NCBI GenBank assembly: GCA_022825885.1 | Contig: JAJDVY010000037.1 | Span: 1-64,000 of the forward strand | Length of the DNA: 64,000 bases | Origin: Nitrospirales bacterium | GTDB taxonomy: Bacteria; Nitrospirota; Nitrospiria; Nitrospirales; UBA8639 | Direction of reading: 5' to 3' | Shown here: positions 1 to 64,000 of the stretch, in pieces | How positions within the stretch are numbered: the stretch's first letter is position 1 | Layout: each line of letters begins with the position of its first letter | The notes under the pieces: generated by a model | Database searches by the model: none | What the model saw: only the letters and a program-made list of their open reading frames with translations | What the model was told of the DNA's origin: nothing | Translations under genes and position numbers: made by a program

Positions 1-2
1 CC

Positions 3-119
3 CGCGGCAAACAACGCAAGGTCGCCTTGGTCGCGTGTATGCGCAAATTGTTGACGATCCTGAATGCGATGCTCAAACATCGAACCTATTGGCAAGAACC
101 GATGCATGTGACGCCTTAA
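3..119 (+). mobile_element. IS110-family transposase, C-terminal fragment (cut by window start)
   Basis: The frame from base 3 encodes about 38 residues ending at a TAA, with the run KVALVACMRKLLTILNAML followed by a short polar tail. This is the usual C-terminus of IS110/IS116/IS902 (DEDD) transposases. The rest of the gene lies outside the window, so completeness cannot be judged. IS110 elements lack clear terminal inverted repeats, and the element end cannot be placed within the 87 bases before the recA stop codon. It sits directly downstream of recA in convergent orientation. Confidence 0.75.
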
Positions 120-206
120 CCTCCAGACAGTTGCTTACAAAAGGGAGGAATGGAGAGGAAAAGGACCGGCAGTTGCTAAAGTGAACACATTTTTCCAGGC
201 TCTTCT

Positions 207-1271
207 TCAAGCGGGTGCCCGTTTCTTTTCCGGCACGGTCGAACCCGTATCCGGCGGCAGCGAAACCAGTCCGGCTTTTTCCCGAATTTTCGTTTCAATT
301 TCTGCGGCAGTCTCAGGATTCTCCTTCAGAAACGCTTTCGCGGCTTCACGGCCCTGGCCTAACCGCTCCTCGCGAAACGAATACCACGCTCCGGCCTTAT
401 CGACGATTTTCTTTTCAACGCCCAAGTCGATGAGTTCCCCGACTTTGGACACGCCTTCGGCGAACATGATGTCAAACTCAGCTTGACGAAAAGGCGGCGC
501 CGTCTTGTTCTTCACCACCTTGACGCGGACCCGGCTCCCCATCACCTCCTGCCCATCCTTAATGGACTCGATCCGCCGAATGTCCAACCGCACCGATGAA
601 TAAAACTTCAGGGCGTTCCCGCCGGTCGTGGTTTCGGGATTGCCGAACATCACCCCGATCTTCATCCGGATCTGGTTGATGAAAATGACCGTGGTCAGGG
701 ATTTGGAAATGGCCCCCGTCAACTTGCGGAGGGCTTGAGACATCAGACGCGCTTGAAGCCCCATGTGCGAATCGCCCATTTCCCCTTCGATTTCCGCGCG
801 GGGCACCAAGGCGGCCACGGAGTCCACGACCACCAGGTCGATCGCCCCGCTTCTGACCAACGTCTCGGCAATCTCCAGGGCTTGTTCCCCGGTGTCGGGC
901 TGGGCCACCAGCAGATCGTCCGTCCGCACCCCAAGTTTTTTCGCATAGGAAACGTCCAGCGCGTGTTCCGCGTCTATGAACGCCGCGGACCCGCCGGCTT
1001 TCTGCGTTTCCGCAATGGCATGCAGACACAGAGTGGTTTTCCCGGAGGATTCCGGCCCGAAAATTTCCACCACCCGGCCTCGCGGCAACCCGCCGACGCC
1101 CAAGGCCAAGTCCAAAGTCAACGACCCCGTGGACGTCGCCTGCACGTCCTCCGACACGTCGCCCGTTCCCAATTTCATGATCGAGCCTTTCCCAAATTGC
1201 CGCTCAATCTGGGTCACGGCCAGTTCCAATGCTTTGACTTTCCCCTGATTCTCCGAAGTTCGATCGCCCAT
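207..1271 (-). CDS. recA: Recombinase RecA
   Basis: RecA is the strand-exchange ATPase that forms filaments on single-stranded DNA and stimulates LexA-type autocleavage. Seen here: the N-terminal helix with [20 protein letters not shown], Walker [10 protein letters not shown] near residues 72-80, Walker B region with [16 protein letters not shown], loop L2 region [22 protein letters not shown], and a basic C-terminus. Length (354 aa) is typical. I place the start at the ATG at 1271 rather than 1289, because GAGGAGG lies about 6 bases before 1271 while the upstream ATG has no ribosome-binding site. No obvious LexA box was seen upstream. Downstream lies an IS110 remnant. Confidence 0.98.
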
Positions 1272-1303
1272 AACACCTCCTCGATTCAAGCCATCATGAC
1301 TCT

Positions 1304-1332
1304 ATCATACTGAAAAACCGGGAGAAGGCCAA
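1304..1332 (-). promoter_or_regulatory. Candidate recA promoter
   Basis: On the minus strand, TTGGCC (1327-1332) and TATGAT (1304-1309) are separated by 17 bases. They match the sigma70 boxes at 4/6 and 5/6 positions. The predicted start of transcription falls just upstream of the recA ribosome-binding site. Confidence 0.4.
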
Positions 1333-1361
1333 CCAGCCTTCACCAACGAAAAAGCCCCCCC

Positions 1362-1934
1362 TCAGGCATCCAGGGAAACGTCCCACAATTTTGTATAGAT
1401 TGGTCCGGTTGGCCGGAGGTCACTCTTAAACAAGGCGATTCGTTCAACGGGGAACGGCCCGCAGGTGAAGGGATCCGTCAACACGCCCAACGCGCCCAGC
1501 ACGCGCCCGACCTCACGATGATCCTTTTTGACACGAGCCACGGTCAGGTGCGGGCGAAACGGCCTTCCCTCCGGAGGAAATCCCAAGGGGGCCACCGCCC
1601 GGCTCACACCCTCGGCCAACGCGGACAAACGATCCAGGGCGCCGCCAAGACCAATCCATAACACACGGGGGGACCGGTGTTCCGGAAATGCCCCGAACCC
1701 TTTGAGTTCAAGAACAAAAGGCGAAACGTGGGAGATCGCCGGCTCCACCGCCCGGCGGATTTGAGCGACCTGACTTTCCGCCGTCTCACCGAGAAATTTC
1801 AAGTTGACGTGGAGATGTTCCGTCTTGCTCCAGGAGAGTCCCGGCAATTCCCGTTTGACCGTTCGCAGGTTCTGCCCTATGGCCGAAGACAAAACGGAAG
1901 GCAGATCAATCGCCAAAAACGTCCGTACCCCCAT
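1362..1934 (-). CDS. thpR: RNA 2',3'-cyclic phosphodiesterase (2H family)
   Basis: This is a 2H phosphoesterase of the LigT/ThpR family, which opens 2',3'-cyclic phosphates on RNA. Two His motifs are visible: HVNLKFLG near residue 43 and HLTVAR near residue 128. The first differs from the usual HxTx by having Asn where Thr is expected, so activity is likely but not certain. A TTG at 1958 would extend the protein by 8 residues. The ATG at 1934 is preceded by GAGG at about 5 bases and begins GVRTFLAIDL as in family members, so I chose it (190 aa). It follows cinA and a barrel gene on the same strand and precedes recA. Confidence 0.88.
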   Translation of the reverse strand: MGVRTFLAIDLPSVLSSAIGQNLRTVKRELPGLSWSKTEHLHVNLKFLGETAESQVAQIRRAVEPAISHVSPFVLELKGFGAFPEHRSPRVLWIGLGGALDRLSALAEGVSRAVAPLGFPPEGRPFRPHLTVARVKKDHREVGRVLGALGVLTDPFTCGPFPVERIALFKSDLRPTGPIYTKLWDVSLDA

Positions 1935-1978
1935 ATCCACCTCATAGCACAGCGACAAAAACCATCTAAAGCAACACG

Positions 1979-2932
1979 CTAAAAATAGTACTTCAGGTTG
2001 AGGCTGATACCGAAAAATTCGACGTCGTCCGTCATCAATTGGTAGGTCACCGGCTCACTTCCGTCAAGCCTCAGGTTGGACTCGTGACTCCGTAGCCGAT
2101 CCCAACTGCCACCGTCTCGAAAGGTATTGAAATTGACCCAGCGCCCCTTCACACCCAGAGACACCGACTCCGTGAGTGCATAGTCCAGGCCAAAAAGCAC
2201 CTGATAGCCAAAGAGCACGTCTTTGAGCGCGGCCTGTTCGCTGGTCGTCGTCCCGGCGAGGTTCTTGCGTATCTCGCTTACGTCGCAGCCGGGAATGCCA
2301 TCACAGAGATCATCGCCGATCGACGTGATGGCCGTCGGATCGGAATTCCTGGCATTAATGTTGCTCCAGTCCATGTTCGTAAACCCGACGCCGACACCGA
2401 ACCCGACGTAAGGCGTGAACCGGCTGGTGTTGCTCAAATCATAAAACAGGTTTCCGAACAGGTTGTGGGAGGTCACACTCCCAACACGTTTCGCCGCCAG
2501 CGCCGTTTCTCCCAACTGTTTGGCGACGGTCTGTGCCCGCGTGGCGACACCCGTCACAGATTGATCATATTCCGATTCTCGAAAAAAATATTCCATCTCA
2601 ATCCGAAAACCACCCCAGAAGCGGCCCGGGTACGCGTCTTTCAGCCGATAGCCCACGGCTGCTCCGGCCAAGACCCCCTTGGCACCATCATAGACGGCCT
2701 TCGATGCGTCCCCACCGCGGTCGAGGTCAGTACAGCCCGGCACCATCGCAAAAAACGGGTTGATGTACTCGTCGCACTTGCTGGCCCGGTCGTCGTCGCG
2801 TCCGAAGTTATCCAATCCGGAGGCAACGTTGGCTCCCAACTCGCCGCTGATGTAAAACCCCGAGCCCGCCTGCACCGGGGTCGGCAAAAAAAGACAGATG
2901 CCCGTGATCAAAATCAAGAGTAAAAACCCCAT
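1979..2932 (-). CDS. Outer-membrane beta-barrel protein, paralogue 1
   Basis: A 317-aa exported protein: a hydrophobic signal segment (residues 1-22, cleavage likely after PVQA) is followed by alternating amphipathic strands. It ends with FFGISLNLKYYF, whose terminal Phe is a BAM-recognition signature. The N-terminal part carries GFYISGELGANVASG and then DRASKCDEYINP, both repeated closely in the protein at 4692-5666. The conserved Cys pair in the CDEYINP...GCTD region may form a disulfide. It resembles porin or OmpA-like/OmpW-like small barrels in architecture, but I cannot assign a substrate. The gene lies just downstream of cinA and the two may be co-transcribed. Confidence 0.8.
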   Translation of the reverse strand: MGFLLLILITGICLFLPTPVQAGSGFYISGELGANVASGLDNFGRDDDRASKCDEYINPFFAMVPGCTDLDRGGDASKAVYDGAKGVLAGAAVGYRLKDAYPGRFWGGFRIEMEYFFRESEYDQSVTGVATRAQTVAKQLGETALAAKRVGSVTSHNLFGNLFYDLSNTSRFTPYVGFGVGVGFTNMDWSNINARNSDPTAITSIGDDLCDGIPGCDVSEIRKNLAGTTTSEQAALKDVLFGYQVLFGLDYALTESVSLGVKGRWVNFNTFRDGGSWDRLRSHESNLRLDGSEPVTYQLMTDDVEFFGISLNLKYYF

Positions 2933-2999
2933 TTTCTTTTCCCTTTCTTCTTCTCCCTGTCAAGTGAGAAATCTCACGACGACCCAACGCGAGAAGCCC

Positions 3000-4328
3000 C
3001 TACAAATCCTTAGATCCCCCATCAGGGCCGATCCCCGACCCGCTCGGTGGCCGGGGGCAACCATGACACAACCAGCGCCGCAATACGTCAAGGGCTGCCT
3101 GCGAGGCCCGGAGTGTAATCGCGTCCCGTTCTCCATGAAACCGAAAGGCTGCCGTCGAGGCTCCCTTCGACGTGGCCAGACCGACGTAGACCAAGCCGAC
3201 GGGCTTGTGTCCCGTTCCGCCGCTTGGCCCGGCAATGCCCGTCACGCTCAGGCCCACGTCCACATGGCTTCTCTTCCGAACGCCCTGAGCCATGGCTTTG
3301 GCGACCTGCGCGCTCACGGCTCCATATTTTTTCAGCAATGGTTCGGACACCCCCAGCAATTCGGTCTTCGCCCGATTGTCATAACACACCACCCCCCGGT
3401 CCACATAGGCCGAACTGCCGGCCACCCGGGTCAGGCGATGAGCAATCAGCCCGCCCGTACAACTCTCCGCCAGCGCAATGGTCAATCCTCGATCGTGGAG
3501 ACGGTGCCCCACCACTTCCTCCATGGTTTGTCCATCGATGGAAACGACGTCCGGCCCCAATTCGGTCATGACGGCACCCATCAGGGCATCGAGTGAGGTA
3601 CTGGCTTGGGTCACGGATCTTTTCCGAGCCTGCATTCTTTGAACAGTCTTTGATCGCGTGAGTGACACCGAAACCCCAAGCGGGGAGGCGAGAAGACCGA
3701 GACGGAAGGCGCCCGAGGCCGGGAGAAGTCCTGCTATTCGATCATTGATCTCTCCCTCCAGAAGACCAAAGGTCTGGATTGTCCGGGTTTCGATAGCCGA
3801 AGAAAGAAGCCCAGCCCGACGGAGAACCGGCAGAAGCGATTCCGCGCACATCCTGCGGGCCTCGTGACTGACTCCGGGCAGGCACGCAATTCGACAGCGC
3901 TTCCACTCGACGGCGAACCCGGGCGCGATTCCGGCTGTATTGTGGAGGAGCCTTGCGCCGGTGGGCAGGAACGCCTGCCGGCGCTGGTTTGCGGTCACCG
4001 CCCTTCCGGCCGAGTGCAACCGCCTCGTGATGGATTCGAGGGCCCGGGGGCGGAGGCGTAACGGCTTCCCGGTCACACAAGCCACGGCTTCGCGGGTCAC
4101 GTCGTCCACGGTCGGACCAAGACCGCCGGTGATCAGCACGAGCCTCGCCCGCCTGACCGCATTCGTCACGGCCACGCCGATGTCCTCGACGTCGTCCCCG
4201 ACCACGGACTTGAACCGGACTTCGATCCCATGCTCCGCCAGCGACTCGCTGAGAAAAAGCGAATTGGTATCGACCCGCCCGCCAAGCAGCAGTTCCGAAC
4301 CCACCGCAATGATTTCAGCCGTGGTCAT
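3000..4328 (-). CDS. cinA: CinA family nicotinamide-nucleotide amidohydrolase
   Basis: Two-domain protein of 442 aa, the usual CinA length. Residues 1-170 form the MoCF/COG1058 domain (AEIIAVGSELLLGGRVDTNS, LITGGLGPTVDDVTREA). The last 160 residues form the amidase domain (IALAESCTGGLIAHRL, SVTGIAGPSGG), which in family members deamidates NMN in NAD recycling. The ATG at 4328 begins TTAEIIAVGSELL directly, so the start is firm. The gene is often found next to recA, as here with thpR and one barrel gene between. Upstream lies only repeat-rich DNA. Confidence 0.95.
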   Translation of the reverse strand: MTTAEIIAVGSELLLGGRVDTNSLFLSESLAEHGIEVRFKSVVGDDVEDIGVAVTNAVRRARLVLITGGLGPTVDDVTREAVACVTGKPLRLRPRALESITRRLHSAGRAVTANQRRQAFLPTGARLLHNTAGIAPGFAVEWKRCRIACLPGVSHEARRMCAESLLPVLRRAGLLSSAIETRTIQTFGLLEGEINDRIAGLLPASGAFRLGLLASPLGVSVSLTRSKTVQRMQARKRSVTQASTSLDALMGAVMTELGPDVVSIDGQTMEEVVGHRLHDRGLTIALAESCTGGLIAHRLTRVAGSSAYVDRGVVCYDNRAKTELLGVSEPLLKKYGAVSAQVAKAMAQGVRKRSHVDVGLSVTGIAGPSGGTGHKPVGLVYVGLATSKGASTAAFRFHGERDAITLRASQAALDVLRRWLCHGCPRPPSGSGIGPDGGSKDL

Positions 4329-4376
4329 TGAGAGAAGGCAAAGGTGAAAACAACCGCGGGAAGAGAGTGGAAATGT

Positions 4377-4571
4377 AACGGTTCACGAATTCGTTGACAA
4401 GTTCCACCAGTCTCCTTCTGTCATCCCTGTATGTGTTCAGTAATTCGTTGACAAGATTCGTTCTCTCTTTCCGTCATCCCCGACCCCGATCGGGGATCCA
4501 GGGTCGTTGCTTTTCACTTCGTCCGTGAAGAATAAAGACGCTGGATCCTCGCGTACGCAAGGATGACAGGA
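4377..4571. repeat. Dispersed palindromic repeat block
   Basis: The block contains the palindrome GATCGGGGATCC flanked by GTCATCCCCGA and a final GGATGACAG. Between them sits a module reading CACTTCGTCCGTGAAG that recurs at 53.97-54.07 kb. It also holds two copies of a sequence matching the terminal repeat of the 54.1 kb IS, at about 4381-4400 and 4427-4453. The rest of the 4329-4691 gap shows no gene. Confidence 0.7.
4427..4453 (+). repeat. Solitary IS terminal repeat
   Basis: Twenty-six of 27 bases match the right terminal inverted repeat of the IS at 54076-55127 (core TGTTCAGTAATTCGTTGACA). It is preceded by GTCATCC, the same flank that the intact IS has. No transposase gene is attached. 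Confidence 0.75.
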
Positions 4572-4691
4572 AGCGTCAAAGACTATTGTCATACCGGGAA
4601 TACAAGCAAGAAACAATGGAAGGCGCGTACTGCGGGAGAGGCACTCAGCCGGCCCGGTTACTGTATCCGGGCCGGCGAAAAGCGGGATGCC

Positions 4692-5666
4692 TTAGAAATG
4701 ATACTTCATATTGAGGCTGATGCCGAAGAATTGGATGTCGTCAGTCTTGAGCCCGCCCGACACGTATTCGCGATCGGTTCCTGAGGTGCGCAGATATGGC
4801 GGATGACCCCGTAGCGGGTCCCAAACAACAGGTCCAGCACCACTATCGAAGGAATTAAACATGACGTAGCGACCCTTGAGCCCAAGAGACATGGCCTCGG
4901 TCACCGCATAATCCACTCCGAACAGGATCTGAAGACCCCAGAGCGTATCACTGAGCGTGTTTTCGGCCACACTTACCGTTCCGGCAAGGTTTTGTTGAAT
5001 CTGGGCAGCATTAGGCAAACCATTACCTGTCTCAATCCTGGCCGCGTTATGATTCCTCGCCCAGACGCTGCTATACGCCATATCGGTAACCCCCATGCCG
5101 CCGCCAATGCCGATATAAGGCGTGAACCGGCTGGTGTTGGCAAAATCGTAGTATAGATTCCCGAAGATATTGTGCGAACTCATGCTGTCGATGCGATCCG
5201 TCGCTCGCACAATTTCCTGTTGGAGCTTGTCCCCGCTCTCACCTTCACCCGATGGAACTTCGGCTGATTCATCATAGTTTGATTGCCGGTAGAAATATTC
5301 CAATTCCACGCGAAGACCACCCAAGGGGCTGTTCGGGTTTTGCTTTGCAAAGCTATAACCCACTGCGGCTCCGGCCAAAATACCCGTTGCATCGTCGAAT
5401 TTGTTATGCCAGTCACCGGTCGATCCACGATTGGGGCCAGTGCAATTAACCTTATCACTATGGGCCTCGGCATATCTCGGGTTAATGTATTCATCACACA
5501 CACTGGCACGATCGTTGCTGTATCCGGTGGTCTCAATTCCAGAGGCGATATTGAGGCCAATGTCACTGCTGATGTAGAACCCTTCCGAGTGTGCCTGCGC
5601 CCAGCTTGGGACCATCACAAATGAAGCCATGACAAACGCCAAGACTGAAACAATGTATTTTTTCAT
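4692..5666 (-). CDS. Outer-membrane beta-barrel protein, paralogue 2
   Basis: A 324-aa exported barrel homologous to the protein at 1979-2932. It has a signal peptide (residues 1-25, cleavage likely after WAQA), then GFYISSDIGLNIASG, DRASVCDEYINPRYAEA and GILAGAAVGYSF. It ends QFFGISLNMKYHF with a terminal aromatic. Shared blocks run the length of both proteins, so they are paralogues rather than a shared short motif. Function unknown; surface porin or structural barrel is an inference. The start at 5666 has AAAGGAGAAG upstream and a strong promoter further up. The gene lies between an IS-end remnant at 4427 and one at 6816. Confidence 0.82.
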   Translation of the reverse strand: MKKYIVSVLAFVMASFVMVPSWAQAHSEGFYISSDIGLNIASGIETTGYSNDRASVCDEYINPRYAEAHSDKVNCTGPNRGSTGDWHNKFDDATGILAGAAVGYSFAKQNPNSPLGGLRVELEYFYRQSNYDESAEVPSGEGESGDKLQQEIVRATDRIDSMSSHNIFGNLYYDFANTSRFTPYIGIGGGMGVTDMAYSSVWARNHNAARIETGNGLPNAAQIQQNLAGTVSVAENTLSDTLWGLQILFGVDYAVTEAMSLGLKGRYVMFNSFDSGAGPVVWDPLRGHPPYLRTSGTDREYVSGGLKTDDIQFFGISLNMKYHF

Positions 5667-5716
5667 TGGCTTCTCCTTTTCTTTCAGGATTTATAACAAT
5701 ATCCAAACTGAACGGA

Positions 5717-5745
5717 ACCATATAATTTTTGCCCAATATTGTCAA
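5717..5745 (-). promoter_or_regulatory. Promoter of the second barrel gene
   Basis: Minus-strand TTGACA (5740-5745) is a perfect -35 box and is followed after 17 bases by TATGGT (5717-5722). The surroundings are AT-rich. It lies about 50 bases upstream of the start codon at 5666. Confidence 0.6.
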
Positions 5746-5816
5746 TAGTGCTATGAATTTTATTATTTAGTGTGCAGTAAAAGATACATTCTCGTGAGAG
5801 CAAACCCTATCTCCAC

Positions 5817-6470
5817 CTACGGAATCCGTGAAAATTCCACGTCAAACGAGACCTCACCTCCCTGACTCGGGAACACCATGATCCTGGTCTTTGCATTCGG
5901 ATCGAAGGCGTCATATTGAAAAGAGCCGATCACCTTGGCCTTGTAACGCGGCGCATCGGGCCAAACCTTTGTCCGTTGGGCCACGCCGTCGAATCGCACG
6001 TTCAGCGGTTTCACCAGTTTCTCGCCTTGGTTTAACACGATATAACTGTTATCGGCAAAGGCCGGGGTTTCGCCGAAGATCGTCACGCTCACGAGCATGG
6101 TTTCCTCGGCAAGAATGCGCTGGATTTCCGTTTCTGATGGCGTCTCCCCTCGCAGCCCGAAATGGCTTGCCAGCACGGTCAGCCCGTTCATTTTGGTCAT
6201 CAGAAACCCCTTCGGGCGTAATTCCTCATCCGATCCGAACCAAGCATAGAGTCGATTCGGCAGCACGCGATCTGTAGCCGCTTGGAGCCCCTGTTTGATC
6301 GCCTGCCCGACCTGCACGGTCGTCGGAGACACCTCGATCGCCAGGCTTTTCGTAGCCGGGACGCCAAGGGTTCCCCCGATACAGAGGAGACAAAAACCCA
6401 CAAGGCACATCCTGATCCGCCCCATGGGGACAATCCCTGCAACCCCTGCTGAATGGAACCGGGATTTCAT
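5817..6470 (-). CDS. Exported protein of unknown function
   Basis: I do not recognise this family. The protein has about 217 residues with an N-terminal hydrophobic stretch (MCLVGFCLLCIGGTLGVPA) that looks like a signal peptide, possibly with a long basic n-region. The mature part begins near AIEVSPTTVQVGQAIKQGLQ and is rich in beta-strand-like segments. Of the possible starts, the ATG at 6470 has AAAGAGG about 9 bases upstream and is preferred over 6479. It follows no gene closely on the same strand and probably forms its own unit. Periplasmic location is inferred. Confidence 0.65.
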   Translation of the reverse strand: MKSRFHSAGVAGIVPMGRIRMCLVGFCLLCIGGTLGVPATKSLAIEVSPTTVQVGQAIKQGLQAATDRVLPNRLYAWFGSDEELRPKGFLMTKMNGLTVLASHFGLRGETPSETEIQRILAEETMLVSVTIFGETPAFADNSYIVLNQGEKLVKPLNVRFDGVAQRTKVWPDAPRYKAKVIGSFQYDAFDPNAKTRIMVFPSQGGEVSFDVEFSRIP

Positions 6471-6584
6471 CAATGGCATCCTCTTTTTCGCCGATGCACA
6501 CCGTAAACGGCTCTTGCTACGGATTCAACCGCGCCCCGCTCTCCATCTTCGGCATAAAAACAGCCAACAGTGCCCGAATTGGTC

Positions 6585-6863
6585 ATTCCCGACGCTTGTC
6601 CCCGACAGTCTTAATCGGGGATCCAGTGTACTTATGAATCCAGTGTCTTTCGTCTTCATGGACGAAAAAAAAGCCAAGACCCTGGATTCCCGCTAAAAAC
6701 TTGCGGGAATGACAGCTTAAGGGATTCAGTGTCATTGTTTTTTCCTTCGTTCTCTTTCTGTCATCCCCGACCTGATCGGGGATCCAGTGTCTTTGGTGTT
6801 GTCTTTCCCTCATCTTGTTAACGAATACGTGAAAACATACAAATGACAGAAATGACAGAAGGA
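6585..6863. repeat. Dispersed palindromic repeat cluster
   Basis: At least three palindromic modules are strung together, containing AATCGGGGATCCAG, a TTCCCGC/GCGGGAA hairpin and GATCGGGGATCC. They alternate with GTCATCCCCGAC and AATGACAG borders and with the module CAGTGTCTTTGGTG. The cluster fills most of the gap 6471-6994, where I see no gene. Confidence 0.7.
6816..6842 (-). repeat. Solitary IS terminal repeat, inverted
   Basis: The reverse complement begins TTGTATGTTTTCAC and continues GTATTCGTTAACA, a diverged copy of the terminal repeat of the IS at 54076. On its outer side follows ATGACAG, as at the right end of the intact IS. It faces the solitary end at 4427, so the two bracket the 2.4 kb that carries the second barrel gene and the exported protein. 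Confidence 0.6.
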
Positions 6864-6994
6864 GAGTAGAGGATGGCGCGGCTACAAGAAAGAGGGTAGA
6901 AATGGTGAACCCGGACGCTTCGTTGACAACGCCGCTAAAAAATTGATAGATAATCGTCCTACAGATTACTTCATATGTCCGGGGAGGAATTCCT

Positions 6995-7702
6995 ATGGCT
7001 GCAGGAGAACAACCAGCCAAACGGCAATACGTCAATTTCATCTTTTTTAAAGTCGATCCGGCATGGCGGAGACTCCCGCACGACGAGCGGCAAGCCGGCA
7101 AGCAGGAATTCATCCGGGCCATTGAGGAATTCACCGGCAAGATCATCGTCGTCCCGTATTCCACGGTCGGCATTCGGGGCGACTGCGATTTTCTGCTCTG
7201 GCGCATTACCTACGATCTCGAGCTCTTTCAGGAACAAATGTCCAAGGCGTTGGCCACCGGACTCGGGAAATACCTGACGATCCCCTATTCCTACCTTTCG
7301 ATGACAAAACGTTCAGTCTACGTGGACAACCACGTGCATGAAGGCCAGGAAAGCCGCCGGCTGAAAATCACGCCGGGGCGCAGCAAATACATTTTCATCT
7401 ATCCTTTCGAGAAAACCCGTGAGTGGTATCTCCTGACCAAAGCCGCCCGGCAGGGCATGATGGACGAACATATTGAAATCGGCCACAAATACCCGTCCGT
7501 CAAACTCAATACCACCTACTCCTTCGGGCTGGATGACCAGGAATTCGTGGTAGCGTTTGAAACGGACCAGCCCCAGGACTTTCTCGATCTCGTCATGCAC
7601 CTGCGCGAAGCGGAAGGCAGTCGATACACGAAACGGGACATCCCTATCTTCACCTGTATCATGAAGAGCCTCAAGGAAGCACTCGATACCCTCGGCGGGT
7701 AA
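6995..7702 (+). CDS. Chlorite dismutase/HemQ superfamily haem protein, probably coproheme decarboxylase-like
   Basis: This 235-aa protein has the two-ferredoxin-fold Cld architecture, with YSTVGIRGDCDFLLWRI in the N-terminal half and YSFGLDDQEFVVAFE in the C-terminal half. His159 in MMDEHIEIG aligns with the proximal haem ligand. Thirteen residues further on, where true chlorite dismutases carry the distal Arg and Listeria HemQ a Gln, this protein has Asn172. That argues against chlorite dismutation and for a HemQ-like role: oxidative decarboxylation of coproheme to haem b. The FIYPFEKTREWYLL segment supplies candidate Tyr residues. GGGGAGG lies 9 bases before the ATG. It is monocistronic or leads a short operon with the next membrane protein. 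Confidence 0.85.
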   Translation: MAAGEQPAKRQYVNFIFFKVDPAWRRLPHDERQAGKQEFIRAIEEFTGKIIVVPYSTVGIRGDCDFLLWRITYDLELFQEQMSKALATGLGKYLTIPYSYLSMTKRSVYVDNHVHEGQESRRLKITPGRSKYIFIYPFEKTREWYLLTKAARQGMMDEHIEIGHKYPSVKLNTTYSFGLDDQEFVVAFETDQPQDFLDLVMHLREAEGSRYTKRDIPIFTCIMKSLKEALDTLGG

Positions 7703-7782
7703 TCCCGCACCCGATTTTCACGGCGAGATTTTCCTCTCGCCCTCCCCCATCCGACTTTGTTCCCGTGAGCCCGGTGTCAACC

Positions 7783-8463
7783 ATGGAGCCATCGGATTCA
7801 TCGGCCACACCCCTCCCTGAATCCTCCGGCAAAGGCGCCATACTGTCCTCCCTGATTCCCGGTCTCGGTCAATGGGTGCGCGGCTACCTCCTCCACGCGG
7901 CCCGCGTACTGGGCGTGGGCGGATTCCTGGCGATTGTCACGTGGGGACTGGGCCAGCTTGGCGGAGCAGGCGCCGGCTTCTTTTTTGCCCTGATGATCAT
8001 CGTGCCATGGTGGTGCCTGCAAGCCTATGAAGCTTCCCTGCCCACCCCGCCCGGCCAACTGGAAGCCCTGAAAACGGCGTGGCGCCGGGCTCATGACGTT
8101 CGATACCTGGGCGGGTTATTTCTCTTCACCGCGTTCACGGACCTCTACATTATTCTCGAGAATCCCGAATATAGTCTCACCCTGTTCTGCTCCAAACCCG
8201 AGGGCCTACCGGGTCTCCTGGCCAAGGCCCAATCCCCCACCTTGCATCTCGCCATCGGCTACGGATTTCTGAAACTCCGTCCCTGGGCACTCCTCGTCTA
8301 CATGGCCTATGCCGCCTTCGGCCTGTGCAACGCCATGGCCAATTTTGCCTGTTTCGGGTACGGACGCATTCGCACGGCGTTCTTTCTTTCGCTGGTGGCC
8401 TTTACCGTCTACGTCTTCTGGCGTCGATCCTGTTTTCGACCCCGTTACGCCAAAATGGCATGA
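7783..8463 (+). CDS. Multi-pass membrane protein of unknown function
   Basis: About 226 residues with five to six hydrophobic segments. The first contains SSLIPGLGQWVRGYLLHAA, resembling the PGLGQ turn found in TM2-like and related small membrane proteins. A polar loop with ILENPEYSLTLFCSKPEG sits mid-protein and the C-terminus is basic. The ATG at 7783 is chosen; a GTG at 7765 would add six residues and neither has a convincing ribosome-binding site. It begins 80 bases after the Cld-family gene on the same strand. No function can be given. Confidence 0.7.
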   Translation: MEPSDSSATPLPESSGKGAILSSLIPGLGQWVRGYLLHAARVLGVGGFLAIVTWGLGQLGGAGAGFFFALMIIVPWWCLQAYEASLPTPPGQLEALKTAWRRAHDVRYLGGLFLFTAFTDLYIILENPEYSLTLFCSKPEGLPGLLAKAQSPTLHLAIGYGFLKLRPWALLVYMAYAAFGLCNAMANFACFGYGRIRTAFFLSLVAFTVYVFWRRSCFRPRYAKMA

Positions 8464-8591
8464 ACGGGGCGGGCGAACACATAGGTTTGCCCCTACGTAG
8501 GGATGACCCGGTGTAGGGGCGGTGTCCGCCCTGCTTTTGACAGAATTTATTCCAGTGTGTTATCCGAAAAACATCGCGCTTCGAGAAGCTC

Positions 8592-8813
8592 ATGGAAGAG
8601 ACCCAAGACCAAGAAAAGGATATCCTGTTCGTCTATCGTCATCCGGACGGCGCCGTCACCCTGTATTCGGATGAAGAATGGGCGATTGAGCGAGGTATAA
8701 AACTGGAAGACCTGCACATCGTGGAAATTCCCCGGAAATTGTATTCCGAAGGAACGATTCAAGACGTCCGTGAATACGTCGCCCAATATCTGGAAGCGAA
8801 AGACGAAGCCTGA
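8592..8813 (+). CDS. Small acidic hypothetical protein
   Basis: A 73-aa acidic protein with no signal or membrane segment and no recognised domain. Its stop codon overlaps the start of the next gene (TGATG at 8811-8815), which suggests translational coupling and co-expression. The 128 bases upstream contain a GC-rich dyad built on CCCCTAC and GTAGGGG. Confidence 0.7.
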   Translation: MEETQDQEKDILFVYRHPDGAVTLYSDEEWAIERGIKLEDLHIVEIPRKLYSEGTIQDVREYVAQYLEAKDEA

Positions 8814-10009
8814 TGACCCTGCCCGCCACCCTGACGCATTCGGCTCCCACGCCCGAACTCATCGAATCCGTCATTGAGGCCCTGCCCGTCCAAAGCCGGA
8901 TCATGGTCCGCCTGCTCCTGCTCCAGTACCTGGAACCGGCCGAAGACGACATTCAATTTATTGTGGAGGATCAGCCGGACTCCCGGTTCATGGCCGGAGA
9001 TCAACCCCAAGTCAAAAAATCGCTTGTGGCCGCGATACGCGAAGTCAACGAGCGCATCGCACAATACAGCGGGTTTTTGCGGCAAAAGCGGGAACGGCCC
9101 TGGCTGCAAGTCGAATGCCTCAAGAAACAGGTGGCCCTGACTGACCTGACCATACGGGCGGCTGAAGGGTTACTCACGTCAAAATTTCACGTTGACCGGT
9201 CGGAGTTGAAGGAACGCAAGCAATCGGCCGTGTCCGCGATCCCGAGACCGGAAATCCGCCGCTTGGAACGCGCCTTGGAACAGGAGGAAATCGCCGAAGA
9301 CGCCTTTCACCGCGACCGGCTGCTGATTGAATATCAGACCCTGGTCAGGCGACGGGAACGACAACGACGGCGATTGAAAAATGCGGAGCAGGAGCACGAA
9401 CTCTCGGGCCTTGCTCCCCTGCAAGACCACGAAGTCGCGCATATTTGGGGGATTCCGCTGGGCAGCCTTTCCGCGCGAAAGGTCAAGGCCTTGACCCAAT
9501 ATATCACCGCTCTCCAAAACAGACTCGAGCAGGAGTCCGCAACAACCGGCACCGAGCAGGCGCATACGGATCTCTGGCGAGAGACGTTGCGCGTGCTGGC
9601 CAGAAAACCCTCCCAGCGGTCAATCGTGACCTTCATCCCGGGTATCGAACGAACGGAAGAGGCCTTGATTGAAAAACTCAAGACCTTTGCGGACGGCACC
9701 ATGCCGGAAGCCGCCGAATCAGGCTTTTGGCAATTGATCACGCGCATCCACGACAGTGAACACAGCGGGCCTTGGCACAGCCACGCCAGGGCCATCTTCG
9801 CCCTTCAACGGTTGTTCGCCATTCAATCCGATTCCGAGCCCACGCTGGACGAGCTTGAAGAGGACCTGCTGAAAGCCACAAGACCGAAATCCAAAGACGA
9901 TGCCCTCCCCGCCGAACAGACTGATGAGCAGCCGGTGGAACTCAGTGAGCAGGCGCTTGGCGTGCTGAATGCGTTGGCCGGTGAAATCGACGACAAACGC
10001 ACCACGTAG
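8813..10009 (+). CDS. Coiled-coil hypothetical protein
   Basis: A 398-aa soluble protein with no recognised catalytic motif. Residues 70-200 are rich in Glu, Lys, Arg and Leu with heptad-like spacing (LERALEQEEIAEDAFHRDR, RRRERQRRRLKNAEQEHEL), consistent with long coiled coils. The C-terminal third is acidic. The segment HIWGIPLGSLSARKVKALTQYI resembles a helix-turn-helix only superficially. Translation is probably coupled to the 73-aa protein upstream. A tRNA gene follows. The function is unknown. Confidence 0.75.
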   Translation: MTLPATLTHSAPTPELIESVIEALPVQSRIMVRLLLLQYLEPAEDDIQFIVEDQPDSRFMAGDQPQVKKSLVAAIREVNERIAQYSGFLRQKRERPWLQVECLKKQVALTDLTIRAAEGLLTSKFHVDRSELKERKQSAVSAIPRPEIRRLERALEQEEIAEDAFHRDRLLIEYQTLVRRRERQRRRLKNAEQEHELSGLAPLQDHEVAHIWGIPLGSLSARKVKALTQYITALQNRLEQESATTGTEQAHTDLWRETLRVLARKPSQRSIVTFIPGIERTEEALIEKLKTFADGTMPEAAESGFWQLITRIHDSEHSGPWHSHARAIFALQRLFAIQSDSEPTLDELEEDLLKATRPKSKDDALPAEQTDEQPVELSEQALGVLNALAGEIDDKRTT

Positions 10010-10087
10010 ATGTATGGCAGACCGGGCACAGGGCCGCGTTGTGTCCTCGCTCACCCCTCACGTATTGCCAGTTTTCGAAGAGTGGAA

Positions 10088-10117
10088 TTGTCGAAACCGC
10101 GTGCCCTGTGGTATACC
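10088..10117 (+). promoter_or_regulatory. Candidate tRNA promoter
   Basis: TTGTCG (10088-10093) and TATACC (10112-10117) are 18 bases apart, each matching the sigma70 consensus at 4/6. The predicted transcription start lies about 12 bases before the tRNA. Confidence 0.35.
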
Positions 10118-10135
10118 CATCCTCAAACGTGACGT

Positions 10136-10211
10136 GGCGGTGTAGCTCAGTTGGTAGAGCAGCGGACTCATAAGCCGCGGGCCAGGGGTTCGAAACCCTT
10201 CACCGCCACCA
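10136..10211 (+). tRNA. tRNA, anticodon CAT (probably elongator tRNA-Met)
   Basis: A 76-nt cloverleaf: acceptor stem GGCGGTG/CACCGCC, D arm GCTCAGTTGGTAGAGC, anticodon loop CTCATAA with CAT at 10169-10171, five-base variable loop, T loop TTCGAAA, discriminator A and an encoded CCA. The first pair is G-C with full acceptor pairing, so it is not an initiator tRNA; tRNA-Ile2 with a lysidine-modified CAT cannot be fully excluded. The base pair closing the anticodon loop is A-G (10166/10174), where A-T is usual. Confidence 0.93.
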
Positions 10212-10261
10212 TTTCCCCGGCAGGGACCTGAACACGCCCGCCTCTCCCGCCTCACCGTTCC

Positions 10262-11704
10262 CTATCGCTCACCAATGGCTTCGGAATAATAGGTTTCCAG
10301 GAGCGCGCGTCGCTCCCGGTCCATGATCACGATTTGCCGTTGATCAAAGGTGTTCGCCCAGTACAGGTAGAGAAAATCTCCCGCACAGCGCCCGCATTCA
10401 ATGTGGCGTTGTCGCCCATCCGCTTCCTCGTCTGTCTGCTGTCGCAGGACGACCCGGTCCGGCAGGCGCCGCCAGACTTCCTCGGCCGCGGGACTATGAT
10501 TTTCATAGAGAGGAGATTCTTCCGGCGGACCGCTCTCCTGTCCGGACCAGATACGTTTGAGTCGAATCTCAATGGGCTCCCATCCTTGTTTCAGTCCATG
10601 ACTGACCAGTTCGACCATTCGGGATTGCCGCTCCATCGGGCCGAGCAGAAGACCGGAAAACGATCCGCGCACCATGAGACGAACGTACCCCAATCCCCAG
10701 TCCGTTCGACCCGTTTCGAGATAATGATCTTGTTCCCCGGGGTTTATCCCAAATGGGTTCAACCGGACGTCGTGTTTCGGCAGCTTGGCATAGACGAATT
10801 CCGCACACGCTCCCTGGCAACGATATAGCCCTTGCTGGGAATCCTGTCGCACGTCCTCCTTAAACTCCACGGCAGGAGCAGCGGGGCTCCGGCGCACAAC
10901 GTACAAAGGCCCATCTTCAACCGGCTCGCCGAGATCCGAATAGGTCAGGAATCGCGGTTCCTCAACGAGGGCATATCCCCTCGTTTCCAAAGACCGCTGG
11001 AACAACACGCGCCTGCCCAGGTGAACGGCCTTTTCAAACAGAATGACCCTGCCCGAGGCCTCCAGCACGGTCAACAGCCGGTCCAAACGAGGCCCGATGC
11101 CCGTGCGCTCCTCCAAATCCTGCTGTTTCCGGACATCCCGGCTGCGCTCAAACGTCATCCAACTCCGGCTCGGCAGTCCCGGGTCGGATTCCGATTGAAA
11201 AATCGCCTGCGTGGCCACGATGGCATCGAAGCTTCCGGGTATCTCGTGTTGAGAGATGTCACAATGATGAAAGCTCACGTTCTCGAGGTGATGGGATTGC
11301 GCAAACCGGCTGGCCACGTCGATCGACTTCAGAGACCGGTCAATGCCTACGAACGTCACGCCCGGGAAACGGGTCGCGTACCAGGTCGTCAGAATGCCAA
11401 CGCCGCACCCCACGTCCAACACACACTGTGCCCCTGATACGACGTCGGCGACCGCCGGGCCGAGCACGTCGTAATAGCCGTATCGCTGGCTGTAGAGAAC
11501 GGGAAGAACGTCGGGAGACGCCGCCAGGTCATAAAAGCTCCGGTCCGCGTCTTCTCCATCGCGACGAGCTTTAGCCGCTTCCTGCAGAAGCCGAAGTCTC
11601 TCCTCGGCTAAGGCTTGCCGTTGCCAGGCGTAATAGGAATCTTCATCCGTAAACCGGCGAAGACCCCATCGGGCAAGATGCCGGACAATGTCCAATTTGG
11701 CCAT
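10262..11704 (-). CDS. SAM-dependent methyltransferase with C-terminal extension
   Basis: A 480-aa protein. Residues 70-280 form a class I methyltransferase fold: motif I VLDVGCGVGILTTWYA near residue 95, VTFVGIDRSLKSIDVA for the acidic residue binding the SAM ribose, and FHHCDISQHEIPGSFDAIVA for motifs II-IV. The region from about 280 to 480 is not recognised and has a repeated Cys-bearing pattern (YRCQGACAEFVYAKL near 294 and IECGRCAGDFLYLYW near 440), suggesting two related small domains. The substrate is unknown. It converges on the tRNA and is followed upstream by the ProA-like gene on the same strand. Confidence 0.75.
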   Translation of the reverse strand: MAKLDIVRHLARWGLRRFTDEDSYYAWQRQALAEERLRLLQEAAKARRDGEDADRSFYDLAASPDVLPVLYSQRYGYYDVLGPAVADVVSGAQCVLDVGCGVGILTTWYATRFPGVTFVGIDRSLKSIDVASRFAQSHHLENVSFHHCDISQHEIPGSFDAIVATQAIFQSESDPGLPSRSWMTFERSRDVRKQQDLEERTGIGPRLDRLLTVLEASGRVILFEKAVHLGRRVLFQRSLETRGYALVEEPRFLTYSDLGEPVEDGPLYVVRRSPAAPAVEFKEDVRQDSQQGLYRCQGACAEFVYAKLPKHDVRLNPFGINPGEQDHYLETGRTDWGLGYVRLMVRGSFSGLLLGPMERQSRMVELVSHGLKQGWEPIEIRLKRIWSGQESGPPEESPLYENHSPAAEEVWRRLPDRVVLRQQTDEEADGRQRHIECGRCAGDFLYLYWANTFDQRQIVIMDRERRALLETYYSEAIGER

Positions 11705-11760
11705 GAGCGCAAAACCGGGCCTTGCACCCTCTTTGTGTGGAAGAACACTCGACGAAACGT

Positions 11761-13116
11761 CTAAAACTTGGAAGAAAGCATCATCGCATCCTGATACGCC
11801 TGGGGAACGGGATGAGGCTGTCGCAACTGACCATTCCCGAAGGCGACGTATTTTTCCGTGGTCAGGGATCGAAGCGTCAACGGCCCTCTCACGTGGAAAT
11901 GCGACGTATTCGTTCCCAGTTCTTCACCCAGATCCATCTGTGAACCCGAATGCAACCGGGTTGAGGCATTCACCAGGACTGACCCGGAATCCACCTCCCG
12001 GACGAATCGCATCGCGGTATCATAACGACGGGTTACGATGGTGTCGGTATGTCCCGGTCCGAAAGCCGCAATATGAGCCAGCCCTTCGTCGAGATCACCG
12101 ACAACCTTGATCCCCAACGCCAGCGCCTGTCTTTTCTGTTCCCAATCTTCGTCCTTGGCCGCTCGAATTCCCTTGTGTCCGGTCATGGCCATAATGCCCA
12201 TCATGGAGACGGTTTTCGGACAGCCGATGAGATCAACCGTAAATTCACTGAGCAACCGCCTGAGAAGGCCCGGCAATAACTGCCGTGCGATAGACTGATG
12301 GACCAGCAGCGTATCCGCGGCATTGGTGGCGACCGGATCCTGAATCTTGGAATTCACCACGATCCCTTGCGCCAACGGCACGTCCGCGTCTTTATCCACG
12401 TAGACGTGACACAGGCCACCATCGTACCCCAAGACGGGGACCCGTGACTGCTCCATCACGACTTTGCGCAAGCTCGCTTTTCCTCTGGGAACGACGCCGT
12501 GCACCACGTTTCTCAACCGGGTCAGTTCAAGCACTCCCTCACGGTCGGGACGATCCACAAACGTGAGGGCACCTTGAGGCACACCGTGCCGTTCGGCAGT
12601 CTCACGCAAGATCTTCGCCAATGCGGAATTGGTCCAAAACCACTCTTTGCCGCCCCGCACGACGCACACGTTTCCCGACCGGAGACACATCGCCATCGAT
12701 TCGGCAACCACCGCCGGACCATATTCGGCAATGACGGCGATCACCCCGATAGGGACGCGCACCCGATGCACGTGCAGACCGTCTTGCGTCAACCACGCCT
12801 GCGACGTTTCTCCCGTGGGATCGGGTTCCTCCGCAATCCTCCGGATATGGGCGGCAATATCAAGAAGGCCTTCTTCCGTCACGGCAATGAGCTCTCTCGC
12901 TTTGCGATACTCATCCGGCCCCCATTCCTTGGGAATCGCGTCGAGATCCTCCTTATTGGCCGTCAACACGTCGTCCATGCTCGTTTCCAACCGTTCCGCC
13001 ATGGCCGTCAGGGCCGCGGTCCGGTCATGACTCGTCATCAACGCCACGGCGCGGGTCGCGGCATTGGCTTCCTTCGCAAGACCTTGAATGTACAGTTTGA
13101 TAGGCACTTCAACCAT
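11761..13116 (-). CDS. Glutamate-5-semialdehyde dehydrogenase-like protein lacking the catalytic Cys
   Basis: Aldehyde-dehydrogenase-fold protein (451 aa) whose closest recognisable family is ProA: YIQGLAKEANAATRAVALM at the N-terminus, VHGVVPRGKASLRKVV, LGYDGGLCHVYVDKDADV and the C-terminal GSVLVNASTRLHSG. ProA reduces gamma-glutamyl phosphate through an active-site Cys in a CNAMETLLVH-type motif. Here that motif reads ATNAADTLLVH, with Thr264 in place of Cys, and the upstream YEARP motif is AEYGP. Classical ProA activity is therefore doubtful. The ATG at 13116 is chosen because GAGGGG lies 8 bases before it; the frame extends to 13182. Not linked to proB. Confidence 0.8.
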   Translation of the reverse strand: MVEVPIKLYIQGLAKEANAATRAVALMTSHDRTAALTAMAERLETSMDDVLTANKEDLDAIPKEWGPDEYRKARELIAVTEEGLLDIAAHIRRIAEEPDPTGETSQAWLTQDGLHVHRVRVPIGVIAVIAEYGPAVVAESMAMCLRSGNVCVVRGGKEWFWTNSALAKILRETAERHGVPQGALTFVDRPDREGVLELTRLRNVVHGVVPRGKASLRKVVMEQSRVPVLGYDGGLCHVYVDKDADVPLAQGIVVNSKIQDPVATNAADTLLVHQSIARQLLPGLLRRLLSEFTVDLIGCPKTVSMMGIMAMTGHKGIRAAKDEDWEQKRQALALGIKVVGDLDEGLAHIAAFGPGHTDTIVTRRYDTAMRFVREVDSGSVLVNASTRLHSGSQMDLGEELGTNTSHFHVRGPLTLRSLTTEKYVAFGNGQLRQPHPVPQAYQDAMMLSSKF

Positions 13117-13551
13117 TCGTAACCCCTCATTTCGAAAATCGTGAATGACGTATAATTCTGTTGACCACTCAACCGTTTCCACACTGGAAGGAATGAAGCA
13201 GATCCCTTCACTTCGTTCAGGATGACCACTCTGGCATCATTGAGTAGCGTGACAAATGGACGTTCCAAAGAACAGTTACGCAGGTGGCATCCATCGAGCC
13301 GTCAGGTCACTTTACCCACAATCAGGAATCGCCGTCAAAACGTCCAAGCCTTTTGAGGATCATTTCGTGAATTGTGCTCCGTCTTTCACCGTATTCCTTG
13401 CTTACGGGAAGCCATGGCAATTGACCTTGCATTAAAAACAGAGGTTGTGTTAAACCTTTTTGGTTTGAGTGGGCGGACTGTCGCCTCGCGTCAGGATCGA
13501 CGCTCACCGTCACACGGATGACAAGGATGGCTTAATTCCTCATCTCTCTGA
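13117..13551. other. Intergenic region upstream of rpsB
   Basis: 435 bases between the divergent ProA-like gene and rpsB. It should contain both promoters, but no box pair is convincing; TTGACC at about 13421 has no good partner. A short element CCTTCACTTCGTTCAGGATG near 13207 looks like a third type of dispersed repeat. A long S2 leader is expected in many bacteria for autoregulation, but I cannot identify its structure. Confidence 0.4.
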
Positions 13552-14361
13552 ATGGAGGCGAAAAACCCAAAGATGGTATCCATCAAAGACATGTTAGAGG
13601 CAGGCGTGCATTTTGGGCATCAAACCAATCGCTGGAATCCCAAAATGAAGCCGTATCTGTTCGGAGAAAGAAATGGCATCTACCTCATTGATTTGCAACA
13701 AACCGCCAAATTTTTCTTCGAAGCTTATAATTTTGTCAGGGATACCGTTGCCGCCGGCGAATCGGTCCTCTTTGTGGGGACCAAACGTCAAGCCGTCGAC
13801 ATCGTGGAGGAAGAAGCCACGCGGTGCGGCATGTATTACGTCACCCAACGTTGGCTGGGGGGTATGCTCACGAACTTCGAAACCATCAGGAAAAGTATCC
13901 GGCAACTCAAGAAACTCGAAGCCGCCCAAACCGACGGAACCCATGAACGGCTGAAGAAAAAAGAAGTGTTGCTGATGGAAAAAGAGCGGGGCAAGCTGGA
14001 GAAATACCTGAGCGGCATCAAGGCCATGGAAAGTTTGCCGGGCTGCATCTACGTCCTCGACACGCGCATTCAACATATTACCGTCAAGGAAGCCAATCGT
14101 TTGGGCATTCCCGTTGTCGCCATTGTGGATACCAATTGTGATCCCACACGGATCGATTATCCCATCCCCGGGAATGACGATGCCATTCGCTCCTTGAAAC
14201 TCTTTACCGCCCGGATTGCCGACGCCTGCATGGAAGGCATGGACCTTCGAAACAAGCAAGAGGATTCGAGTGGAGGAGAAGAAGACACGATTATGAGCGA
14301 CTTGCTCTCCACCCGTACAACCGAGAATCCGGTGGAAAGCGTTCAATCGCCTTCCGCGTAG
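13552..14361 (+). CDS. rpsB: 30S ribosomal protein S2
   Basis: S2 (269 aa) binds the 30S head-platform junction. The family signatures [53 protein letters not shown] and [23 protein letters not shown] are all present. The C-terminal 30 residues are a Ser/Thr-rich tail. Two starts are possible: ATG 13552 and ATG 13573 ([11 protein letters not shown]). GGAGGCG between them is 14 bases from the second. I keep the longer form with low certainty. First gene of a translation operon with tsf, pyrH, frr and alr. Confidence 0.96.
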
Positions 14362-14422
14362 AACGTCACGGCACGTCGTCGGCGTTTTTTATCCTAGCCA
14401 AATAAAGGGAGACGGATACACG

Positions 14423-15019
14423 ATGTCCAGCATGGGTACCTTGGTGAAAGAACTACGCGGCAAAACGGGAGCCGGAATCCTTGACTGCCAAAACGCGCTG
14501 AAAGAAACCGATTCGGATATTGAAAAGGCCATTGATCTCCTTCGGCAACGCGGTCTGGCCGCGGCCCAGAAAAAAGCCGGGCGGGAAACCAAGGAAGGCG
14601 TCATCTCATCCTACATCCACGCGGGAAGCAAAATCGGCGTGTTGGTCGAAGTCAATTGTGAAACGGACTTCGTCGCTCGCAATGAAGAATTTCAGGAATT
14701 GGTCAAGGACGTCGCGTTGCAGATTGCAGCCGCCAACCCGTCCTACGTCAAACGCGAGCAGGTCCCATCCGAACAGGTCGAACGGGAAAAGGCGATTTAC
14801 CTGGCCCAGGCGAAAGAACTCGGGAAACCTGAAGCGGCTATCGATAAAATCGTTCAGGGAAAACTGGAAAAATTCTACCAGGAACAGTGCCTCCTGGAAC
14901 AGAGTTTCATCAAAGATCCCAACGTCTCGATCACGGAAATCCTCACGCAAAAAATTGCCAAGCTTGGTGAAAACATCTCCATTGCCCGGTTTACGCGATA
15001 TCAATTAGGCCAGGAATGA
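14423..15019 (+). CDS. tsf: Translation elongation factor Ts
   Basis: EF-Ts catalyses GDP release from EF-Tu. Residues 1-55 form the UBA-like N-terminal domain ([19 protein letters not shown]). The core follows with [20 protein letters not shown], the segment that contacts EF-Tu. At 198 aa it is the short form with a single core subdomain, as in many non-proteobacteria. It lies 61 bases after rpsB and its stop overlaps the pyrH start by 4 bases. Confidence 0.97.
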
Positions 15020-15747
15020 CGCCTGTGCAGTACCGCCGCATTCTCCTCAAGATCAGCGGGGAAATGCTTGCAGGGAACCAAACCTACGGCATTACCCCCG
15101 ATATCCTCACGGCGCTCGCCGATGAAATTAAGGACGTCGTGAACATGGAGGTCGAGGTCGCGCTCGTGATCGGCGGGGGCAATATTTTTCGAGGCCTGGC
15201 CGCCAGCGCGGACGGGATGGAACGCGCGGCGGCCGACTACATGGGCATGCTCGCCACCATGCTGAATGCCCTCGCGCTGCAAAACGCGCTGGAGAAAGCC
15301 GGGGTGGCCACGCGGGTGCTCTCGGCCATCGAAATGCGGCAATTGGCCGAAAGTTACATCCGCCGGCGCGCCATCCGGCACCTCGAAAAAAAGCGGGTCG
15401 TGATTTTCGCCGCCGGCACCGGAAACCCCTATTTTACGACGGATACGGCCGCGGCCCTGCGAGCGATGGAAATCAAGGCCGACGTCATCATGAAGGGCAC
15501 CAAGGTCGACGGTATTTATGATTCCGATCCTCTGGACAACCCCTCGGCCACAATGTTTCATGAGTTGCCGTTCCTGTCCGTCCTCAACAAGAGCCTGAAA
15601 GTCATGGACGCCACGGCCATCACGCTGTGCATGGACAACAACCTTCCCCTGATCGTGTTTAATCTCACGGAGCCGGGCAATTTGAAACGCGTGGTGCTGG
15701 GGGAGAAAATCGGGACCGTGGTCAAACACGACGCGGTCCTCAATTAA
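15016..15747 (+). CDS. pyrH: UMP kinase
   Basis: Bacterial-type hexameric UMP kinase of the amino-acid-kinase fold (243 aa), converting UMP to UDP. Motifs seen: [57 protein letters not shown] and [13 protein letters not shown]. The ATG overlaps the tsf stop (ATGA), suggesting coupled translation. Confidence 0.97.
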
Positions 15748-15759
15748 CCGGGGTTCATC

Positions 15760-16320
15760 ATGCCGTCTCAGACAACGATTGAACAGCTCACGCACAAGAT
15801 GAATGGCGCCGTCGAGCACCTAAAAAAAGAGCTGGCCTCGATTCGGGGCAGCCGGGCATCCTTATCGCTCTTCGATCATATCAAAGTTGAATACTACGGA
15901 ACGCCGACTCCGCTGCAACAAGTGGGAAACCTCTCGATGCCGGACAGCCGGTCGATCATGATCCAGCCGTGGGACCCCACAAGCATCAAAGACATCGAAA
16001 AGGCTATTCTGTCCTCGGATCTCGGCTTGAATCCGTCCAACGACGGAAAGGTGATCCGCATTCCGATTCCCGCCTTGAGCGAGGAACGTCGAAAGGAATT
16101 CGTGAAAGTCTGTCGAAAATACGGGGAAGAGACCAAAATCCACATTCGCGGCATTCGTCGAGAGGGAAATGATGAACTCAAGCGGCTCCAGAAAGACTCA
16201 ACGATTACCGAAGACGACCTGCGACGCGGCGAGGCGGACATACAAAAAATCGTGGACGGCAAGGTCAAGCTGGTCGACGAACTGCTCGCGAAAAAGGAGG
16301 AAGAAATCTTAGAGATTTAA
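15760..16320 (+). CDS. frr: Ribosome recycling factor
   Basis: RRF (186 aa) splits post-termination ribosomes with EF-G. The fold is evident from LKKELASIRGSRASLSLFDH at the N-terminus, QVGNLSMPDSRSIMIQPWD in the beta domain, and the three-helix-bundle segment RKEFVKVCRKYGEETKIHIR. Length is normal. It starts 12 bases after pyrH and its stop overlaps the alr start (TAATG). Confidence 0.97.
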   Translation: MPSQTTIEQLTHKMNGAVEHLKKELASIRGSRASLSLFDHIKVEYYGTPTPLQQVGNLSMPDSRSIMIQPWDPTSIKDIEKAILSSDLGLNPSNDGKVIRIPIPALSEERRKEFVKVCRKYGEETKIHIRGIRREGNDELKRLQKDSTITEDDLRRGEADIQKIVDGKVKLVDELLAKKEEEILEI

Positions 16321-17477
16321 TGCCCACGACTTCCGCGCTGTCACCGACCCTGGCTACCATTCATCTTTCCGCCCTCGCGCACAATCTGCGCGAACTCCGT
16401 CGAATCCTCGCGCCGCAGGTTGACATATTGGCGGTGATCAAAGCCGACGGCTATGGCCACGGGTGCCTGGCCATGGCCGACGCCCTGTCACGACTCGGCA
16501 TCCGGCGGTTCGGCGTGGCCACGGTACACGAAGGGGTTCTCCTGCGGGAAGCTGGAAGACTCGAAGACATTCTCGTGATGGGAGGCATCCTGCCGGAGCA
16601 AGTCAAAGCGCTCGTTCAAGCCAACCTGGTTCCCGTACTCTCCGATGCCGACGCCATGCACGCGCTGAGCCGGGAAGTTGGACAAGAAAAGACCCCCTAC
16701 CCCGTTCACGTGAAGGTAGACACCGGCATGAGACGATTGGGGTTCAAGACCGAGGACGCCCCCTCCCTCTTGAAATCGCCCATGTTTGCCCACACCTTCT
16801 TGTGCCGGGGCCTCATGACTCACCTGGCCGATGCCGACAACCCGGACCCGGCGTTCACCCTTCACCAACTCGACCGATTTCACGAAGTCGTTTCGAACCT
16901 GCCCGCAAACGCACGTTCCCTCTGCCGCCATACCGCCAACACCGCGGGGATACTCTGGCACCCTCATGCGCACATGGATATGGTTCGACCCGGATTGTTG
17001 TTATACGGATACATGCCGGCGCCGGACAGGGATGCACCCGTTTCCCTTCGGCCGGTCATGTCCCTGAAAACCAAAGTCGTACACCTGAAAACGGCGCGAA
17101 AAGGCGAACCCGTGAGTTACGGCGACCTCTATCGCACGAAACGGGACTCACGATTGGCGATTCTGCCCATCGGCTATGCCCAGGGGTACAATCGGCGGCT
17201 TTCCAACAAAGGAGAAGTCATCATCCACGACCGACGATTCCCGGTCGTCGGACGGATTTGCATGGATATGACCGTGGTCGACGTCACCAACGACCCCGCG
17301 ATCAAACCGGGCGACGACGTGACCCTGATAGGCAAATCGGAGAACCAGGCGATCACGGCTTCCGACCTGGCGAACTGGCAGGACTCGATTCCCTATGAGG
17401 TCCTCTGCAACCTCGGACCCACAGTGCCTCGCGTGTATGAACCGGCGGCGGACGTCACGTCTTCAGTTTCTTCTTGA
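16320..17477 (+). CDS. alr: Alanine racemase
   Basis: PLP-dependent racemase (385 aa) that makes D-alanine for peptidoglycan. The PLP lysine is in ILAVIKADGYGHG near residue 42; the second catalytic base, Tyr, lies in LPIGYAQGYNRRL near residue 285. RICMDMTVVDVT is also typical. It is the last gene of the rpsB operon, overlapping frr by one base. Its 3' end overlaps the convergent gene at 17455 by 23 bases. Confidence 0.95.
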   Translation: MPTTSALSPTLATIHLSALAHNLRELRRILAPQVDILAVIKADGYGHGCLAMADALSRLGIRRFGVATVHEGVLLREAGRLEDILVMGGILPEQVKALVQANLVPVLSDADAMHALSREVGQEKTPYPVHVKVDTGMRRLGFKTEDAPSLLKSPMFAHTFLCRGLMTHLADADNPDPAFTLHQLDRFHEVVSNLPANARSLCRHTANTAGILWHPHAHMDMVRPGLLLYGYMPAPDRDAPVSLRPVMSLKTKVVHLKTARKGEPVSYGDLYRTKRDSRLAILPIGYAQGYNRRLSNKGEVIIHDRRFPVVGRICMDMTVVDVTNDPAIKPGDDVTLIGKSENQAITASDLANWQDSIPYEVLCNLGPTVPRVYEPAADVTSSVSS

Positions 17478-17763
17478 GCCGTTTTTCCACGCTGGCCACT
17501 TTCCCGCTGAGGCGGCCCGTGTGACCTTTCCGGTAATCGACTTTCATCGTGCAGGAGATGCGGCCGCAATCCTTCTTCATCCGTTCATAACATTGCCGCA
17601 CCACGTCGAATACGTCATCCCATTCACCTTCGAGCACCGTCCCCATGGGATTCAAGCGATACTCGACGCCACTCTTGTCGATAATGTTTAACGATCGGGA
17701 CACGTATTTCCCCACGCTCTCGCCTTTTCCCAGGGGAGACATACTGAATTCCAATAAGACCAT
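17455..17763 (-). CDS. MTH1187/YqgV-family thiamine-binding-like protein
   Basis: A 102-aa small ferredoxin-fold protein of the DUF77/MTH1187 family, beginning VLLEFSMSPLGKGESVGKYV and containing LNPMGTVLEGEWDDVFDVVRQ. Some family members bind thiamine; the role here is not known. The frame extends upstream to 17808, but family members begin at the MVLLEF position and a GAGG lies about 11 bases upstream. The basic C-terminus is unusual. It lies 16 bases after the precorrin-2 dehydrogenase-like gene and may share its operon. Confidence 0.8.
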   Translation of the reverse strand: MVLLEFSMSPLGKGESVGKYVSRSLNIIDKSGVEYRLNPMGTVLEGEWDDVFDVVRQCYERMKKDCGRISCTMKVDYRKGHTGRLSGKVASVEKRLKKKLKT

Positions 17764-17779
17764 TTCCGCACCATCCTCG

Positions 17780-18412
17780 TTACGAACCGGCAGACGCTTT
17801 ATGCGCAAGCCACGCGGCGGGGTACTCGACGGTCCCGGTCAACCGGAATCCTTCGACCACCGCTTTCAATCGCTCTCTTCTTTTCTCCGGACTTGGCTCT
17901 TTGGCTTGGACGTCCTGGCGTAATCCTCCCAGCCAATCCAAAAACTTCTCGAATTCCTCATCGAAGATCTCTTCGCTGTCCCGGCGCAAGGTGCCGGCAA
18001 GCGCAGGAGACGCCCCACCCGTACTGATCGCCACGCGGAGCGCCCCCCGTCGAACCAGAGCCGGCATCATGAAGTTCGACACCTCCGGCTGGTCAATCGA
18101 CCACGCCAGAAACCGTTCCGCTTCCGACAGGTCACGCAACGATTTGGCAAACTCCGGATCATCCGGCAACGTATTGAGTACGACAAAGGCTCCCTGGGTA
18201 TCCGTGGATCGAAACCGCCGCCCCCGGTGCAGAACCTTTCCGGCGGCCGTCAGCTTCCGCAATTCCACGTTCAGGGTAGGATTCACCACGGTGACTTTGG
18301 CCCCCACGTCCAGCAACAGGGCCGTCTTGTGAGCCGCTTCGTCTTCACCGCCGATGACCACACACAAGCGGCCGGACAAATCCAAGGAAATTTGAAAACC
18401 GGTATTATTCAT
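17780..18412 (-). CDS. Precorrin-2 dehydrogenase / siroheme synthase N-terminal-like protein
   Basis: A 210-aa Met8/CysG-N-type protein: an NAD-binding fold at residues 10-100 (LSGRLCVVIGGEDEAAHKTALLL, AKVTVVNPTL) followed by the SIDQPEVSNFMMPALVRRGALRVAISTGG region with the conserved Ser/Thr-Gly-Gly-Ala-Ser-Pro loop. It would oxidise precorrin-2 to sirohydrochlorin and possibly insert iron. The usual GGGxVAxRK fingerprint reads GGEDEAAHK here, a divergence that could affect NAD binding. It overlaps the HNH gene by 8 bases. It connects the siroheme branch with the adjacent cobalamin locus, although no uroporphyrinogen methyltransferase is present. Confidence 0.82.
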   Translation of the reverse strand: MNNTGFQISLDLSGRLCVVIGGEDEAAHKTALLLDVGAKVTVVNPTLNVELRKLTAAGKVLHRGRRFRSTDTQGAFVVLNTLPDDPEFAKSLRDLSEAERFLAWSIDQPEVSNFMMPALVRRGALRVAISTGGASPALAGTLRRDSEEIFDEEFEKFLDWLGGLRQDVQAKEPSPEKRRERLKAVVEGFRLTGTVEYPAAWLAHKASAGS

Positions 18413-18938
18413 CTGAGTCCAATTCCATGTGCCAGTAGAGGTAATCCCGCCAACTCTCCGGCGCGTTCCGGATACCGATCATGATGGTGAGGGTCGGATT
18501 CCATCTCGGCTTTTGAGGTTTCTTCTTCAAGTGCATATGGGCTTCTTCCGGCGTTCGACCGCTCTTTTTATTATTACAGCGCCAACACGCCGTCACGATG
18601 TTTTCCCACGTTTTCGTGCCTCCTTTCGCAATCGGCACCACGTGGTCGAACGTGAGTTCTTCCGTACGGAACCGCTTGCAACAATACTGGCACGTATATT
18701 TGTCACGAGTAAAAATGTTGATCCGGGAAAACTTGACGGCCCGGTGGTTCGACTTCAACTTGACGACTTTTAACAGTCGCATCACCGAGGGCAGTTTGAA
18801 CGTGATCGACACCCCTCGAATGTCCCGGTCATAAAATTCCAGGACCTCGACCTTCCCCTGACACAGCAGGGTCACGGCCTTTTGCCATTGGACAACCCGC
18901 AAGGGTTCGTAGGTGGCATTCAACAGGAGCGTCATCAA
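18405..18938 (-). CDS. HNH endonuclease family protein
   Basis: A 177-aa single-domain HNH protein. The zinc knuckle is YTCQYCCKRF with a second Cys pair in ACWRCNNKKSG. The HNH core runs LTFDHVVPIAKGG with the catalytic His in DHV and the Asn in WENIVTACWRCN. The N-terminal third (LLLNATYEPLRVVQWQKAV) is found in housekeeping HNH proteins of many phyla, whose biological role is unclear. No phage context. Its last 8 bases overlap the downstream gene. Confidence 0.88.
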   Translation of the reverse strand: MMTLLLNATYEPLRVVQWQKAVTLLCQGKVEVLEFYDRDIRGVSITFKLPSVMRLLKVVKLKSNHRAVKFSRINIFTRDKYTCQYCCKRFRTEELTFDHVVPIAKGGTKTWENIVTACWRCNNKKSGRTPEEAHMHLKKKPQKPRWNPTLTIMIGIRNAPESWRDYLYWHMELDSDE

Positions 18939-19060
18939 TCACCTAAAATTTGAACGTGTGTATAGCATCCGGTGCAAGATCGAATCAATAACACACCCCG
19001 TGCCATGGCTTGCAACTCAAGGACTCGCCTTGCTAAGGTCTTTCACGGAGATTGACTCTC

Positions 19061-19387
19061 ATGGAATATCGCGACGTTGCCAAATTGGAAGACCTTGAAC
19101 CGGGAACGTGCCTGTCGGTTGAAGACAGCGACGCTCCCGGAGTGGCCTTATTCAACGTGGACGGAGAAATTCTGGCCATGGACAACACCTGTCCTCACGC
19201 GGGCGGTCCGCTCGGGGAAGGGTCGCTGGCCGGAGACGTCGTCGAGTGCCCGTGGCATGGATGGGAATTCAACGTGCGCACGGGACAATGCCTGGAAAAT
19301 CCCACGCCGGAATGGGCTGTTCCCTGTTTCCCGACCCGCGTGGAAAACGGCATCATCCAGGTCGCCTTTCCCACGAAGACGCCATAA
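19061..19387 (+). CDS. Rieske [2Fe-2S] ferredoxin-like protein
   Basis: A 108-aa soluble Rieske domain with both cluster motifs: NTCPHAGGPLGEG (Cys-x-His) and VECPWHGWEFNV (Cys-x2-His). Such proteins serve as ferredoxin partners of dioxygenases or as NirD-type subunits; no oxygenase or nirB is nearby, so the partner is unknown. CGGAG lies 10 bases before the ATG at 19061, which I prefer to a TTG at 19052. The 3' end overlaps the convergent gene by 35 bases. Confidence 0.9.
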   Translation: MEYRDVAKLEDLEPGTCLSVEDSDAPGVALFNVDGEILAMDNTCPHAGGPLGEGSLAGDVVECPWHGWEFNVRTGQCLENPTPEWAVPCFPTRVENGIIQVAFPTKTP

Positions 19388-19829
19388 AGATCCCTGAGAT
19401 CTGGTCCTGGTGCGGCAGCGGCGGCAACTCGTGAAACGGCATGAAGTGAATCGCGGCCAGGGAAATGACCCGGACGGTCTTATCCTGTAACGTGACCCGC
19501 CAGGCAAACTCCCGTTCAATCCATTCGTTAAACCCCTTCTCGCGTACCAACATCCTGACCGCATAGACGCCGTCGCGTTCCTTGCCCACCTGCCACTCGC
19601 CCCGATGCAGGGACGTTCCCCGCGCTCTCAACTCTTCGACGTACCGGTTGACCGCATCCTCCAAGGTCGGATCATTGCGGGCCGGATGGGAGCGCACCAG
19701 TTCCAACGCTTCATGGGCACCGGGATCATCGGGAATATCGGGTGTGCCTCCCTGTGGACGTGAAAACAGAAACCCCACGACAACCAGCACGCCGAGGATG
19801 CCAATCCAGGTCAAGCTGCGAATGTTCAT
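19353..19829 (-). CDS. Membrane-anchored hypothetical protein
   Basis: About 158 residues: a short cytoplasmic start, one hydrophobic segment (LTWIGILGVLVVVGFLF) and a periplasmic domain of about 130 residues with no recognised family. The ATG at 19829 overlaps the stop of the upstream cobD-like gene as ATGA, which fixes this start and suggests coupled translation. It may only share the cobalamin transcript. Convergent overlap of 35 bases with the Rieske gene. Confidence 0.7.
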   Translation of the reverse strand: MNIRSLTWIGILGVLVVVGFLFSRPQGGTPDIPDDPGAHEALELVRSHPARNDPTLEDAVNRYVEELRARGTSLHRGEWQVGKERDGVYAVRMLVREKGFNEWIEREFAWRVTLQDKTVRVISLAAIHFMPFHELPPLPHQDQISGIFMASSWERRPG

Positions 19830-20947
19830 GGTTGAGCGTTTACCGCGTGCTGCAAGTGTTTGACCAACCGGGCATTCTCGGCTGACGTTCTTACCGCAAA
19901 CCGGAGCATTCGTCCATGAAGTCCCGGATAATTCGAACAATCCCTGACAAGAAAGCCGCGTTCCATTAACGTCTCCTGCACCTGCCGGCTCGTCAACGAT
20001 CCGGTCAACTCGACGAGAAAAAAGTTTGCTGCTGAAAGGTATACCCGAAACCCCGGAATCCGCTCAAGCGCCCGTCTGAAGACCGGACGCTCCCTTTCAA
20101 AAAACCGTAACGTCCTTTGTCTGTACCGAAGGTCCTGCAAACAGGCCAGGGCGGCTTCTTGGGCCAGGGTGTTCACGGACCAGGGCGGCAGTCGATTCCT
20201 GACGGCCCGAAGCGTCTTCTCCGTTCCAACCGCGTAACCGATCCGCAAGCCCGGAATCCCGTAAAATTTCGTGAAACTTCTCAGCACCAGCAGCGAGTCA
20301 TCGCGCACTGCCCGGCGGAGGACGGATTTTTCCTCGCAAAATTCGACGAACGTTTCATCGACGACTAACAAGCCGCGTTGCTGCTTGACGGCTTCCAAAA
20401 GACGATACACGCCGTTACGCGAGACGCCCTGTCCAGTCGGGCTGTTCGGATTGCACAGAAACGTCGTCCCAACCGACAAACGGCGCCTACCGGAACCGGA
20501 GGCGCGCGACGGATTGATTCTTTCCAACACTTCATGAATGGGCTGACGATACCCATCTGACGCGCGCGCCAGCATGGTCGTCACGCGGGCATTCGACAAC
20601 CGCAGCGCCCGTTCATATTCGGAAAAGGTCGGCCCGATGATCAACCCACGCTTGATGTTCAGGGCAACCGGAATGGCATAGATCAGTTCGACCGTACCGT
20701 TTCCCAACAGCACGTTCTCGGGTGCGATGCGATGGCGTTCGGCAATGGCTCGAACTAAGGCCAACCCTTCAGGATCGGGGTAATGCTGAATCCGGTGGAT
20801 AGCGTTTCGCAGGACGCGCCGTGCAGCAGGAGGAACGCCGAGCGGGTTGATACTGGCGCTGAAATCGCAAAATTCCGACGTGTCCCGGGACAACATCCGG
20901 GCGGCGTGATACACGTTCCCGCCGTGACTCAGATCCCGTTCCACAAC
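19826..20947 (-). CDS. cobD: Threonine-phosphate decarboxylase-type aminotransferase (CobD/CobC)
   Basis: Class I/II PLP enzyme of the HisC/CobD group. The N-terminal LSHGGNVYHAARM and FCDFSASINPLG are characteristic of CobD, which makes (R)-1-amino-2-propanol phosphate for the nucleotide-loop linker. The PLP lysine is in LRSFTKFYGIPGLRIGYAVG. Its position between cbiB and the cobS-cobT genes supports CobD over HisC. The frame is open to 20995, but that start would overlap cbiB by 67 bases. A GTG at 20947 reduces the overlap to 19 bases; the start is uncertain. Confidence 0.88.
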   Translation of the reverse strand, partial: VVERDLSHGGNVYHAARMLSRDTSEFCDFSASINPLGVPPAARRVLRNAIHRIQHYPDPEGLALVRAIAERHRIAPENVLLGNGTVELIYAIPVALNIKRGLIIGPTFSEYERALRLSNARVTTMLARASDGYRQPIHEVLERINPSRASGSGRRRLSVGTTFLCNPNSPTGQGVSRNGVYRLLEAVKQQRGLLVVDETFVEFCEEKSVLRRAVRDDSLLVLRSFTKFYGIPGLRIGYAVGTEKTLRAVRNRLPPWSVNTLAQEAALACLQDLRYRQRTLRFFERERPVFRRALERIPGFRVYLSAANFFLVELTGSLTSRQVQETLMERGFLVRDCSNYPGLHGRMLRFAVRTSAENARLVKHLQHAVNAQP

Positions 20948-21885
20948 GTGGTGATGGCCACGGCAAAGACGATAGCCAGTCCTAATGATATCCACATCAA
21001 CTCAATCGCCATGGGAATGTGCCGAGCTTGCGGCACGTTTGCGGGATCGCCTATTTGTGGGCGATCGATCCGGACGCCCTGATAGACACTGGGACCTCCC
21101 AATCGTACCCCCAACGCGCCGGCCATGGCCGCCTCGGGATGCCCGCTGTTGGGACTGGCATGCTTGGTGCAATCCCGTCGATAGATGCGCCAAACATTCG
21201 CGACCGCGGCACGCTGGAAGCAAGACGACAGGACCAACAGCCTCGCGCTGAGTCGCGCAGGAATCACATTCATGAGATCGTCGAGTTTGGCCGACGCCCA
21301 TCCGAGATCGCCATACGGAGCTTCCCGGTGCCCGACCATCGAATCAAGGGTGTTGACGGCTTTATAGGCCAGGGCCAACGGCGGCCCGCCGATGGCCAGA
21401 TAGAAGAACGGCGCAATCACGCCATCCGACGTACTCTCAGCCACGCTCTCGACCGTGGCCCGCACGATCTCGGGTTCCGTCAACCGGTCGGTATCCCGTC
21501 CGACCATGAATGCAACCGCGTCACGCGCCTCATTCACGGATCCGGCCCGAAGGCGGGAATGGACTTCCCATGCATGCGTGGCCAAATCTTTCGCCGCCAA
21601 TGTCGTATACCCCAGTACAATCCACAACAGATGGCCGAGCCAGGGATGCACCAGAAAGGCAACTTCCAATACGCTCCACGCAACAAAAAAACTCATCCCG
21701 GCAACGAACAGAGCCAGCATGATTCCTGCCATCCGCCTGCCGGTGCCAGAAATGAACCGGCTCAGGACCAAGGGCTCGCACCAATTGATGAACGCCCCCA
21801 TCAGCCTGACCGGATGGAGTAACCATCGGGGGTCTCCGAGCATCCCGTCCAGGGCGCACACGGCCAGGAGATTCACGGCGATCAT
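20929..21885 (-). CDS. cbiB: Adenosylcobinamide-phosphate synthase
   Basis: Integral membrane enzyme of 318 aa that attaches aminopropanol (phosphate) to adenosylcobyric acid. Motifs: the N-terminal LDGMLGDPRWLLHPVRLMG, AFMVGRDTDRLTEPEIVRA, ESVAESTSDGVIAPFFYLA and VNTLDSMVGHREAPYGDLGW. Four to five hydrophobic segments are visible. It lies 3 bases after the small CWC gene and overlaps cobD, in line with direct handover of the aminopropanol phosphate product. Confidence 0.95.
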   Translation of the reverse strand: MIAVNLLAVCALDGMLGDPRWLLHPVRLMGAFINWCEPLVLSRFISGTGRRMAGIMLALFVAGMSFFVAWSVLEVAFLVHPWLGHLLWIVLGYTTLAAKDLATHAWEVHSRLRAGSVNEARDAVAFMVGRDTDRLTEPEIVRATVESVAESTSDGVIAPFFYLAIGGPPLALAYKAVNTLDSMVGHREAPYGDLGWASAKLDDLMNVIPARLSARLLVLSSCFQRAAVANVWRIYRRDCTKHASPNSGHPEAAMAGALGVRLGGPSVYQGVRIDRPQIGDPANVPQARHIPMAIELMWISLGLAIVFAVAITTLWNGI

Positions 21886-21888
21886 GAT

Positions 21889-22089
21889 TCAGCCATCAGC
21901 CTGAGGGAGTTCAGGGGTTTCATGGACAAGAGCCTGCAGGCAGGTCGGGCACAGGCAATCCGCAAACCGTTCGGCAATGACCGCGTATTGAGCGTCGGAA
22001 ACCGTCACGTCGCTGCACCAGCATCCATACAGCCCGCACGTAAACCCGCAGCCGCAAACTCCACACGTTTTTTTCAGATGGCGTTTCAC
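21889..22089 (-). CDS. Cysteine-rich CWC-family protein
   Basis: A 66-aa protein with seven Cys in its first 27 residues: CGVCGCGFTCGLYGCWC, then CLCPTC near residue 45. The CxxCGxxFxC...CWC pattern is that of the Cys-rich CWC family, which probably binds a metal. It sits 3 bases from both cobS and cbiB, so it is translated with the cobalamin genes; a metal-handling role for cobalt is tempting but unproven. Confidence 0.8.
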   Translation of the reverse strand: MKRHLKKTCGVCGCGFTCGLYGCWCSDVTVSDAQYAVIAERFADCLCPTCLQALVHETPELPQADG

Positions 22090-22092
22090 GGT

Positions 22093-22857
22093 TCAGAAAA
22101 CTACCACCATCAGCACTGCCGGGGCGGCCAGCAGAAACAGGATTTCGGTCACTTCATTGATCGCCCCCAGCACGTCTCCGGTCATGCCGCCGAACACGCG
22201 GGAGCACGCACACACCATTCCACGCACGCTGGCTGCGCCCAGGGTGAGGAACAAGCCAGCCGCCTGCCACCCGAGGGTTCCGCAAAGCAACGCGCCCGTC
22301 CAGAACGTGGCCCACAGCATGTCCCCTAACCGGAGTTCATGAAAAAAATCCGAGGCAAGGCCGCCATCAGCCCGGGCATGCGAACTGCCGAAGGTCGCCA
22401 CGACCATGGCCCACCTCCCGAACACCGGCATACAGAGCAACAGCAGCATCCGATCCGGAGCCGGCAGGTGCAGGATACCTTCAAATCGTAACCCGAGCGC
22501 CAGGATCAAGCCGGTCGCGCCCAAGGCGCCGATGCTCCCGTCTTTCATGACGGCCAACCGTTCCGCCGGGCTTCCTCGCTTGCCCAACCCGTCGATGGTG
22601 TCGGCCAAGCCGTCCTGATGTAAGCCTCCGGTCAGAACGACCAGGACGCAAAGGACCAGCAGGGCCGTCAGATCCGGCGTCAACGCCATACCAAGAAGGG
22701 CGTGGCAGGCGACGAGCGTTCCTCCGATCATCAAACCGACCGCCGGATACCATTGCATGGAGGACGCCAGTTCACGCGGAGTGGGCTGAAGACACGAAGC
22801 GCGACCAAGCGGGATGATCGTGAGAAAATGCCACGCCAGCAGGGCGGATTGTATCAT
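22093..22857 (-). CDS. cobS: Adenosylcobinamide-GDP ribazoletransferase
   Basis: Cobalamin synthase, a 254-aa membrane protein that joins adenosylcobinamide-GDP and alpha-ribazole. Key motifs: GGLHQDGLADTIDGLGKRG with the conserved Asp residues, then RLAVMKDGSIGALGATGL. Several hydrophobic helices follow. It lies between cobT, which makes alpha-ribazole phosphate, and the CWC gene, 18 bases after cobT. Confidence 0.95.
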   Translation of the reverse strand: MIQSALLAWHFLTIIPLGRASCLQPTPRELASSMQWYPAVGLMIGGTLVACHALLGMALTPDLTALLVLCVLVVLTGGLHQDGLADTIDGLGKRGSPAERLAVMKDGSIGALGATGLILALGLRFEGILHLPAPDRMLLLLCMPVFGRWAMVVATFGSSHARADGGLASDFFHELRLGDMLWATFWTGALLCGTLGWQAAGLFLTLGAASVRGMVCACSRVFGGMTGDVLGAINEVTEILFLLAAPAVLMVVVF

Positions 22858-22875
22858 GAACGTCCGGGCTCGCTC

Positions 22876-23961
22876 TTAGGATGCAGGAAGCGCACCGTCA
22901 ACCCGTGCCTCCTCGAACGTGGCCATTTCACTGTAGAGTTTCAAGGCGGCGTGAATGAGTGTCACGGCCAAACAGGCACCGGTCCCCTCACCAAGACGCA
23001 TCCGCAAATCCAAGAGCGGTTCCAGCCCCAGGTGATCGAGAACAATCCGATGTCCCGGTTCCTGCGACACATGTGAAGCCACCAGATACTCCCGGCATTT
23101 GGGTTCCAGGGCTACGGCGATCAACGCACTCGCCCCCGTGATGAATCCATCGAGCACGATCGGCAGACGACAGTCCGCTGCCCCGAGCATCAGACCAACC
23201 ATCCCGCCAATTTCGAATCCGCCTACCTTCGTCAGCACATCGAGGCCATCGGAGGAAGAAGGCTGGTGTAAAGCAAGCGCCTGCTCAATGACGGAAACTT
23301 TATGTTTCAGGCGTTGATCGTCAACACCGGTTCCCCGACCAGTGACCTGCTCCACGCGTTGCCCGGTCAGCACCGACGCGATGGCGGCGCTCGCCGTGGT
23401 ATTGCCGATACCCATCTCCCCCACGGCAAGAAGGTTTTTTCCGTCCGCACACGCAGCTTTGGCCAAATCAATCCCGACCTGAATCGACCGCAATGCCTGT
23501 TCGTGGGACATCGCAGGTTCACGAAGGAAATTCTTCGTTCCGGGGGCAATCTTATGGTTCCGAAGACCGCCGTACTGGCCGAGATCTCCGGCAACCCCCA
23601 TGTCCACAAGACACAGGGAGGCCCCGGCATGCCGGGCCAGGACGTTCACGCCGGCACCGCCGTGAACGAAATTTTTCACCATCTGCGCGGTGACGGATTG
23701 CGGGTACGCACTCACGCCTTCGGCCGTCACGCCGTGGTCGGCCGCCAGTGTAAAGACAACCGGATCAAGACGCGGGGGAGCAACCTTCCCAATGATCCCG
23801 AGATAGTCGACGGCCACGTCCTCGAGCCGGCCCAGGCTTCCAACGGGTTTGGTCAGCGAATCCAGCCGGGTCTGAGCCCGAGTCCGAACGTCCTCATTGG
23901 GGTACTCCAGCGCCGAAAGCACGAAAGACAGGTGGCCTTCGCCCACGTTGCGATCAGTCAT
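22876..23961 (-). CDS. cobT: Nicotinate-nucleotide--dimethylbenzimidazole phosphoribosyltransferase
   Basis: CobT (361 aa) activates the lower ligand base as alpha-ribazole phosphate. Seen: LDSLTKPVGSLGRLEDVAV, TLAADHGVTAEGVSAYPQ, GEMGIGNTTASAAIASVL and near the C-terminus MRLGEGTGACLAV, which holds the catalytic Glu. The ATG at 23961 has GGTGGAG close upstream and is preferred to a GTG at 23970. It starts 11 bases after cobU. No bluB for dimethylbenzimidazole synthesis is in the window. Confidence 0.95.
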   Translation of the reverse strand: MTDRNVGEGHLSFVLSALEYPNEDVRTRAQTRLDSLTKPVGSLGRLEDVAVDYLGIIGKVAPPRLDPVVFTLAADHGVTAEGVSAYPQSVTAQMVKNFVHGGAGVNVLARHAGASLCLVDMGVAGDLGQYGGLRNHKIAPGTKNFLREPAMSHEQALRSIQVGIDLAKAACADGKNLLAVGEMGIGNTTASAAIASVLTGQRVEQVTGRGTGVDDQRLKHKVSVIEQALALHQPSSSDGLDVLTKVGGFEIGGMVGLMLGAADCRLPIVLDGFITGASALIAVALEPKCREYLVASHVSQEPGHRIVLDHLGLEPLLDLRMRLGEGTGACLAVTLIHAALKLYSEMATFEEARVDGALPAS

Positions 23962-23972
23962 TGTCTCCACCC

Positions 23973-24512
23973 TTATTTCAATTTCATGGGTAGTCCGCTC
24001 ACGGCAAGATACACGGAATCGGCCGCTTCGGCCGCGCGCTGATTCATGATTCCCGCGACGTCCCGAAATTGCCGCGTCGCGGCATCTCCCGGCACGATAC
24101 CCATACCCACTTCGTTACTCACGAACACCACCGTTCCGGGAACCATCCGGGCCGCCTGCATCAGCTCATCCGTATAAGCACGAACTTGGGACGCCTGAAT
24201 CCCGCTACCCAGAAGATTCGATAACCACAAGGTCAGGCAATCAATGACGACCGTCTTATACGCCGCACCATGGGTTTTGAGCCACCCGCTCACGTCAACG
24301 GAAATTTCCCGCGTTTCCCAAGCCGGGTCGCGGTCCTCCTGATGTTTTCGGATCCGCGCAGCCATCTCTTCATCCCGTGCCTCCCCGGTCGCCACAAAGG
24401 CTTTGGGCAACGCCTGCCCTGCCAACGTGAAGGCCAATCTGCTCTTTCCGGAACGCGCCCCGCCAAGAATCAAACACACATGAGAAGAATCGACGGCGAG
24501 GCTCATGGACAA
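23973..24512 (-). CDS. cobU: Adenosylcobinamide kinase / guanylyltransferase
   Basis: A 179-aa bifunctional CobU that phosphorylates adenosylcobinamide and transfers GMP. The P-loop is LILGGARSGKSRLAFTLA near residue 15, TGEARDEEMAARIRKHQEDR carries the His that accepts GMP, and VFVSNEVGMGIVP is conserved. It is the third step of nucleotide-loop assembly, in order with cobT and cobS. Confidence 0.95.
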   Translation of the reverse strand: MSMSLAVDSSHVCLILGGARSGKSRLAFTLAGQALPKAFVATGEARDEEMAARIRKHQEDRDPAWETREISVDVSGWLKTHGAAYKTVVIDCLTLWLSNLLGSGIQASQVRAYTDELMQAARMVPGTVVFVSNEVGMGIVPGDAATRQFRDVAGIMNQRAAEAADSVYLAVSGLPMKLK

Positions 24513-24548
24513 CGACGCAAGGCTGAAGTGGCACGTCGATCACGCATC

Positions 24549-25130
24549 TCAGGTTTCCCGTTCCCACAAATATTCAGGTTCGCCTTGGGTCTTCGCAACC
24601 CAGCGCGCCAACACGAACAGGGTGTCACTCAACCGGTTCAAAAACCGCACGAGATCGGCAGGCACGTCTTCTTCGCGGGACAAATGCACACACACTCGCT
24701 CGGCTCGCCGGCAAATAGTTCGAGCCTGGTGCAAAAACCCGGACACCTGTCCGCCGCCCGGCAGGATAAATTCCTTTAACGGTTCCAGGTCCTCCTGGCA
24801 GGCATCAATAAGGCGCTCCAACCGGGTCACGTGCTCAGCCGTCACCACGGGCATGTTCTTGAAGGTTTCTCCCGGAGCCGTGGCAAGGATCCCTCCGAGA
24901 TCGAACAACTTGTTTTGAATCCACCGCAGGTGCTCTTCGAGTGTTGCCCTGGTTCGCACGCGTTCCGGTTGGTCCGCGTTCCACGCACGGGCAAGACCGA
25001 TCACGGAATTCAGTTCATCGACCGTTCCGTACGCTTCCACGCGCAAGGAGTCCTTCCACACTTCCTGCCCACCGGCCAGGCGGGTTTTCCCGGCGTCGCC
25101 CGACTTGGTATAGACCTTACTGATTCGCAT
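24549..25130 (-). CDS. pduO: PduO-type ATP:cob(I)alamin adenosyltransferase
   Basis: A 194-aa trimeric PduO-type corrinoid adenosyltransferase. Motifs: the ATP-binding N-terminus KVYTKSGDAGKTRLAGG, VEAYGTVDELNSVIGLA, LPGGGQVSGFLHQARTICRRAER and FLNRLSDTLFVLARW. The ATG at 25130 has GAGGC just upstream; the open frame extends to 25184 but overlaps the previous gene's end less plausibly. It follows cobO, so two unrelated adenosyltransferases sit side by side. Confidence 0.93.
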   Translation of the reverse strand: MRISKVYTKSGDAGKTRLAGGQEVWKDSLRVEAYGTVDELNSVIGLARAWNADQPERVRTRATLEEHLRWIQNKLFDLGGILATAPGETFKNMPVVTAEHVTRLERLIDACQEDLEPLKEFILPGGGQVSGFLHQARTICRRAERVCVHLSREEDVPADLVRFLNRLSDTLFVLARWVAKTQGEPEYLWERET

Positions 25131-25173
25131 GGGATGCCTCTTTTTCTCCGAACCTCCACCCGGCCGGGACACG

Positions 25174-25773
25174 TTAAAACTCAACTCCCTTTTGGGCTTT
25201 GATCCCTTTCCGAAAGGGATGCTTCACCATTTTCATTTCAGACACAAGATCCGCGGCCTCCAGCAATTCCGGTTTCGCCCCCCGTCCGGTAATCACCACG
25301 TGTTGCATCACCGGCCTGTTCCGTACGGCCTCCAGGACATCCACCACGTCGATGTAATCATGTTGAACGGCAATATTCAATTCATCAAGCACAACCATCG
25401 CATACTCGGGATTTTGCAGACATTCGACAGCTTTTCCCCAGGCTTTCCGGGCAACTGTCGTATCGCGTTCACGATCCTGGGTTTCCCACGTATAGCCTTC
25501 CCCCAGGCGCAGAAACGTCACCAGGTCTCCAAAATCGCGTAAAGCCCGCTGTTCGGCCGTATCAATCGCCCCCTTGATGAACTGCACAATGGCCACCTTC
25601 ATGCCGTGCCCGATACAGCGCATGACCATGCCCAGCGCCGCAGTGGTTTTCCCCTTTCCCGCACCCGTGTACACGATCAGAATGCCACGCTCTTCTTTGG
25701 CAGCCTCAATGCGGCGATCGACCGAGGCTTTCACCCGCTGCATTTTCGCTTTATGGTCAGTCGCTTCGCTCAC
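25174..25773 (-). CDS. cobO: CobA/CobO-type corrinoid adenosyltransferase
   Basis: A P-loop enzyme of 199 aa (CobA/BtuR/CobO family) that adenosylates cob(I)yrinic acid diamide and later corrinoids. Walker A is IVYTGAGKGKTTAALGM, with IVQFIKGAIDTAEQRAL, the acidic motif YAMVVLDELNIAVQHDYI and HVVITGRGAKPELLEAADL. It lies 50 bases downstream of btuB and is therefore probably controlled by riboswitch 1. Confidence 0.95.
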   Translation of the reverse strand: MSEATDHKAKMQRVKASVDRRIEAAKEERGILIVYTGAGKGKTTAALGMVMRCIGHGMKVAIVQFIKGAIDTAEQRALRDFGDLVTFLRLGEGYTWETQDRERDTTVARKAWGKAVECLQNPEYAMVVLDELNIAVQHDYIDVVDVLEAVRNRPVMQHVVITGRGAKPELLEAADLVSEMKMVKHPFRKGIKAQKGVEF

Positions 25774-25826
25774 GGTCGTCTCCTATAACCCCTCTGGAAC
25801 CTGCCTATACCACGAGAAACGACATT

Positions 25827-27800
25827 CTACTTCATGCCCGCCCCAAACGGCAGATCGAAATTCGCGCGAATTCCACCGAACACGGAGCGTCCCGGGGTGC
25901 CGTAATACAGAATTTCTTCATAGTGTTCATCAAAGAGATTGTCCACGCGGACGTAGGCTTGAAATTGATCGAAAAAATCATAGTTCACCGCCAGATTCAC
26001 CACTTCGAACGAACCAACGGGCTGAGCATTCCCAGCCCGATTATATTGTTCTCCCACAAAACGAAAATCGAGAATCGTGTTCACGGAATCCATGGGTTGA
26101 TAAGACAGGCTCAGGCTGGCTTGATTGACGGGCCAACGACGCAACCTGCCGCCGGTCATAAGATCGCGGGTCAGAGTCATGGTGTATTGACCTTTCAATT
26201 CCAGCCGCTTCATCAACGGTTGTTCCTGAGCCAGGACAATATTCACCATGGCCTCCCATCCCTGTGTCTTTGCCGAAGCCACGTTGACGGGACAAAAGTT
26301 GGCGCCAAAAGAGCCTGTCCCGCATATTGGTGCACTCTGAATCGTTTGAATAAGATCGCGGTACCGATTCCAAAAATAACCGGCGCTGACATTCACCTTG
26401 TTGCCGAACAATGCCTGGTCCACACCAACGTCGAAACTTTGGTTTTCTTCAGGCTGCAGATCGGGATTGCCAAAACCCGGCCAGTACAATTCATTGATTG
26501 CAGGGGCCCGGAATCCCGTGGCATAGCTGCCGCGTACCTTCGTATTCGTTTCCTTGATCAGATATCCTCCCGTGACGCGATAGGTCGTGGCTTCGCCAAA
26601 GGTATTATACGCATCATGCCTCAACCCCGCGGTGGCAAGGAATCGATCAAACAGATTGAGTTGCACTTGGCCGAACCCTGCATGTGACGAAACGATTTTC
26701 TCCGAGATGCCCGCGTCATTCTCTCCCAGTTGTTCACGAAATTGGTAGCCTGCCGTCAACGTGACATATTGGTTGAGACGAAGATCGTGTTGACTCTCGA
26801 TCCGGTTCGCCACGACGCGAGTTTCATTAGGGTCACCAAAGGGTGTGCTTGTCATTCCTGTCGTCAAATTACGCTGTAACGTTCCCGGGTCGAACAGACT
26901 TGCTTCTTGAGAGCGAGACAGCGTCAACACGTGATTCCACCAATCGGTCACGGGTTGTTGATACGTTCCGCCAAAGTTGAATCGTCTGCTGTCACTTTTG
27001 GCATTTAATACGTCAGAAGGACCGAAACTGCTATCGATATTCAAGGAACCATCCCACCACCGAAAATTGAAATCGAGGCGACCATCACGAGGCAGGGCTA
27101 CTCCGACTCGGGACGAAGCCTGCCAATTCCGGTAGTCATCGCGTTCAGTCGCCCCTCTTCGATCATTGATCTGCGATATGCCGGTTGTATCCCACCGGGA
27201 AAGTGCGAACGAGAAATCAACCGGCCCTTTGCTACCGGACAGATGCCCCCCTTCCCGTAACGTATTGAACGATCCATATTCAAAAAACGCACCGGCCTTC
27301 GGAGAGCCTTGTCCCCGTTTCGTCGTGATGTTGATCACGCCACCCATGGCATCAGCCCCCCAAAGCGTGCTCTGGGCGCCCCGAACGATTTCAATTTTTT
27401 CAATATTGTCGGTGGTCAAGTGTGCAAAATTGAACTGCCCCAAAGTCGCACTGTTCACAATCGCTCCGTCGATAAGGACGAGGGTCTGACTGGAACTGCC
27501 GCCTCGAATCCGCACACTCGTACTACCGCCGGGCCCGCCGTTTTGCAACACGGCCGTGCCCTGCGTCAGGCGGAGCGCTTCCACCACCGTCTTGATTTGT
27601 CGTTGCTGGAGGTCTTCTTCGGTCCAGACTTCAACCGCACTCGTGACCTGACGAAGAGGAACCGGTGTTTTTGTGGCGCTCACGACCACGGGCTCAAGGA
27701 CCTGGACGCCTGAAGACGTTGCCGCTGACTCACCAAAAGAGAATGCGGGGACAAACAGCACATGGAGAAGAAGATAGATGAAAACGAACCGATACAACAT
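25827..27800 (-). CDS. btuB: TonB-dependent cobalamin receptor (BtuB-like)
   Basis: A 657-aa outer-membrane receptor: signal peptide (residues 1-24), TonB-box region near VLEPVVVSATKTPVP, plug domain to about residue 170 (VRIRGGSSSQTLVLIDGA, GADAMGGVINITTKRG), then a 22-strand-type barrel. The substrate is inferred from the cobalamin riboswitch directly upstream and from btuF-btuC-btuD next to it. AGGGAGGTG precedes the ATG. Confidence 0.9.
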   Translation of the reverse strand: MLYRFVFIYLLLHVLFVPAFSFGESAATSSGVQVLEPVVVSATKTPVPLRQVTSAVEVWTEEDLQQRQIKTVVEALRLTQGTAVLQNGGPGGSTSVRIRGGSSSQTLVLIDGAIVNSATLGQFNFAHLTTDNIEKIEIVRGAQSTLWGADAMGGVINITTKRGQGSPKAGAFFEYGSFNTLREGGHLSGSKGPVDFSFALSRWDTTGISQINDRRGATERDDYRNWQASSRVGVALPRDGRLDFNFRWWDGSLNIDSSFGPSDVLNAKSDSRRFNFGGTYQQPVTDWWNHVLTLSRSQEASLFDPGTLQRNLTTGMTSTPFGDPNETRVVANRIESQHDLRLNQYVTLTAGYQFREQLGENDAGISEKIVSSHAGFGQVQLNLFDRFLATAGLRHDAYNTFGEATTYRVTGGYLIKETNTKVRGSYATGFRAPAINELYWPGFGNPDLQPEENQSFDVGVDQALFGNKVNVSAGYFWNRYRDLIQTIQSAPICGTGSFGANFCPVNVASAKTQGWEAMVNIVLAQEQPLMKRLELKGQYTMTLTRDLMTGGRLRRWPVNQASLSLSYQPMDSVNTILDFRFVGEQYNRAGNAQPVGSFEVVNLAVNYDFFDQFQAYVRVDNLFDEHYEEILYYGTPGRSVFGGIRANFDLPFGAGMK

Positions 27801-27804
27801 ACGT

Positions 27805-27831
27805 CACCTCCCTTTGACTCGAAGGGTGGGT
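27805..27831 (-). promoter_or_regulatory. Possible SD-sequestering hairpin before btuB
   Basis: On the minus strand CCCACCCTT can pair with AAGGGAGG, the btuB ribosome-binding site, with one mismatch. This would be a translational expression platform for riboswitch 1. No run of U follows, so termination is less likely here. Confidence 0.4.
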
Positions 27832-27843
27832 CCAGAGGTCAAC

Positions 27844-28006
27844 AACAGTCGGGTCTCCTGACTCGCGGATCATCACTTCCCTGCACCTTCCCATGAACGT
27901 TCCGTTCACAGTGGTCTCTTGCAGATTACTCCCCGCTTACAGTGGCGGCACCGTGATGGTTTTGCACCATCTTCCCCGTCGCTGTCGTTGGTTTTTCCTT
28001 AGGAAC
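27844..28006 (-). promoter_or_regulatory. Cobalamin riboswitch 1 (upstream of btuB)
   Basis: Minus-strand leader with the conserved elements of the cobalamin aptamer in order: GGGAAGATGGTGCAAAACC, GCCGCCACTGTAAGCGG, a second CCACTGTGAACG, GGGAAGGTGCAGGGAAGTG, and finally GAGTCAGGAGACCCGAC. It ends about 45 bases before the btuB start. The gap 27801-28116 is thus fully accounted for. Confidence 0.93.
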
Positions 28007-28116
28007 GCCTCCTGAATGATTGAATGTGTTTTCTACAGACGGCGAATGTTCAAAGCCGTCACCGCGTCGGCTATCTTGAAAACATCCGTTGCGCGATCCG
28101 TGTCTCCCGTTCCGCG

Positions 28117-28947
28117 TCACACCGGCAACGTCACCCGGGGCCGGCCCGATTGCGGATGTCGATCCACGAGAACGGAACATCCGTACACCGGCTCAAGGGA
28201 CGCCGCGACAATGACGTCTTCCGGCGTACCCATCGCCACGATCTCCCCTTCCCGCAACAACAACAACCGGTCGCAGTATTGACTGGCCAGATTCAGATCA
28301 TGGGAGACCAGGACCACGGTCAACCCGCGTTCCCGATTCAGCCGGCGAATGATCCTGGCAATGTCCAGTTGGTGATGGAGATCCAGAAACGCCGTGGGCT
28401 CGTCCAACAACAGGACCTCCGGTTCCTGGGTCAACGCCCTGGCAACGACGGCTCGCTGCCGCTCTCCGCCGGACACGTTGGTAATCAGCCGGGTGCCCAA
28501 ATGGGCCACGTCCAAGTCCCTCATCGCCTGCATGGCTACGGCGCGATCGTGAGAGCCTTCCCAACCCAACCCCCACGTGCGATCGTGGTGGGGATAACGT
28601 CCCATCAACACCATTTCGTTGATCGTAAAAGGAAACGCCTGCTGGGTTTCCTGAGGAACGAAAGCCACGTACCGGGCGATGTCGGACTGGGAAAACGCAT
28701 CAGGGGGTTGCCCAAACCATTCGACTGTTCCCTGTTGAGGGACCAGGATTCTCATGAGAATTTTCAGGAGCGTACTTTTCCCGGATCCGTTCGGCCCCAG
28801 GATACCCAATACCTCACCGGCAGCAATCGTGAGCGAGACGTTTCTCAAAACCGGAGACTGGGCGGCCGACTCCTTTCGTCCGAACCCGAACGTCACGTCG
28901 GTGAGCCTCAAGGGCGGAACATTCGACGTTTCCCGGTGTTGGATCAT
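28117..28947 (-). CDS. btuD: Cobalamin ABC transporter ATP-binding protein
   Basis: A 276-aa FecE/BtuD-type ATPase. Walker A GILGPNGSGKSTLLKIL, signature ITNVSGGERQRAVVARAL, Walker B EVLLLDEPTAFLDLHHQL and the switch His in VVLVSHDLNLASQY. The ATG at 28947 overlaps the btuC stop (ATGA); longer readings of this frame run through btuC and are not real. With BtuC and BtuF it imports corrinoids across the inner membrane. Confidence 0.95.
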   Translation of the reverse strand: MIQHRETSNVPPLRLTDVTFGFGRKESAAQSPVLRNVSLTIAAGEVLGILGPNGSGKSTLLKILMRILVPQQGTVEWFGQPPDAFSQSDIARYVAFVPQETQQAFPFTINEMVLMGRYPHHDRTWGLGWEGSHDRAVAMQAMRDLDVAHLGTRLITNVSGGERQRAVVARALTQEPEVLLLDEPTAFLDLHHQLDIARIIRRLNRERGLTVVLVSHDLNLASQYCDRLLLLREGEIVAMGTPEDVIVAASLEPVYGCSVLVDRHPQSGRPRVTLPV

Positions 28948-30107
28948 GAGACAATTCTTCTCCGTTGCTGCACCAGCAAGTACAAAAAGATCGGCCCGCC
29001 GACCAGGGCCGTGACCACCCCCACGGGAATTTCCGTCGGGCTCAACAGCGTCCTGGCCAAGGTATCGGCCACCATGAGGAACGTACCGCCGACGAGTCCC
29101 GACGCAATCAACAACAACCGGTGATCGGCGCCGAACGCCAAGCGAACCGCATGAGGCACGATGAGGCCGACGAACCCGATCAGGCCGCTGAACGCGACAA
29201 CCGATCCCGTCAACAACGCGGACGCGGCAAAGATGACGCGCTTCACCCGTTCGACTTCGACGCCCAGGGAACGAGCCGCCTCTTCGCCAAGCGTGAGCAG
29301 GTTCAAGGAACGAGCCTGCGCGACCAGGATACTGACCCCCAAGACGAGATACACCGCCAGGACCGACACGGTTTGAAAATCCGGACCCGTGAGCGAACCC
29401 ATGAGCCACGCGTACATCCCCGAGGCCTTATACGGATCGGCCAGACTTGTCAGAAACAGAATGAGCGCGGAAAAAATCGCATTCAGCACCACACCGCCCA
29501 GCAACAGCGTATGAACCGAAAAACTCCGGTACGCCACGGCAATGCGGTAGACGATGAAGAGCGAAATCAACGCCCCGAGAAACGCGCAAAACGGCAGCAC
29601 GGAGAGACCGAAAACGGACAGGCCCACACCGAACAGGATCGCCACGGCCGCCCCGAGCGCGGCGCCGCTCGAAATGCCGATGACGTAGGGATCGGCCAGG
29701 GGATTCCGCAGCAACGCCTGCAACGAAGCGCCCACTGCAGCCAGGCTGCCGCCGACCATAAACGCGAGCAGGACCCGGGGCACCCTGACCTGCCAAAGGA
29801 TGATGGATTGGGTCGTGTCTTGTGCCCCCCCTTCGGCAACCACCCCTTGAATCAGGAGCGTGGCCACTTGCGGAAACGAAATGGCCTCGGTCCCGAATCC
29901 CAGACATACCATGAAGGCCACGAGCGCCGCCGCCCCCAACCCTCCAGACACGCCAAGCCATTTCACGGGCGAGAAAGCGATAGCTTCCCGGACGGATTGT
30001 CCTTCCGCCGCCACGCGACCATCCGCAGGGGTTGCCCGTGCGAACAACGCCGACGTCGGCAAGGCCCTCGCCTCCACTGTGCCGGGTTCTTTTGAATGAA
30101 CAGTCAT
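28944..30107 (-). CDS. btuC: Cobalamin ABC transporter permease
   Basis: FecCD/BtuC family permease of 387 aa with about ten transmembrane helices. WQVRVPRVLLAFMVGGSLAAVGASLQALLRNPLADPYVIGISSGAALGA (read in segments near residues 105-150) and GLIGFVGLIVPHAVRLAFG are diagnostic. A non-conserved polar N-terminal extension of about 45 residues precedes the first helix, so a later start is possible. It starts 19 bases after btuF. Confidence 0.94.
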   Translation of the reverse strand: MTVHSKEPGTVEARALPTSALFARATPADGRVAAEGQSVREAIAFSPVKWLGVSGGLGAAALVAFMVCLGFGTEAISFPQVATLLIQGVVAEGGAQDTTQSIILWQVRVPRVLLAFMVGGSLAAVGASLQALLRNPLADPYVIGISSGAALGAAVAILFGVGLSVFGLSVLPFCAFLGALISLFIVYRIAVAYRSFSVHTLLLGGVVLNAIFSALILFLTSLADPYKASGMYAWLMGSLTGPDFQTVSVLAVYLVLGVSILVAQARSLNLLTLGEEAARSLGVEVERVKRVIFAASALLTGSVVAFSGLIGFVGLIVPHAVRLAFGADHRLLLIASGLVGGTFLMVADTLARTLLSPTEIPVGVVTALVGGPIFLYLLVQQRRRIVS

Positions 30108-30126
30108 GACATCGATCTATCCCCGC

Positions 30127-31119
30127 TCATTCCTCCTGCCTCGCGGGTTGAACCACGTCGGGATGGAGGATGGTCACGAGCGCTTCCAAGGCGTCGATCA
30201 CCCGCGGGCCGGGTCTGTTGAGCACGTCACTGTCCACTTGGATGAACTGATTCCGCTTGACCGCTTCGAGAGACGTCCATCGCCGCCATTGGTCCTGCTC
30301 GGCCTGAGGGATGCCTTCAAATTGTCCCGCGGGAAACAACAAAAATTCGGGGTTTTGCCGAAGCACTTCCTCGATGTTGAGACGCGGATACGGCATGGCG
30401 GCCTGCTCCGCGGCATTTCTTGCCCCGGCCAATTCGATCAACTGATGAATATAGCTCCCCGGGCCGACCGTAATGAGCGGGTCGGTATTGAGCACGAACA
30501 ACAACACGGGCCGCGGACGTCCCGATAATTGTTCGGAAAGCGCCGTGATCCTCTTGCGAATCCGTTCGGTCACCTTGATGGATTCGGGGACCCGTCCCAC
30601 CATGCGGCCCAACAGTTGAATATGGGCCAAAATATCTTCAACGGACTTGGGATCGAACAGAAACACCGGGATCTTCAATTGCTCCAGACGCTCGAGCAAA
30701 TCAACGCGCAAAAACGATTTGGGCGCAACGACCAGCTCCGGCTGCAAAGCCAGGAGGGCTTCCAGATTGGGTTGGGCATACCCGACCTTGGGTTTGTCCA
30801 GGGCTTCAGGCGGATAATTGCAAAACTCCGTCACGCCGACGACCGACTCGCCCGCGCCTATGGCAAACAGCATTTCGGTGATACTCGGAGCAAGGGAGAC
30901 GATGCGCTTGGGAACCTTGGCCAGATACGTCTTTCGCCCAAGATCGTCCACAAACGTGCGGGGAGCCACGTTGGCCATGAACGGCATGCCGGTGAGAATA
31001 CCTTGTTGCCGACGTTTCATGGTCTTGGAAGAATCGGAGGCACCCCAAAGGGGAGCGCCGGCCATACAGGCCAACAACGCCACCATCAGGATCAGCGCAA
31101 GGCGAGAAGACCGGTTCAT
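30127..31119 (-). CDS. btuF: Periplasmic cobalamin-binding protein
   Basis: Class III periplasmic binding protein of about 330 residues with a signal peptide (LALILMVALLACMAGAPLWGA). It has the family opening KRIVSLAPSITEMLFAIGAGESVVGVTEFCNYPPEA. The open frame extends to 31368 through the riboswitch leader. The ATG at 31119 is chosen because an intrinsic terminator with its U-run at 31153-31158 lies just upstream and must be non-coding leader. Confidence 0.92.
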   Translation of the reverse strand: MNRSSRLALILMVALLACMAGAPLWGASDSSKTMKRRQQGILTGMPFMANVAPRTFVDDLGRKTYLAKVPKRIVSLAPSITEMLFAIGAGESVVGVTEFCNYPPEALDKPKVGYAQPNLEALLALQPELVVAPKSFLRVDLLERLEQLKIPVFLFDPKSVEDILAHIQLLGRMVGRVPESIKVTERIRKRITALSEQLSGRPRPVLLFVLNTDPLITVGPGSYIHQLIELAGARNAAEQAAMPYPRLNIEEVLRQNPEFLLFPAGQFEGIPQAEQDQWRRWTSLEAVKRNQFIQVDSDVLNRPGPRVIDALEALVTILHPDVVQPARQEE

Positions 31120-31152
31120 GACACGGCCATCCCGGCAAAGCTGACGAAACAT

Positions 31153-31184
31153 AAAAAATCCCCAAGGCCTGAACGACCCTGAGG
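31153..31184 (-). terminator. Leader terminator between riboswitch 2 and btuF
   Basis: On the minus strand a 10-bp stem, CCTCAGGGTC with GGCCTTGGGG (some G-U pairs), encloses a 5-nt loop and is followed by ATTTTTT. It lies about 100 bases downstream of the aptamer and 34 bases before the btuF ATG, so it can serve as the transcription-terminating platform of riboswitch 2. Confidence 0.65.
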
Positions 31185-31288
31185 ATTTTTCCCGCGTATT
31201 CATCCTCACCCGCTCCCCAGCCCACGAGGGATCGAAGGTCGCGAATCCCGTTCGCCAACCCCATGGAACGACGAAAGCGGAATTCTCA

Positions 31289-31465
31289 GCTCGGGTAGGT
31301 CTTCTGGCTTCCGGATACCAACCTACTACCCGCGCCTTCCCGTCAACACAAATCGTTGACAGTGGCATTCGCGGAGTTCGTTTCCGGTTACAGCGGCGGG
31401 ACCGCGAAGGAGTTACACCTTCTTCCCTGCACCCGTGCGTCTCATATCTGTCATTGGCAGGACTT
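31289..31465 (-). promoter_or_regulatory. Cobalamin riboswitch 2 (upstream of btuFCD)
   Basis: Minus-strand elements in order: CACGGGTGCAGGGAAGAAGG, GTCCCGCCGCTGTAACCGG, GCCACTGTCAACGATTTG, GACGGGAAGGCGCGGGTAG and the closing GAAGCCAGAAGACCTACC. These match the cobalamin aptamer consensus. It lies between the cobQ stop and btuF. Confidence 0.92.
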
Positions 31466-31487
31466 TAGGGAACACGAAATCCGTTTG

Positions 31488-33038
31488 TCAAGCGAGAGGG
31501 AGTTGCATGGCCTGACAGACGGCCGTCATATCGACGTGACGCGCAACGTGATCGGCCCATTCATCCAGGGCCGAGGTCAATCTCCGCGTCACGTCCATGG
31601 ATTCCGCCACGGCACGGGGAGCCAACCCTTTTCGGACGCGCACGCGGTTGAGCCAAGCACGGCGAAAGGAAGGATCATCAAACACGCCGTGAATATAGGT
31701 GCCCCATACCAGACCATCCGCGGACACGGCGCCGTCTTCCCTGTTACCGGCCTCGCCGAGTATGCGGAAACACGGGTCTCCCTCGCCCCGCACCGTCAAT
31801 CCCACGTGAATTTCATAGCCCCGGACCATTTCCGCTCCGGACACGCCGGGTAGCAGGACGTTCGCGGTCACCTGCACGGTCCGTTTGTCGTGATGCAACT
31901 CGGTCTCCACCGGCAACACATGCAGACCTTCAATTTGCCCGCCGCCCTCGACCCCATGAGGATCGGCAATCCGCTTGCCCAGCATTTGAAACCCTCCGCA
32001 GACACCCACCATCTCCCGCCGGGCCTGAACGTGCGAGGCCAGCGCCGCAACAAACCCTTTGTCCTTGACGTACTGCAGATCCTGAATCGTCTGTTTGCTG
32101 CCGGGCAGGATAATCACGTCCGCATTGGCGACGTCCTCGGGAGCCCTGGCATACCGCAACGCCACGTCGGCTTCGGCGGCCAACCCGTTGAAATCCGTAA
32201 AGTTGCTCATGCGCGGCAACAGGATGACCGCGACGTTCACCGTCTCCGCTGAAAAACCAGCCCCGGTCGAACCCGATTCGACCGTCACACTGTCTTCCTG
32301 GTCGAGCATCAGTTCGCGCATAAACGGCACCACGCCGAGAACGGGAACCCCGGTCCGTTTTTCGAGTATGGCCACGCCGTCATTGAAGAGCCGCCGGTCT
32401 CCGCGAAACTTGTTGATCACGACCCCGAGCACCCGTTCCCGTTCATGAGGCTCCAACAACTCCAGCGTACCGATGACCTGGGCGAAGACGCCGCCGCGAT
32501 CGATGTCCGCCACAAGGATCACCTTGGCATCGGCCATCCGCACCACCGGCCAGTTGACGATGTCCCGGTCCCGCAAATTGATCTCGGCCGCACTGCCGGC
32601 CCCTTCAATGAGGATCAACTCGTGTTGCGCGGCCAACCGGTCATAACTCTGCCGCACGTAATGAGCCAACTCCGCCTGAGAATCGAAATAGCTCCCTGCC
32701 TCCCGGCTGCCCCACACTTTTCCTTGCACCACGACTTGCGAACGCCGGTCGGCCTCCGGTTTGAGCAGGATGGGGTTCATGTCCACGTGCGGACGAAGCC
32801 CGCACGCCTGCGCTTGCAGGACTTGGGCCCGGCCCATCTCCCCGCCCTCCATGGTCACGAACGAATTGAGCGACATGTTCTGGGCTTTGAACGGGGCCAC
32901 CCTGACGCCGGAACGATGAAAAATTCGTCCCAGCCCCGCGGTGACGAGACTTTTCCCCACGTCGGAACCCGTTCCGAGAATGGCAAGGGCTTTAGACATG
33001 GTCAACGAAGAGACAGGACACGTGCCCTGAACGTTCAT
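31488..33038 (-). CDS. cobQ: Cobyric acid synthase
   Basis: Glutamine-dependent amidotransferase adding four amides to (adenosyl)cobyrinic acid diamide. The N-terminal dethiobiotin-synthetase-like domain begins KALAILGTGSDVGKSLVTAGLG and has APFKAQNMSLNSFVT. The C-terminal GATase domain has the nucleophile Cys in MVGVCGGFQMLGKRI and the His in GTYIHGVFD. The ATG at 33038 overlaps the esterase stop (ATGA) and gives 516 aa; the ATG at 32999 is the family-like start and gives 503 aa. Coupling favours the first, family length the second. Confidence 0.95.
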   Translation of the reverse strand: MNVQGTCPVSSLTMSKALAILGTGSDVGKSLVTAGLGRIFHRSGVRVAPFKAQNMSLNSFVTMEGGEMGRAQVLQAQACGLRPHVDMNPILLKPEADRRSQVVVQGKVWGSREAGSYFDSQAELAHYVRQSYDRLAAQHELILIEGAGSAAEINLRDRDIVNWPVVRMADAKVILVADIDRGGVFAQVIGTLELLEPHERERVLGVVINKFRGDRRLFNDGVAILEKRTGVPVLGVVPFMRELMLDQEDSVTVESGSTGAGFSAETVNVAVILLPRMSNFTDFNGLAAEADVALRYARAPEDVANADVIILPGSKQTIQDLQYVKDKGFVAALASHVQARREMVGVCGGFQMLGKRIADPHGVEGGGQIEGLHVLPVETELHHDKRTVQVTANVLLPGVSGAEMVRGYEIHVGLTVRGEGDPCFRILGEAGNREDGAVSADGLVWGTYIHGVFDDPSFRRAWLNRVRVRKGLAPRAVAESMDVTRRLTSALDEWADHVARHVDMTAVCQAMQLPLA

Positions 33039-34375
33039 CGTGAAACATCAATCGTCACTTGGGCGGGGAAGAGGGTATCAACGTCCCGGCGACGCCTCGC
33101 GTTGCGGAGCAGCGTCTCGACTCGCGGCGTCACCGTGCCCTGAAAACTGGTGCTCCCGTCAGTCACCACGGTCACGGGCCTGGAAAAATCGATCAGCGTG
33201 TCGTTCAAAAAGAGCGTATATCGCCTGACCCGTTCGGCGTTGACCTCGATATGATTTTCGCCCCTCACGTCAACAGCCAGCTTCGCGTAGACGTGGTTTT
33301 TGATCAGGTCGCCATGTTGATCGATCAACTGCTCCGAAAACATGGCGATTCGGTCCGTGGCGTCAATGCGCACCCAACCGAAATCCGCCAAATGACTCGC
33401 GTCACGAACCACGGTTACGCTCCGCGGATACGGATCACGGCGTTGTTTCCGAAACCACTCCACCAGTGCCGGCAATTCCTGTCGAGGGAAAAAATGGCCA
33501 CCGGCATGCGGATGCGTCCACTCATGTTCCCGGTACGTATACGCGATACCGAGCCGGGCCAACTCATTGGTCACGTTCCGGCTCAACCAAACCGGCATGA
33601 TCTGATCCTTGGCTCCATGGATCACGTACAACGACGTATGCCGGAGGTTTTCCAGAAAGGGAAACAAGACGTCGTCGATACCGCTTGCCATCGGCGCCAC
33701 CGCGGCAAACCGCGGCGCGTGGTGCATCCCGATAATCCACGCGCCGATTCCGCCGTTCGACATGCCCGTCAGGTACATGCGATCGGGATCAATGCGATAG
33801 CGCGCGCGGACGGTCTCGATGGTCGCCAGCACCAATTCTTCACTCGGCCGGGTCCACCACGTCCCGGCCATGGTCGTCGGACAGGCAAGAATGGACCACT
33901 CGCCCAACCGCGCAGCCCAGCGTTCCAAGTATGAATCGCCCGTAAATCCCGCCCCGTGCAAACACACCACCAGGGGCGAAGCAACGTCAGGATCATAGGC
34001 AGGAGGCACGAACAACCCATACGACAAGGTTTTGCCGCGAACCCGAACCGGCTGACTTGGCAGCATCCCCACCGGAGCCGCATCATAGGTCCGGTTTTCG
34101 TGAAGGACCTCGCTGACTCGCTCAAGACTCGCTTGGGGGTGGAGCAGGATATTCTGCAACAACGCTTCGGCCCGGTCACGATCTTCAACGGCCAGATATT
34201 TCCTGACTCGCGTCGCCAAAGATGGGCCGGACGCCTGAAGCTGCACGGTTGCCGAACCGGATCGCTCGACCTGACCCCGGGCACCGGCGTCAACGGACAA
34301 GCTCCCAACAGCCAGTAATCCAACAAAAGCCACGCATCGCTGCATGATGGCCAAAGCACGGCGAGCAAAGGTCAT
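33035..34375 (-). CDS. Exported alpha/beta-hydrolase (esterase/PHB-depolymerase-like)
   Basis: About 446 residues with a probable signal peptide (AFVGLLAVGSLSVDAGA). The hydrolase core has SPLVVCLHGAGFTGDSYLE for the oxyanion hole, the nucleophile elbow YLTGMSNGGIGAW, YVIHGAKDQIMP for the acid and HPHAGGHFFP for the His. The C-terminal domain is beta-rich and resembles those of polyhydroxybutyrate-depolymerase-like esterases. The substrate is unknown. Its stop overlaps the cobQ start, so both are co-translated. The frame upstream of 34375 encodes a recQ remnant and not part of this protein; the start is therefore uncertain. Confidence 0.75.
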   Translation of the reverse strand: MTFARRALAIMQRCVAFVGLLAVGSLSVDAGARGQVERSGSATVQLQASGPSLATRVRKYLAVEDRDRAEALLQNILLHPQASLERVSEVLHENRTYDAAPVGMLPSQPVRVRGKTLSYGLFVPPAYDPDVASPLVVCLHGAGFTGDSYLERWAARLGEWSILACPTTMAGTWWTRPSEELVLATIETVRARYRIDPDRMYLTGMSNGGIGAWIIGMHHAPRFAAVAPMASGIDDVLFPFLENLRHTSLYVIHGAKDQIMPVWLSRNVTNELARLGIAYTYREHEWTHPHAGGHFFPRQELPALVEWFRKQRRDPYPRSVTVVRDASHLADFGWVRIDATDRIAMFSEQLIDQHGDLIKNHVYAKLAVDVRGENHIEVNAERVRRYTLFLNDTLIDFSRPVTVVTDGSTSFQGTVTPRVETLLRNARRRRDVDTLFPAQVTIDVSR

Positions 34376-34471
34376 GTGTGGCTTTCGCAAAGCCTGCCAC
34401 AGAACCGCGTCAGTTGGTGCAACCGGCACATATGCCACGGCAACTTTCTCTTTTGGGGGCTGTTCTAGCAA
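34365..34471 (-). pseudogene. Remnant of a recQ gene (C-terminal linker/HRDC region)
   Basis: The minus-strand frame encodes [17 protein letters not shown], which matches [17 protein letters not shown] of the intact RecQ at 42731-44569 in 13 of 17 positions. The DNA is also similar (for instance CGCAAAGCCTGCCACA against CGCAACGCCTGCCACA). Only about 100 bases remain, joined in frame to the esterase gene. It marks the left edge of the accessory island. Confidence 0.7.
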
Positions 34472-34476
34472 TCTGT

Positions 34477-34505
34477 CTGACTTAGGCTAGTGATTAAGAT
34501 ATAAT
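34477..34505 (+). promoter_or_regulatory. Promoter of the two-gene island operon
   Basis: CTGACT (34477-34482) and a perfect TATAAT (34500-34505) are 17 bases apart. The predicted transcript starts near 34512, about 117 bases before the first start codon. Confidence 0.6.
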
Positions 34506-34529
34506 ACGCACATAAGTTGAGGTTAACCC

Positions 34530-34545
34530 CATGAGCAAACTCATG
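34530..34545 (+). promoter_or_regulatory. Dyad in the operon leader, possible operator
   Basis: CATGAG-caaa-CTCATG is a perfect 6-bp inverted repeat about 20 bases after the predicted transcription start. A second, weaker dyad, TGTCC-N9-GGACA, lies at 34564-34582. Either could be bound by a repressor or fold in the RNA. Confidence 0.35.
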
Positions 34546-34628
34546 CAAGCTGACTACTGAAGTTGTCCCTGAAATTTGGACAGAGACTAGACTTGGATAG
34601 GTCGTTCTTAAAGGGCATCTAGACCAGC

Positions 34629-35267
34629 ATGATGCTTACAAATAAACAACAAAATGTCTTTGATTGGTTAAACGATAAGCTCCAAGCACCAGTGTTTGCT
34701 GAAGCGTACAAAGGAGCACTGGATCTCCTGGACAAGAAGCCGCCGGGGTACATTACCTTCGTGGCCCATACTGGTAGGGACATAATGAACTCTCTTGCCC
34801 GAACCATCACCGGCACTGAGGGTGGTTTGGTTCAGTATCGTACGCATGTCACCAAGTTACAGGCTAAATGGCAACCAGAATGGGGAGGCCAAGGATTAAC
34901 AACATCCGATAATGCTCAAGTGGGACATTTGATTCCTTACGACATATGCCAGATTATAAAAGACTTGATTGCTGATCACGAAACAGGTCAAGAAAGAGAG
35001 AACATGGCTGATATCCTCTTTTTTAGAACCTTTTTGGATTACGACGACAAAGACAGAATACCCAAAAATTTCTTAAAGGAATGGAAGGCGGCAAAAAAAT
35101 GGTTTCTGGCCCACACCCATCTACGAGCAGGAGAGTTTGCCGCGGATGCGCCATCTGAAGTGGCAAGGAATTTTCAGACGCTGGATGGCTTACTATACGT
35201 GGCTGCAAGCAGCGAATTCGAACGAATAAGGGACATCCATGACATCCTGGAAGAGACCAACGGATGA
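34629..35267 (+). CDS. Unknown protein, first gene of a two-gene accessory operon
   Basis: A 212-aa soluble protein that I do not recognise. Two His/Arg-bearing helices stand out: YITFVAHTGRDIMNSLARTI (His47, Arg50) and WFLAHTHLRAGEF (His162, His164, Arg166). Such paired polar motifs could be catalytic or structural; HEPN-type RNases have similar R-x4-6-H spacing, but the fit is poor. It overlaps the next gene by 29 bases, indicating a tight functional pair. The base composition is more AT-rich than that of the flanking core genes. A role as partner or effector of the following helical-repeat protein is an inference. Confidence 0.75.
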   Translation: MMLTNKQQNVFDWLNDKLQAPVFAEAYKGALDLLDKKPPGYITFVAHTGRDIMNSLARTITGTEGGLVQYRTHVTKLQAKWQPEWGGQGLTTSDNAQVGHLIPYDICQIIKDLIADHETGQERENMADILFFRTFLDYDDKDRIPKNFLKEWKAAKKWFLAHTHLRAGEFAADAPSEVARNFQTLDGLLYVAASSEFERIRDIHDILEETNG

Positions 35268-38133
35268 ACTGATAGATAAGACCCTGACGTCAGTAAAAAA
35301 AGAAACTGACCGTCAGTATTTCTTCTCCCGGTTGAAAAACCCCCTATGGATTCAACCGTTAGCTGAGCGCGCCTATTTTCAATCTCCTCCAGAAATCAGA
35401 CATTTACCGGACGGTTATATCCAATTACTGGTTTGGCCAGAGCTTCAATACCTTAAGAACATGTCTGATCATTCGCCTGATGAAGTCATTGAAATCGTAT
35501 TACAGCTTCCCAAAGTCGATAACCCAAGGGTCTATGATGATATTCTCGATATCGCACTGCGACTGCATGGCGAGCAATCCGCGAAACTTCGGCCAAAAAT
35601 GCTTGAATATGCCAGCATAAAATACCAGTTCTTGGCGCACAAATACGCAGATCTGTTAGCTCATTGGACAGCAGAGAATCAAACACAAGCTGCGTTAGAT
35701 CTTCTAGAAAAACTCATTAAATTTGCGCCTGACCCTCAAGCAGAATGCAAGGAATCGCAACTGAAGGAGAATCCGGATGATGGAACAACGTGGCTGGCAC
35801 CTTCTCCGAGATTCGAGCATTGGGAATACCAGGAGATATTGGAAAAAGGTGTTCGTCCTCTCGTGATGAAGGAACCATTCAAAGTTGCCAGGATTCTCAT
35901 TGACGCTACGGCTGATATGATTTACCTCCACAAACATCAGGATGAACTTAACAAAGTCAAAGACGAAGACGCATCTGAAATATGGTGGCCTCGACTTGAT
36001 GAACGAGATAGCGACTACCAGGACGCCAAGACGGCACTTGTGTATACCCTGACTTTTGCATGCGAGAAAGTCTACGAAAAATCGCTTGGCTCTATCACCT
36101 CCATGGATGAAGTTCTACGCAAGCAGCGGTGGAAGGTTTTTAAACGCCTTCGCCAACACCTTTACGCCCTACACCCAAACGAGCAAACCAAGCCTTGGAT
36201 CAGAGAGTTGATTCTGACACACGAAAATTACTCTCAATGGAAACATCACTATGAATTTCAGCGGATGATACGACTCGCCTGTGAACATTTCGGTACGGAG
36301 TTGCTCACGAAAGAAGAGCGCACGTCAATCTTCAATTCCATTCGTAGCGGCCCGTCGAAGATGAATTACCGGGAATTTATGGGCGATCAATTCACAGAAG
36401 AGTTTTTCATACAACGTCAGCGGTATTTCCATAGGATGCAGTTCAAACCTTTTGTTTCCGTACTGTTTGGGGAGTATGTGACCTACTTCCAAGAATTGGA
36501 AGTTGAAGCCAACGACGAAATTTCCGACAACGACTATTCAGTTGTCAGAGCACAAAGCGGATACGTAAGTCAAAGTAGCCCAAGATCACGCGAAGACCTC
36601 GCAAGCCTCACTGATGAATCGCTACTGACCTACCTTAACGAATGGCAGGCGGAACACCATGATGAAGATAATTGGTTAATAGAGATCAATATCGCAGCAC
36701 TTGCTGAAGAGTTTCAAGCCATTTTCACAGAATTGATTATCCCGGATGTGAACAGACTCAGGTTTTGGATCGATAATCGTGAACGGATCGAGCGGCCTAC
36801 TTACATCCGGGCAATGGTCGATGAGATGAAAAAACGCGTCAAGGCGAAAAACTTCGACAAACTCAATGAATGGTTAATGTTTTGCGAATGGGTACTTTCG
36901 CACCCGGACCAAGACCCGGAAGAAGACGCCGGACTCAGCGACGAGTCCCGGGAGCATCCTCATTGGCATAGTTCACGACGGGCAGTCGGTGACTTTGTTT
37001 CAGCCTGTCTCAGCGAGAACGTTGATGCGCAGGTTGCGCGGAAGCCGCTGGCAAGACTCCTGGAAATGCTTTGTGCGCAATTTGATTGGAGACTGGATCG
37101 AAATAAGCCAGTCATTTTAAACCGTGACGACCAACTCACGGAGGCCTACAACAATATCCGGAGTTGCGCACTGGGGAGTCTGATCGCTTTTGGTTCTTGG
37201 TTGCGGAGACATGATCAAACGGCTGACGTTGCCATGGTAACGACAATCCTTGAAAAACGCTTCGCTCCTGAAACGGAATATCCTTTATCACTGCCCGAAC
37301 GTGCAATTCTGGGTAGGCACTACGGACGTATTTTAAGCCTTGACGAGGCGTGGGCGACTGAGCACAAATCAGACTTTTTCCCACAACATGAATTGCCTGC
37401 ATGGTTGGAGGCATTCAAGGGTTTCGTCTGCTCTAACCACCCGTTCAAGCGAATCTTCGATATTCTTTACGACGACTTTGATTTTGCATTGAAACATCTG
37501 GCCAACTTCAAAGAGCGACAGCAACCTTCCGAAGATGTAACCAATGCCCTCGGGCGCCACTTGTTTATGTATTATCTGTGGGACGGATATCCGCTCAGAG
37601 GAGATAAAAGCCTACTTGAACGATATTACCATGAGACGGATGTTGACCGAATGCGCTGGGCAAGCTTATTCGACTTCGTGGGTGAGTCGTTAAGCAGCAG
37701 CGGCAAGCATATTGATAATGCCTTAAAAGACAAGTGCATTCAGTTCTTCGACTGGCGGCTTGAGGTTGGCGAAGCAATGGAACTGCAAAAGTTTTCCTTC
37801 TGGTTGGAAGCCAAATGCCTGGAGACTGAATGGCGATTGGATGCATACCTTAAGATTTTGGATGTCAGCCAAACGAAGGGCCTTAGAATTTCACGTGATT
37901 TGGGAGCATTATGCGGAATGCTCGCAGACCACACAGGAAAGGTAGTCGAATGCTTTGCCAAGCTTACCGACCGGCTCAAAAATGACACGTTTTTTTTCAA
38001 GACCGATAATGTACGAACTATCCTGAAAGCGGGTCTTGCAAGCAGTAACGAAAGCGTACGTCAGAACGCCGAACGTGCTCGCGATAACCTGCTTCGTGAT
38101 GGCCGATTCGAGTTTCTGGATATAGAAGATTGA
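35239..38133 (+). CDS. 964-aa alpha-helical repeat protein, candidate defence sensor
   Basis: A large soluble protein without signal peptide, membrane segment or P-loop. The sequence is a long succession of amphipathic helices of HEAT/TPR type: KNPLWIQPLAERAYFQSPPE at the N-terminus, DNPRVYDDILDIALRLHGE, WKVFKRLRQHLYALHPNE, YEFQRMIRLACEHFGTELL and LDAYLKILDVSQTKGL. These segments resemble the C-terminal sensor repeats of STAND/NACHT-type antiviral proteins, but the ATPase module is missing. It overlaps the 212-aa gene by 29 bases and shares its promoter. I infer a two-component immunity or stress module. No catalytic site is visible. Confidence 0.75.
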   Translation: MTSWKRPTDELIDKTLTSVKKETDRQYFFSRLKNPLWIQPLAERAYFQSPPEIRHLPDGYIQLLVWPELQYLKNMSDHSPDEVIEIVLQLPKVDNPRVYDDILDIALRLHGEQSAKLRPKMLEYASIKYQFLAHKYADLLAHWTAENQTQAALDLLEKLIKFAPDPQAECKESQLKENPDDGTTWLAPSPRFEHWEYQEILEKGVRPLVMKEPFKVARILIDATADMIYLHKHQDELNKVKDEDASEIWWPRLDERDSDYQDAKTALVYTLTFACEKVYEKSLGSITSMDEVLRKQRWKVFKRLRQHLYALHPNEQTKPWIRELILTHENYSQWKHHYEFQRMIRLACEHFGTELLTKEERTSIFNSIRSGPSKMNYREFMGDQFTEEFFIQRQRYFHRMQFKPFVSVLFGEYVTYFQELEVEANDEISDNDYSVVRAQSGYVSQSSPRSREDLASLTDESLLTYLNEWQAEHHDEDNWLIEINIAALAEEFQAIFTELIIPDVNRLRFWIDNRERIERPTYIRAMVDEMKKRVKAKNFDKLNEWLMFCEWVLSHPDQDPEEDAGLSDESREHPHWHSSRRAVGDFVSACLSENVDAQVARKPLARLLEMLCAQFDWRLDRNKPVILNRDDQLTEAYNNIRSCALGSLIAFGSWLRRHDQTADVAMVTTILEKRFAPETEYPLSLPERAILGRHYGRILSLDEAWATEHKSDFFPQHELPAWLEAFKGFVCSNHPFKRIFDILYDDFDFALKHLANFKERQQPSEDVTNALGRHLFMYYLWDGYPLRGDKSLLERYYHETDVDRMRWASLFDFVGESLSSSGKHIDNALKDKCIQFFDWRLEVGEAMELQKFSFWLEAKCLETEWRLDAYLKILDVSQTKGLRISRDLGALCGMLADHTGKVVECFAKLTDRLKNDTFFFKTDNVRTILKAGLASSNESVRQNAERARDNLLRDGRFEFLDIED

Positions 38134-38438
38134 CAACAATGTACAAGGTTTCGAAACCTGCTGACAGAACTCAACATATGAATAATACTCTTATTTGCTT
38201 TGGGAATTATATACTTAACGGCGGGACCTCCGTCAGAGGTGGAGGGGCGGTGTGATTATTGGGAAAGGAGTCCAAAACGGGTTTGGGCAGACACGGTACG
38301 GATTTGCCGTTGACGGTTCATGCTCAAGCGTCAGCGTTGTGCCAGGGATTGATAAACCTAGAGGATAATATCCTTGGTCATTTTTGAACTGGTCGAGGAG
38401 GCGCTGACATTCTTTGTATGGTCTTAGGGCCACCGTGC
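38134..38438. other. Island spacer, mostly featureless
   Basis: 305 bases between the convergent helical-repeat and metalloprotease genes. A GC-rich dyad (GGGACCTCC ... GGAGGGGCGG near 38224-38250) could be part of a terminator, but it has no T-run. Otherwise only the weak minus-strand small gene listed separately. Confidence 0.3.
38233..38433 (-). CDS. Possible small protein downstream of the metalloprotease gene
   Basis: A 66-residue frame starting at a GTG 6 bases after the metalloprotease stop, with GAGGGAG about 8 bases upstream. The C-terminal half is Pro-rich. No similarity is recognised; it may be a chance frame. Confidence 0.3.
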   Translation of the reverse strand: MALRPYKECQRLLDQFKNDQGYYPLGLSIPGTTLTLEHEPSTANPYRVCPNPFWTPFPIITPPLHL

Positions 38439-39785
38439 TTACTCCCTCTTCGCTCCAAAGGACGCCGTTAGGTCAGTCCTCTCCAATGATCCAGCCACGC
38501 CTTCATAAGCCAGTCCGTAAAAGGTTCCACTCACGACCCCGTCATCGCCTCCCGTACTTCGCAGAAAATTCCCACTGACAGCGATGTCATACTCCAAGGT
38601 TCCGTCTCTCCACTGAATCCCGCCCATCCCTTGAGTCGGGACGGTCTCGACCGGCCATGATTGAAGTTCGGTAAACGAGGCTTGCCCGTCTAACGTCCCT
38701 AAATTGACACTGAGTGACGCATCCCCACTGACAGGGCTTTGAGTGGGTGTGAAGCCGACCAGTCCGCCCTCCCAGGTGACGGTTCCGGTGAGCGCACGGT
38801 TATCTGACAAGTCGGTGTCTGGCTTTGTCCCGTTGGTCCACGGACGATTCAGTCCATTTTGATGTGTGACACCGAAGGACAGATCCCCGAATTGGCCCAT
38901 CAGAACTGTTGTCTCTTGATCCCACGGACCCAAACTCTGAGCAGAGAGTTCTTCCGGCTCCGTGACAGGCCCCAAACGGGTATATAGGGCGTAGATCGCA
39001 TTGGCATCACTCTCAACCAGTCCTCCTGTCAATGGCTTCCATGCCCCGTATTGGTACGAATTAGGCTCAGTAAATTGGCTACTTTCGACATGCCCTTGTA
39101 ACCCCAACGCATGCATCAGTTCGTGAACAAGAACGGAGAGCGTGGCCTCGTCGTCTCCACGAGCATCAAAATGTGTCCGATTCATCCACACATTCGCAGC
39201 CCGTAAACCCACTTTTTCCCATCGTTGCTGTTGTTCGTCGTACTCCTGGTACACGGATTGACCCGACGCCGCCTCAGATCCAGGTCTCCCAGTGAAATAG
39301 TCAGGGGCCCCAGTCGGAAAGCCGATATGAATTTGACCGTCAGACACCGCTGTTTCCTGAAGGAAGACCGGCACATCTGAGCCAATTTCAATATGCCAGT
39401 CATATGGCAAGGCTCGGTTAATGAGTGCAACCGCATAGTGTGTAATGGCTCGTTCACGGTCAGTCATGTCTTGCACGAGATAGACGGTTGGCGGTTCTTC
39501 AAATCTGACAAGTCCAGGATCGTGTTGCCACTCATACTCCAATCCAGAAGTCCACGGACCTCCACTGGCATGAATGCCTAAATACTCCACCATATCAGCC
39601 GAACTGGAGCCGACCCCCTGTTGAAGCGTGATTTCAAGCGATGGAAGGACTAGAGGAGGTTGGACGATAGGGCCAAGACTGCCTCTGCCTCTGCCTCTGC
39701 CTCTGCCTCTGCCTCTGCCTCCACAACCAAACACGGATAACACAAGCAGGATTCCGAGTAGCAAGAGGGTGCAGATGGGCCGCAT
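38439..39785 (-). CDS. Lipoprotein metalloprotease with TbpB-like C-terminal barrel
   Basis: A 448-aa predicted lipoprotein: the signal LLLLGILLVLSVFGC ends in a lipobox with Cys21. A run of about six Gly-Arg repeats follows (residues 22-36). A metzincin-type zinc site VLVHELMHALGLQGH (HExxHxxGxxGH) lies near residue 220. The last 110 residues are beta-rich and end VSGTFYGLAYEGVAGSLE and LTASFGAKR, which resemble the C-terminal beta-barrel closure of TbpB/Slam-dependent surface lipoproteins. AAAGGAGGT precedes the ATG at 39785. The combination suggests a surface-exposed or secreted protease; target unknown. Confidence 0.8.
   Translation of the reverse strand: MRPICTLLLLGILLVLSVFGCGGRGRGRGRGRGRGSLGPIVQPPLVLPSLEITLQQGVGSSSADMVEYLGIHASGGPWTSGLEYEWQHDPGLVRFEEPPTVYLVQDMTDRERAITHYAVALINRALPYDWHIEIGSDVPVFLQETAVSDGQIHIGFPTGAPDYFTGRPGSEAASGQSVYQEYDEQQQRWEKVGLRAANVWMNRTHFDARGDDEATLSVLVHELMHALGLQGHVESSQFTEPNSYQYGAWKPLTGGLVESDANAIYALYTRLGPVTEPEELSAQSLGPWDQETTVLMGQFGDLSFGVTHQNGLNRPWTNGTKPDTDLSDNRALTGTVTWEGGLVGFTPTQSPVSGDASLSVNLGTLDGQASFTELQSWPVETVPTQGMGGIQWRDGTLEYDIAVSGNFLRSTGGDDGVVSGTFYGLAYEGVAGSLERTDLTASFGAKRE
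39681..39720 (+). repeat. Hexanucleotide tandem repeat (GCCTCT)n inside the lipoprotein gene
   Basis: About 6.7 perfect copies of GCCTCT. On the minus strand it encodes the Gly-Arg run after the lipidated Cys. Copy changes would keep the frame and alter tether length. Confidence 0.9.
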
Positions 39786-39818
39786 GACAGACCTCCTTTG
39801 TCGAAACAGGATTGACCA

Positions 39819-40031
39819 TTGGCCAGACAACAAAGGTCAGGCCGTTTCTGTTCCACCAAGACGATTGGCGGTGCCTGTATTTACCTGTTGGAAAACAACA
39901 TCGTCCGGCATGGGAGCTACCCACGGAGGCGATGCGAGGCTCTTGTATTGCAGGTCCGACCCGACAATGGGGTCGTCCTAGTGGAACAGAATGGTAGGGG
40001 TATACCGTACCGTGTCAGACAGAGTAAATAG
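39819..40031 (+). CDS. Possible small hypothetical protein
   Basis: A 70-aa frame in the gap between the divergent lipoprotein gene and the next small gene. The part ALVLQVRPDNGVVLVEQNGRG looks protein-like, but there is no clear ribosome-binding site and no recognised family. It may be the worn end of an older gene. Confidence 0.25.
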   Translation: MARQQRSGRFCSTKTIGGACIYLLENNIVRHGSYPRRRCEALVLQVRPDNGVVLVEQNGRGIPYRVRQSK

Positions 40032-40136
40032 TTCGTGACTTTGTGGCAGCAGGAATGTAAAAGGTACGGTCAGAGTAGATGGTAAATGCGGCTCAAGAGG
40101 GGCCTTTATTTCCTACGTAGTTGGGGGTACAATACC

Positions 40137-40319
40137 ATGAGTGTGTATGAAAAAACAGATCATGTACTGAGGGCTGAGAGACCACGACAGGAGCCGCCTC
40201 AGCCGCAACCAGGGCCTATACCAGACACACAAGAGCCAAAACGTCGTGAGGAACGTCATGTACCGCCACAACCAGTCCAAATACCAAACCCACACCCTCC
40301 TGAGCCTCTAGAGGATTAA
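40137..40319 (+). CDS. Small proline-rich protein upstream of the SLATT-like gene
   Basis: A 60-aa hydrophilic protein with about 25% proline, arranged as PQPQPGP and PNPHPPEP. No domain recognised. TTGGGGG lies about 12 bases before the ATG at 40137. It ends 6 bases before the SLATT-like gene, so the two are likely co-expressed; a linker or regulatory peptide is conceivable. Confidence 0.5.
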   Translation: MSVYEKTDHVLRAERPRQEPPQPQPGPIPDTQEPKRREERHVPPQPVQIPNPHPPEPLED

Positions 40320-40325
40320 AACACT

Positions 40326-40853
40326 ATGAAAGGCGATGCACTGGACGAGAAAGTTAAGAAGCTGAATTTCAGCGTCGAAATGTCCATGCGCTATCATCAG
40401 AGACGACGTGGGTTCTGTGAATGGAGCCACAATGTAATTATGTTCTCGATCATCATTTTGGGGTCGGCTGCGTTTTCAGAGTTAGTTCAGGGATGGCATC
40501 ATTACTTTGTATTTTTGGCGACAGGTCTGGCCGCGTTTGACCTAGTTTGGAAACCTTCTCACCGTTCACGAGACCACGAAATGCTATTCCGGCGTTTCAG
40601 CGACTTGGCGATTGACTTGAGAACGAATGCTCCAAGTGAAGAAAACTACGCCAAGTGGAAAAAAGCGCGCATTGCCATCGAAACAGACGAACCTCCCGTC
40701 TATTGGGCCTTGGCTGAGGACTGCCATAACGAGGTCATCCGTTTGACTGATAAGCCTTTTAATCTGGTTGACATACCTCTCTATCGCAGAATGACTATGA
40801 ATGTATTGAGATACGCTGGCACACGTTCTCTCGAAGCGAAATCTTCCGCCTAA
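40326..40853 (+). CDS. SLATT-domain-like two-helix membrane protein
   Basis: A 175-aa protein with a helical N-terminus (SVEMSMRYHQRRRGFCEWSH), two adjacent transmembrane helices near residues 36-52 and 58-75, and a cytoplasmic helical region beginning DLVWKPSHRSRDHEMLFRRF. This is the layout of SLATT domains, predicted pore-forming effectors associated with SMODS nucleotidyltransferases and SLOG sensors. No SMODS, SLOG or CD-NTase gene is adjacent, so it would be a stand-alone member or act with the small proline-rich protein. The family assignment is from pattern only. Confidence 0.65.
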   Translation: MKGDALDEKVKKLNFSVEMSMRYHQRRRGFCEWSHNVIMFSIIILGSAAFSELVQGWHHYFVFLATGLAAFDLVWKPSHRSRDHEMLFRRFSDLAIDLRTNAPSEENYAKWKKARIAIETDEPPVYWALAEDCHNEVIRLTDKPFNLVDIPLYRRMTMNVLRYAGTRSLEAKSSA

Positions 40854-40901
40854 TCAAGTTACCCCTTTCTCTCTACTCTCTCAGGAAGGAGGCACTCATC
40901 A

Positions 40902-41174
40902 ATGAAGACTGTTTCTAGTGACGAAAGAGTTTTCACGTCTGAGGTCTGGGAAGACCCAAAAGCCAGATGCTGTACATTCTATTGTAGGGAGCTTGGCATC
41001 TTTTCTGCTGGACGAACAAAGGCAGAAGCGAGACGCGCCATGAGAGCCAAAATTCTTTTATGGGCACAACACAACCTGCAGAAAGGTCTCGTTGCCCCTC
41101 ACTGGCCTCAAGGCAGTCTCTGTGACGATCTTGCCAGACTCCGTGCATCAAGACGAGTACCTCCACGATCTTGA
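40902..41174 (+). CDS. Small hypothetical protein, HicB-like in pattern
   Basis: A 90-aa protein with a strong ribosome-binding site (AGGAAGGAGGC). The segment ELGIFSAGRTKAEARRAMRAKI resembles the strand-turn-helix of HicB-like antitoxins, but no HicA-type gene is adjacent. Two Cys occur in CCTFYC. Function unknown. Confidence 0.55.
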   Translation: MKTVSSDERVFTSEVWEDPKARCCTFYCRELGIFSAGRTKAEARRAMRAKILLWAQHNLQKGLVAPHWPQGSLCDDLARLRASRRVPPRS

Positions 41175-41561
41175 CCAAATAAAGCCCCTTCCCCACGGCG
41201 TAGTCCCCCTTAAGTATATAATTCTCTTTGCTTTTTGGGCATAAATGTTAATAATAAATCACTCTCATGGCACAGATCAGGTATTCTTTAAATCCCTATT
41301 CTCTGCGTGACTGGCATCTTTATAAAGCAGATGACATGCCAACAGTTTCCAATATCCCAGATCGGGATTCATGTATCAGAAACCACGGAGTAGGGTTAAG
41401 ACACAATTCTTTATAGAATAAAGTTGCACTATAACTATCAGACAGGTATATTTCATATCAGCGGTTGGGAGGGCTGTGTGTAATCGCGGTCCGTTGGAGC
41501 CAGGTGCTCCACCCAGCTGCTTTTTTTTCACCTAATATACGTTTATTGAGGGCTCTGCACT
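41175..41561. other. AT-rich island spacer with a possible terminator
   Basis: 387 bases without a convincing gene. At 41495-41528 GGAGCCAGGTGCTCCACC can form a short imperfect hairpin and is followed by eight T, so it may end transcription on the plus strand. The rest is AT-rich and shows no repeat of the dispersed types. Confidence 0.35.
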
Positions 41562-42323
41562 TTGTACTTGCTCTATCTTGACGGTTCAGGATCCGTTCAA
41601 AACCCCACTGAAAAACATTTTGTTCTTGCTGGCATATGTGTATTCGAGCGACAAATTTATCATCTCATTACCGAAACTGATAAGTTTGTTTCTTCCCTTA
41701 ATCTAGGTGGCGTCCATGATGTTGAATTACATGGTAGCGTGATCGCGAATGGGAAAAGAAGCCCATGGAAAGGGATGGGAAGAAAAGAGCGTCTCAAGGT
41801 TATCGATCTTGGTTTAGGCCTGCTTCGAGATGCTCATTGGGGCGTACGAGCCTTCGCTGTAGCCGTGGACAAACATGCAAAACCATTAAGCGATCCCGTT
41901 GAATATGCTTTTGAGGAAATCTGCAACCGTTTCAATCATTTCCTTTCACGGCTGTGGAGGAACGGTGAAGGACAACACCGTGGATTGATTGTCATGGACA
42001 ATTCGCATTATGAACAAGCTCTGCAAAGACTGGCACGACGCTTTCGAGAAGATGGCACAAGATGGGGAGCACTTGCGAATCTTGCTGAAGTACCGCTGTT
42101 CGTAGATTCTACTGCTTCTCGTCTAATCCAGATTTCAGACTTACTTGCATGGGCGGTTTGGAGGCGTTATGAGCACAGCGACACACGCTACTTCGACAAA
42201 ATTGTCGGCCGTTTTGATAAAGAGGGCGGAGTTATGCACGGTCTGGTACATCGTAAGCCATCAACGGAAGAGTGTCACTGTCCAGCGTGTTTGACTCGTT
42301 CAGCAATAAAAGACTCAAAGTGA
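41562..42323 (+). CDS. DUF3800 family protein
   Basis: A 253-aa protein with the DUF3800 layout: the opening YLLYLDGSGSVQNP (family D-[DE]-SG; here the second acid is Gly), VHDVELHGSVI, VMDNSHYEQALQRLARRF and FVDSTASRLIQISDLLAWAVWRRYE. The fold is RNase H-like and occurs often in defence islands and near mobile elements. The start is a TTG at 41562. A Cys/His cluster at the C-terminus (CHCPAC) may bind zinc. Activity is unknown; loss of one acidic residue could impair it. Confidence 0.8.
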   Translation: MYLLYLDGSGSVQNPTEKHFVLAGICVFERQIYHLITETDKFVSSLNLGGVHDVELHGSVIANGKRSPWKGMGRKERLKVIDLGLGLLRDAHWGVRAFAVAVDKHAKPLSDPVEYAFEEICNRFNHFLSRLWRNGEGQHRGLIVMDNSHYEQALQRLARRFREDGTRWGALANLAEVPLFVDSTASRLIQISDLLAWAVWRRYEHSDTRYFDKIVGRFDKEGGVMHGLVHRKPSTEECHCPACLTRSAIKDSK

Positions 42324-42376
42324 GTATTCCTTAATTTTGGCTGCGGATTTTGACACACAAGTCTCTATGGCGTGGC

Positions 42377-42652
42377 ATGAGCATTGTAGCGAGTAACGAT
42401 CCACGGATTATGACGGTAGAGGTGACTGACGACTTGATCGTCGCTCATCTCGCAGATGGCCGCACGGTCAGCGTCCCTCTAACGTGGTCGTGGCGTTTAT
42501 CTAATGCGGCCCCGGCGCAACGTCAGCACTTTGAGATTATCGGGACGGGACAAGGGGTCCACTGGCCGGATATTGATGAAGACCTCAGTGCTCTCGGCAT
42601 GCTCACCGGCGTGCCAGCCCCGCCACTAAAACAAAAGGTCTTATCAAAGTAG
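42377..42652 (+). CDS. DUF2442 domain protein
   Basis: A 91-aa protein of the DUF2442 type: VEVTDDLIVAHLADGRTVSVPLTWSWRL and GTGQGVHWPDIDEDLSALGML. Members often pair with DUF4160 proteins in toxin-antitoxin-like modules; no partner is seen here, so it may be an orphan. The ATG at 42377 is chosen over a TTG at 42350. It is the last island gene before recQ. Confidence 0.8.
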   Translation: MSIVASNDPRIMTVEVTDDLIVAHLADGRTVSVPLTWSWRLSNAAPAQRQHFEIIGTGQGVHWPDIDEDLSALGMLTGVPAPPLKQKVLSK

Positions 42653-42730
42653 CCGGCACCAACGCCTCACTCGGCCTGGTCCGCCACGCATCACGGCATC
42701 TTTGCCACAACACGGCGAGCCAAGATCCTT

Positions 42731-44569
42731 CTATCCACCGTCACGCTCCGTTGGCGCGTGTTCACGCACGACCCGGACAAACGCTTCGCCATACTTCCTC
42801 AGCTTGTTCTCGCCGACACCCTGGATGCGCTCCATGTCCACCAGCCTCAGGGGTTTGAGCCGGACCAACTCGCGCAAAGTCGTATCGTGAAATACGACGT
42901 ACGGCGGCACGCCCTGCTCCTTGGCCAAGGCCATGCGCGTCTTGCGCAACGCCTGCCACAAGACTTCGTCGGTTCCCTCAAATGGCATAGCGGACACGGC
43001 ACTCTTGTCTTTTTTTACCGGCGCGGCGCGACGCAAGCGACGCAAAGTCAACCCGCGTTCTCCGCGTAATACCGGAAACGACTGATCCGTCAGGCACAGG
43101 GCATCGAAGCGATCGGCATCCACCCGGAGACAACCCTGGGCGATCAGTTGACGGAAAATGGAGCGCCATTCCGTTGCACTGTGCTCCGCGCCGCTGCCGA
43201 AGACTTCCAGCCGGTCGTGTCGCCAGTCGCGTATGCGTGCATGGTCTTTACTGACGAGCACGTCAACCAGATAGTTGACGCCGAAGCGCTGCCCGGTTCG
43301 GGAGACGCAGGTCATGGCTTTCCGCGCGGCCTCGGTGCCGTCCCAGATTTGCGGCGGGTTCAGGCAGTTGTCGCAATTGCCACAGTCCTTGCCCGGCTCT
43401 TCCCCGAAGTAAGCGCGGATCGCCCGACGGCGGCACGTGGGAAGTTCACACAGGCCGATCATGGCTTCCAGTTTCTGGTGTTCCACCCGCTTGTACGCCT
43501 CATCGGCTTCTGATTCGGCCAGCCATTGACGGAAGACGATGATTTCTTTCAGGCCGTAATTCATCCACGCGCTGGACGGCAGGCCGTCGCGACCCGCGCG
43601 ACCCGTTTCCTGGTAATAGGCCTCAATGCTCTTGGGGAGACTCAGGTGGGCGACAAAACGCACGTCAGGCTTGTCGATGCCCATGCCGAACGCGATCGTC
43701 GCGACAATCACCACGCCTTCCTCGCGCAAAAACCGTTCCTGGTGACGGCGACGCGTGTGATCCGAAAGGCCCGCATGGTAGGCCAGCGCATTACGCCCCC
43801 TGGCGCGCAGCCACTCGGCCGTTTCCTCCACTTTTTTGCGCGTCAGGCAATAGACGATTCCGGCGTCATCGGGATGCTCGCTCTGCAGAAAGCGCCACAT
43901 GCGCTCCCGCCCGTTCTCGTCGTCGGAGATGGCATAGCGGATGTTGGGTCGATCGCAACCGTGGATATACACGTTCGCTTTTTCCAGTTGCAATTGAGTG
44001 ATGATTTCGTCGCGGGTGGACTGGTCGGCAGTGGCCGTCAGGGCGAGACGCGGCACCGAGGGATACCGCCCGTGCAGGACCGACAACTGCAAATACTCCT
44101 CGCGGAAATCGTGCCCCCAGCGCGACACGCAGTGCGCTTCGTCAATGGCGAACAAGGCAATGGTTTGACGGTCCAGCCACTCCAGGGTCCGTTCCTGAAG
44201 CAGCCGCTCCGGCGCAACGTAGAGCAAATCCAGCCGTCCGCCGTTCACCGCGGCCTCCACCGTCTGAACCTCCTCAAAGTCCAGGGTGGAGTTCAGGCAA
44301 GCCGCCCGCACCCCGCACTGCCGAAGCGCGTCCACCTGGTCTTTCATCAGCGCAATCAGGGGTGACACCACAATGCCCACCCCGGCACGCATCATGGCCG
44401 GGATCTGGTAACACAACGACTTACCTCCACCCGTCGGCATCAGCACCAAGGCATCCCGGCCGGCCAGCAGGTCCGCGATCACCTCATCCTGGCGCAAACG
44501 AAACGACGAATGGCCAAAGACGGTCCGGAGAAGCCGAAGCGCGTCATCGGTGGACCGAAGAAGTTCCAC
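42731..44569 (-). CDS. recQ: ATP-dependent DNA helicase RecQ
   Basis: A 612-aa RecQ with complete domain order. The helicase motifs are [16 protein letters not shown] (I), [20 protein letters not shown] (II, aromatic loop), ALTATAD (III) and [15 protein letters not shown] (VI). The zinc-binding Cys cluster (CGNCDNC) is followed by a winged-helix region and the HRDC domain ([36 protein letters not shown]). It resolves D-loops and stalled forks. A diverged piece of its HRDC-proximal region is found at 34365-34471, at the opposite edge of the island. Confidence 0.96.
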
Positions 44570-44578
44570 GAGAAGTCC

Positions 44579-45232
44579 TTACGCCATCTTCAGTAATTCG
44601 GCGATGGCGCCGCTGACGCCCTCGAAAATCTGGTGCGGTTTGGCCGTTCCATACATGTAGGCCGGCGTGGTAATGACGTTATTGGAGGAATCCACTACGA
44701 ACTTCTCGACGGCGCAATTGGTATGCTTGGCCCCGGTCTTTTCGACCTCCGACGCCGTATCCCGGTCCTCGCCGATCGTTACGTTCACGCCTTTCTCGCC
44801 GAACGCCAGGGCCATGATCGCCGGCGCGATACAAATCGCGGCGATGGGTTTCCGGGCCTCGTGAAATTCCTTCACGATACGCAGGACGTGCGGATCAATC
44901 TCGCCCCCGCTCCCCTTTTGCGCAAAGTCACACAAGTGAAGCGCTGCGCCGTACCCACCGGGAAAGGCCAGGGCATCGAAATCCTCCGCCTTGAGGGCTT
45001 CAAGCGCCTGCACGTCCCCGCGCGCGATCCGGGCCGCCTCCTGCAACACGTTTCTGGATTGGCCGGTAGCCTGTTGCGTCAGGTGATTCGTTTCGGCCAC
45101 GTCCTTATCCGGCGCAAAGCACGCATAGTCCGCACCGTGCTGCCCGATCGCCACCAATGTACTGATCGCTTCGGTGATCTCCGCTCCATCCAAAAATCCA
45201 CACCCCGATAACACAACCGCGACTTTTTTCAT
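44579..45232 (-). CDS. elbB: ElbB-like glyoxalase of the DJ-1/PfpI superfamily
   Basis: A 217-aa DJ-1-type protein matching ElbB: VAVVLSGCGFLDGAEITEA, LAFPGGYGAALHLCDFA and the nucleophile Cys in PIAAICIAPAIMALAFG. ElbB proteins show glyoxalase activity and have been linked to isoprenoid production. It ends 9 bases before the recQ start, so both form a unit. Confidence 0.93.
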   Translation of the reverse strand: MKKVAVVLSGCGFLDGAEITEAISTLVAIGQHGADYACFAPDKDVAETNHLTQQATGQSRNVLQEAARIARGDVQALEALKAEDFDALAFPGGYGAALHLCDFAQKGSGGEIDPHVLRIVKEFHEARKPIAAICIAPAIMALAFGEKGVNVTIGEDRDTASEVEKTGAKHTNCAVEKFVVDSSNNVITTPAYMYGTAKPHQIFEGVSGAIAELLKMA

Positions 45233-45423
45233 GACACCCTCCCTGAATGCTGTTGTCTATACGCACAATAAATCTTTTAGCTGGCAACGTCACACATCTC
45301 TTTTCCTTCACTGCATTGCACTCTCCGAGTTGCCATGAAATAATATCATCCACGCAATCCAACTATCTATCAGATACTCCAATTGTTGTGAACGTTTACA
45401 TAAATAAAGAGTAAAATTGGAGG

Positions 45424-45747
45424 GTGACTAACCTATTTCAACGAATTCAACGTCTCGTAGAAACTTTATCTATCCGCATTTCCGATCATGGATACGATGA
45501 ATTGGCGGCAGATCATATCTATGCACGTGATGTTGTCGAGGGCATCGCAAATGGCACCGTTGTTGAAGAATATCCCGATTACCCCAAAGGCCCATGTGTG
45601 TTGGTGTTACAGAACGATCGAACTGGAAATCCAATCCATGTTGTTTGGGGTATTCCGAGAGGAGCCTTGGCGCCAGCCGTGTTAGTCACAGCTTATAGAC
45701 CAAACCCGGATTACTGGGAAAATGATGCTATGAGGAGGCGTGCATGA
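45424..45747 (+). CDS. DUF4258 domain protein, probable toxin
   Basis: A 107-aa protein with a DUF4258-like core: IRISDHGYDELAADHI, VVEEYPDYPKGPCVLVLQ and PIHVVWGIPR. Members have a RelE/HicA-like size and frequently form toxin-antitoxin pairs. The start is a GTG at 45424 with GGAGG immediately before it; a later start is possible. It overlaps the next gene by 4 bases (ATGA). Confidence 0.72.
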   Translation: MTNLFQRIQRLVETLSIRISDHGYDELAADHIYARDVVEGIANGTVVEEYPDYPKGPCVLVLQNDRTGNPIHVVWGIPRGALAPAVLVTAYRPNPDYWENDAMRRRA

Positions 45748-45959
45748 AGACATACCAACGAACCAAGCTGATCCACGAAGGACAATATCTCGCAGAAGTA
45801 GACGTCACGTTAACGGTCACGGATGATCAATGGTCTCCTCACCTTTCAATTGACGATGCCTGTAAACTCGACAATGTACGTGAAGCACTGAGAAAAGGGG
45901 ATACGGCCACGGCGAGTCATTATGCCCGAATTTTTTCTTTAACGCCGATAACCGGCTGA
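45744..45959 (+). CDS. Probable antitoxin partner of the DUF4258 protein
   Basis: A 71-aa protein with a beta-rich N-terminus (GQYLAEVDVTLTVTDDQWSP) and a helical C-terminus that could bind the partner (DACKLDNVREALRKGD). The 4-base overlap with the DUF4258 gene indicates coupled synthesis. No DNA-binding motif is obvious. It converges on ribD, 7 bases from its stop codon. Confidence 0.65.
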   Translation: MKTYQRTKLIHEGQYLAEVDVTLTVTDDQWSPHLSIDDACKLDNVREALRKGDTATASHYARIFSLTPITG

Positions 45960-45966
45960 TGCTTCC

Positions 45967-47088
45967 TTATACGTCTCCCGTGATAAGGACGTCCCCGCCA
46001 AGCGATTCAATCTGGAGATTAGACACGGGCATGATTTCGGCCAACCGCCGGGGTGAACGGCCGGACAGCAGGCCCTTGGTCCGTTGGCCACCCAACAAAG
46101 CCGGAGCCACGTAAAGACAGACCCGGTTCACCAGGCCTTCACGCAAAAAGGCGCCGTTCAACTCCCCTCCTCCTTCCACCAGCAGACTGCTGAACCCCAT
46201 GCTGCCGAGTGCGTGAAGACACCGGTCGAGAGCAACACGGGTTCCCTTTCGAGGAAACACCAAGACCTGTACACCCATTTTTCGCAACCGTTCAATTTTC
46301 CGGGTTCCGGCCAAATTCGTCGAGGCAAGGATTGTCGGGGCTTGATCGAGCCCCTGAAGGACGCGCGCACCGAAGGGAGTCCGCAGCCGGCTATCGAAGA
46401 CCAGCCGCGCAGGCTGACGGATGCCGGTGGCGGGCCGTGTACCTCCGGATACCCTGACCGTCAACTGCGGATCGTCTTTCAGGACCGTCTCCACGCCCGC
46501 GGCAATCACGTCAACCCGGCTTCTCAGTTGGTGAACGTGGGCTCGTGCCTTGGCGCCCGTGATCCACTGCGACTCACCGGTAGCCGTGGCAATCTTTCCG
46601 TCCAGCGTCATCGCCGCCTTGAGCACGACAAAGGGCCGGCCGGTGGTGATCCAATGCAGATAGACCTCATTCAGCGTAGCCGCTTCCTTGCCGAGACACC
46701 CGACGTCTACGGTAACGCCCGCCCGACGGAGTCGTCGAATGCCGCGACCCGCCACGTGCGGATTGGGGTCACGCATCGCCACGACGACGCGACGAACACC
46801 CGATTCGATAATCGCCGGCACGCAGGGCGGCGTCCGTTTCTCCGTATGACAGCAGGGTTCGAGGGTGGTATAGAGCGTGGCGCCGCGCGACCGGGTCCGG
46901 GCCTGTCGTAACGCCATGATTTCCGCGTGAGGTCCACCGGCCCGTTTGTGATAACCGGAGCCGACGACCGTACCACGTGCCACGACGACGGCGCCGACCA
47001 TGGGATTCGGCCGAACCGTTGTCCGGCCGCGAGCTCCGAGCCTGAGAGCCTGTTGCATGAAAAGAACGTCTTGCTCGACGTCGTTCAC
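45967..47088 (-). CDS. ribD: Bifunctional riboflavin biosynthesis deaminase/reductase
   Basis: RibD (373 aa). The N-terminal deaminase has TTVRPNPMVGAVVV, the zinc and proton-shuttle motif GGPHAEIMAL and LEPCCHTEKRTPPC. The C-terminal reductase begins PFVVLKAAMTLDGKIAT and has SLLVEGGGELNGAFL. It catalyses the second and third steps of riboflavin synthesis. The GTG at 47088 overlaps the ppdK stop (GTGA) and gives the usual N-terminus; longer readings run antisense-free into ppdK sequence and are rejected. Confidence 0.94.
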   Translation of the reverse strand: MNDVEQDVLFMQQALRLGARGRTTVRPNPMVGAVVVARGTVVGSGYHKRAGGPHAEIMALRQARTRSRGATLYTTLEPCCHTEKRTPPCVPAIIESGVRRVVVAMRDPNPHVAGRGIRRLRRAGVTVDVGCLGKEAATLNEVYLHWITTGRPFVVLKAAMTLDGKIATATGESQWITGAKARAHVHQLRSRVDVIAAGVETVLKDDPQLTVRVSGGTRPATGIRQPARLVFDSRLRTPFGARVLQGLDQAPTILASTNLAGTRKIERLRKMGVQVLVFPRKGTRVALDRCLHALGSMGFSSLLVEGGGELNGAFLREGLVNRVCLYVAPALLGGQRTKGLLSGRSPRRLAEIMPVSNLQIESLGGDVLITGDV

Positions 47089-49916
47089 CGGCGGGACGGC
47101 GGCTTGCGTGACCGCCCATGAGCTTTCGACGGTGACGTCGCGGCAGTCACGCGGCGGATGCGGGACGTTGCCGACGCCGCTTTTTTCTTCGGTTTTGCCG
47201 CCTGCCGTTGATCGTCCTCGTGCAACGCGGCCTGCGCCGCAGCCAACCGGGCGATGGCCACGCGATAGGGCGAACAACTCACGTAGTCGAGACCGAGGGT
47301 ATGACAAAACTCCACGGAACTGGGTTCCCCGCCGTGTTCCCCGCAAATCCCGAGTTTAATGTCGGGACGAGCCGCACGACCCTCACGCATGGCCAACCGC
47401 ATGACCGCGCCCACGCCTTCCCGGTCGAGCACGGCAAACGGGTCAAACGCCAACAGATCATGATCCCGGTAAAAACCCGTAAACTTGGCGGCATCGTCCC
47501 GCGAAAAGCCATACGTCGTTTGAGTCAGATCATTCGTGCCGAACGAAAAGAACTCGGCGTCTTCGGCGATCTGCCCGGCTGTAACCGCGGCTCGCGGCAA
47601 CTCGATCATGGTGCCGACCAGATACGTTAAACGCTTGCCGTAGCGTTGCATGGTCTCGTCGGCCACTTCCTTGATCAGGGCTTTTTGCGCCTTCATTTCC
47701 GAAGCCATGCCCACCAGGGGAATCATGATCTCCGGCACGATCTTTTTCCCTTCCTTGGCCACCTCGCAGGCCGCCTCCATGATCGCCCGCACCTGCATGC
47801 GCGTAATTTCGGGCATGGTAATGCCCAGACGGCAGCCCCGGAGTCCGAGCATGGGATTGAATTCATGCAACTCTTCGACCCGGGACAATATCTGTCGTTT
47901 CGCCTCAACCTCCGGGGACCGGAGGTTCGCAGCTTCGGCACGGGCAATCTCCACCATGAGTTGCTCACGTTTCGGCAAAAACTCGTGCAGAGGCGGATCC
48001 AACAGCCGGATGGTGACCGGGTACCCTTTCATTTCCCGATAGAGTCCGATGAAATCCTGTTTCTGGAGAGGAAGCAGCCGTTCCAGGTATTGCTCGCGAT
48101 CTTTTCGATTCGAGGCGAGGATCATCGCCTGCATGATCGGCGCGCGGTCCTCCGAAAAGAACATGTGTTCCGTTCGACAGAGGCCGATCCCCTCCGCACC
48201 GAACCCGCGCGCGATTCTGGCCTGGTCCGGATCATCGGCATTGGCTCGAACGTTGAGATGCCGGATCTCATCCGCCCATTTCAGGATCGTGAAGAAATAG
48301 CGGATCTTGTCCGATTGCGTCGCCGCGCGCGCGCCTTGGAGCGCCTGGACCACTTCCGAGTCCACCACGGACAACATCCCGCCGTAGACAAATCCGGAAA
48401 ACCCGTTGATGGATATGTAATCCCCTTCCTTGAACACCGACGGGCCGATGCGAACCTTGGCTTCCTCTTCGAATACTTCCACGTCTTCACACCCGGCCAC
48501 ACACACCTTGCCCATTTGCCGGGCGACCACCGCAGCATGGGACGTCATCCCCCCCGTGGCCGTCAGGAACCCCTCGGCGGCGTGCATGCCGTGAATGTCG
48601 TCCGGGCTGGTTTCCTTGCGAACCAGCACAGCCTTTTCCCCGCGCGCCTTGAGCGCCACGGCCTGCTCCGGAGTCAGAACGATTTTCCCGCAGGCCGCTC
48701 CGGGCCCGGCCGGCAATCCCTTCCCGATCGGTTGAAATTTCTTTTCCTCGGCCCGTTCAAAAATAGGATACAGGTATTGCGCCAACTGTTCCGGCTCGAC
48801 CCGGCGCACGGCCTCATGTTTATCGATCAACCGTTCCTTGACCATATCCACGGCAATCCGCACCGCGGCGATCCCCGTGCGCTTGCCGACCCGCGTTTGC
48901 AGCATGTAGAGACGACCTTCCTGAATCGTAAACTCCATATCCTGCATGTCGCGATAATGTTTCTCCAGAATCTTTTGGGTGGTCATGAGCGATTGATAGG
49001 CGGCGGGCAACGTGTCCTTCAGCGCGGACACGGGAAGAGGCGTGCGCAGCCCGGCCACCACGTCTTCACCCTGCGCATTCAAGAGACATTCCCCAAAAAC
49101 CGTGCGCTCGCCCGTGGAGGGATCACGGGAAAACATGACGCCGGTGCCGCTGGTCTCGCCCATGTTGCCGAACACCATGGCCACGACGTTGACCGCGGTG
49201 CCCCACGAATCGGGGATGTCGTAAATCTTCCGATACGCCACGGCCCGGTCGCCGAACCACGACGCGAAGACCGCCTGCACCGCCATGTTGAGTTGATCGA
49301 ACGGATCTTCGGGAAACGTCCGGCCGGTTTCCCGCCGCACCAAGCCGTGATACGCGGCAACCAACGACTCAAGGGCCGTCGCGGACAAATCAGCATCCGT
49401 CTCGGCACCAACCTCCTGCTTTTTTTGTTCCAGGACTTCGTCGAATTTCTCGCGCGGCAGGTTCATCACCACGGAGGCGAACATCGTAATGAACCGGCGA
49501 TACGAATCCATGGCAAAGCGGGGATTGTTCGTTTTCTCGGCCAGCCCCCGGACGGTCTCCGAGTTCAACCCGAGATTCAAGACCGTATCCATCATCCCGG
49601 GCATGGAAGCGCGCGCGCCGGATCGCACGGACACCAGCAACGGATTGCGCGGATCCCCGAATCCCGATTTCATCAACCGCTCAACCTGCGTCATCCCTTT
49701 GAGGGTTTGTTCCCACATGCCCGCGGGATACCGTTTTCCGGCTTTGAAATATTCGAGGCAGGCGTCGGTCGTGATGGTAAAACCCGGAGGGACCGAAATT
49801 TTCAAATTGGTCATTTCCGCCAAGCCGGCGCCTTTTCCCCCGAGCAACGCTTTCATGGCGCCGGCACCCTGCGCTTTGCCGCCGCCGAAAGAATAGACGT
49901 ACTTCTTGCTACGCAT
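47085..49916 (-). CDS. ppdK: Pyruvate, phosphate dikinase
   Basis: PPDK (943 aa) interconverts pyruvate and PEP with ATP and Pi. The N-terminal ATP-grasp domain starts VYSFGGGKAQGAGAMKALLGGKGAGLAEMT. The phosphohistidine is in TATGGMTSHAAVVARQMGK, and the PEP domain has GLCRTEHMFFSEDR and KLGICGEHGGEPSSVEF. An extra C-terminal tail of about 40 residues is rich in Lys, Arg, Ala and Ser and is absent from typical PPDKs. The ATG at 49916 has AGAGGGAG about 9 bases upstream; the frame extends to 49943. It is followed by ribD with a 4-base overlap. Confidence 0.96.
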   Translation of the reverse strand: MRSKKYVYSFGGGKAQGAGAMKALLGGKGAGLAEMTNLKISVPPGFTITTDACLEYFKAGKRYPAGMWEQTLKGMTQVERLMKSGFGDPRNPLLVSVRSGARASMPGMMDTVLNLGLNSETVRGLAEKTNNPRFAMDSYRRFITMFASVVMNLPREKFDEVLEQKKQEVGAETDADLSATALESLVAAYHGLVRRETGRTFPEDPFDQLNMAVQAVFASWFGDRAVAYRKIYDIPDSWGTAVNVVAMVFGNMGETSGTGVMFSRDPSTGERTVFGECLLNAQGEDVVAGLRTPLPVSALKDTLPAAYQSLMTTQKILEKHYRDMQDMEFTIQEGRLYMLQTRVGKRTGIAAVRIAVDMVKERLIDKHEAVRRVEPEQLAQYLYPIFERAEEKKFQPIGKGLPAGPGAACGKIVLTPEQAVALKARGEKAVLVRKETSPDDIHGMHAAEGFLTATGGMTSHAAVVARQMGKVCVAGCEDVEVFEEEAKVRIGPSVFKEGDYISINGFSGFVYGGMLSVVDSEVVQALQGARAATQSDKIRYFFTILKWADEIRHLNVRANADDPDQARIARGFGAEGIGLCRTEHMFFSEDRAPIMQAMILASNRKDREQYLERLLPLQKQDFIGLYREMKGYPVTIRLLDPPLHEFLPKREQLMVEIARAEAANLRSPEVEAKRQILSRVEELHEFNPMLGLRGCRLGITMPEITRMQVRAIMEAACEVAKEGKKIVPEIMIPLVGMASEMKAQKALIKEVADETMQRYGKRLTYLVGTMIELPRAAVTAGQIAEDAEFFSFGTNDLTQTTYGFSRDDAAKFTGFYRDHDLLAFDPFAVLDREGVGAVMRLAMREGRAARPDIKLGICGEHGGEPSSVEFCHTLGLDYVSCSPYRVAIARLAAAQAALHEDDQRQAAKPKKKAASATSRIRRVTAATSPSKAHGRSRKPPSRR

Positions 49917-50017
49917 GCATGAGTTCTCCCTCTTGACCGGCACAACTGTTCGTTTCCGCCAGCCAACCCCAAAAAGGTGATGTTATCACAACGTTCCGAT
50001 TTCTCTCAAAAATTTAT

Positions 50018-50467
50018 TCACGGCTCCTGTCTGCGAAGCCGCATCTCGTACCAGATCAACAACCCGCGTTTGGTCCGCATGCCCAGATAGATGACCGCCA
50101 CGGCAAACAGCAACAAGCCCAACACCCAATGGTCGGCATTTCTGGCGTTTTCATAATACAGATTTCCGTCGTCGCTCATGGCCAATGGCTCACCCGCACG
50201 CAAGGTATGGATCCGCCCGGTGGGATCGGTCGTATCCAGCCATTCCGAACACACCCGGACCGGGCCCTCGACTCCGGCCACCTCGGCCCAAGCAACCCCG
50301 ACACAATGCCCCGCTTTCGGGTCGTAGAGTTCGGAATTGGTGAGCACGAAATCCAAGTCCAGGCCGGAAACCCACAAGCCCGCCAGCAGCACCATGTTGC
50401 AGACGACAATGAGGCTCAACGTCACCCCATGGCGAAACCACCGAAATCCGGACTCGGAAAAAGTCAT
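50018..50467 (-). CDS. Two-helix membrane protein of unknown function
   Basis: A 149-aa protein: one transmembrane helix near residues 15-35 (LSLIVVCNMVLLAGLWVSG), an exported domain of about 75 residues containing two Cys (GHCVG and VRVCSEWL), and a second helix near 112-130 followed by a basic cytoplasmic tail. No family recognised. It lies downstream of glyS behind a phased A/T-tract region that probably contains its promoter. Confidence 0.65.
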   Translation of the reverse strand: MTFSESGFRWFRHGVTLSLIVVCNMVLLAGLWVSGLDLDFVLTNSELYDPKAGHCVGVAWAEVAGVEGPVRVCSEWLDTTDPTGRIHTLRAGEPLAMSDDGNLYYENARNADHWVLGLLLFAVAVIYLGMRTKRGLLIWYEMRLRRQEP

Positions 50468-50524
50468 GGGCGCTCACGTCCCCGGCTGGAGAGACCTCTC
50501 TAAAGGTCCGGAACACTGCAAAGG

Positions 50525-50630
50525 AAAAACCAAAGAATACAAAAATACTCCAAAAAGGTGCTTTTTTGACCTATTTTGCATCATTTTAGGTGTATTTCAG
50601 TGCCATTTATGCTCAATTTTGTACCTTTTT
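50525..50630. other. Helically phased A/T tracts (predicted curved DNA)
   Basis: Ten runs of three to six A or T are centred near 50527, 50543, 50554, 50564, 50575, 50585, 50596, 50607, 50618 and 50628. From the second on the intervals are 10-11.5 bases, equal to the helical repeat. Phased A-tracts cause intrinsic curvature. The region separates the glyS stop from the membrane-protein gene. Confidence 0.65.
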
Positions 50631-50640
50631 GCATCTTATA

Positions 50641-52866
50641 CTATTGACCTTGCACCTCGATTTGAGACAAATCGCCAAAGGCTGAAAACAGGTCATCCAC
50701 CTGACGCAAGAGCGACAAGCGATTCGCACGCACGTCGAGTTCCGGGGCATTCACCAGTACGCCATCGAAAAATTGGTCGATGGGAGATTTCAATCCGATG
50801 AGTTGCTTCAGCGCTCCGTGATAGTCGCGAGCGTCCAGCGCCTGCCCGACGGCACGGCCGGCCGTTTCGACGGATTCACGTAACGTCCGCTCCGTCGGAT
50901 GGGTCAACAGCTTGGCATCGACGGTCCTGTCCGTCCAAGCCTCTTTTTCCACGATCCGGTGCGCCCGCTTGAACCCGACGATCAACGAGTCGAAAGCCCG
51001 TCGACTCGTGATCGCCTGCAACGCGTCCATGCGCAAAAACAAATCGCGGAGATTGCAAGTGGCATCATCGGCACGGGCCAGCACACTATCCATCACGTCT
51101 TCCCGGTAGCCCGCCACGATCCGCCCATAATAGCGAAGCCGGTCCTCCAAAAATTGCTGTAGAGGCGGACCGGAGCCTGCCCTGAGCGGAGCGAATGGGT
51201 GTCCGCCCGCTTTGACGCCCTGCTCGACAACCAGGCCTTCCGCCCGCCGCAAAACGTCCGTGACGTTGAGGTTCAACCCGGCTTCAACCACGATCCGAAT
51301 CACACCGAACGCACTGCGGCGAAGCCCGAAGGGATCTTCGGAGCCGGACGGCACGATCCCGGCATGAAAAAACGCCGCCAGGGTATCCAGCCGGTCGGCC
51401 AGCGATAAAAACCGGCCCACCGTAGTTTCGGGGATGGCATCATCAGGCGTGCGAGGCCGGTAGTATTCCCCGATGGCTTGGGAAACCTCGACGGACTCCC
51501 CGTCATGCGCCGCATATTTTTCGCCCATCACTCCCTGGAGCGTGGGGAATTCCCCGACCATCCCCGTCACCAGATCGGCCTTGCTCAAGAACGCCGCACG
51601 CTGACACGACGCCACCATCTCCGGGACCCCGCCGGCCTCGGCCAAGTCACTCACCAGGTTCATGATCCGTTGGGTTTTGTCATACAAAGAACCCAGTTTC
51701 TTGTGAAATACGACCCCACGCAGTTCCTGCACGCGGTCGGCCAGCTTCACCTTGCGATCCTCGTCGAAAAAATACCGGGCGTCCGCCAGGCGCGCGGCCA
51801 GGACCCGCTCATTGCCGACCCTGATCAACTCCATGTTGATCATATCCATGTTGGTGGGAGCGAAAAACCGGGGAAGGAGTTCCCCTTTCCGATTGACGAC
51901 CGAGAAAAACCCCTGATGTTCTTCCATGGAGGCAATCAGCACCTCATGCGGCACGGCCAGGTAAGCCTGATCAAACGTCCCGCACACAACGTTGGGACAT
52001 TCCAATGAAAACACGGCCTGCTCGAGCAGTTCTTCATGATTGGCCTGGTACACCCGTCCCTTGACCGAACGGGCAAGCCGTGCAAGTTGTCCGGCCAGCG
52101 TATCCCGGCGCCAAACCGGATCAGCCACCACACCGTAATCGGCCAACGTCATTTCATACTCTTCCGGCCTTGGAATCCTGATCCCTTTGCTCGCCTCACC
52201 GGATTTTTCATCAACGATGAACCGGTGTCCCCACGACCTGGCCCCGGAACGCACTCCGGCGAAATCGAAGGACAACGCTTTGGCACCCACGAGCGCGACC
52301 ACCCACCGGATAGGCCGAGGATACCGGACCCCCGAGGCATTCCACCGCATGGTTTTCGGAAACGTGAGTTGTGGAAGAAGATGGGGGAGATGGTCGGTCA
52401 GCACCTGAGCCGCAGGCAACCCGTTCTCGTGTTTGACCGCGCAGAGGTAGACCCCTTTGGGAGTGTCCCGTGTCTCCAATTCCCTGACGTCCATCCCTTG
52501 GGATTTCGCAAAACCCTCCGCGGCTTTGGTGGGATGCCCTTGGGCGTCAAACGCCACGGCTTTGGAAGGCCCCAGTGTTTCCCGCAAGGTCGAGGGTTGC
52601 ATGGCGGCCAGTCCTTCGACCAGGACCGCCAAACGCCGCGGAGTCCCGAAGGTCTGAATCCGGTCATGGGAGAGACGGTGATTCGCCAGAAAACCTTTCA
52701 TCAAAACGGCGAGTTGCATCATGGCCGGTTGGATCACCTGCCACGGCAATTCTTCGGACCCGATTTCCAACAGGAACGACGTTGTGGAAAGGCGCTTGGG
52801 TTTGGGGGCTTTCTTTGCGGGCACGGGAGTGGAGCGTCGGGACGACATGGGCCAAGCTATGGACAA
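50641..52866 (-). CDS. glyS: Glycyl-tRNA synthetase beta subunit
   Basis: GlyS (741 aa; tRNA-binding subunit of the alpha2beta2 enzyme). Family start FLLEIGSEELPWQVIQPAM is preceded by an extension of about 30 basic residues. Further signatures: GTPRRLAVLVEGL, FPKTMRWNASGVRYPRPIRW, FFSVVNRKGELLPRFFAPTN and DEDRKVKLADRVQELRGVVF; the C-terminal anticodon-binding-like domain ends near GDLSQIEV. It begins directly at the glyQ stop; a TTG at 52866 or the ATG at 52848 can serve as start. Confidence 0.96.
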   Translation of the reverse strand: MSIAWPMSSRRSTPVPAKKAPKPKRLSTTSFLLEIGSEELPWQVIQPAMMQLAVLMKGFLANHRLSHDRIQTFGTPRRLAVLVEGLAAMQPSTLRETLGPSKAVAFDAQGHPTKAAEGFAKSQGMDVRELETRDTPKGVYLCAVKHENGLPAAQVLTDHLPHLLPQLTFPKTMRWNASGVRYPRPIRWVVALVGAKALSFDFAGVRSGARSWGHRFIVDEKSGEASKGIRIPRPEEYEMTLADYGVVADPVWRRDTLAGQLARLARSVKGRVYQANHEELLEQAVFSLECPNVVCGTFDQAYLAVPHEVLIASMEEHQGFFSVVNRKGELLPRFFAPTNMDMINMELIRVGNERVLAARLADARYFFDEDRKVKLADRVQELRGVVFHKKLGSLYDKTQRIMNLVSDLAEAGGVPEMVASCQRAAFLSKADLVTGMVGEFPTLQGVMGEKYAAHDGESVEVSQAIGEYYRPRTPDDAIPETTVGRFLSLADRLDTLAAFFHAGIVPSGSEDPFGLRRSAFGVIRIVVEAGLNLNVTDVLRRAEGLVVEQGVKAGGHPFAPLRAGSGPPLQQFLEDRLRYYGRIVAGYREDVMDSVLARADDATCNLRDLFLRMDALQAITSRRAFDSLIVGFKRAHRIVEKEAWTDRTVDAKLLTHPTERTLRESVETAGRAVGQALDARDYHGALKQLIGLKSPIDQFFDGVLVNAPELDVRANRLSLLRQVDDLFSAFGDLSQIEVQGQ

Positions 52867-53790
52867 TTATGCCGGAGGGCGATTGGGCGTTCCCTGGAAA
52901 GACGCGACGGGCCTCGCCCCTGATCCGGCCAGTAATGGGAACCCCAGGCTCTTGCGTCGTTCGACGTAGGCGTCCGCGCAACCACGAGCGAGTCCGCGCA
53001 CCCGTCCGATATAGCCCGTTCGCTCCGCCACGCTCAGTGCCCCACGCGCGTCCAGGACATTGAACAAGTGCGAGGTTTTCATACAATAATCATAGGCCGG
53101 CAACACAAGCCCCTTCTCCAGCAACGTGCGACATTCCGCCTCACAGGAATCAAACATCGTTCTGATCATGACGATATCCGCGACCTCGAAATGATAGCGG
53201 GAAAACTGGACCTCCGAATCATGGAATACATCGCCATAACTGACGTCCTTCGACCACCGGAGATCGTACACGTTATCAACCTCCTGCAAATACATGGCAA
53301 TCCGCTCCGTTCCATAGGTGAGTTCCACGGTCACCGGGTCAAGGGTATGTCCGCCGGCCTCCTGGAAATACGTGAATTGGGTAATCTCCATACCATCGAG
53401 CCGGACTTCCCATCCCAGTCCCCACGCGCCCAACGTGGGAGATTCCCAATCATCCTGCCTGAACTGGATGTCATGTTTGCGAGGATCGATCCCGAGCGCC
53501 GAGAGACTCTCCAGGTACAACGACTGGATCGTATCCATGCACGGCTTGATCACCACCTGATACTGATAATAATGCTGCAACCGGTTGGGGTTCTCTCCGT
53601 ACCGGCCGTCGGTGGGGCGACGGCACGGTTCAACGTACGCCGCGCGCCAGGGCTCCGGCCCCAGGGCACGCAGAAAGGTGGCCGGGTTGAACGTGCCGGC
53701 GCCCTTTTCCAAATCATACGGCTGGCAAATGATGCAGTCGTGTTGAGACCAAAACTGATGAAGCGAGAGGATAAGATGCTGAACGGTCAC
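52867..53790 (-). CDS. glyQ: Glycyl-tRNA synthetase alpha subunit
   Basis: GlyQ (about 307 aa), the catalytic class II subunit. Motifs: [58 protein letters not shown] (read in segments), [20 protein letters not shown] and [11 protein letters not shown]. Family members start MTxQxLIxxLxxFW, which matches the GTG at 53790 ([13 protein letters not shown]); a TTG at 53838 would add 16 residues. The C-terminus extends about 15 residues beyond the family end. Upstream is repeat DNA and the IS. Confidence 0.95.
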
Positions 53791-53967
53791 GGAAGTCGTT
53801 GCCGCCAGGCTCCGGTAACTGTTCGACCTGAACGGCAAAAAGAGTATGAATGATATAAACGGTTGAACCTAACAACAAACCCTTGGAGTGTCAAGGATGG
53901 GGCAAGTGCGGGGCTATGCCCTATGAGAGAGTGGTAGCCGCCGTATCTCATGCGGCCTCCTTCTATT

Positions 53968-54075
53968 TGCTGTCATCCCCGATCAAAGCCTGTCCTTGAC
54001 ATTTTTAATCGAGGATCCAGTGTCTTTGGTTTTTCTTCGTCCGTGAAGCAACGACCCTGGATCCCCGATCGGGGA
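53968..54075. repeat. Dispersed palindromic repeat carrying the IS insertion
   Basis: It runs from GCTGTCATCCCCGATC through AATCGAGGATCCAGTGTC, TTCGTCCGTGAAGCAACGAC to CTGGATCCCCGATCGGGGA, where the IS begins. The missing end TGACAG is found beyond the IS at 55131. Removing the IS and one copy of GGA restores the repeat exactly. The preceding 53791-53967 holds no gene. Confidence 0.8.
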
Positions 54076-55127
54076 TTGTAAATGTTCACTAATTCGTTGA
54101 CAGAATGATAGGATCACCCATCCTTTCACCTGGAGGCGAAGCCATGCGCAGAAATACGGAGGATAAGACCCTCTATCGCAACTATGTCCGGAAATGGAAA
54201 TTCCTGATCCACGAGTACGAGTTGGTCAAGCGGAAACGTCACCCCAAATTCCGGTTTGTCTCGGATTTCTACCGGTTTCATCAGACCCACCGCCAGACCT
54301 TCTTGAAATATTATCACCGCTTCCAGCAGCGGGGCACCGAGGAGGCCTTGGTCCCCCAGAAGCGCGGGCCGAAGTGGAAAAGTCGCCAGATCTCCGGGTA
54401 TATTGAGCGACAGATCTTGCAGCATCGGCAGAAGGGCATCAATCGCTATGAGATTTGTCAATTGCTGGCACCCACCCTGCAGCACCGGACGCCCTCGCCG
54501 AGTACGGTCTATCGGGTGAGCCGACGGCAGGGCCTGAATCGGTTAACGCCCCCGCTCAAACAGGAGAAACGGCGCATTGTGAAGCAGAAAGCCGGGGAAT
54601 TGGGGCATCTGGACTGCCATCACTTGAGCAAGGACCTGATTGCCACCGACCCGACCCGCTATTATCTGGTGTGTGTGATCGATGCCTGTACCCGCCTGGC
54701 CTGGGCCGAGGTGGTCACCGATGTGAAGAGCCTGACGGTGATGTTCAGTGCCCTGAAGAGCTTCAATCTGCTCCATCAGCGGTATCAGCTCCAGTTTGCC
54801 GAGGTCTTAACGGACAATGGCTCGGAGTTCGCGGCGCCCACCCGGCCCGCGACCCACCCGTTTGAACGCATGCTGCGGGAACTGGGGATCAAGCATCGGT
54901 ATACGCGGCCGTATCGGCCACAGACGAACGGGAAGGTGGAACGGTTCTGGCGGACGGTGAACGAGGACCTGATCGAGGGGACCACGTTCGCCAGCTTAGC
55001 GGAGTTTCAGGACGAATTGGAGCAATATTTGCTGTATTACAATGAGATGCGCCCTCATCAGGCGTTGGGAGGCCAAACCCCGAAACAAATTAACGCATCT
55101 TGTCAACGAATTACTGAACACATACAA
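54076..55127 (+). mobile_element. Complete IS481-like insertion sequence, 1052 bp
   Basis: Terminal inverted repeats of 27 bp lie at 54076-54102 and 55101-55127 (24 of 27 positions agree; both begin TTGTA and end TAATTCGTTGACA). They are flanked by GGA at 54073-54075 and 55128-55130, a probable 3-bp target duplication. One transposase gene with an rve core fills the element. Solitary copies of its ends occur at 4427, 6816 and 60359. Confidence 0.9.
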
Positions 55128-55133
55128 GGATGA
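54144..55133 (+). CDS. DDE transposase with integrase core (IS481-like)
   Basis: A 329-aa transposase. An N-terminal helix-turn-helix region (residues 1-130, including ALVPQKRGPKWKSRQISGYI) precedes the rve core with the DDE residues in GELGHLDCHHLSKD, AEVLTDNGSEF and PYRPQTNGKVERFWRT. C-terminal LLYYNEMRPHQALGGQTPKQ is typical of IS481/IS3-like enzymes. The ATG at 54144 has CTGGAGGCG 5 bases upstream; an ATG at 54105 lies too near the terminal repeat. The reading frame passes through the right terminal repeat and stops at a TGA (55131-55133) in the target DNA outside the element. Confidence 0.92.
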   Translation: MRRNTEDKTLYRNYVRKWKFLIHEYELVKRKRHPKFRFVSDFYRFHQTHRQTFLKYYHRFQQRGTEEALVPQKRGPKWKSRQISGYIERQILQHRQKGINRYEICQLLAPTLQHRTPSPSTVYRVSRRQGLNRLTPPLKQEKRRIVKQKAGELGHLDCHHLSKDLIATDPTRYYLVCVIDACTRLAWAEVVTDVKSLTVMFSALKSFNLLHQRYQLQFAEVLTDNGSEFAAPTRPATHPFERMLRELGIKHRYTRPYRPQTNGKVERFWRTVNEDLIEGTTFASLAEFQDELEQYLLYYNEMRPHQALGGQTPKQINASCQRITEHIQG

Positions 55134-55203
55134 CAGAAAGAGGAAAGACAAGCGTTGGAATGACGGAAAAACGAGTCGGAATCGGCAGAGACGAAAAAAG
55201 CCG

Positions 55204-58152
55204 CTAAAGAAAACTGGCCGTCAGTCCGATGAAGACATATCGGCCCAGGACGTCGTAGAGACCGGGAAAGGTGCCGCCATTGCCGGCGATGCTTGGCCCT
55301 GCCTGCTGACCGGCGACCGGCGGCTCTCGATCGAACAGATTGTTGATCCCCACCCGAAGACTGGCGGCGTCGGCGAAATCCCAAATCGCAGCCAGATCGA
55401 TATAGTGTCGCTCTCCGAGATCCACCCCGATGTCGCTCAGGGCTTCAACGCCACTGACGTAACGCCACATGAGGCTGGGCCGGATACCCCAGGGCGTGAT
55501 CCAGGTGGCTCGCAGATTGTTACGCAGGTCCGGGGTCGGCGAGCCACACGTGAGCCCCCATTTGCCGACACAGTCAACCGTCGGCGCGCCCGCCAACTCC
55601 TGCTGGTCCCACGTGGCCGTGACCGAGAGAATATCATTGAAGTTGAGCCGTCCCCACTCGCCGGCGTCAAGGTCATAGAGAGCGGTCACGTCGTACCCTT
55701 GCACTTTCTCGATGGCCAGGTTGTCCAACAGGGATACAATGTGGCCGCTGCGGTCCACGTCGGACCCCACCCACAAGTCACCGCCTTGTCCGCGTCTCAC
55801 TTTGGCGCATTGCGCGGCATCACCGTCCAGACATTCATTCAGGATAAACTGCGGGTTCAAACGGCTGATCCCTTTTTTGATTCTGATCGAATAGTAGTCC
55901 ACGCTGAAGTGGACCCCTTGGACGAAGCGGGGCGTCCACACCAGACCAAAGGAGTACGTGTCGGCTTCTTCCGCCGCCAAACCGGGGTTCCCTCCTTGCA
56001 GGAAGTTATACTGTTGAGCCGGTGAGTCGGCGATGTTGCCGAACTGGGTAGCCGTCACGCCGCTCCGCGCGCATTCTTCAAAGGTGCGGCCCGCGGCCGT
56101 CCGGCCATTGGTCACGGGTCCGCCACAAGGGTCACTGGGCATGTCGAACAGGTTGAAGCCTTGCGGCAAGAACCGTTCCCGCACGTTCGGGCCACGAATC
56201 GCCCGTTGAAAACTGGCCCGCAAGGTGACGCCGGAATCGATGGTCCAACCAGAACGGACACCAAAGGTATTGGTCTGCAAGTCGTAATCGTAATCGGAAT
56301 AGCGATATCCCACGTCGATCCCCAGTTCTTTTGCAAACGGAGCGCCTTCAACCAATGGGATGCCGGCTTCGAAAAAGAACTCCGTCACGTCGAATCCGCC
56401 ACTGACCGGAAGGCTGGCGCCTCCCTGACCGGCACCTTCCCCGCTACGGTAGGCGTCGTCCGGATTGAACGTAAGACTTTCTTTGCGGTATTCGCCGCCC
56501 AGCACCACGTCCATACTGGTTTTCGCGAAAGGCGATTGGATGCCGTACCGGCCCAGATGACCGGTGAGATAACCGGATACCACCGTCTGGTCGGTCGATC
56601 CTTCGGCGGTCAGCGGCAACATCAAGTAATTGACCATGTCCGGCGTCACCCCGCCCTCCCGAAAGATATTCCAGGGCACACAACCCGGGTCGGAGCCATC
56701 CAGCACGGACCGGCACACGACCTCACCGGTCCCCGGATGTTCCACCGCGTCCAGCGAGCGCTTGATCCTGGTGATCGACAGGTCGTTCAGGTAGGTGTTC
56801 TTCATGTTCACCTTGGAATACTGGTAATGCAATTCATAGAGCCAACGGTCATTCAGATCGCCCCGCAGGCCGAATACGCTACGATAGGAGGTGTGACGCA
56901 GATCATTTTGACGGCTGCCCCCTTCCACGTTGCGCCGGCCGATGTTCACCGTCTGTACGTCGTCCTTCGTCAGACCATAAGCACCACATATCGCCTCGAA
57001 CTGTTGCGGAGACAGGAAGGCATTACCGCAGTTCAGCGTATCGGTCACGAAGAACGCCCCGGAAGGGGCGATCTGGGCCACAGACCGGTCGTCCATGAAC
57101 ATGAACTCCGTGTAGGCTTCCACCTTGTCATGCACGTCATAGTTCGCAAACAGACCGGCGGTCCAGCGTGTGTCCGGACGCTGGAAATAGTTCGTCGGCG
57201 CATAGTTGTAGAGGGTCCCTTCCCGTGGCACGAATTGATGACCCTTCACTTTGTAATCGAAGCCTTTCAGGCCCCGGCTGCCCAGCGCGCCAAAGTCGGA
57301 GAAGGTCCCCTGCGGCGACGTACCCGAACCGCCGCACGCCGTCAGACCCTTGGTCAAATCACACGAACTGTAATCGCGATCCCCGTGGAAGACCGCTTCG
57401 ATATTGCGATAGGTCCCGTAGACCGTGACGTTGCCGCGCCGGCCCAGATTCTTGCCCATGACCAGGGAGACATTCGAGATATCGCCGTCCCACGCCGAGC
57501 CATCGGGAACGGCATAGCCGGCATCCCGGACAATCCCTTGCCACCGGTCGTTGTCATTGTTGTGCTGGTACTGGCTGAACTGGTAATCGAACTTGACGCC
57601 TTCGAAATCATCGACCATCAGGAAATTAACCACCCCGGCCACGGCATCGGCCCCGTAGGTTGCCGAGGAGCCGCCGGTCAGCATCTCGACGCTTTTGATC
57701 AACACGCCGGGGATCTGGTTGATATCGGCGCCAACCCCACCCCCGATCGGCGAGCCGGCCGGCATGCGCCGACCGTTGATCAGCACCAACGTCCGCTTCG
57801 CACCCAGGTTGCGCAGGTTCAAGGTGGCCGTCCCGGTAGAGGAGTTGGAAATGTGAGCGTTCTGGCCGGAGAACACCTGCGGCAGGATGCGTAACGTGTC
57901 TTCCACCCGGACGTTGCCCTGAAAGGACAAGACGTCCGCGTCGATGTGATAGACCGGACTGGCGCTGGACAAATTGGGGATATGGATGCGGGAACCGGTC
58001 ACCACAACCTCTTCCAAGCGCATGGGCGCTTCGCCAACTTCACCTTGCGGTGGCTCCCGATCTGCGGCAAGGACCGGCGTGACCAAGGCCAACAGCCATG
58101 CCGCACCTATCGCGATTCCTCTGCACCAAACAATCTTATTCGACACGTTCAT
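55204..58152 (-). CDS. Large TonB-dependent outer-membrane receptor
   Basis: A 982-aa receptor. After a signal peptide (AIGAAWLLALVTPVLA) the TonB-box region RLEEVVVTGSRIHIPN and the plug domain follow (LGAKRTLVLINGRRMPAGSP, ADINQIPGVLIKSVEMLTGG, ATYGADAVAGVVNFL). The rest is a long barrel with large loops, ending GRYVFIGLTASFL. The GSRI plug and length are those of the TonB receptor group common in Xanthomonas and Caulobacter, which import varied substrates; the ligand is unknown. CAGGAGGGG precedes the ATG at 58152. No partner transporter is adjacent. Confidence 0.9.
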   Translation of the reverse strand: MNVSNKIVWCRGIAIGAAWLLALVTPVLAADREPPQGEVGEAPMRLEEVVVTGSRIHIPNLSSASPVYHIDADVLSFQGNVRVEDTLRILPQVFSGQNAHISNSSTGTATLNLRNLGAKRTLVLINGRRMPAGSPIGGGVGADINQIPGVLIKSVEMLTGGSSATYGADAVAGVVNFLMVDDFEGVKFDYQFSQYQHNNDNDRWQGIVRDAGYAVPDGSAWDGDISNVSLVMGKNLGRRGNVTVYGTYRNIEAVFHGDRDYSSCDLTKGLTACGGSGTSPQGTFSDFGALGSRGLKGFDYKVKGHQFVPREGTLYNYAPTNYFQRPDTRWTAGLFANYDVHDKVEAYTEFMFMDDRSVAQIAPSGAFFVTDTLNCGNAFLSPQQFEAICGAYGLTKDDVQTVNIGRRNVEGGSRQNDLRHTSYRSVFGLRGDLNDRWLYELHYQYSKVNMKNTYLNDLSITRIKRSLDAVEHPGTGEVVCRSVLDGSDPGCVPWNIFREGGVTPDMVNYLMLPLTAEGSTDQTVVSGYLTGHLGRYGIQSPFAKTSMDVVLGGEYRKESLTFNPDDAYRSGEGAGQGGASLPVSGGFDVTEFFFEAGIPLVEGAPFAKELGIDVGYRYSDYDYDLQTNTFGVRSGWTIDSGVTLRASFQRAIRGPNVRERFLPQGFNLFDMPSDPCGGPVTNGRTAAGRTFEECARSGVTATQFGNIADSPAQQYNFLQGGNPGLAAEEADTYSFGLVWTPRFVQGVHFSVDYYSIRIKKGISRLNPQFILNECLDGDAAQCAKVRRGQGGDLWVGSDVDRSGHIVSLLDNLAIEKVQGYDVTALYDLDAGEWGRLNFNDILSVTATWDQQELAGAPTVDCVGKWGLTCGSPTPDLRNNLRATWITPWGIRPSLMWRYVSGVEALSDIGVDLGERHYIDLAAIWDFADAASLRVGINNLFDREPPVAGQQAGPSIAGNGGTFPGLYDVLGRYVFIGLTASFL

Positions 58153-58275
58153 CCCCTCCTGGATAGCGGTCCGTACGCACTCCTTTCCCAAATTCGAGCG
58201 AAACTGTAGCACATTAACTAAGTAGACGCGATCATACGTGCTGCTGATTCCTGTCCGTCATCTCCGACCTTCCTC

Positions 58276-58370
58276 CTGTCATCCTCGACGCTTGTCCCCG
58301 ATCCTCGATTAAAATAGCCTGTCCTTGACGTTCTTAATCGAGGATCAAGGACAGGCTTTGACCGGAGATC
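58276..58370 (+). repeat. Left copy of a 95-bp inverted repeat around the R-M genes
   Basis: It begins CTGTCATCCTCGACGCTTGT and contains the modules AATAGCCTGTCCTTGACG and TTAATCGAGGATCAAGGAC. The reverse complement of 60695-60789 is identical except at three positions. Part of the dispersed repeat family of this genome. The remainder of the gap 58153-58576 shows no gene. Confidence 0.85.
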
Positions 58371-58576
58371 CAGGCGATCTATAAGGATCCAGCGCCTTTG
58401 TCTTTTGTATTTCACCCTCTCCCTTGACTCCAGTCTGATTCTGTGGCCATCTTTGTTTCCGCCACTCCAACGTCCAGGCACATGATTGCGGTTTCGGAGA
58501 ATTTTGTCGATAATGGCTGGTGTTCCCCCACAAATGAGGTACGGTTTGCGACACGGCTCCAACCAGTAGGAATTTC

Positions 58577-59527
58577 ATGACCTCTCCCATAGAACAACGC
58601 TCAATGTTCAACAACGACAGCGCAAATGTGCGAAGTCATCGTGTCCGTCGTGCGACCGCGTTGCCCTCAAACCGTTTTCTTTCGATGACGGTTAACGACG
58701 AACCTATCGATTCGCTTGTGCAACCTGTGCTCATTCAAGGACATGCACTGGATGCATTGAACCTCCTGCCCGAAAACAGCATTCAGACGGTGGTGACATC
58801 ACCGCCGTACTGGTCCCTGCGAGATTACGCTGTCAAGGAGCAAATCGGATGCGACGAATCCCTTGCAGACTACCTTGCCGGCATCGTGAAGACCTTCGAC
58901 AAACTACGACGGGTTCTTAAAGCGGACGGCACGATCTGGTTGAATGTGGGCGACGCCTACACCTCGGGCAACCGCCGGTATCGTGCGCCGGACAAAAAGA
59001 ACCGCGCGCGCGCGATGTCCACGCGTCCCGTCACACCGGACGGACTCAAGCCAAAGGATCTGATCGGACTTCCTTGGAGGCTGGCGTTCGCACTACAGGA
59101 TGCCGGATGGTGGCTTCGATCCGAAATCATCTGGAGCAAACCAAATGCCCACCCGGAATCCGTGCGAGATCGACCGACGAAAGCGCATGAAATCGTGTTT
59201 CTCCTATCGAAAAATCAGGACTACTATTACGATGTCAAGGCAGTCCGTGGACCAAATGGCCGCCGTCTTCGGACGACATGGGAAATTCCGACGGAACCCC
59301 GGAAACAAAACAATGGTATCGTGGACGGTCATCCGGCCGTTATGCCGGCGGTGCTTGCCCAGCGCTGTTTGAGGATAACAAGCAGGCCCGGGGACTTCGT
59401 ACTTGATCCCTATGCCGGCTCAGGCACGACACTGTTGGCAGCGCAGGGTCTGGGAAGACAATGGGTTGGCATTGAATTGAAACCAGCCTTCATCGATTTG
59501 ATGCAACACAGGCTTATGAATCGGTGA
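58577..59527 (+). CDS. Type II DNA methyltransferase (beta class, N4-cytosine or N6-adenine)
   Basis: A 316-aa site-specific methyltransferase. Catalytic motif IV is VVTSPPYWSLRDY; the SAM-binding motif I lies after it, LDPYAGSGTTLLAAQGLG, giving the beta-class order. TSPPYW is the form common among N4-cytosine enzymes. The ATG at 58577 has GTAGGA 7 bases upstream; an internal ATG at 58685 would give a 280-aa protein with the usual family start. Its stop overlaps the next gene's GTG, so it protects host DNA from the adjacent endonuclease. Confidence 0.9.
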   Translation: MTSPIEQRSMFNNDSANVRSHRVRRATALPSNRFLSMTVNDEPIDSLVQPVLIQGHALDALNLLPENSIQTVVTSPPYWSLRDYAVKEQIGCDESLADYLAGIVKTFDKLRRVLKADGTIWLNVGDAYTSGNRRYRAPDKKNRARAMSTRPVTPDGLKPKDLIGLPWRLAFALQDAGWWLRSEIIWSKPNAHPESVRDRPTKAHEIVFLLSKNQDYYYDVKAVRGPNGRRLRTTWEIPTEPRKQNNGIVDGHPAVMPAVLAQRCLRITSRPGDFVLDPYAGSGTTLLAAQGLGRQWVGIELKPAFIDLMQHRLMNR

Positions 59528-60273
59528 CACTCGCCGAACTGAAAAAGCGGCTTGATACGCTTTCCCCGACAGGAATTCGATTCGTCGCCCGAATGGTGAA
59601 ATCGCTGTCGGCGCCTCCGCAGGCAAGAGTCAACAAACAGAAAACGTGGCTGCCCGCCGACTGGATTGAGTATTTTGGTCTCGCGCTTTCCGTGCACCAC
59701 GGAACGACAACGCAACCGCTTGAGCAAAAAGGCTTCGAAACGGTTTTCCGCAACGCGTGCGAATCCGTCGGCTGGGCGGTGGAAAGTCCTGTTTCGGAAA
59801 CCCGAAGGTTTCTGGACCTTCACGTCAAGCGTGATGGTTTTTCTGAACTGAAGCTGTCGTTGAAATCGACGGCTGCACAGCGGCTTTCCCGCACTTCGGC
59901 TCACATCTCGAAACTGACCGAAGCTGCATGGATTCAGGACATGCGGACTGCAAAACAACGCCGTGAACGGACCCTAACCCTGTTCCGGGAGTACATGAAT
60001 GCGGTGGACTCCATCATGATGTTACGGGCATTCCGCAAGGAACAAGGTATCCCCTCAGAGTACCAGCTTGTCGAAATACCGAGCGAAATGTTCCAGTCTT
60101 TGCAAAATGCTCCCCTGGTGTCGTTCAATGCTGACGGGCCGACCATTGACTGTTCCTATGGCGGGTATGATGTCGCGGCTCGTGTGTCCCTTGACCGGTC
60201 TGATGCAAAGATCACGATCAAGCAGATCCAGCTTGCCGCTTGCACCGTGCATGTGGAGTGGGAAATCGTGTAG
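59524..60273 (+). CDS. Probable type II restriction endonuclease (PD-(D/E)xK, XcyI-like)
   Basis: A 249-aa protein coupled to the methyltransferase by a 4-base GTGA overlap. A PD-(D/E)xK site is suggested by FLDLHVKRDG followed by FSELKLSLKS (Asp...Glu-x-Lys) near residues 98-115. The segment SAHISKLTEAAWIQDMRTAK is reminiscent of the XcyI group, whose members cut CCCGGG and pair with TSPPYW methyltransferases. The family and specificity are inferred from memory of the pattern. Cytoplasmic; no control gene seen. Confidence 0.7.
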   Translation: MTLAELKKRLDTLSPTGIRFVARMVKSLSAPPQARVNKQKTWLPADWIEYFGLALSVHHGTTTQPLEQKGFETVFRNACESVGWAVESPVSETRRFLDLHVKRDGFSELKLSLKSTAAQRLSRTSAHISKLTEAAWIQDMRTAKQRRERTLTLFREYMNAVDSIMMLRAFRKEQGIPSEYQLVEIPSEMFQSLQNAPLVSFNADGPTIDCSYGGYDVAARVSLDRSDAKITIKQIQLAACTVHVEWEIV

Positions 60274-60358
60274 CAGTAAACTGATACACATGCCCACCGT
60301 CCACGCGTGACCTTATCCCTTTCCTCCTGCTGCCATCACCGACACGCCTTCTGTCACC

Positions 60359-60385
60359 TTGTATGCGTTCAGTCATTCGTTGACT
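60359..60385 (+). repeat. Solitary IS terminal repeat
   Basis: TTGTATGCGTTCAG followed by TCATTCGTTGACT: a diverged copy of the 27-bp terminal repeat of the IS at 54076, preceded by CTGTCACC as at other copies. Confidence 0.65.
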
Positions 60386-60453
60386 GAATATCTAGCCTGC
60401 ATCGGGCGCGACCATGTCGTGTTCCTCCCCATTGTTTGCCCGCTTCTCGGAAC

Positions 60454-60604
60454 ATAGCAAAACTATAGCAGAACATAGCATTTCATAGCGGTAAACATAG
60501 CAATTTATAGCACAATCATAGCAAAACATAGCGACATCGCAGAAAAAATAGCAAAATCATAGCATGGCATAGCATGGTCATAGCAAAACCATAGCAAGCA
60601 TAGC
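60454..60604 (+). repeat. Array of about 15 ATAGC motifs at helical spacing
   Basis: ATAGC starts at 60454, 60465, 60475, 60485, 60497, 60507, 60518, 60528, 60548, 60559, 60569, 60580, 60591 and 60600, with a variant ATCGC at 60536. Steps are 8-12 bases, mean about 10.4. Most copies read CATAGC and many are followed by AAAA. No frame is coding and there are no direct repeats of CRISPR length. It occupies the main part of the gap 60274-60880. Confidence 0.85.
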
Positions 60605-60694
60605 GATGCGATGTTTGCGCGAGCAACACCCAACCCACTCTCCTGCCAGTGGGAGAGGGAAGGACAAGGACACTGGATTCCTATACATTGGCCA

Positions 60695-60789
60695 GATCCC
60701 CGATCAAAGCCTGTCCTTGATCCTCGATTAAGAACGTCAAGGACAGGCTATTTTAATCGAGGATCGAGGACAAGCGTCGAGGATGACAG
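60695..60789 (-). repeat. Right copy of the 95-bp inverted repeat
   Basis: Reverse complement of 58276-58370 with 92 of 95 identities. Between the copies lie the methyltransferase, the endonuclease, one IS-end remnant and the ATAGC array. Confidence 0.85.
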
Positions 60790-60880
60790 CTAGAGAAAAA
60801 GTAACTTCCTCGCTGGATTCTGAATGATAGCCACTCACCCGGGCCCCGCATCACGCGCGGTCGGGTACGCAGGCCCGCCC

Positions 60881-61252
60881 CTACGAAACCACGATCATGC
60901 CCTGCATGCCTCGATGGCCTTTGATGGGACACCGAAAATGATAGATGCCCGGCGGGAGGGTCAGCATGAGTTCAATCCGTTGGCCGGAGGCTAAGGGGAC
61001 TCCCTGCTCGAAGGAGCCGGCCGGCTCGACGGCATCAGAGACGACTTCGACGTAAGGGCCGGCCAATAAGCCACTCTGAAACCGGTGTGTTTCCCGGCCT
61101 TGATTTCTTACCACGATGTGGATCGGCTGCCCCGCCTGTACGTCCACCCGAGCCGGAGAGAAACGAAAATCATCGACGACGATTTGCACGTCCTGATACT
61201 CGGCGGAGCAGGCAATCAGACCCAGCATGAGGACCAGCAGGAATTTGACCAT
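60881..61252 (-). CDS. Cupredoxin-domain lipoprotein
   Basis: A 123-aa predicted lipoprotein: VKFLLVLMLGLIAC ends in a lipobox. The mature part is a single cupredoxin fold with type-1 copper ligands His in GRETHRFQSG and Cys, His and Met in YHFRCPIKGHRGMQG. Probably a periplasmic electron carrier or copper protein. The reading frame is open to 61420 but the ATG at 61252 gives the signal peptide directly. It is divergent from thiD, with 76 bases between. Confidence 0.85.
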   Translation of the reverse strand: MVKFLLVLMLGLIACSAEYQDVQIVVDDFRFSPARVDVQAGQPIHIVVRNQGRETHRFQSGLLAGPYVEVVSDAVEPAGSFEQGVPLASGQRIELMLTLPPGIYHFRCPIKGHRGMQGMIVVS

Positions 61253-61328
61253 CCTCTGGTCCCATGCTAAAGTCGAAGCCCGTGACACGACAACACGGCT
61301 TCCATTCTCCCGTTCTCTTTCCTGTCCC

Positions 61329-62117
61329 ATGCTGAAACAAGTCCTGACTATCGCCGGTTCCGACTCGGGTGGCGGCGCCGGAGTCCAGGCGGACCTGAAG
61401 GCCATGTCCGCCAACGGCACCTACGCCATGTCGGTCATCACGTCGATTACCGCGCAAAATACCACGGGTGTCACGGCCATTCACGATCTGCCGGCGTCCA
61501 TCGTCGAAGCGCAGATCGACGCGATCTTTGCCGATTTCGACGTGGCAGCGGTCAAGACCGGGATGCTGTCCTCGGCCTCACTCGCGTCCCTGATCAGCCG
61601 GAAGCTGCAACAGTACCACGTGCCCTGGATTGTCGTCGATCCCGTCATGGTGTCGAAAAGCGGACATGCCCTGTTGCAGGGCGACGCGGTTGACGCTGTG
61701 AAGCAGACCCTGATTCCCCTGGCTTCCGTCATCACGCCCAATATCCATGAAGCCGAACGGTTGACCGGCCTGACGATCCGGTCTCTGGCCGAAGCCCGCC
61801 AGGCGGCCAAGGTGCTTCACCGGCTCGGCTGCCAACACGTCCTGATCAAAGGCGGCCATTTACTGGAACGCCCCGCCACCGATTTGTTGTATGACGGCCG
61901 GTTCTTTCGCATGTACAAGGGTGAATGGATCGACACACCTCACACCCACGGCACGGGCTGCACCTTCGCCTCGGCCCTGACTGCACACCTGGCGGCAGGC
62001 AAACCCCTTCCCGACGCGGTCAACGCGGCCAAGCAATACGTCACGGAAGCGATTCGCCACGGGCTGGCCATCGGCCATGGCCGGGGGCCCGCCAATCACT
62101 TCTATTTCCTCTCGTAG
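61329..62117 (+). CDS. thiD: Hydroxymethylpyrimidine/phosphomethylpyrimidine kinase
   Basis: ThiD (262 aa) phosphorylates HMP and HMP-P in thiamine synthesis. Signatures: VLTIAGSDSGGGAGVQADLKA, AVKTGMLSSASLASLI, DPVMVSKSGHALL, TPNIHEAERLTG and the anion-hole motif DTPHTHGTGCTFASALTA. The ATG at 61329 gives the family N-terminus. Upstream in-frame sequence belongs to the divergent cupredoxin control region. Confidence 0.95.
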   Translation: MLKQVLTIAGSDSGGGAGVQADLKAMSANGTYAMSVITSITAQNTTGVTAIHDLPASIVEAQIDAIFADFDVAAVKTGMLSSASLASLISRKLQQYHVPWIVVDPVMVSKSGHALLQGDAVDAVKQTLIPLASVITPNIHEAERLTGLTIRSLAEARQAAKVLHRLGCQHVLIKGGHLLERPATDLLYDGRFFRMYKGEWIDTPHTHGTGCTFASALTAHLAAGKPLPDAVNAAKQYVTEAIRHGLAIGHGRGPANHFYFLS

Positions 62118-62319
62118 GGACAGGCCTGCGTGCCTGTCCTAACGGACGGCGCCTGCGGGGGCGAAACCCCGCACGAAACAAATAAAGACTCTGGATCCCC
62201 GATCAAGTCGGGGATGACAGAAGGAGGGTCGGGGATGACAGAAGGAGGGCCGGAGATAACAGCAAAGGGAAACCCCGGACCGATTGACAGCGCCTCTTGC
62301 ACTTCTTCAGGATTCGGCC
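62118..62319. repeat. Dispersed repeats between thiD and the hydrolase gene
   Basis: It contains GTAGGGACAGGCCTGCGTGCC, a REP-like dyad, then CTGGATCCCCGATCAAGTCGGGGATGACAG and two further shortened copies of GGATGACAGAAGGAGGG (given in segments). These are the same palindromic family as at 4.4, 6.6 and 54 kb. No gene. Confidence 0.65.
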
Positions 62320-63102
62320 ATGCAGGAAACCTCCCTTACCTTTCAGGACGGCGCAGACAATACGGTTGCGGCAATACTGGCGGAGCCCGAAAAGAAAACC
62401 GGCCGTGCCGTGATCCTCTGTCATGGATTTCTCTCGAATAAAGACAGTCGGACGAATCTCCGGCTGACGGAACTGCTGTGCCCCCACGGGATCAGCACCT
62501 TGCGATTCGACTGGTTCGGGATGGGCGGCTCCGGAGGGGAGTTCAGCCACATTACCGTGGCCACGTGCGTTGACCAATTGGAGCGCGCCATCAGCCTGAT
62601 GCGAGACCGCGGATATTATGATCTGGGACTGATCGGATCGAGCTTCGGCGGACTCCTGGCTATCCTGGTGGCGCAGAGGCATCCTGAGTTGCGGGCCGTC
62701 GGTCTCAAGTGTCCGGTCCCGGATTTTCCGGAAATGCTGGACCACGAATTTGGTCCCAATGGAATTGAAGAATGGAAACGCACCAATTATATTCCCGATG
62801 TCACGGGTGGGACGGCACCCATATCTTTGGATTTTTCCTTTTACGAAAGCTGCCGGGTCTTCAATGCTTATGAAGCCGCGCGCAACGTCAACGCCCCCGT
62901 CCTGACCGTCCACGGCGAACAGGATGAATTGGTCCCCTTCCACCAGATCGAGCGATTGAAAGCGTCCTTGCCCGGCGACGCGGAACTCGTACTGCTGCCC
63001 GGGGCCGACCACCAGTTCGGCAGGCCCGAAGACTTTCGCCGGATGACCGTGCGCCTGGCGAACTGGATGCAGACCCATCTCCCGACGACCAACCGGCCAT
63101 GA
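62320..63102 (+). CDS. Alpha/beta hydrolase
   Basis: A 260-aa serine hydrolase of the short-chain esterase/BAAT-like group. AVILCHGFLSNKDSRTN forms the oxyanion region, LIGSSFGGLLAI the nucleophile elbow (Ser in GSSFGG), LTVHGEQDELVPF the acid and PGADHQFGRPE the His, so the triad is complete. No signal peptide; cytoplasmic. The substrate is unknown. The frame is open to 62284, but ATG 62320 begins the conserved part. Its stop overlaps the next gene (ATGA). Confidence 0.85.
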   Translation: MQETSLTFQDGADNTVAAILAEPEKKTGRAVILCHGFLSNKDSRTNLRLTELLCPHGISTLRFDWFGMGGSGGEFSHITVATCVDQLERAISLMRDRGYYDLGLIGSSFGGLLAILVAQRHPELRAVGLKCPVPDFPEMLDHEFGPNGIEEWKRTNYIPDVTGGTAPISLDFSFYESCRVFNAYEAARNVNAPVLTVHGEQDELVPFHQIERLKASLPGDAELVLLPGADHQFGRPEDFRRMTVRLANWMQTHLPTTNRP

Positions 63103-63569
63103 GCACACCGCCCGTCAAATTGACCGAAGAACAACTCGAAGTCTTTCGGGTGCTCTACCCTTGGTATAAGGAAGAAGTGTTCCGGCGCCGGGAACAGATG
63201 ATGCGCCTTACGGCCTTCGGCAGCGCGTTCCTGGTGTTGCTCCTCATCACGATTCTCGCGCTCTCCCCGCCGGGTCCCGTACACCTCACCATCAAGGTCT
63301 TTGCCATTACCGGCACGGCCCTGTTCTCGGCCTTGTTTATCTACCTGATCCTGCAACAACGCGATCGCCACCGCATCGCCAAACAGACCCTGATCGGGAT
63401 GGAACAGGTGCTCGGCCTGTACGAAGAAAACGTCTATCTGGTCGGGAAAGCGCTATACCCGGAAGATTGGCAAACGGCCTGGTTGAACGACCGGAGCGTG
63501 ACCGTGTACGTTGCCGTAATCACGGCGTTGACGATCCTCGTCATGGCGTCGATTGTCAGTAAAGGCTGA
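63099..63569 (+). CDS. Membrane protein of unknown function
   Basis: A 156-aa protein with a charged N-terminus (EEQLEVFRVLYPWYKEEVFRR) and three hydrophobic segments near residues 40-60, 67-87 and 133-152. No family recognised. It overlaps the hydrolase by 4 bases and precedes the carbonic-anhydrase-like gene by 35 bases, so the three genes probably form an operon. Confidence 0.7.
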   Translation: MSTPPVKLTEEQLEVFRVLYPWYKEEVFRRREQMMRLTAFGSAFLVLLLITILALSPPGPVHLTIKVFAITGTALFSALFIYLILQQRDRHRIAKQTLIGMEQVLGLYEENVYLVGKALYPEDWQTAWLNDRSVTVYVAVITALTILVMASIVSKG

Positions 63570-63603
63570 CAGATTCGCAGCCCGGGATCGCGGGAACCCG
63601 ACC

Positions 63604-64000
63604 ATGATCAAATCCTACCAAGGCGTCACCCCAACCATCGCGTCAACCGCCTTTATTGAAGACACAGCGGTCATCGTCGGCGACGTGGTCATCGAAGCCG
63701 ACTCCAGCGTGTGGTTTCACAGCGTCGTTCGCGGCGACGTCAACTATATCCGGATCGGCCGGCGGACCAACGTCCAGGACCTCTCCCTGCTCCACGTCAC
63801 GCACGACACCCATCCCCTGATTATCGGCGACGACGTCACAATCGGCCACCACGTCGTGCTTCACGGCTGCACCATTCAGAATCGGGTCCTAGTCGGTATG
63901 GGGGCCGTACTGATGGACGGCGTCGTGGTCGGGGACGATTGCCTGATCGGGGCCGGGGCACTGGTCACCGAACACACCAAAATCCCGCCGGGCAGCCTGG
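63604..64000 (+). CDS. Gamma-carbonic-anhydrase-like hexapeptide protein (cut by window end)
   Basis: The first 132 residues are present. The left-handed beta-helix hexapeptide pattern is clear (AVIVGDVVIEADSSVWFHSVV, RIGRRTNVQDLSLLHVTHD, IIGDDVTIGHHVVLHGCTI). Three His in HVTHDT, IGHHVV and VLHGCTI are placed as the zinc ligands of the gamma-CA/YrdA/PaaY family. Whether it is an active anhydrase cannot be told. The gene runs off the window. Confidence 0.88.
   Translation, partial: MIKSYQGVTPTIASTAFIEDTAVIVGDVVIEADSSVWFHSVVRGDVNYIRIGRRTNVQDLSLLHVTHDTHPLIIGDDVTIGHHVVLHGCTIQNRVLVGMGAVLMDGVVVGDDCLIGAGALVTEHTKIPPGSL

What the first reader, a model, noticed from the sequence alone, without database searches (positions are those of the whole stretch)
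60454..60604. Fifteen ATAGC motifs phased at the DNA helical repeat
Fourteen ATAGC and one ATCGC occur in 151 bases with a mean step near 10.4 bases, so all lie on one face of the helix. The flanking bases vary (aaaac, atttc, ggtaa, cacaatc), so this is a motif conserved for position, not a simple tandem repeat or a CRISPR. Many copies are followed by A-tracts, so the DNA may also be curved. It sits beside a restriction-modification pair inside an inverted-repeat bracket. Possible meanings are a cooperative protein-binding filament site, a centromere or iteron-like site, or a structural anchor. I know of no named element with this design.
Basis: seen in the sequence. Interest (0 to 1): 0.85.

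Follow-up and report, generated by a model that had tools for sequence, protein, structure and literature searches.

The report
Helix-phased binding-site arrays across a genome
Bacteria related to sponge-living Nitrospira carry a dozen or more short stretches of DNA in which the same six-letter word recurs once per turn of the double helix; these stretches abound only in species that also keep one small, uncharacterised protein of DNA-binding type, so the two probably form a new system for gripping, and perhaps looping, the chromosome.

Summary
In detail: 14 ATAGC plus one ATCGC lie in window 60454-60604, mean step 10.4 bp. It is not a one-off. The same genome has about 14 such arrays and seven same-genus genomes have several each; hits elsewhere were background or uniform microsatellites. 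In 73 arrays (733 motifs) steps are 9-12 bp (mean 10.42), deviations are corrected by the next step (lag-1 r = -0.41), and gaps are mostly 20-22 or 30-33 bp. Motifs are 98% conserved between orthologous arrays, linkers 80%. Arrays keep position and orientation between species. RNA and CRISPR readings fail; the restriction-modification neighbour is incidental. A small protein (here 'ABP') with a predicted N-terminal helix and C-terminal winged helix (weak HARE-HTH match) is encoded 41-63 bp from the one array locus shared by all 8 array-rich genomes. It is intact in those 8 and in none of 6 array-poor congeners; one of those keeps a truncated remnant at the same site. Best reading: ABP multimerises on one face of these arrays, controls its own gene, and possibly bridges distant arrays (Rok- or FOXP3-like). 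Binding by ABP is inferred, not shown.

The parts
60454..60604 (+). phased array: 14 ATAGC and one ATCGC (60536-60540), mean step 10.43 bp
60422..60453 (+). upstream cap, TTCCTCCCCATTGTTTGCCCGCTTCTCGGAAC, shared in variant form with arrays L011, L014, L016, L166 and L200
60599..60627 (+). downstream cap: last CATAGC followed by an inverted one-mismatch motif GCGATG (60608-60613) and TTTGCGCGAGCAAC; similar caps end 16 of 73 arrays
59524..60273 (+). SmaI-like restriction nuclease gene ending 180 bp before the array; neighbour, judged incidental
58685..59527 (+). N6/N4 DNA methylase gene; neighbour, judged incidental
60881..61252 (-). cupredoxin-like gene, convergent neighbour
58276..58405 (+). 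left copy of the 130-bp inverted repeat (dispersed repeat family); not part of the array design
60660..60789 (-). right copy of the 130-bp inverted repeat; not part of the array design

Best explanation
Each array is a multi-site landing platform, about 50-180 bp long, for a DNA-binding protein that reads CATAGCA once per helical turn on one face of the DNA. The likely protein is 'ABP', a 139-148-aa protein (in this genome at G000:C31:670-1086, outside the window) with a predicted long N-terminal helix (possible coiled coil) and a C-terminal winged helix. Steps vary from 9 to 12 bp while overall phase is held, so subunits need not touch their neighbours in one fixed geometry; they must all point the same way, as expected if they share a partner surface such as a second DNA segment or a filament. 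Proposed action: ABP multimerises on an array, controls its own gene through the array 41-63 bp upstream of its start codon, and may bridge dispersed intergenic arrays into loops or clusters. Shown: recurrence, phase-keeping, motif conservation, positional conservation, co-occurrence with ABP. Predicted: winged-helix fold. Inferred: ABP binds the motif. Speculative: autoregulation, bridging and looping.
For: (1) 81 triple-motif hits in this genome against 1 for the reversed control; 13-108 hits in seven congeners, 0-3 in the other six, 0-2 in 46 genomes outside the genus. (2) Steps 9-12 with compensation, lag-1 r = -0.41; coherence peaks at 10.4-10.5 bp and exceeds all 300 step shuffles. (3) 41 of 75 'missing' in-phase slots hold a one-mismatch motif, ATCGC 24 times. 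(4) Orthologous arrays: motif 98.3% identical, linker 79.7%, flank 86.4%. (5) Position and orientation conserved at about 12 loci, up to 8 genomes each, with internal turnover and array-free sites in other congeners. (6) ABP intact in exactly the 8 array-rich genomes and in 0 of 6 array-poor ones, 1 in 3003 by chance if genomes were independent; G010 keeps only a C-terminal remnant upstream of thiC; G006 (ABP+) and G011 (ABP-) are sisters at 100% support. (7) ABP start codon 41-63 bp from the locus-C array in all 8. (8) HARE-HTH matched by 8 of 8 orthologs at E up to 1, best 5e-5; AF2 C-terminal half with pLDDT about 78-91; best fold matches are winged helices, among them linker histones and RNAP delta at Z 8.2-8.8; Rok and FOXP3 among the Foldseek hits, none of them significant by E-value.
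Against: No binding data. Co-occurrence was tested for one candidate gene (and the R-M nuclease, which fails), in 14 genomes related by descent; other clade-specific genes could share the pattern. The tree rests on two genes and the place of G007 is weakly supported (42). The HARE-HTH match of the G000 protein is below Pfam's cut-off. Fold Z of 8-9 is not far above what unrelated small folds can reach. A 37% identical ABP homolog in another family (G211) has no phased array in 627 kb scanned, about a fifth of that genome. G011 and G004 lack ABP but each keep one array.
Confidence: 0.55

Rival explanations
1. The arrays are phased protein-binding sites, but for another protein (for example an OmpR/PhoB-type regulator, a centromere adaptor or a known nucleoid protein). 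ABP is only a neighbour gene of locus C with the same clade distribution.
For: Co-occurrence was tested for very few genes; the genomes share descent. OmpR/PhoB-type proteins bind 7-bp direct repeats at 11-bp steps. G011 and G004 keep one array each without ABP.
Against: PhoP needs a strict 4-bp spacer, whereas linkers here are 4-7 bp. ABP has a DNA-binding type fold, sits at the array locus common to all 8, and its absence recurs in lineages that have few or no arrays.
Confidence: 0.22
2. The arrays work by DNA shape: phased TA and A-rich steps make curved DNA that favours wrapping by a general protein such as gyrase or HU, with no dedicated reader.
For: Arrays are predicted to be strongly curved and lose this when phase is broken. 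Array lengths up to 182 bp are near the size wrapped by gyrase (own knowledge).
Against: Curvature alone does not require one exact 6-bp word; the motif is 98% conserved while A-rich linkers vary. Restriction to array-rich genomes that keep ABP is unexplained.
Confidence: 0.1
3. The arrays are a selfish or neutral dispersed repeat: a minisatellite or a non-autonomous mobile element that spreads between intergenic sites and decays.
For: Array-free sites exist; several non-orthologous arrays share end caps; copy number turns over.
Against: Phase compensation, motif far better conserved than linker, and conserved position and orientation at about 12 loci. Non-orthologous arrays differ in linkers, so they are not recent copies.
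Confidence: 0.1
4. The array acts as RNA, for example a transcript with repeated AUAGC bound by a ring or repeat protein.
For: Repeated short words are bound in RNA by some proteins (own knowledge, e.g. TRAP).
Against: Step held at the B-DNA repeat of 10.4 with phase memory; no Rfam match and no excess folding; no fixed relation to transcription direction.
Confidence: 0.03

Closest known systems
FOXP3 multimers on TnG repeats (PMC10719092)
   Same: Winged-helix protein with a coiled-coil domain; [quoted passage not shown] tolerates spacings of 11-13 and 21-22 bp but not 14-19; bridges two DNAs.
   Different: Eukaryotic; short-unit microsatellites; no sequence relationship to ABP found; bridging by ABP untested.
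Rok and other bridging nucleoid proteins of Bacillus (PMC11841835)
   Same: Rok bridges DNA and is linked to long-range chromosomal loops; the Rok DNA-binding domain is among the Foldseek hits of ABP (5zuz).
   Different: Rok binds extended A+T-rich, often foreign regions; here the sites are discrete phase-locked arrays of one motif, many beside core genes.
ParR/parC plasmid centromeres (PMC9426499)
   Same: 10-11-bp direct repeats bound by an adaptor protein around which DNA wraps.
   Different: parC lies beside parM; ParR is typically ribbon-helix-helix. Here about 14 chromosomal sites and a predicted winged helix.
OmpR/PhoB-type regulators (PMC4832192)
   Same: Winged helix; direct repeats of a 7-bp motif at 11-bp steps.
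   Different: Few copies at promoters, strict spacer, receiver domain. Here up to 16 copies, variable spacer, no promoter rule.
HARE-HTH domain (PF05066), including RNA polymerase delta
   Same: The C-terminal part of ABP matches weakly and the model aligns with RNAP delta (2m4k, Z 8.2).
   Different: Known members are parts of RNA polymerase, restriction enzymes or chromatin proteins; I know of none with phased site arrays.

Membership tests
Simple tandem repeat / minisatellite | near-identical unit of fixed period | tested here: not met
   Linkers vary in sequence and length; steps 9-12 with compensation. Most CATAGC repeats in other taxa have uniform steps.
CRISPR array | near-identical repeats of about 23-47 bp separated by unique spacers | tested here: not met
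   5-6-bp motif every 10.4 bp.
Structured non-coding RNA | known or stable RNA fold | tested here: not met
   No Rfam match on the array; fold z-score 0.14.
ParMRC centromere (parC) | 10-11-bp direct repeats | tested here: met
ParMRC centromere (parC) | single site next to parM/parR | tested here: not met
   About 14 dispersed sites; genes beside arrays show no recognisable parM/parR, judged by eye except where profiled.
OmpR/PhoB box | strict repeat spacing | tested here: not met
   Steps of 9-12 bp.
HARE-HTH (PF05066), for ABP | profile match above the curated cut-off | tested here: inconclusive
   8 of 8 orthologs match at E up to 1, best 5e-5; G000 member 19.8 bits against a cut-off of 25.9.
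Winged-helix fold, for ABP | three helices plus beta-hairpin wing aligning with known winged helices | tested here: met
   Predicted model only: AF2; VIA-align Z 8.2-8.8 for the best rows.
Rok/H-NS-like bridging protein | N-terminal oligomerisation region plus C-terminal DNA-binding domain | tested here: inconclusive
   Predicted helix 3-36 and winged helix 66-133; oligomerisation not assessed.
Rok/H-NS-like bridging protein | bridges DNA | not testable with these tools
   Needs biochemistry.
FOXP3-type repeat multimer | sites on one face with variable but phase-keeping spacing | tested here: met
   searches compared with PMC10719092
FOXP3-type repeat multimer | homology to forkhead proteins | tested here: inconclusive
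   No forkhead profile match for the ABP orthologs; fold resemblance only.
Non-autonomous mobile element | terminal repeats and target-site duplication | tested here: inconclusive
   Array-free sites at loci A and B read by eye; no target-site duplication evident.

The most novel reading that the evidence does not exclude
A dedicated bacterial chromosome-looping network: a small protein with an N-terminal helix and a winged helix, and about 14 genome-wide, helix-phase-coded anchor arrays that it bridges to each other, a bacterial counterpart of FOXP3 bridging of TnG repeats.
Probability: 0.3. Interest if true: 0.92.

Novelty: new variant of a known kind. Interest (0 to 1): 0.8.

Why it matters
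If ABP binds these arrays, this is a compact protein-site pair in which the DNA sites record that the helical face, not the exact spacing, is under selection, so how a multimer reads phased DNA becomes directly testable. It would add a lineage-specific chromosome-organising or silencing system in uncultured nitrite-oxidiser relatives, small enough to rebuild in a laboratory strain. Lineages that lack both ABP and most arrays give a ready evolutionary control.

Tried and rejected
RNA reading: no Rfam match, no excess structure. Phage or plasmid origin: no match to the array region; CATAGC hits in viral contigs showed 5-, 9- and 11-bp repeats or no array; no ABP relative in viral contigs or plasmids. 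R-M link: the SmaI-like nuclease occurs in array-less G002 and, in G006 and G013, without an array beside it. Replication-strand orientation: local GC skew gave no clear answer. Promoter role: no common gene arrangement. Phased arrays of any 5-mer in G211, which has an ABP homolog: none in 627 kb. First AF2 run with 8 close orthologs was poor (pLDDT 45); adding distant homologs gave 78. PDB sequence-profile search gave only weak hits (5ceg_A, E 0.06). Literature searches found no description of such arrays, but the library is open-access only and the searches were few. An A-tract count for the window printed (0.0) came from a coordinate slip in my script and is not used.

Full report
Observation. 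Window 60454-60604 holds 14 ATAGC and one ATCGC, 146 bp over 14 steps, mean 10.43 bp. Chance is excluded: 0.06 expected at the window's own density, and dinucleotide shuffles of the array never exceed 8. A scan for phased chains of any 5-mer finds nothing else in the window except shifted readings of this array.

Recurrence. In the same genome a triple-motif pattern hits 81 times against 1 for the reversed control, in about 14 separate arrays on different contigs. Among relatives, seven congeners have 13-108 hits, the other six congeners 0-3, and 46 genomes outside the genus 0-2. By matching contig lengths, several congeners are the MAGs SB0662_bin_26, SB0677_bin_15, bin75, RHO3_bin_20, p16x63bins.32 and jk18x40bins.30; bin75 comes from the sponge Aplysina aerophoba (PMC5649159). 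A sponge source for the others is my inference from their names.

Phase. In 73 arrays (733 motifs) single steps are 9 (60), 10 (225), 11 (217) and 12 (34), mean 10.42. A 9 is mostly flanked by 11 or 12 and a 12 by 10 or 9; lag-1 correlation is -0.41, with none of 2000 permutations as low; the variance of summed steps is about half that of a random walk. Larger steps fall at 19-22, 30-33 and 40-43, with rare others. Pairwise-distance coherence peaks between 10.4 and 10.5 bp and exceeds every step-shuffled set (0.727 against a maximum of 0.671), so phase is held over more than one step. In missing slots 41 of 75 hold a one-mismatch motif, mostly ATCGC. The consensus is CATAGCA followed by A-rich bases (C 80%, A 92%). 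Predicted curvature is high (wedge values from memory).

Evolution. Arrays at about 12 loci are shared between species, in the same orientation to the flanking DNA. Inside, copy number and linkers turn over while motif and phase stay. In gap-free aligned blocks motif identity is 98.3%, linker 79.7%, flank 86.4% (alignment of repeats favours the motif, so the difference is somewhat inflated). At locus A, between an arginine decarboxylase and an exonuclease III gene, five congeners have no array; at locus B, between purE and nuoF, the array-poor genomes read there (and G001) have none, except G004. Arrays lie in intergenic space beside varied genes: between convergent genes, before start codons, or after stop codons, so they are not a promoter class. 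Sixteen of 73 arrays end in an inverted motif that makes a near-palindromic pair, CATAGCAATGC(G/T)ATG in most.

Candidate protein. The one array locus found in all eight array-rich genomes (locus C) has, 41-63 bp from its end, the start of a 139-148-aa gene, here ABP. ABP is intact in exactly these eight genomes and absent from G002, G004, G007, G008 and G011; G010 keeps only a C-terminal remnant upstream of thiC, the same place. A nuoF+exoIII tree puts ABP+ G006 as sister of ABP- G011 (support 100), with G004 next (94), so array richness and ABP were probably lost together more than once (two genes only, G007 weakly placed). The other arrays are on other contigs, so the coupling is in trans. 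In 396 genomes of the phylum the only other near-full-length homolog outside the genus is in G211. Distant homologs lie beside what looks like an IS1-type transposase gene (judged by eye). ABP orthologs match HARE-HTH weakly; the AF2 model has a helix at 3-36 and a winged helix at about 66-133; structural matches are winged helices including linker histones, RNAP delta, Rok and FOXP3.

Mechanism. Because spacing is loose but phase is tight, a chain of fixed neighbour contacts, as in PhoP (strict 4-bp spacer, PMC4832192), fits less well than subunits that must all face one partner. FOXP3 on TnG repeats behaves this way: 11-13 and 21-22 bp tolerated, 14-19 not, two DNAs bridged (PMC10719092). 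Rok bridges DNA and is linked to long-range loops (PMC11841835). I therefore propose that ABP multimerises on the arrays, controls its own gene, and may bridge arrays. Binding by ABP is inferred; autoregulation and bridging are speculative.

What was not done. No other genes were profiled for co-occurrence except the R-M nuclease, which does not follow the arrays. Array lists for some congeners were cut by the tool, so array numbers per genome are approximate. No orthologous array for this particular window locus was found among those fetched.

Noticed in passing
58276-58405 and 60660-60789: 130-bp inverted repeats, 89% identical, around the R-M pair and array; parts of the same repeat occur in other loci of this genome (L011, L016, L017), so a dispersed repeat family.
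   Followed up: partly
58685-60273: Compact R-M pair: N6_N4 methylase and a SmaI-like (PF17411) nuclease; close homologs of the nuclease in G002, G006 and G013, with similarity ending at the edges of the pair, suggesting horizontal movement.
   Followed up: partly
L255 (G010:C1:582542-582670): Truncated C-terminal remnant of ABP upstream of thiC in an array-less congener.
   Followed up: yes
L273, L275, L276: Distant ABP homologs near sequences that look like IS1-type transposase genes and a small gene rich in K and G, possibly cargo of a mobile element.
   Followed up: partly
L017 about 1500-1800, and L258, L261, L262 upstream of thiC: Apparent TPP riboswitch sequence before thiC, next to array locus C.
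   Followed up: no
54105-55133: Intact-looking integrase-type (DDE) transposase ORF of 342 aa, named from its sequence by eye.
   Followed up: no
39679-39721: Perfect CTGCCT hexamer repeat, 7.2 copies.
   Followed up: no
L020 upstream and L013 downstream of their arrays: Type I restriction-modification-like genes beside two other arrays, named by eye; most arrays lie beside other genes.
   Followed up: partly
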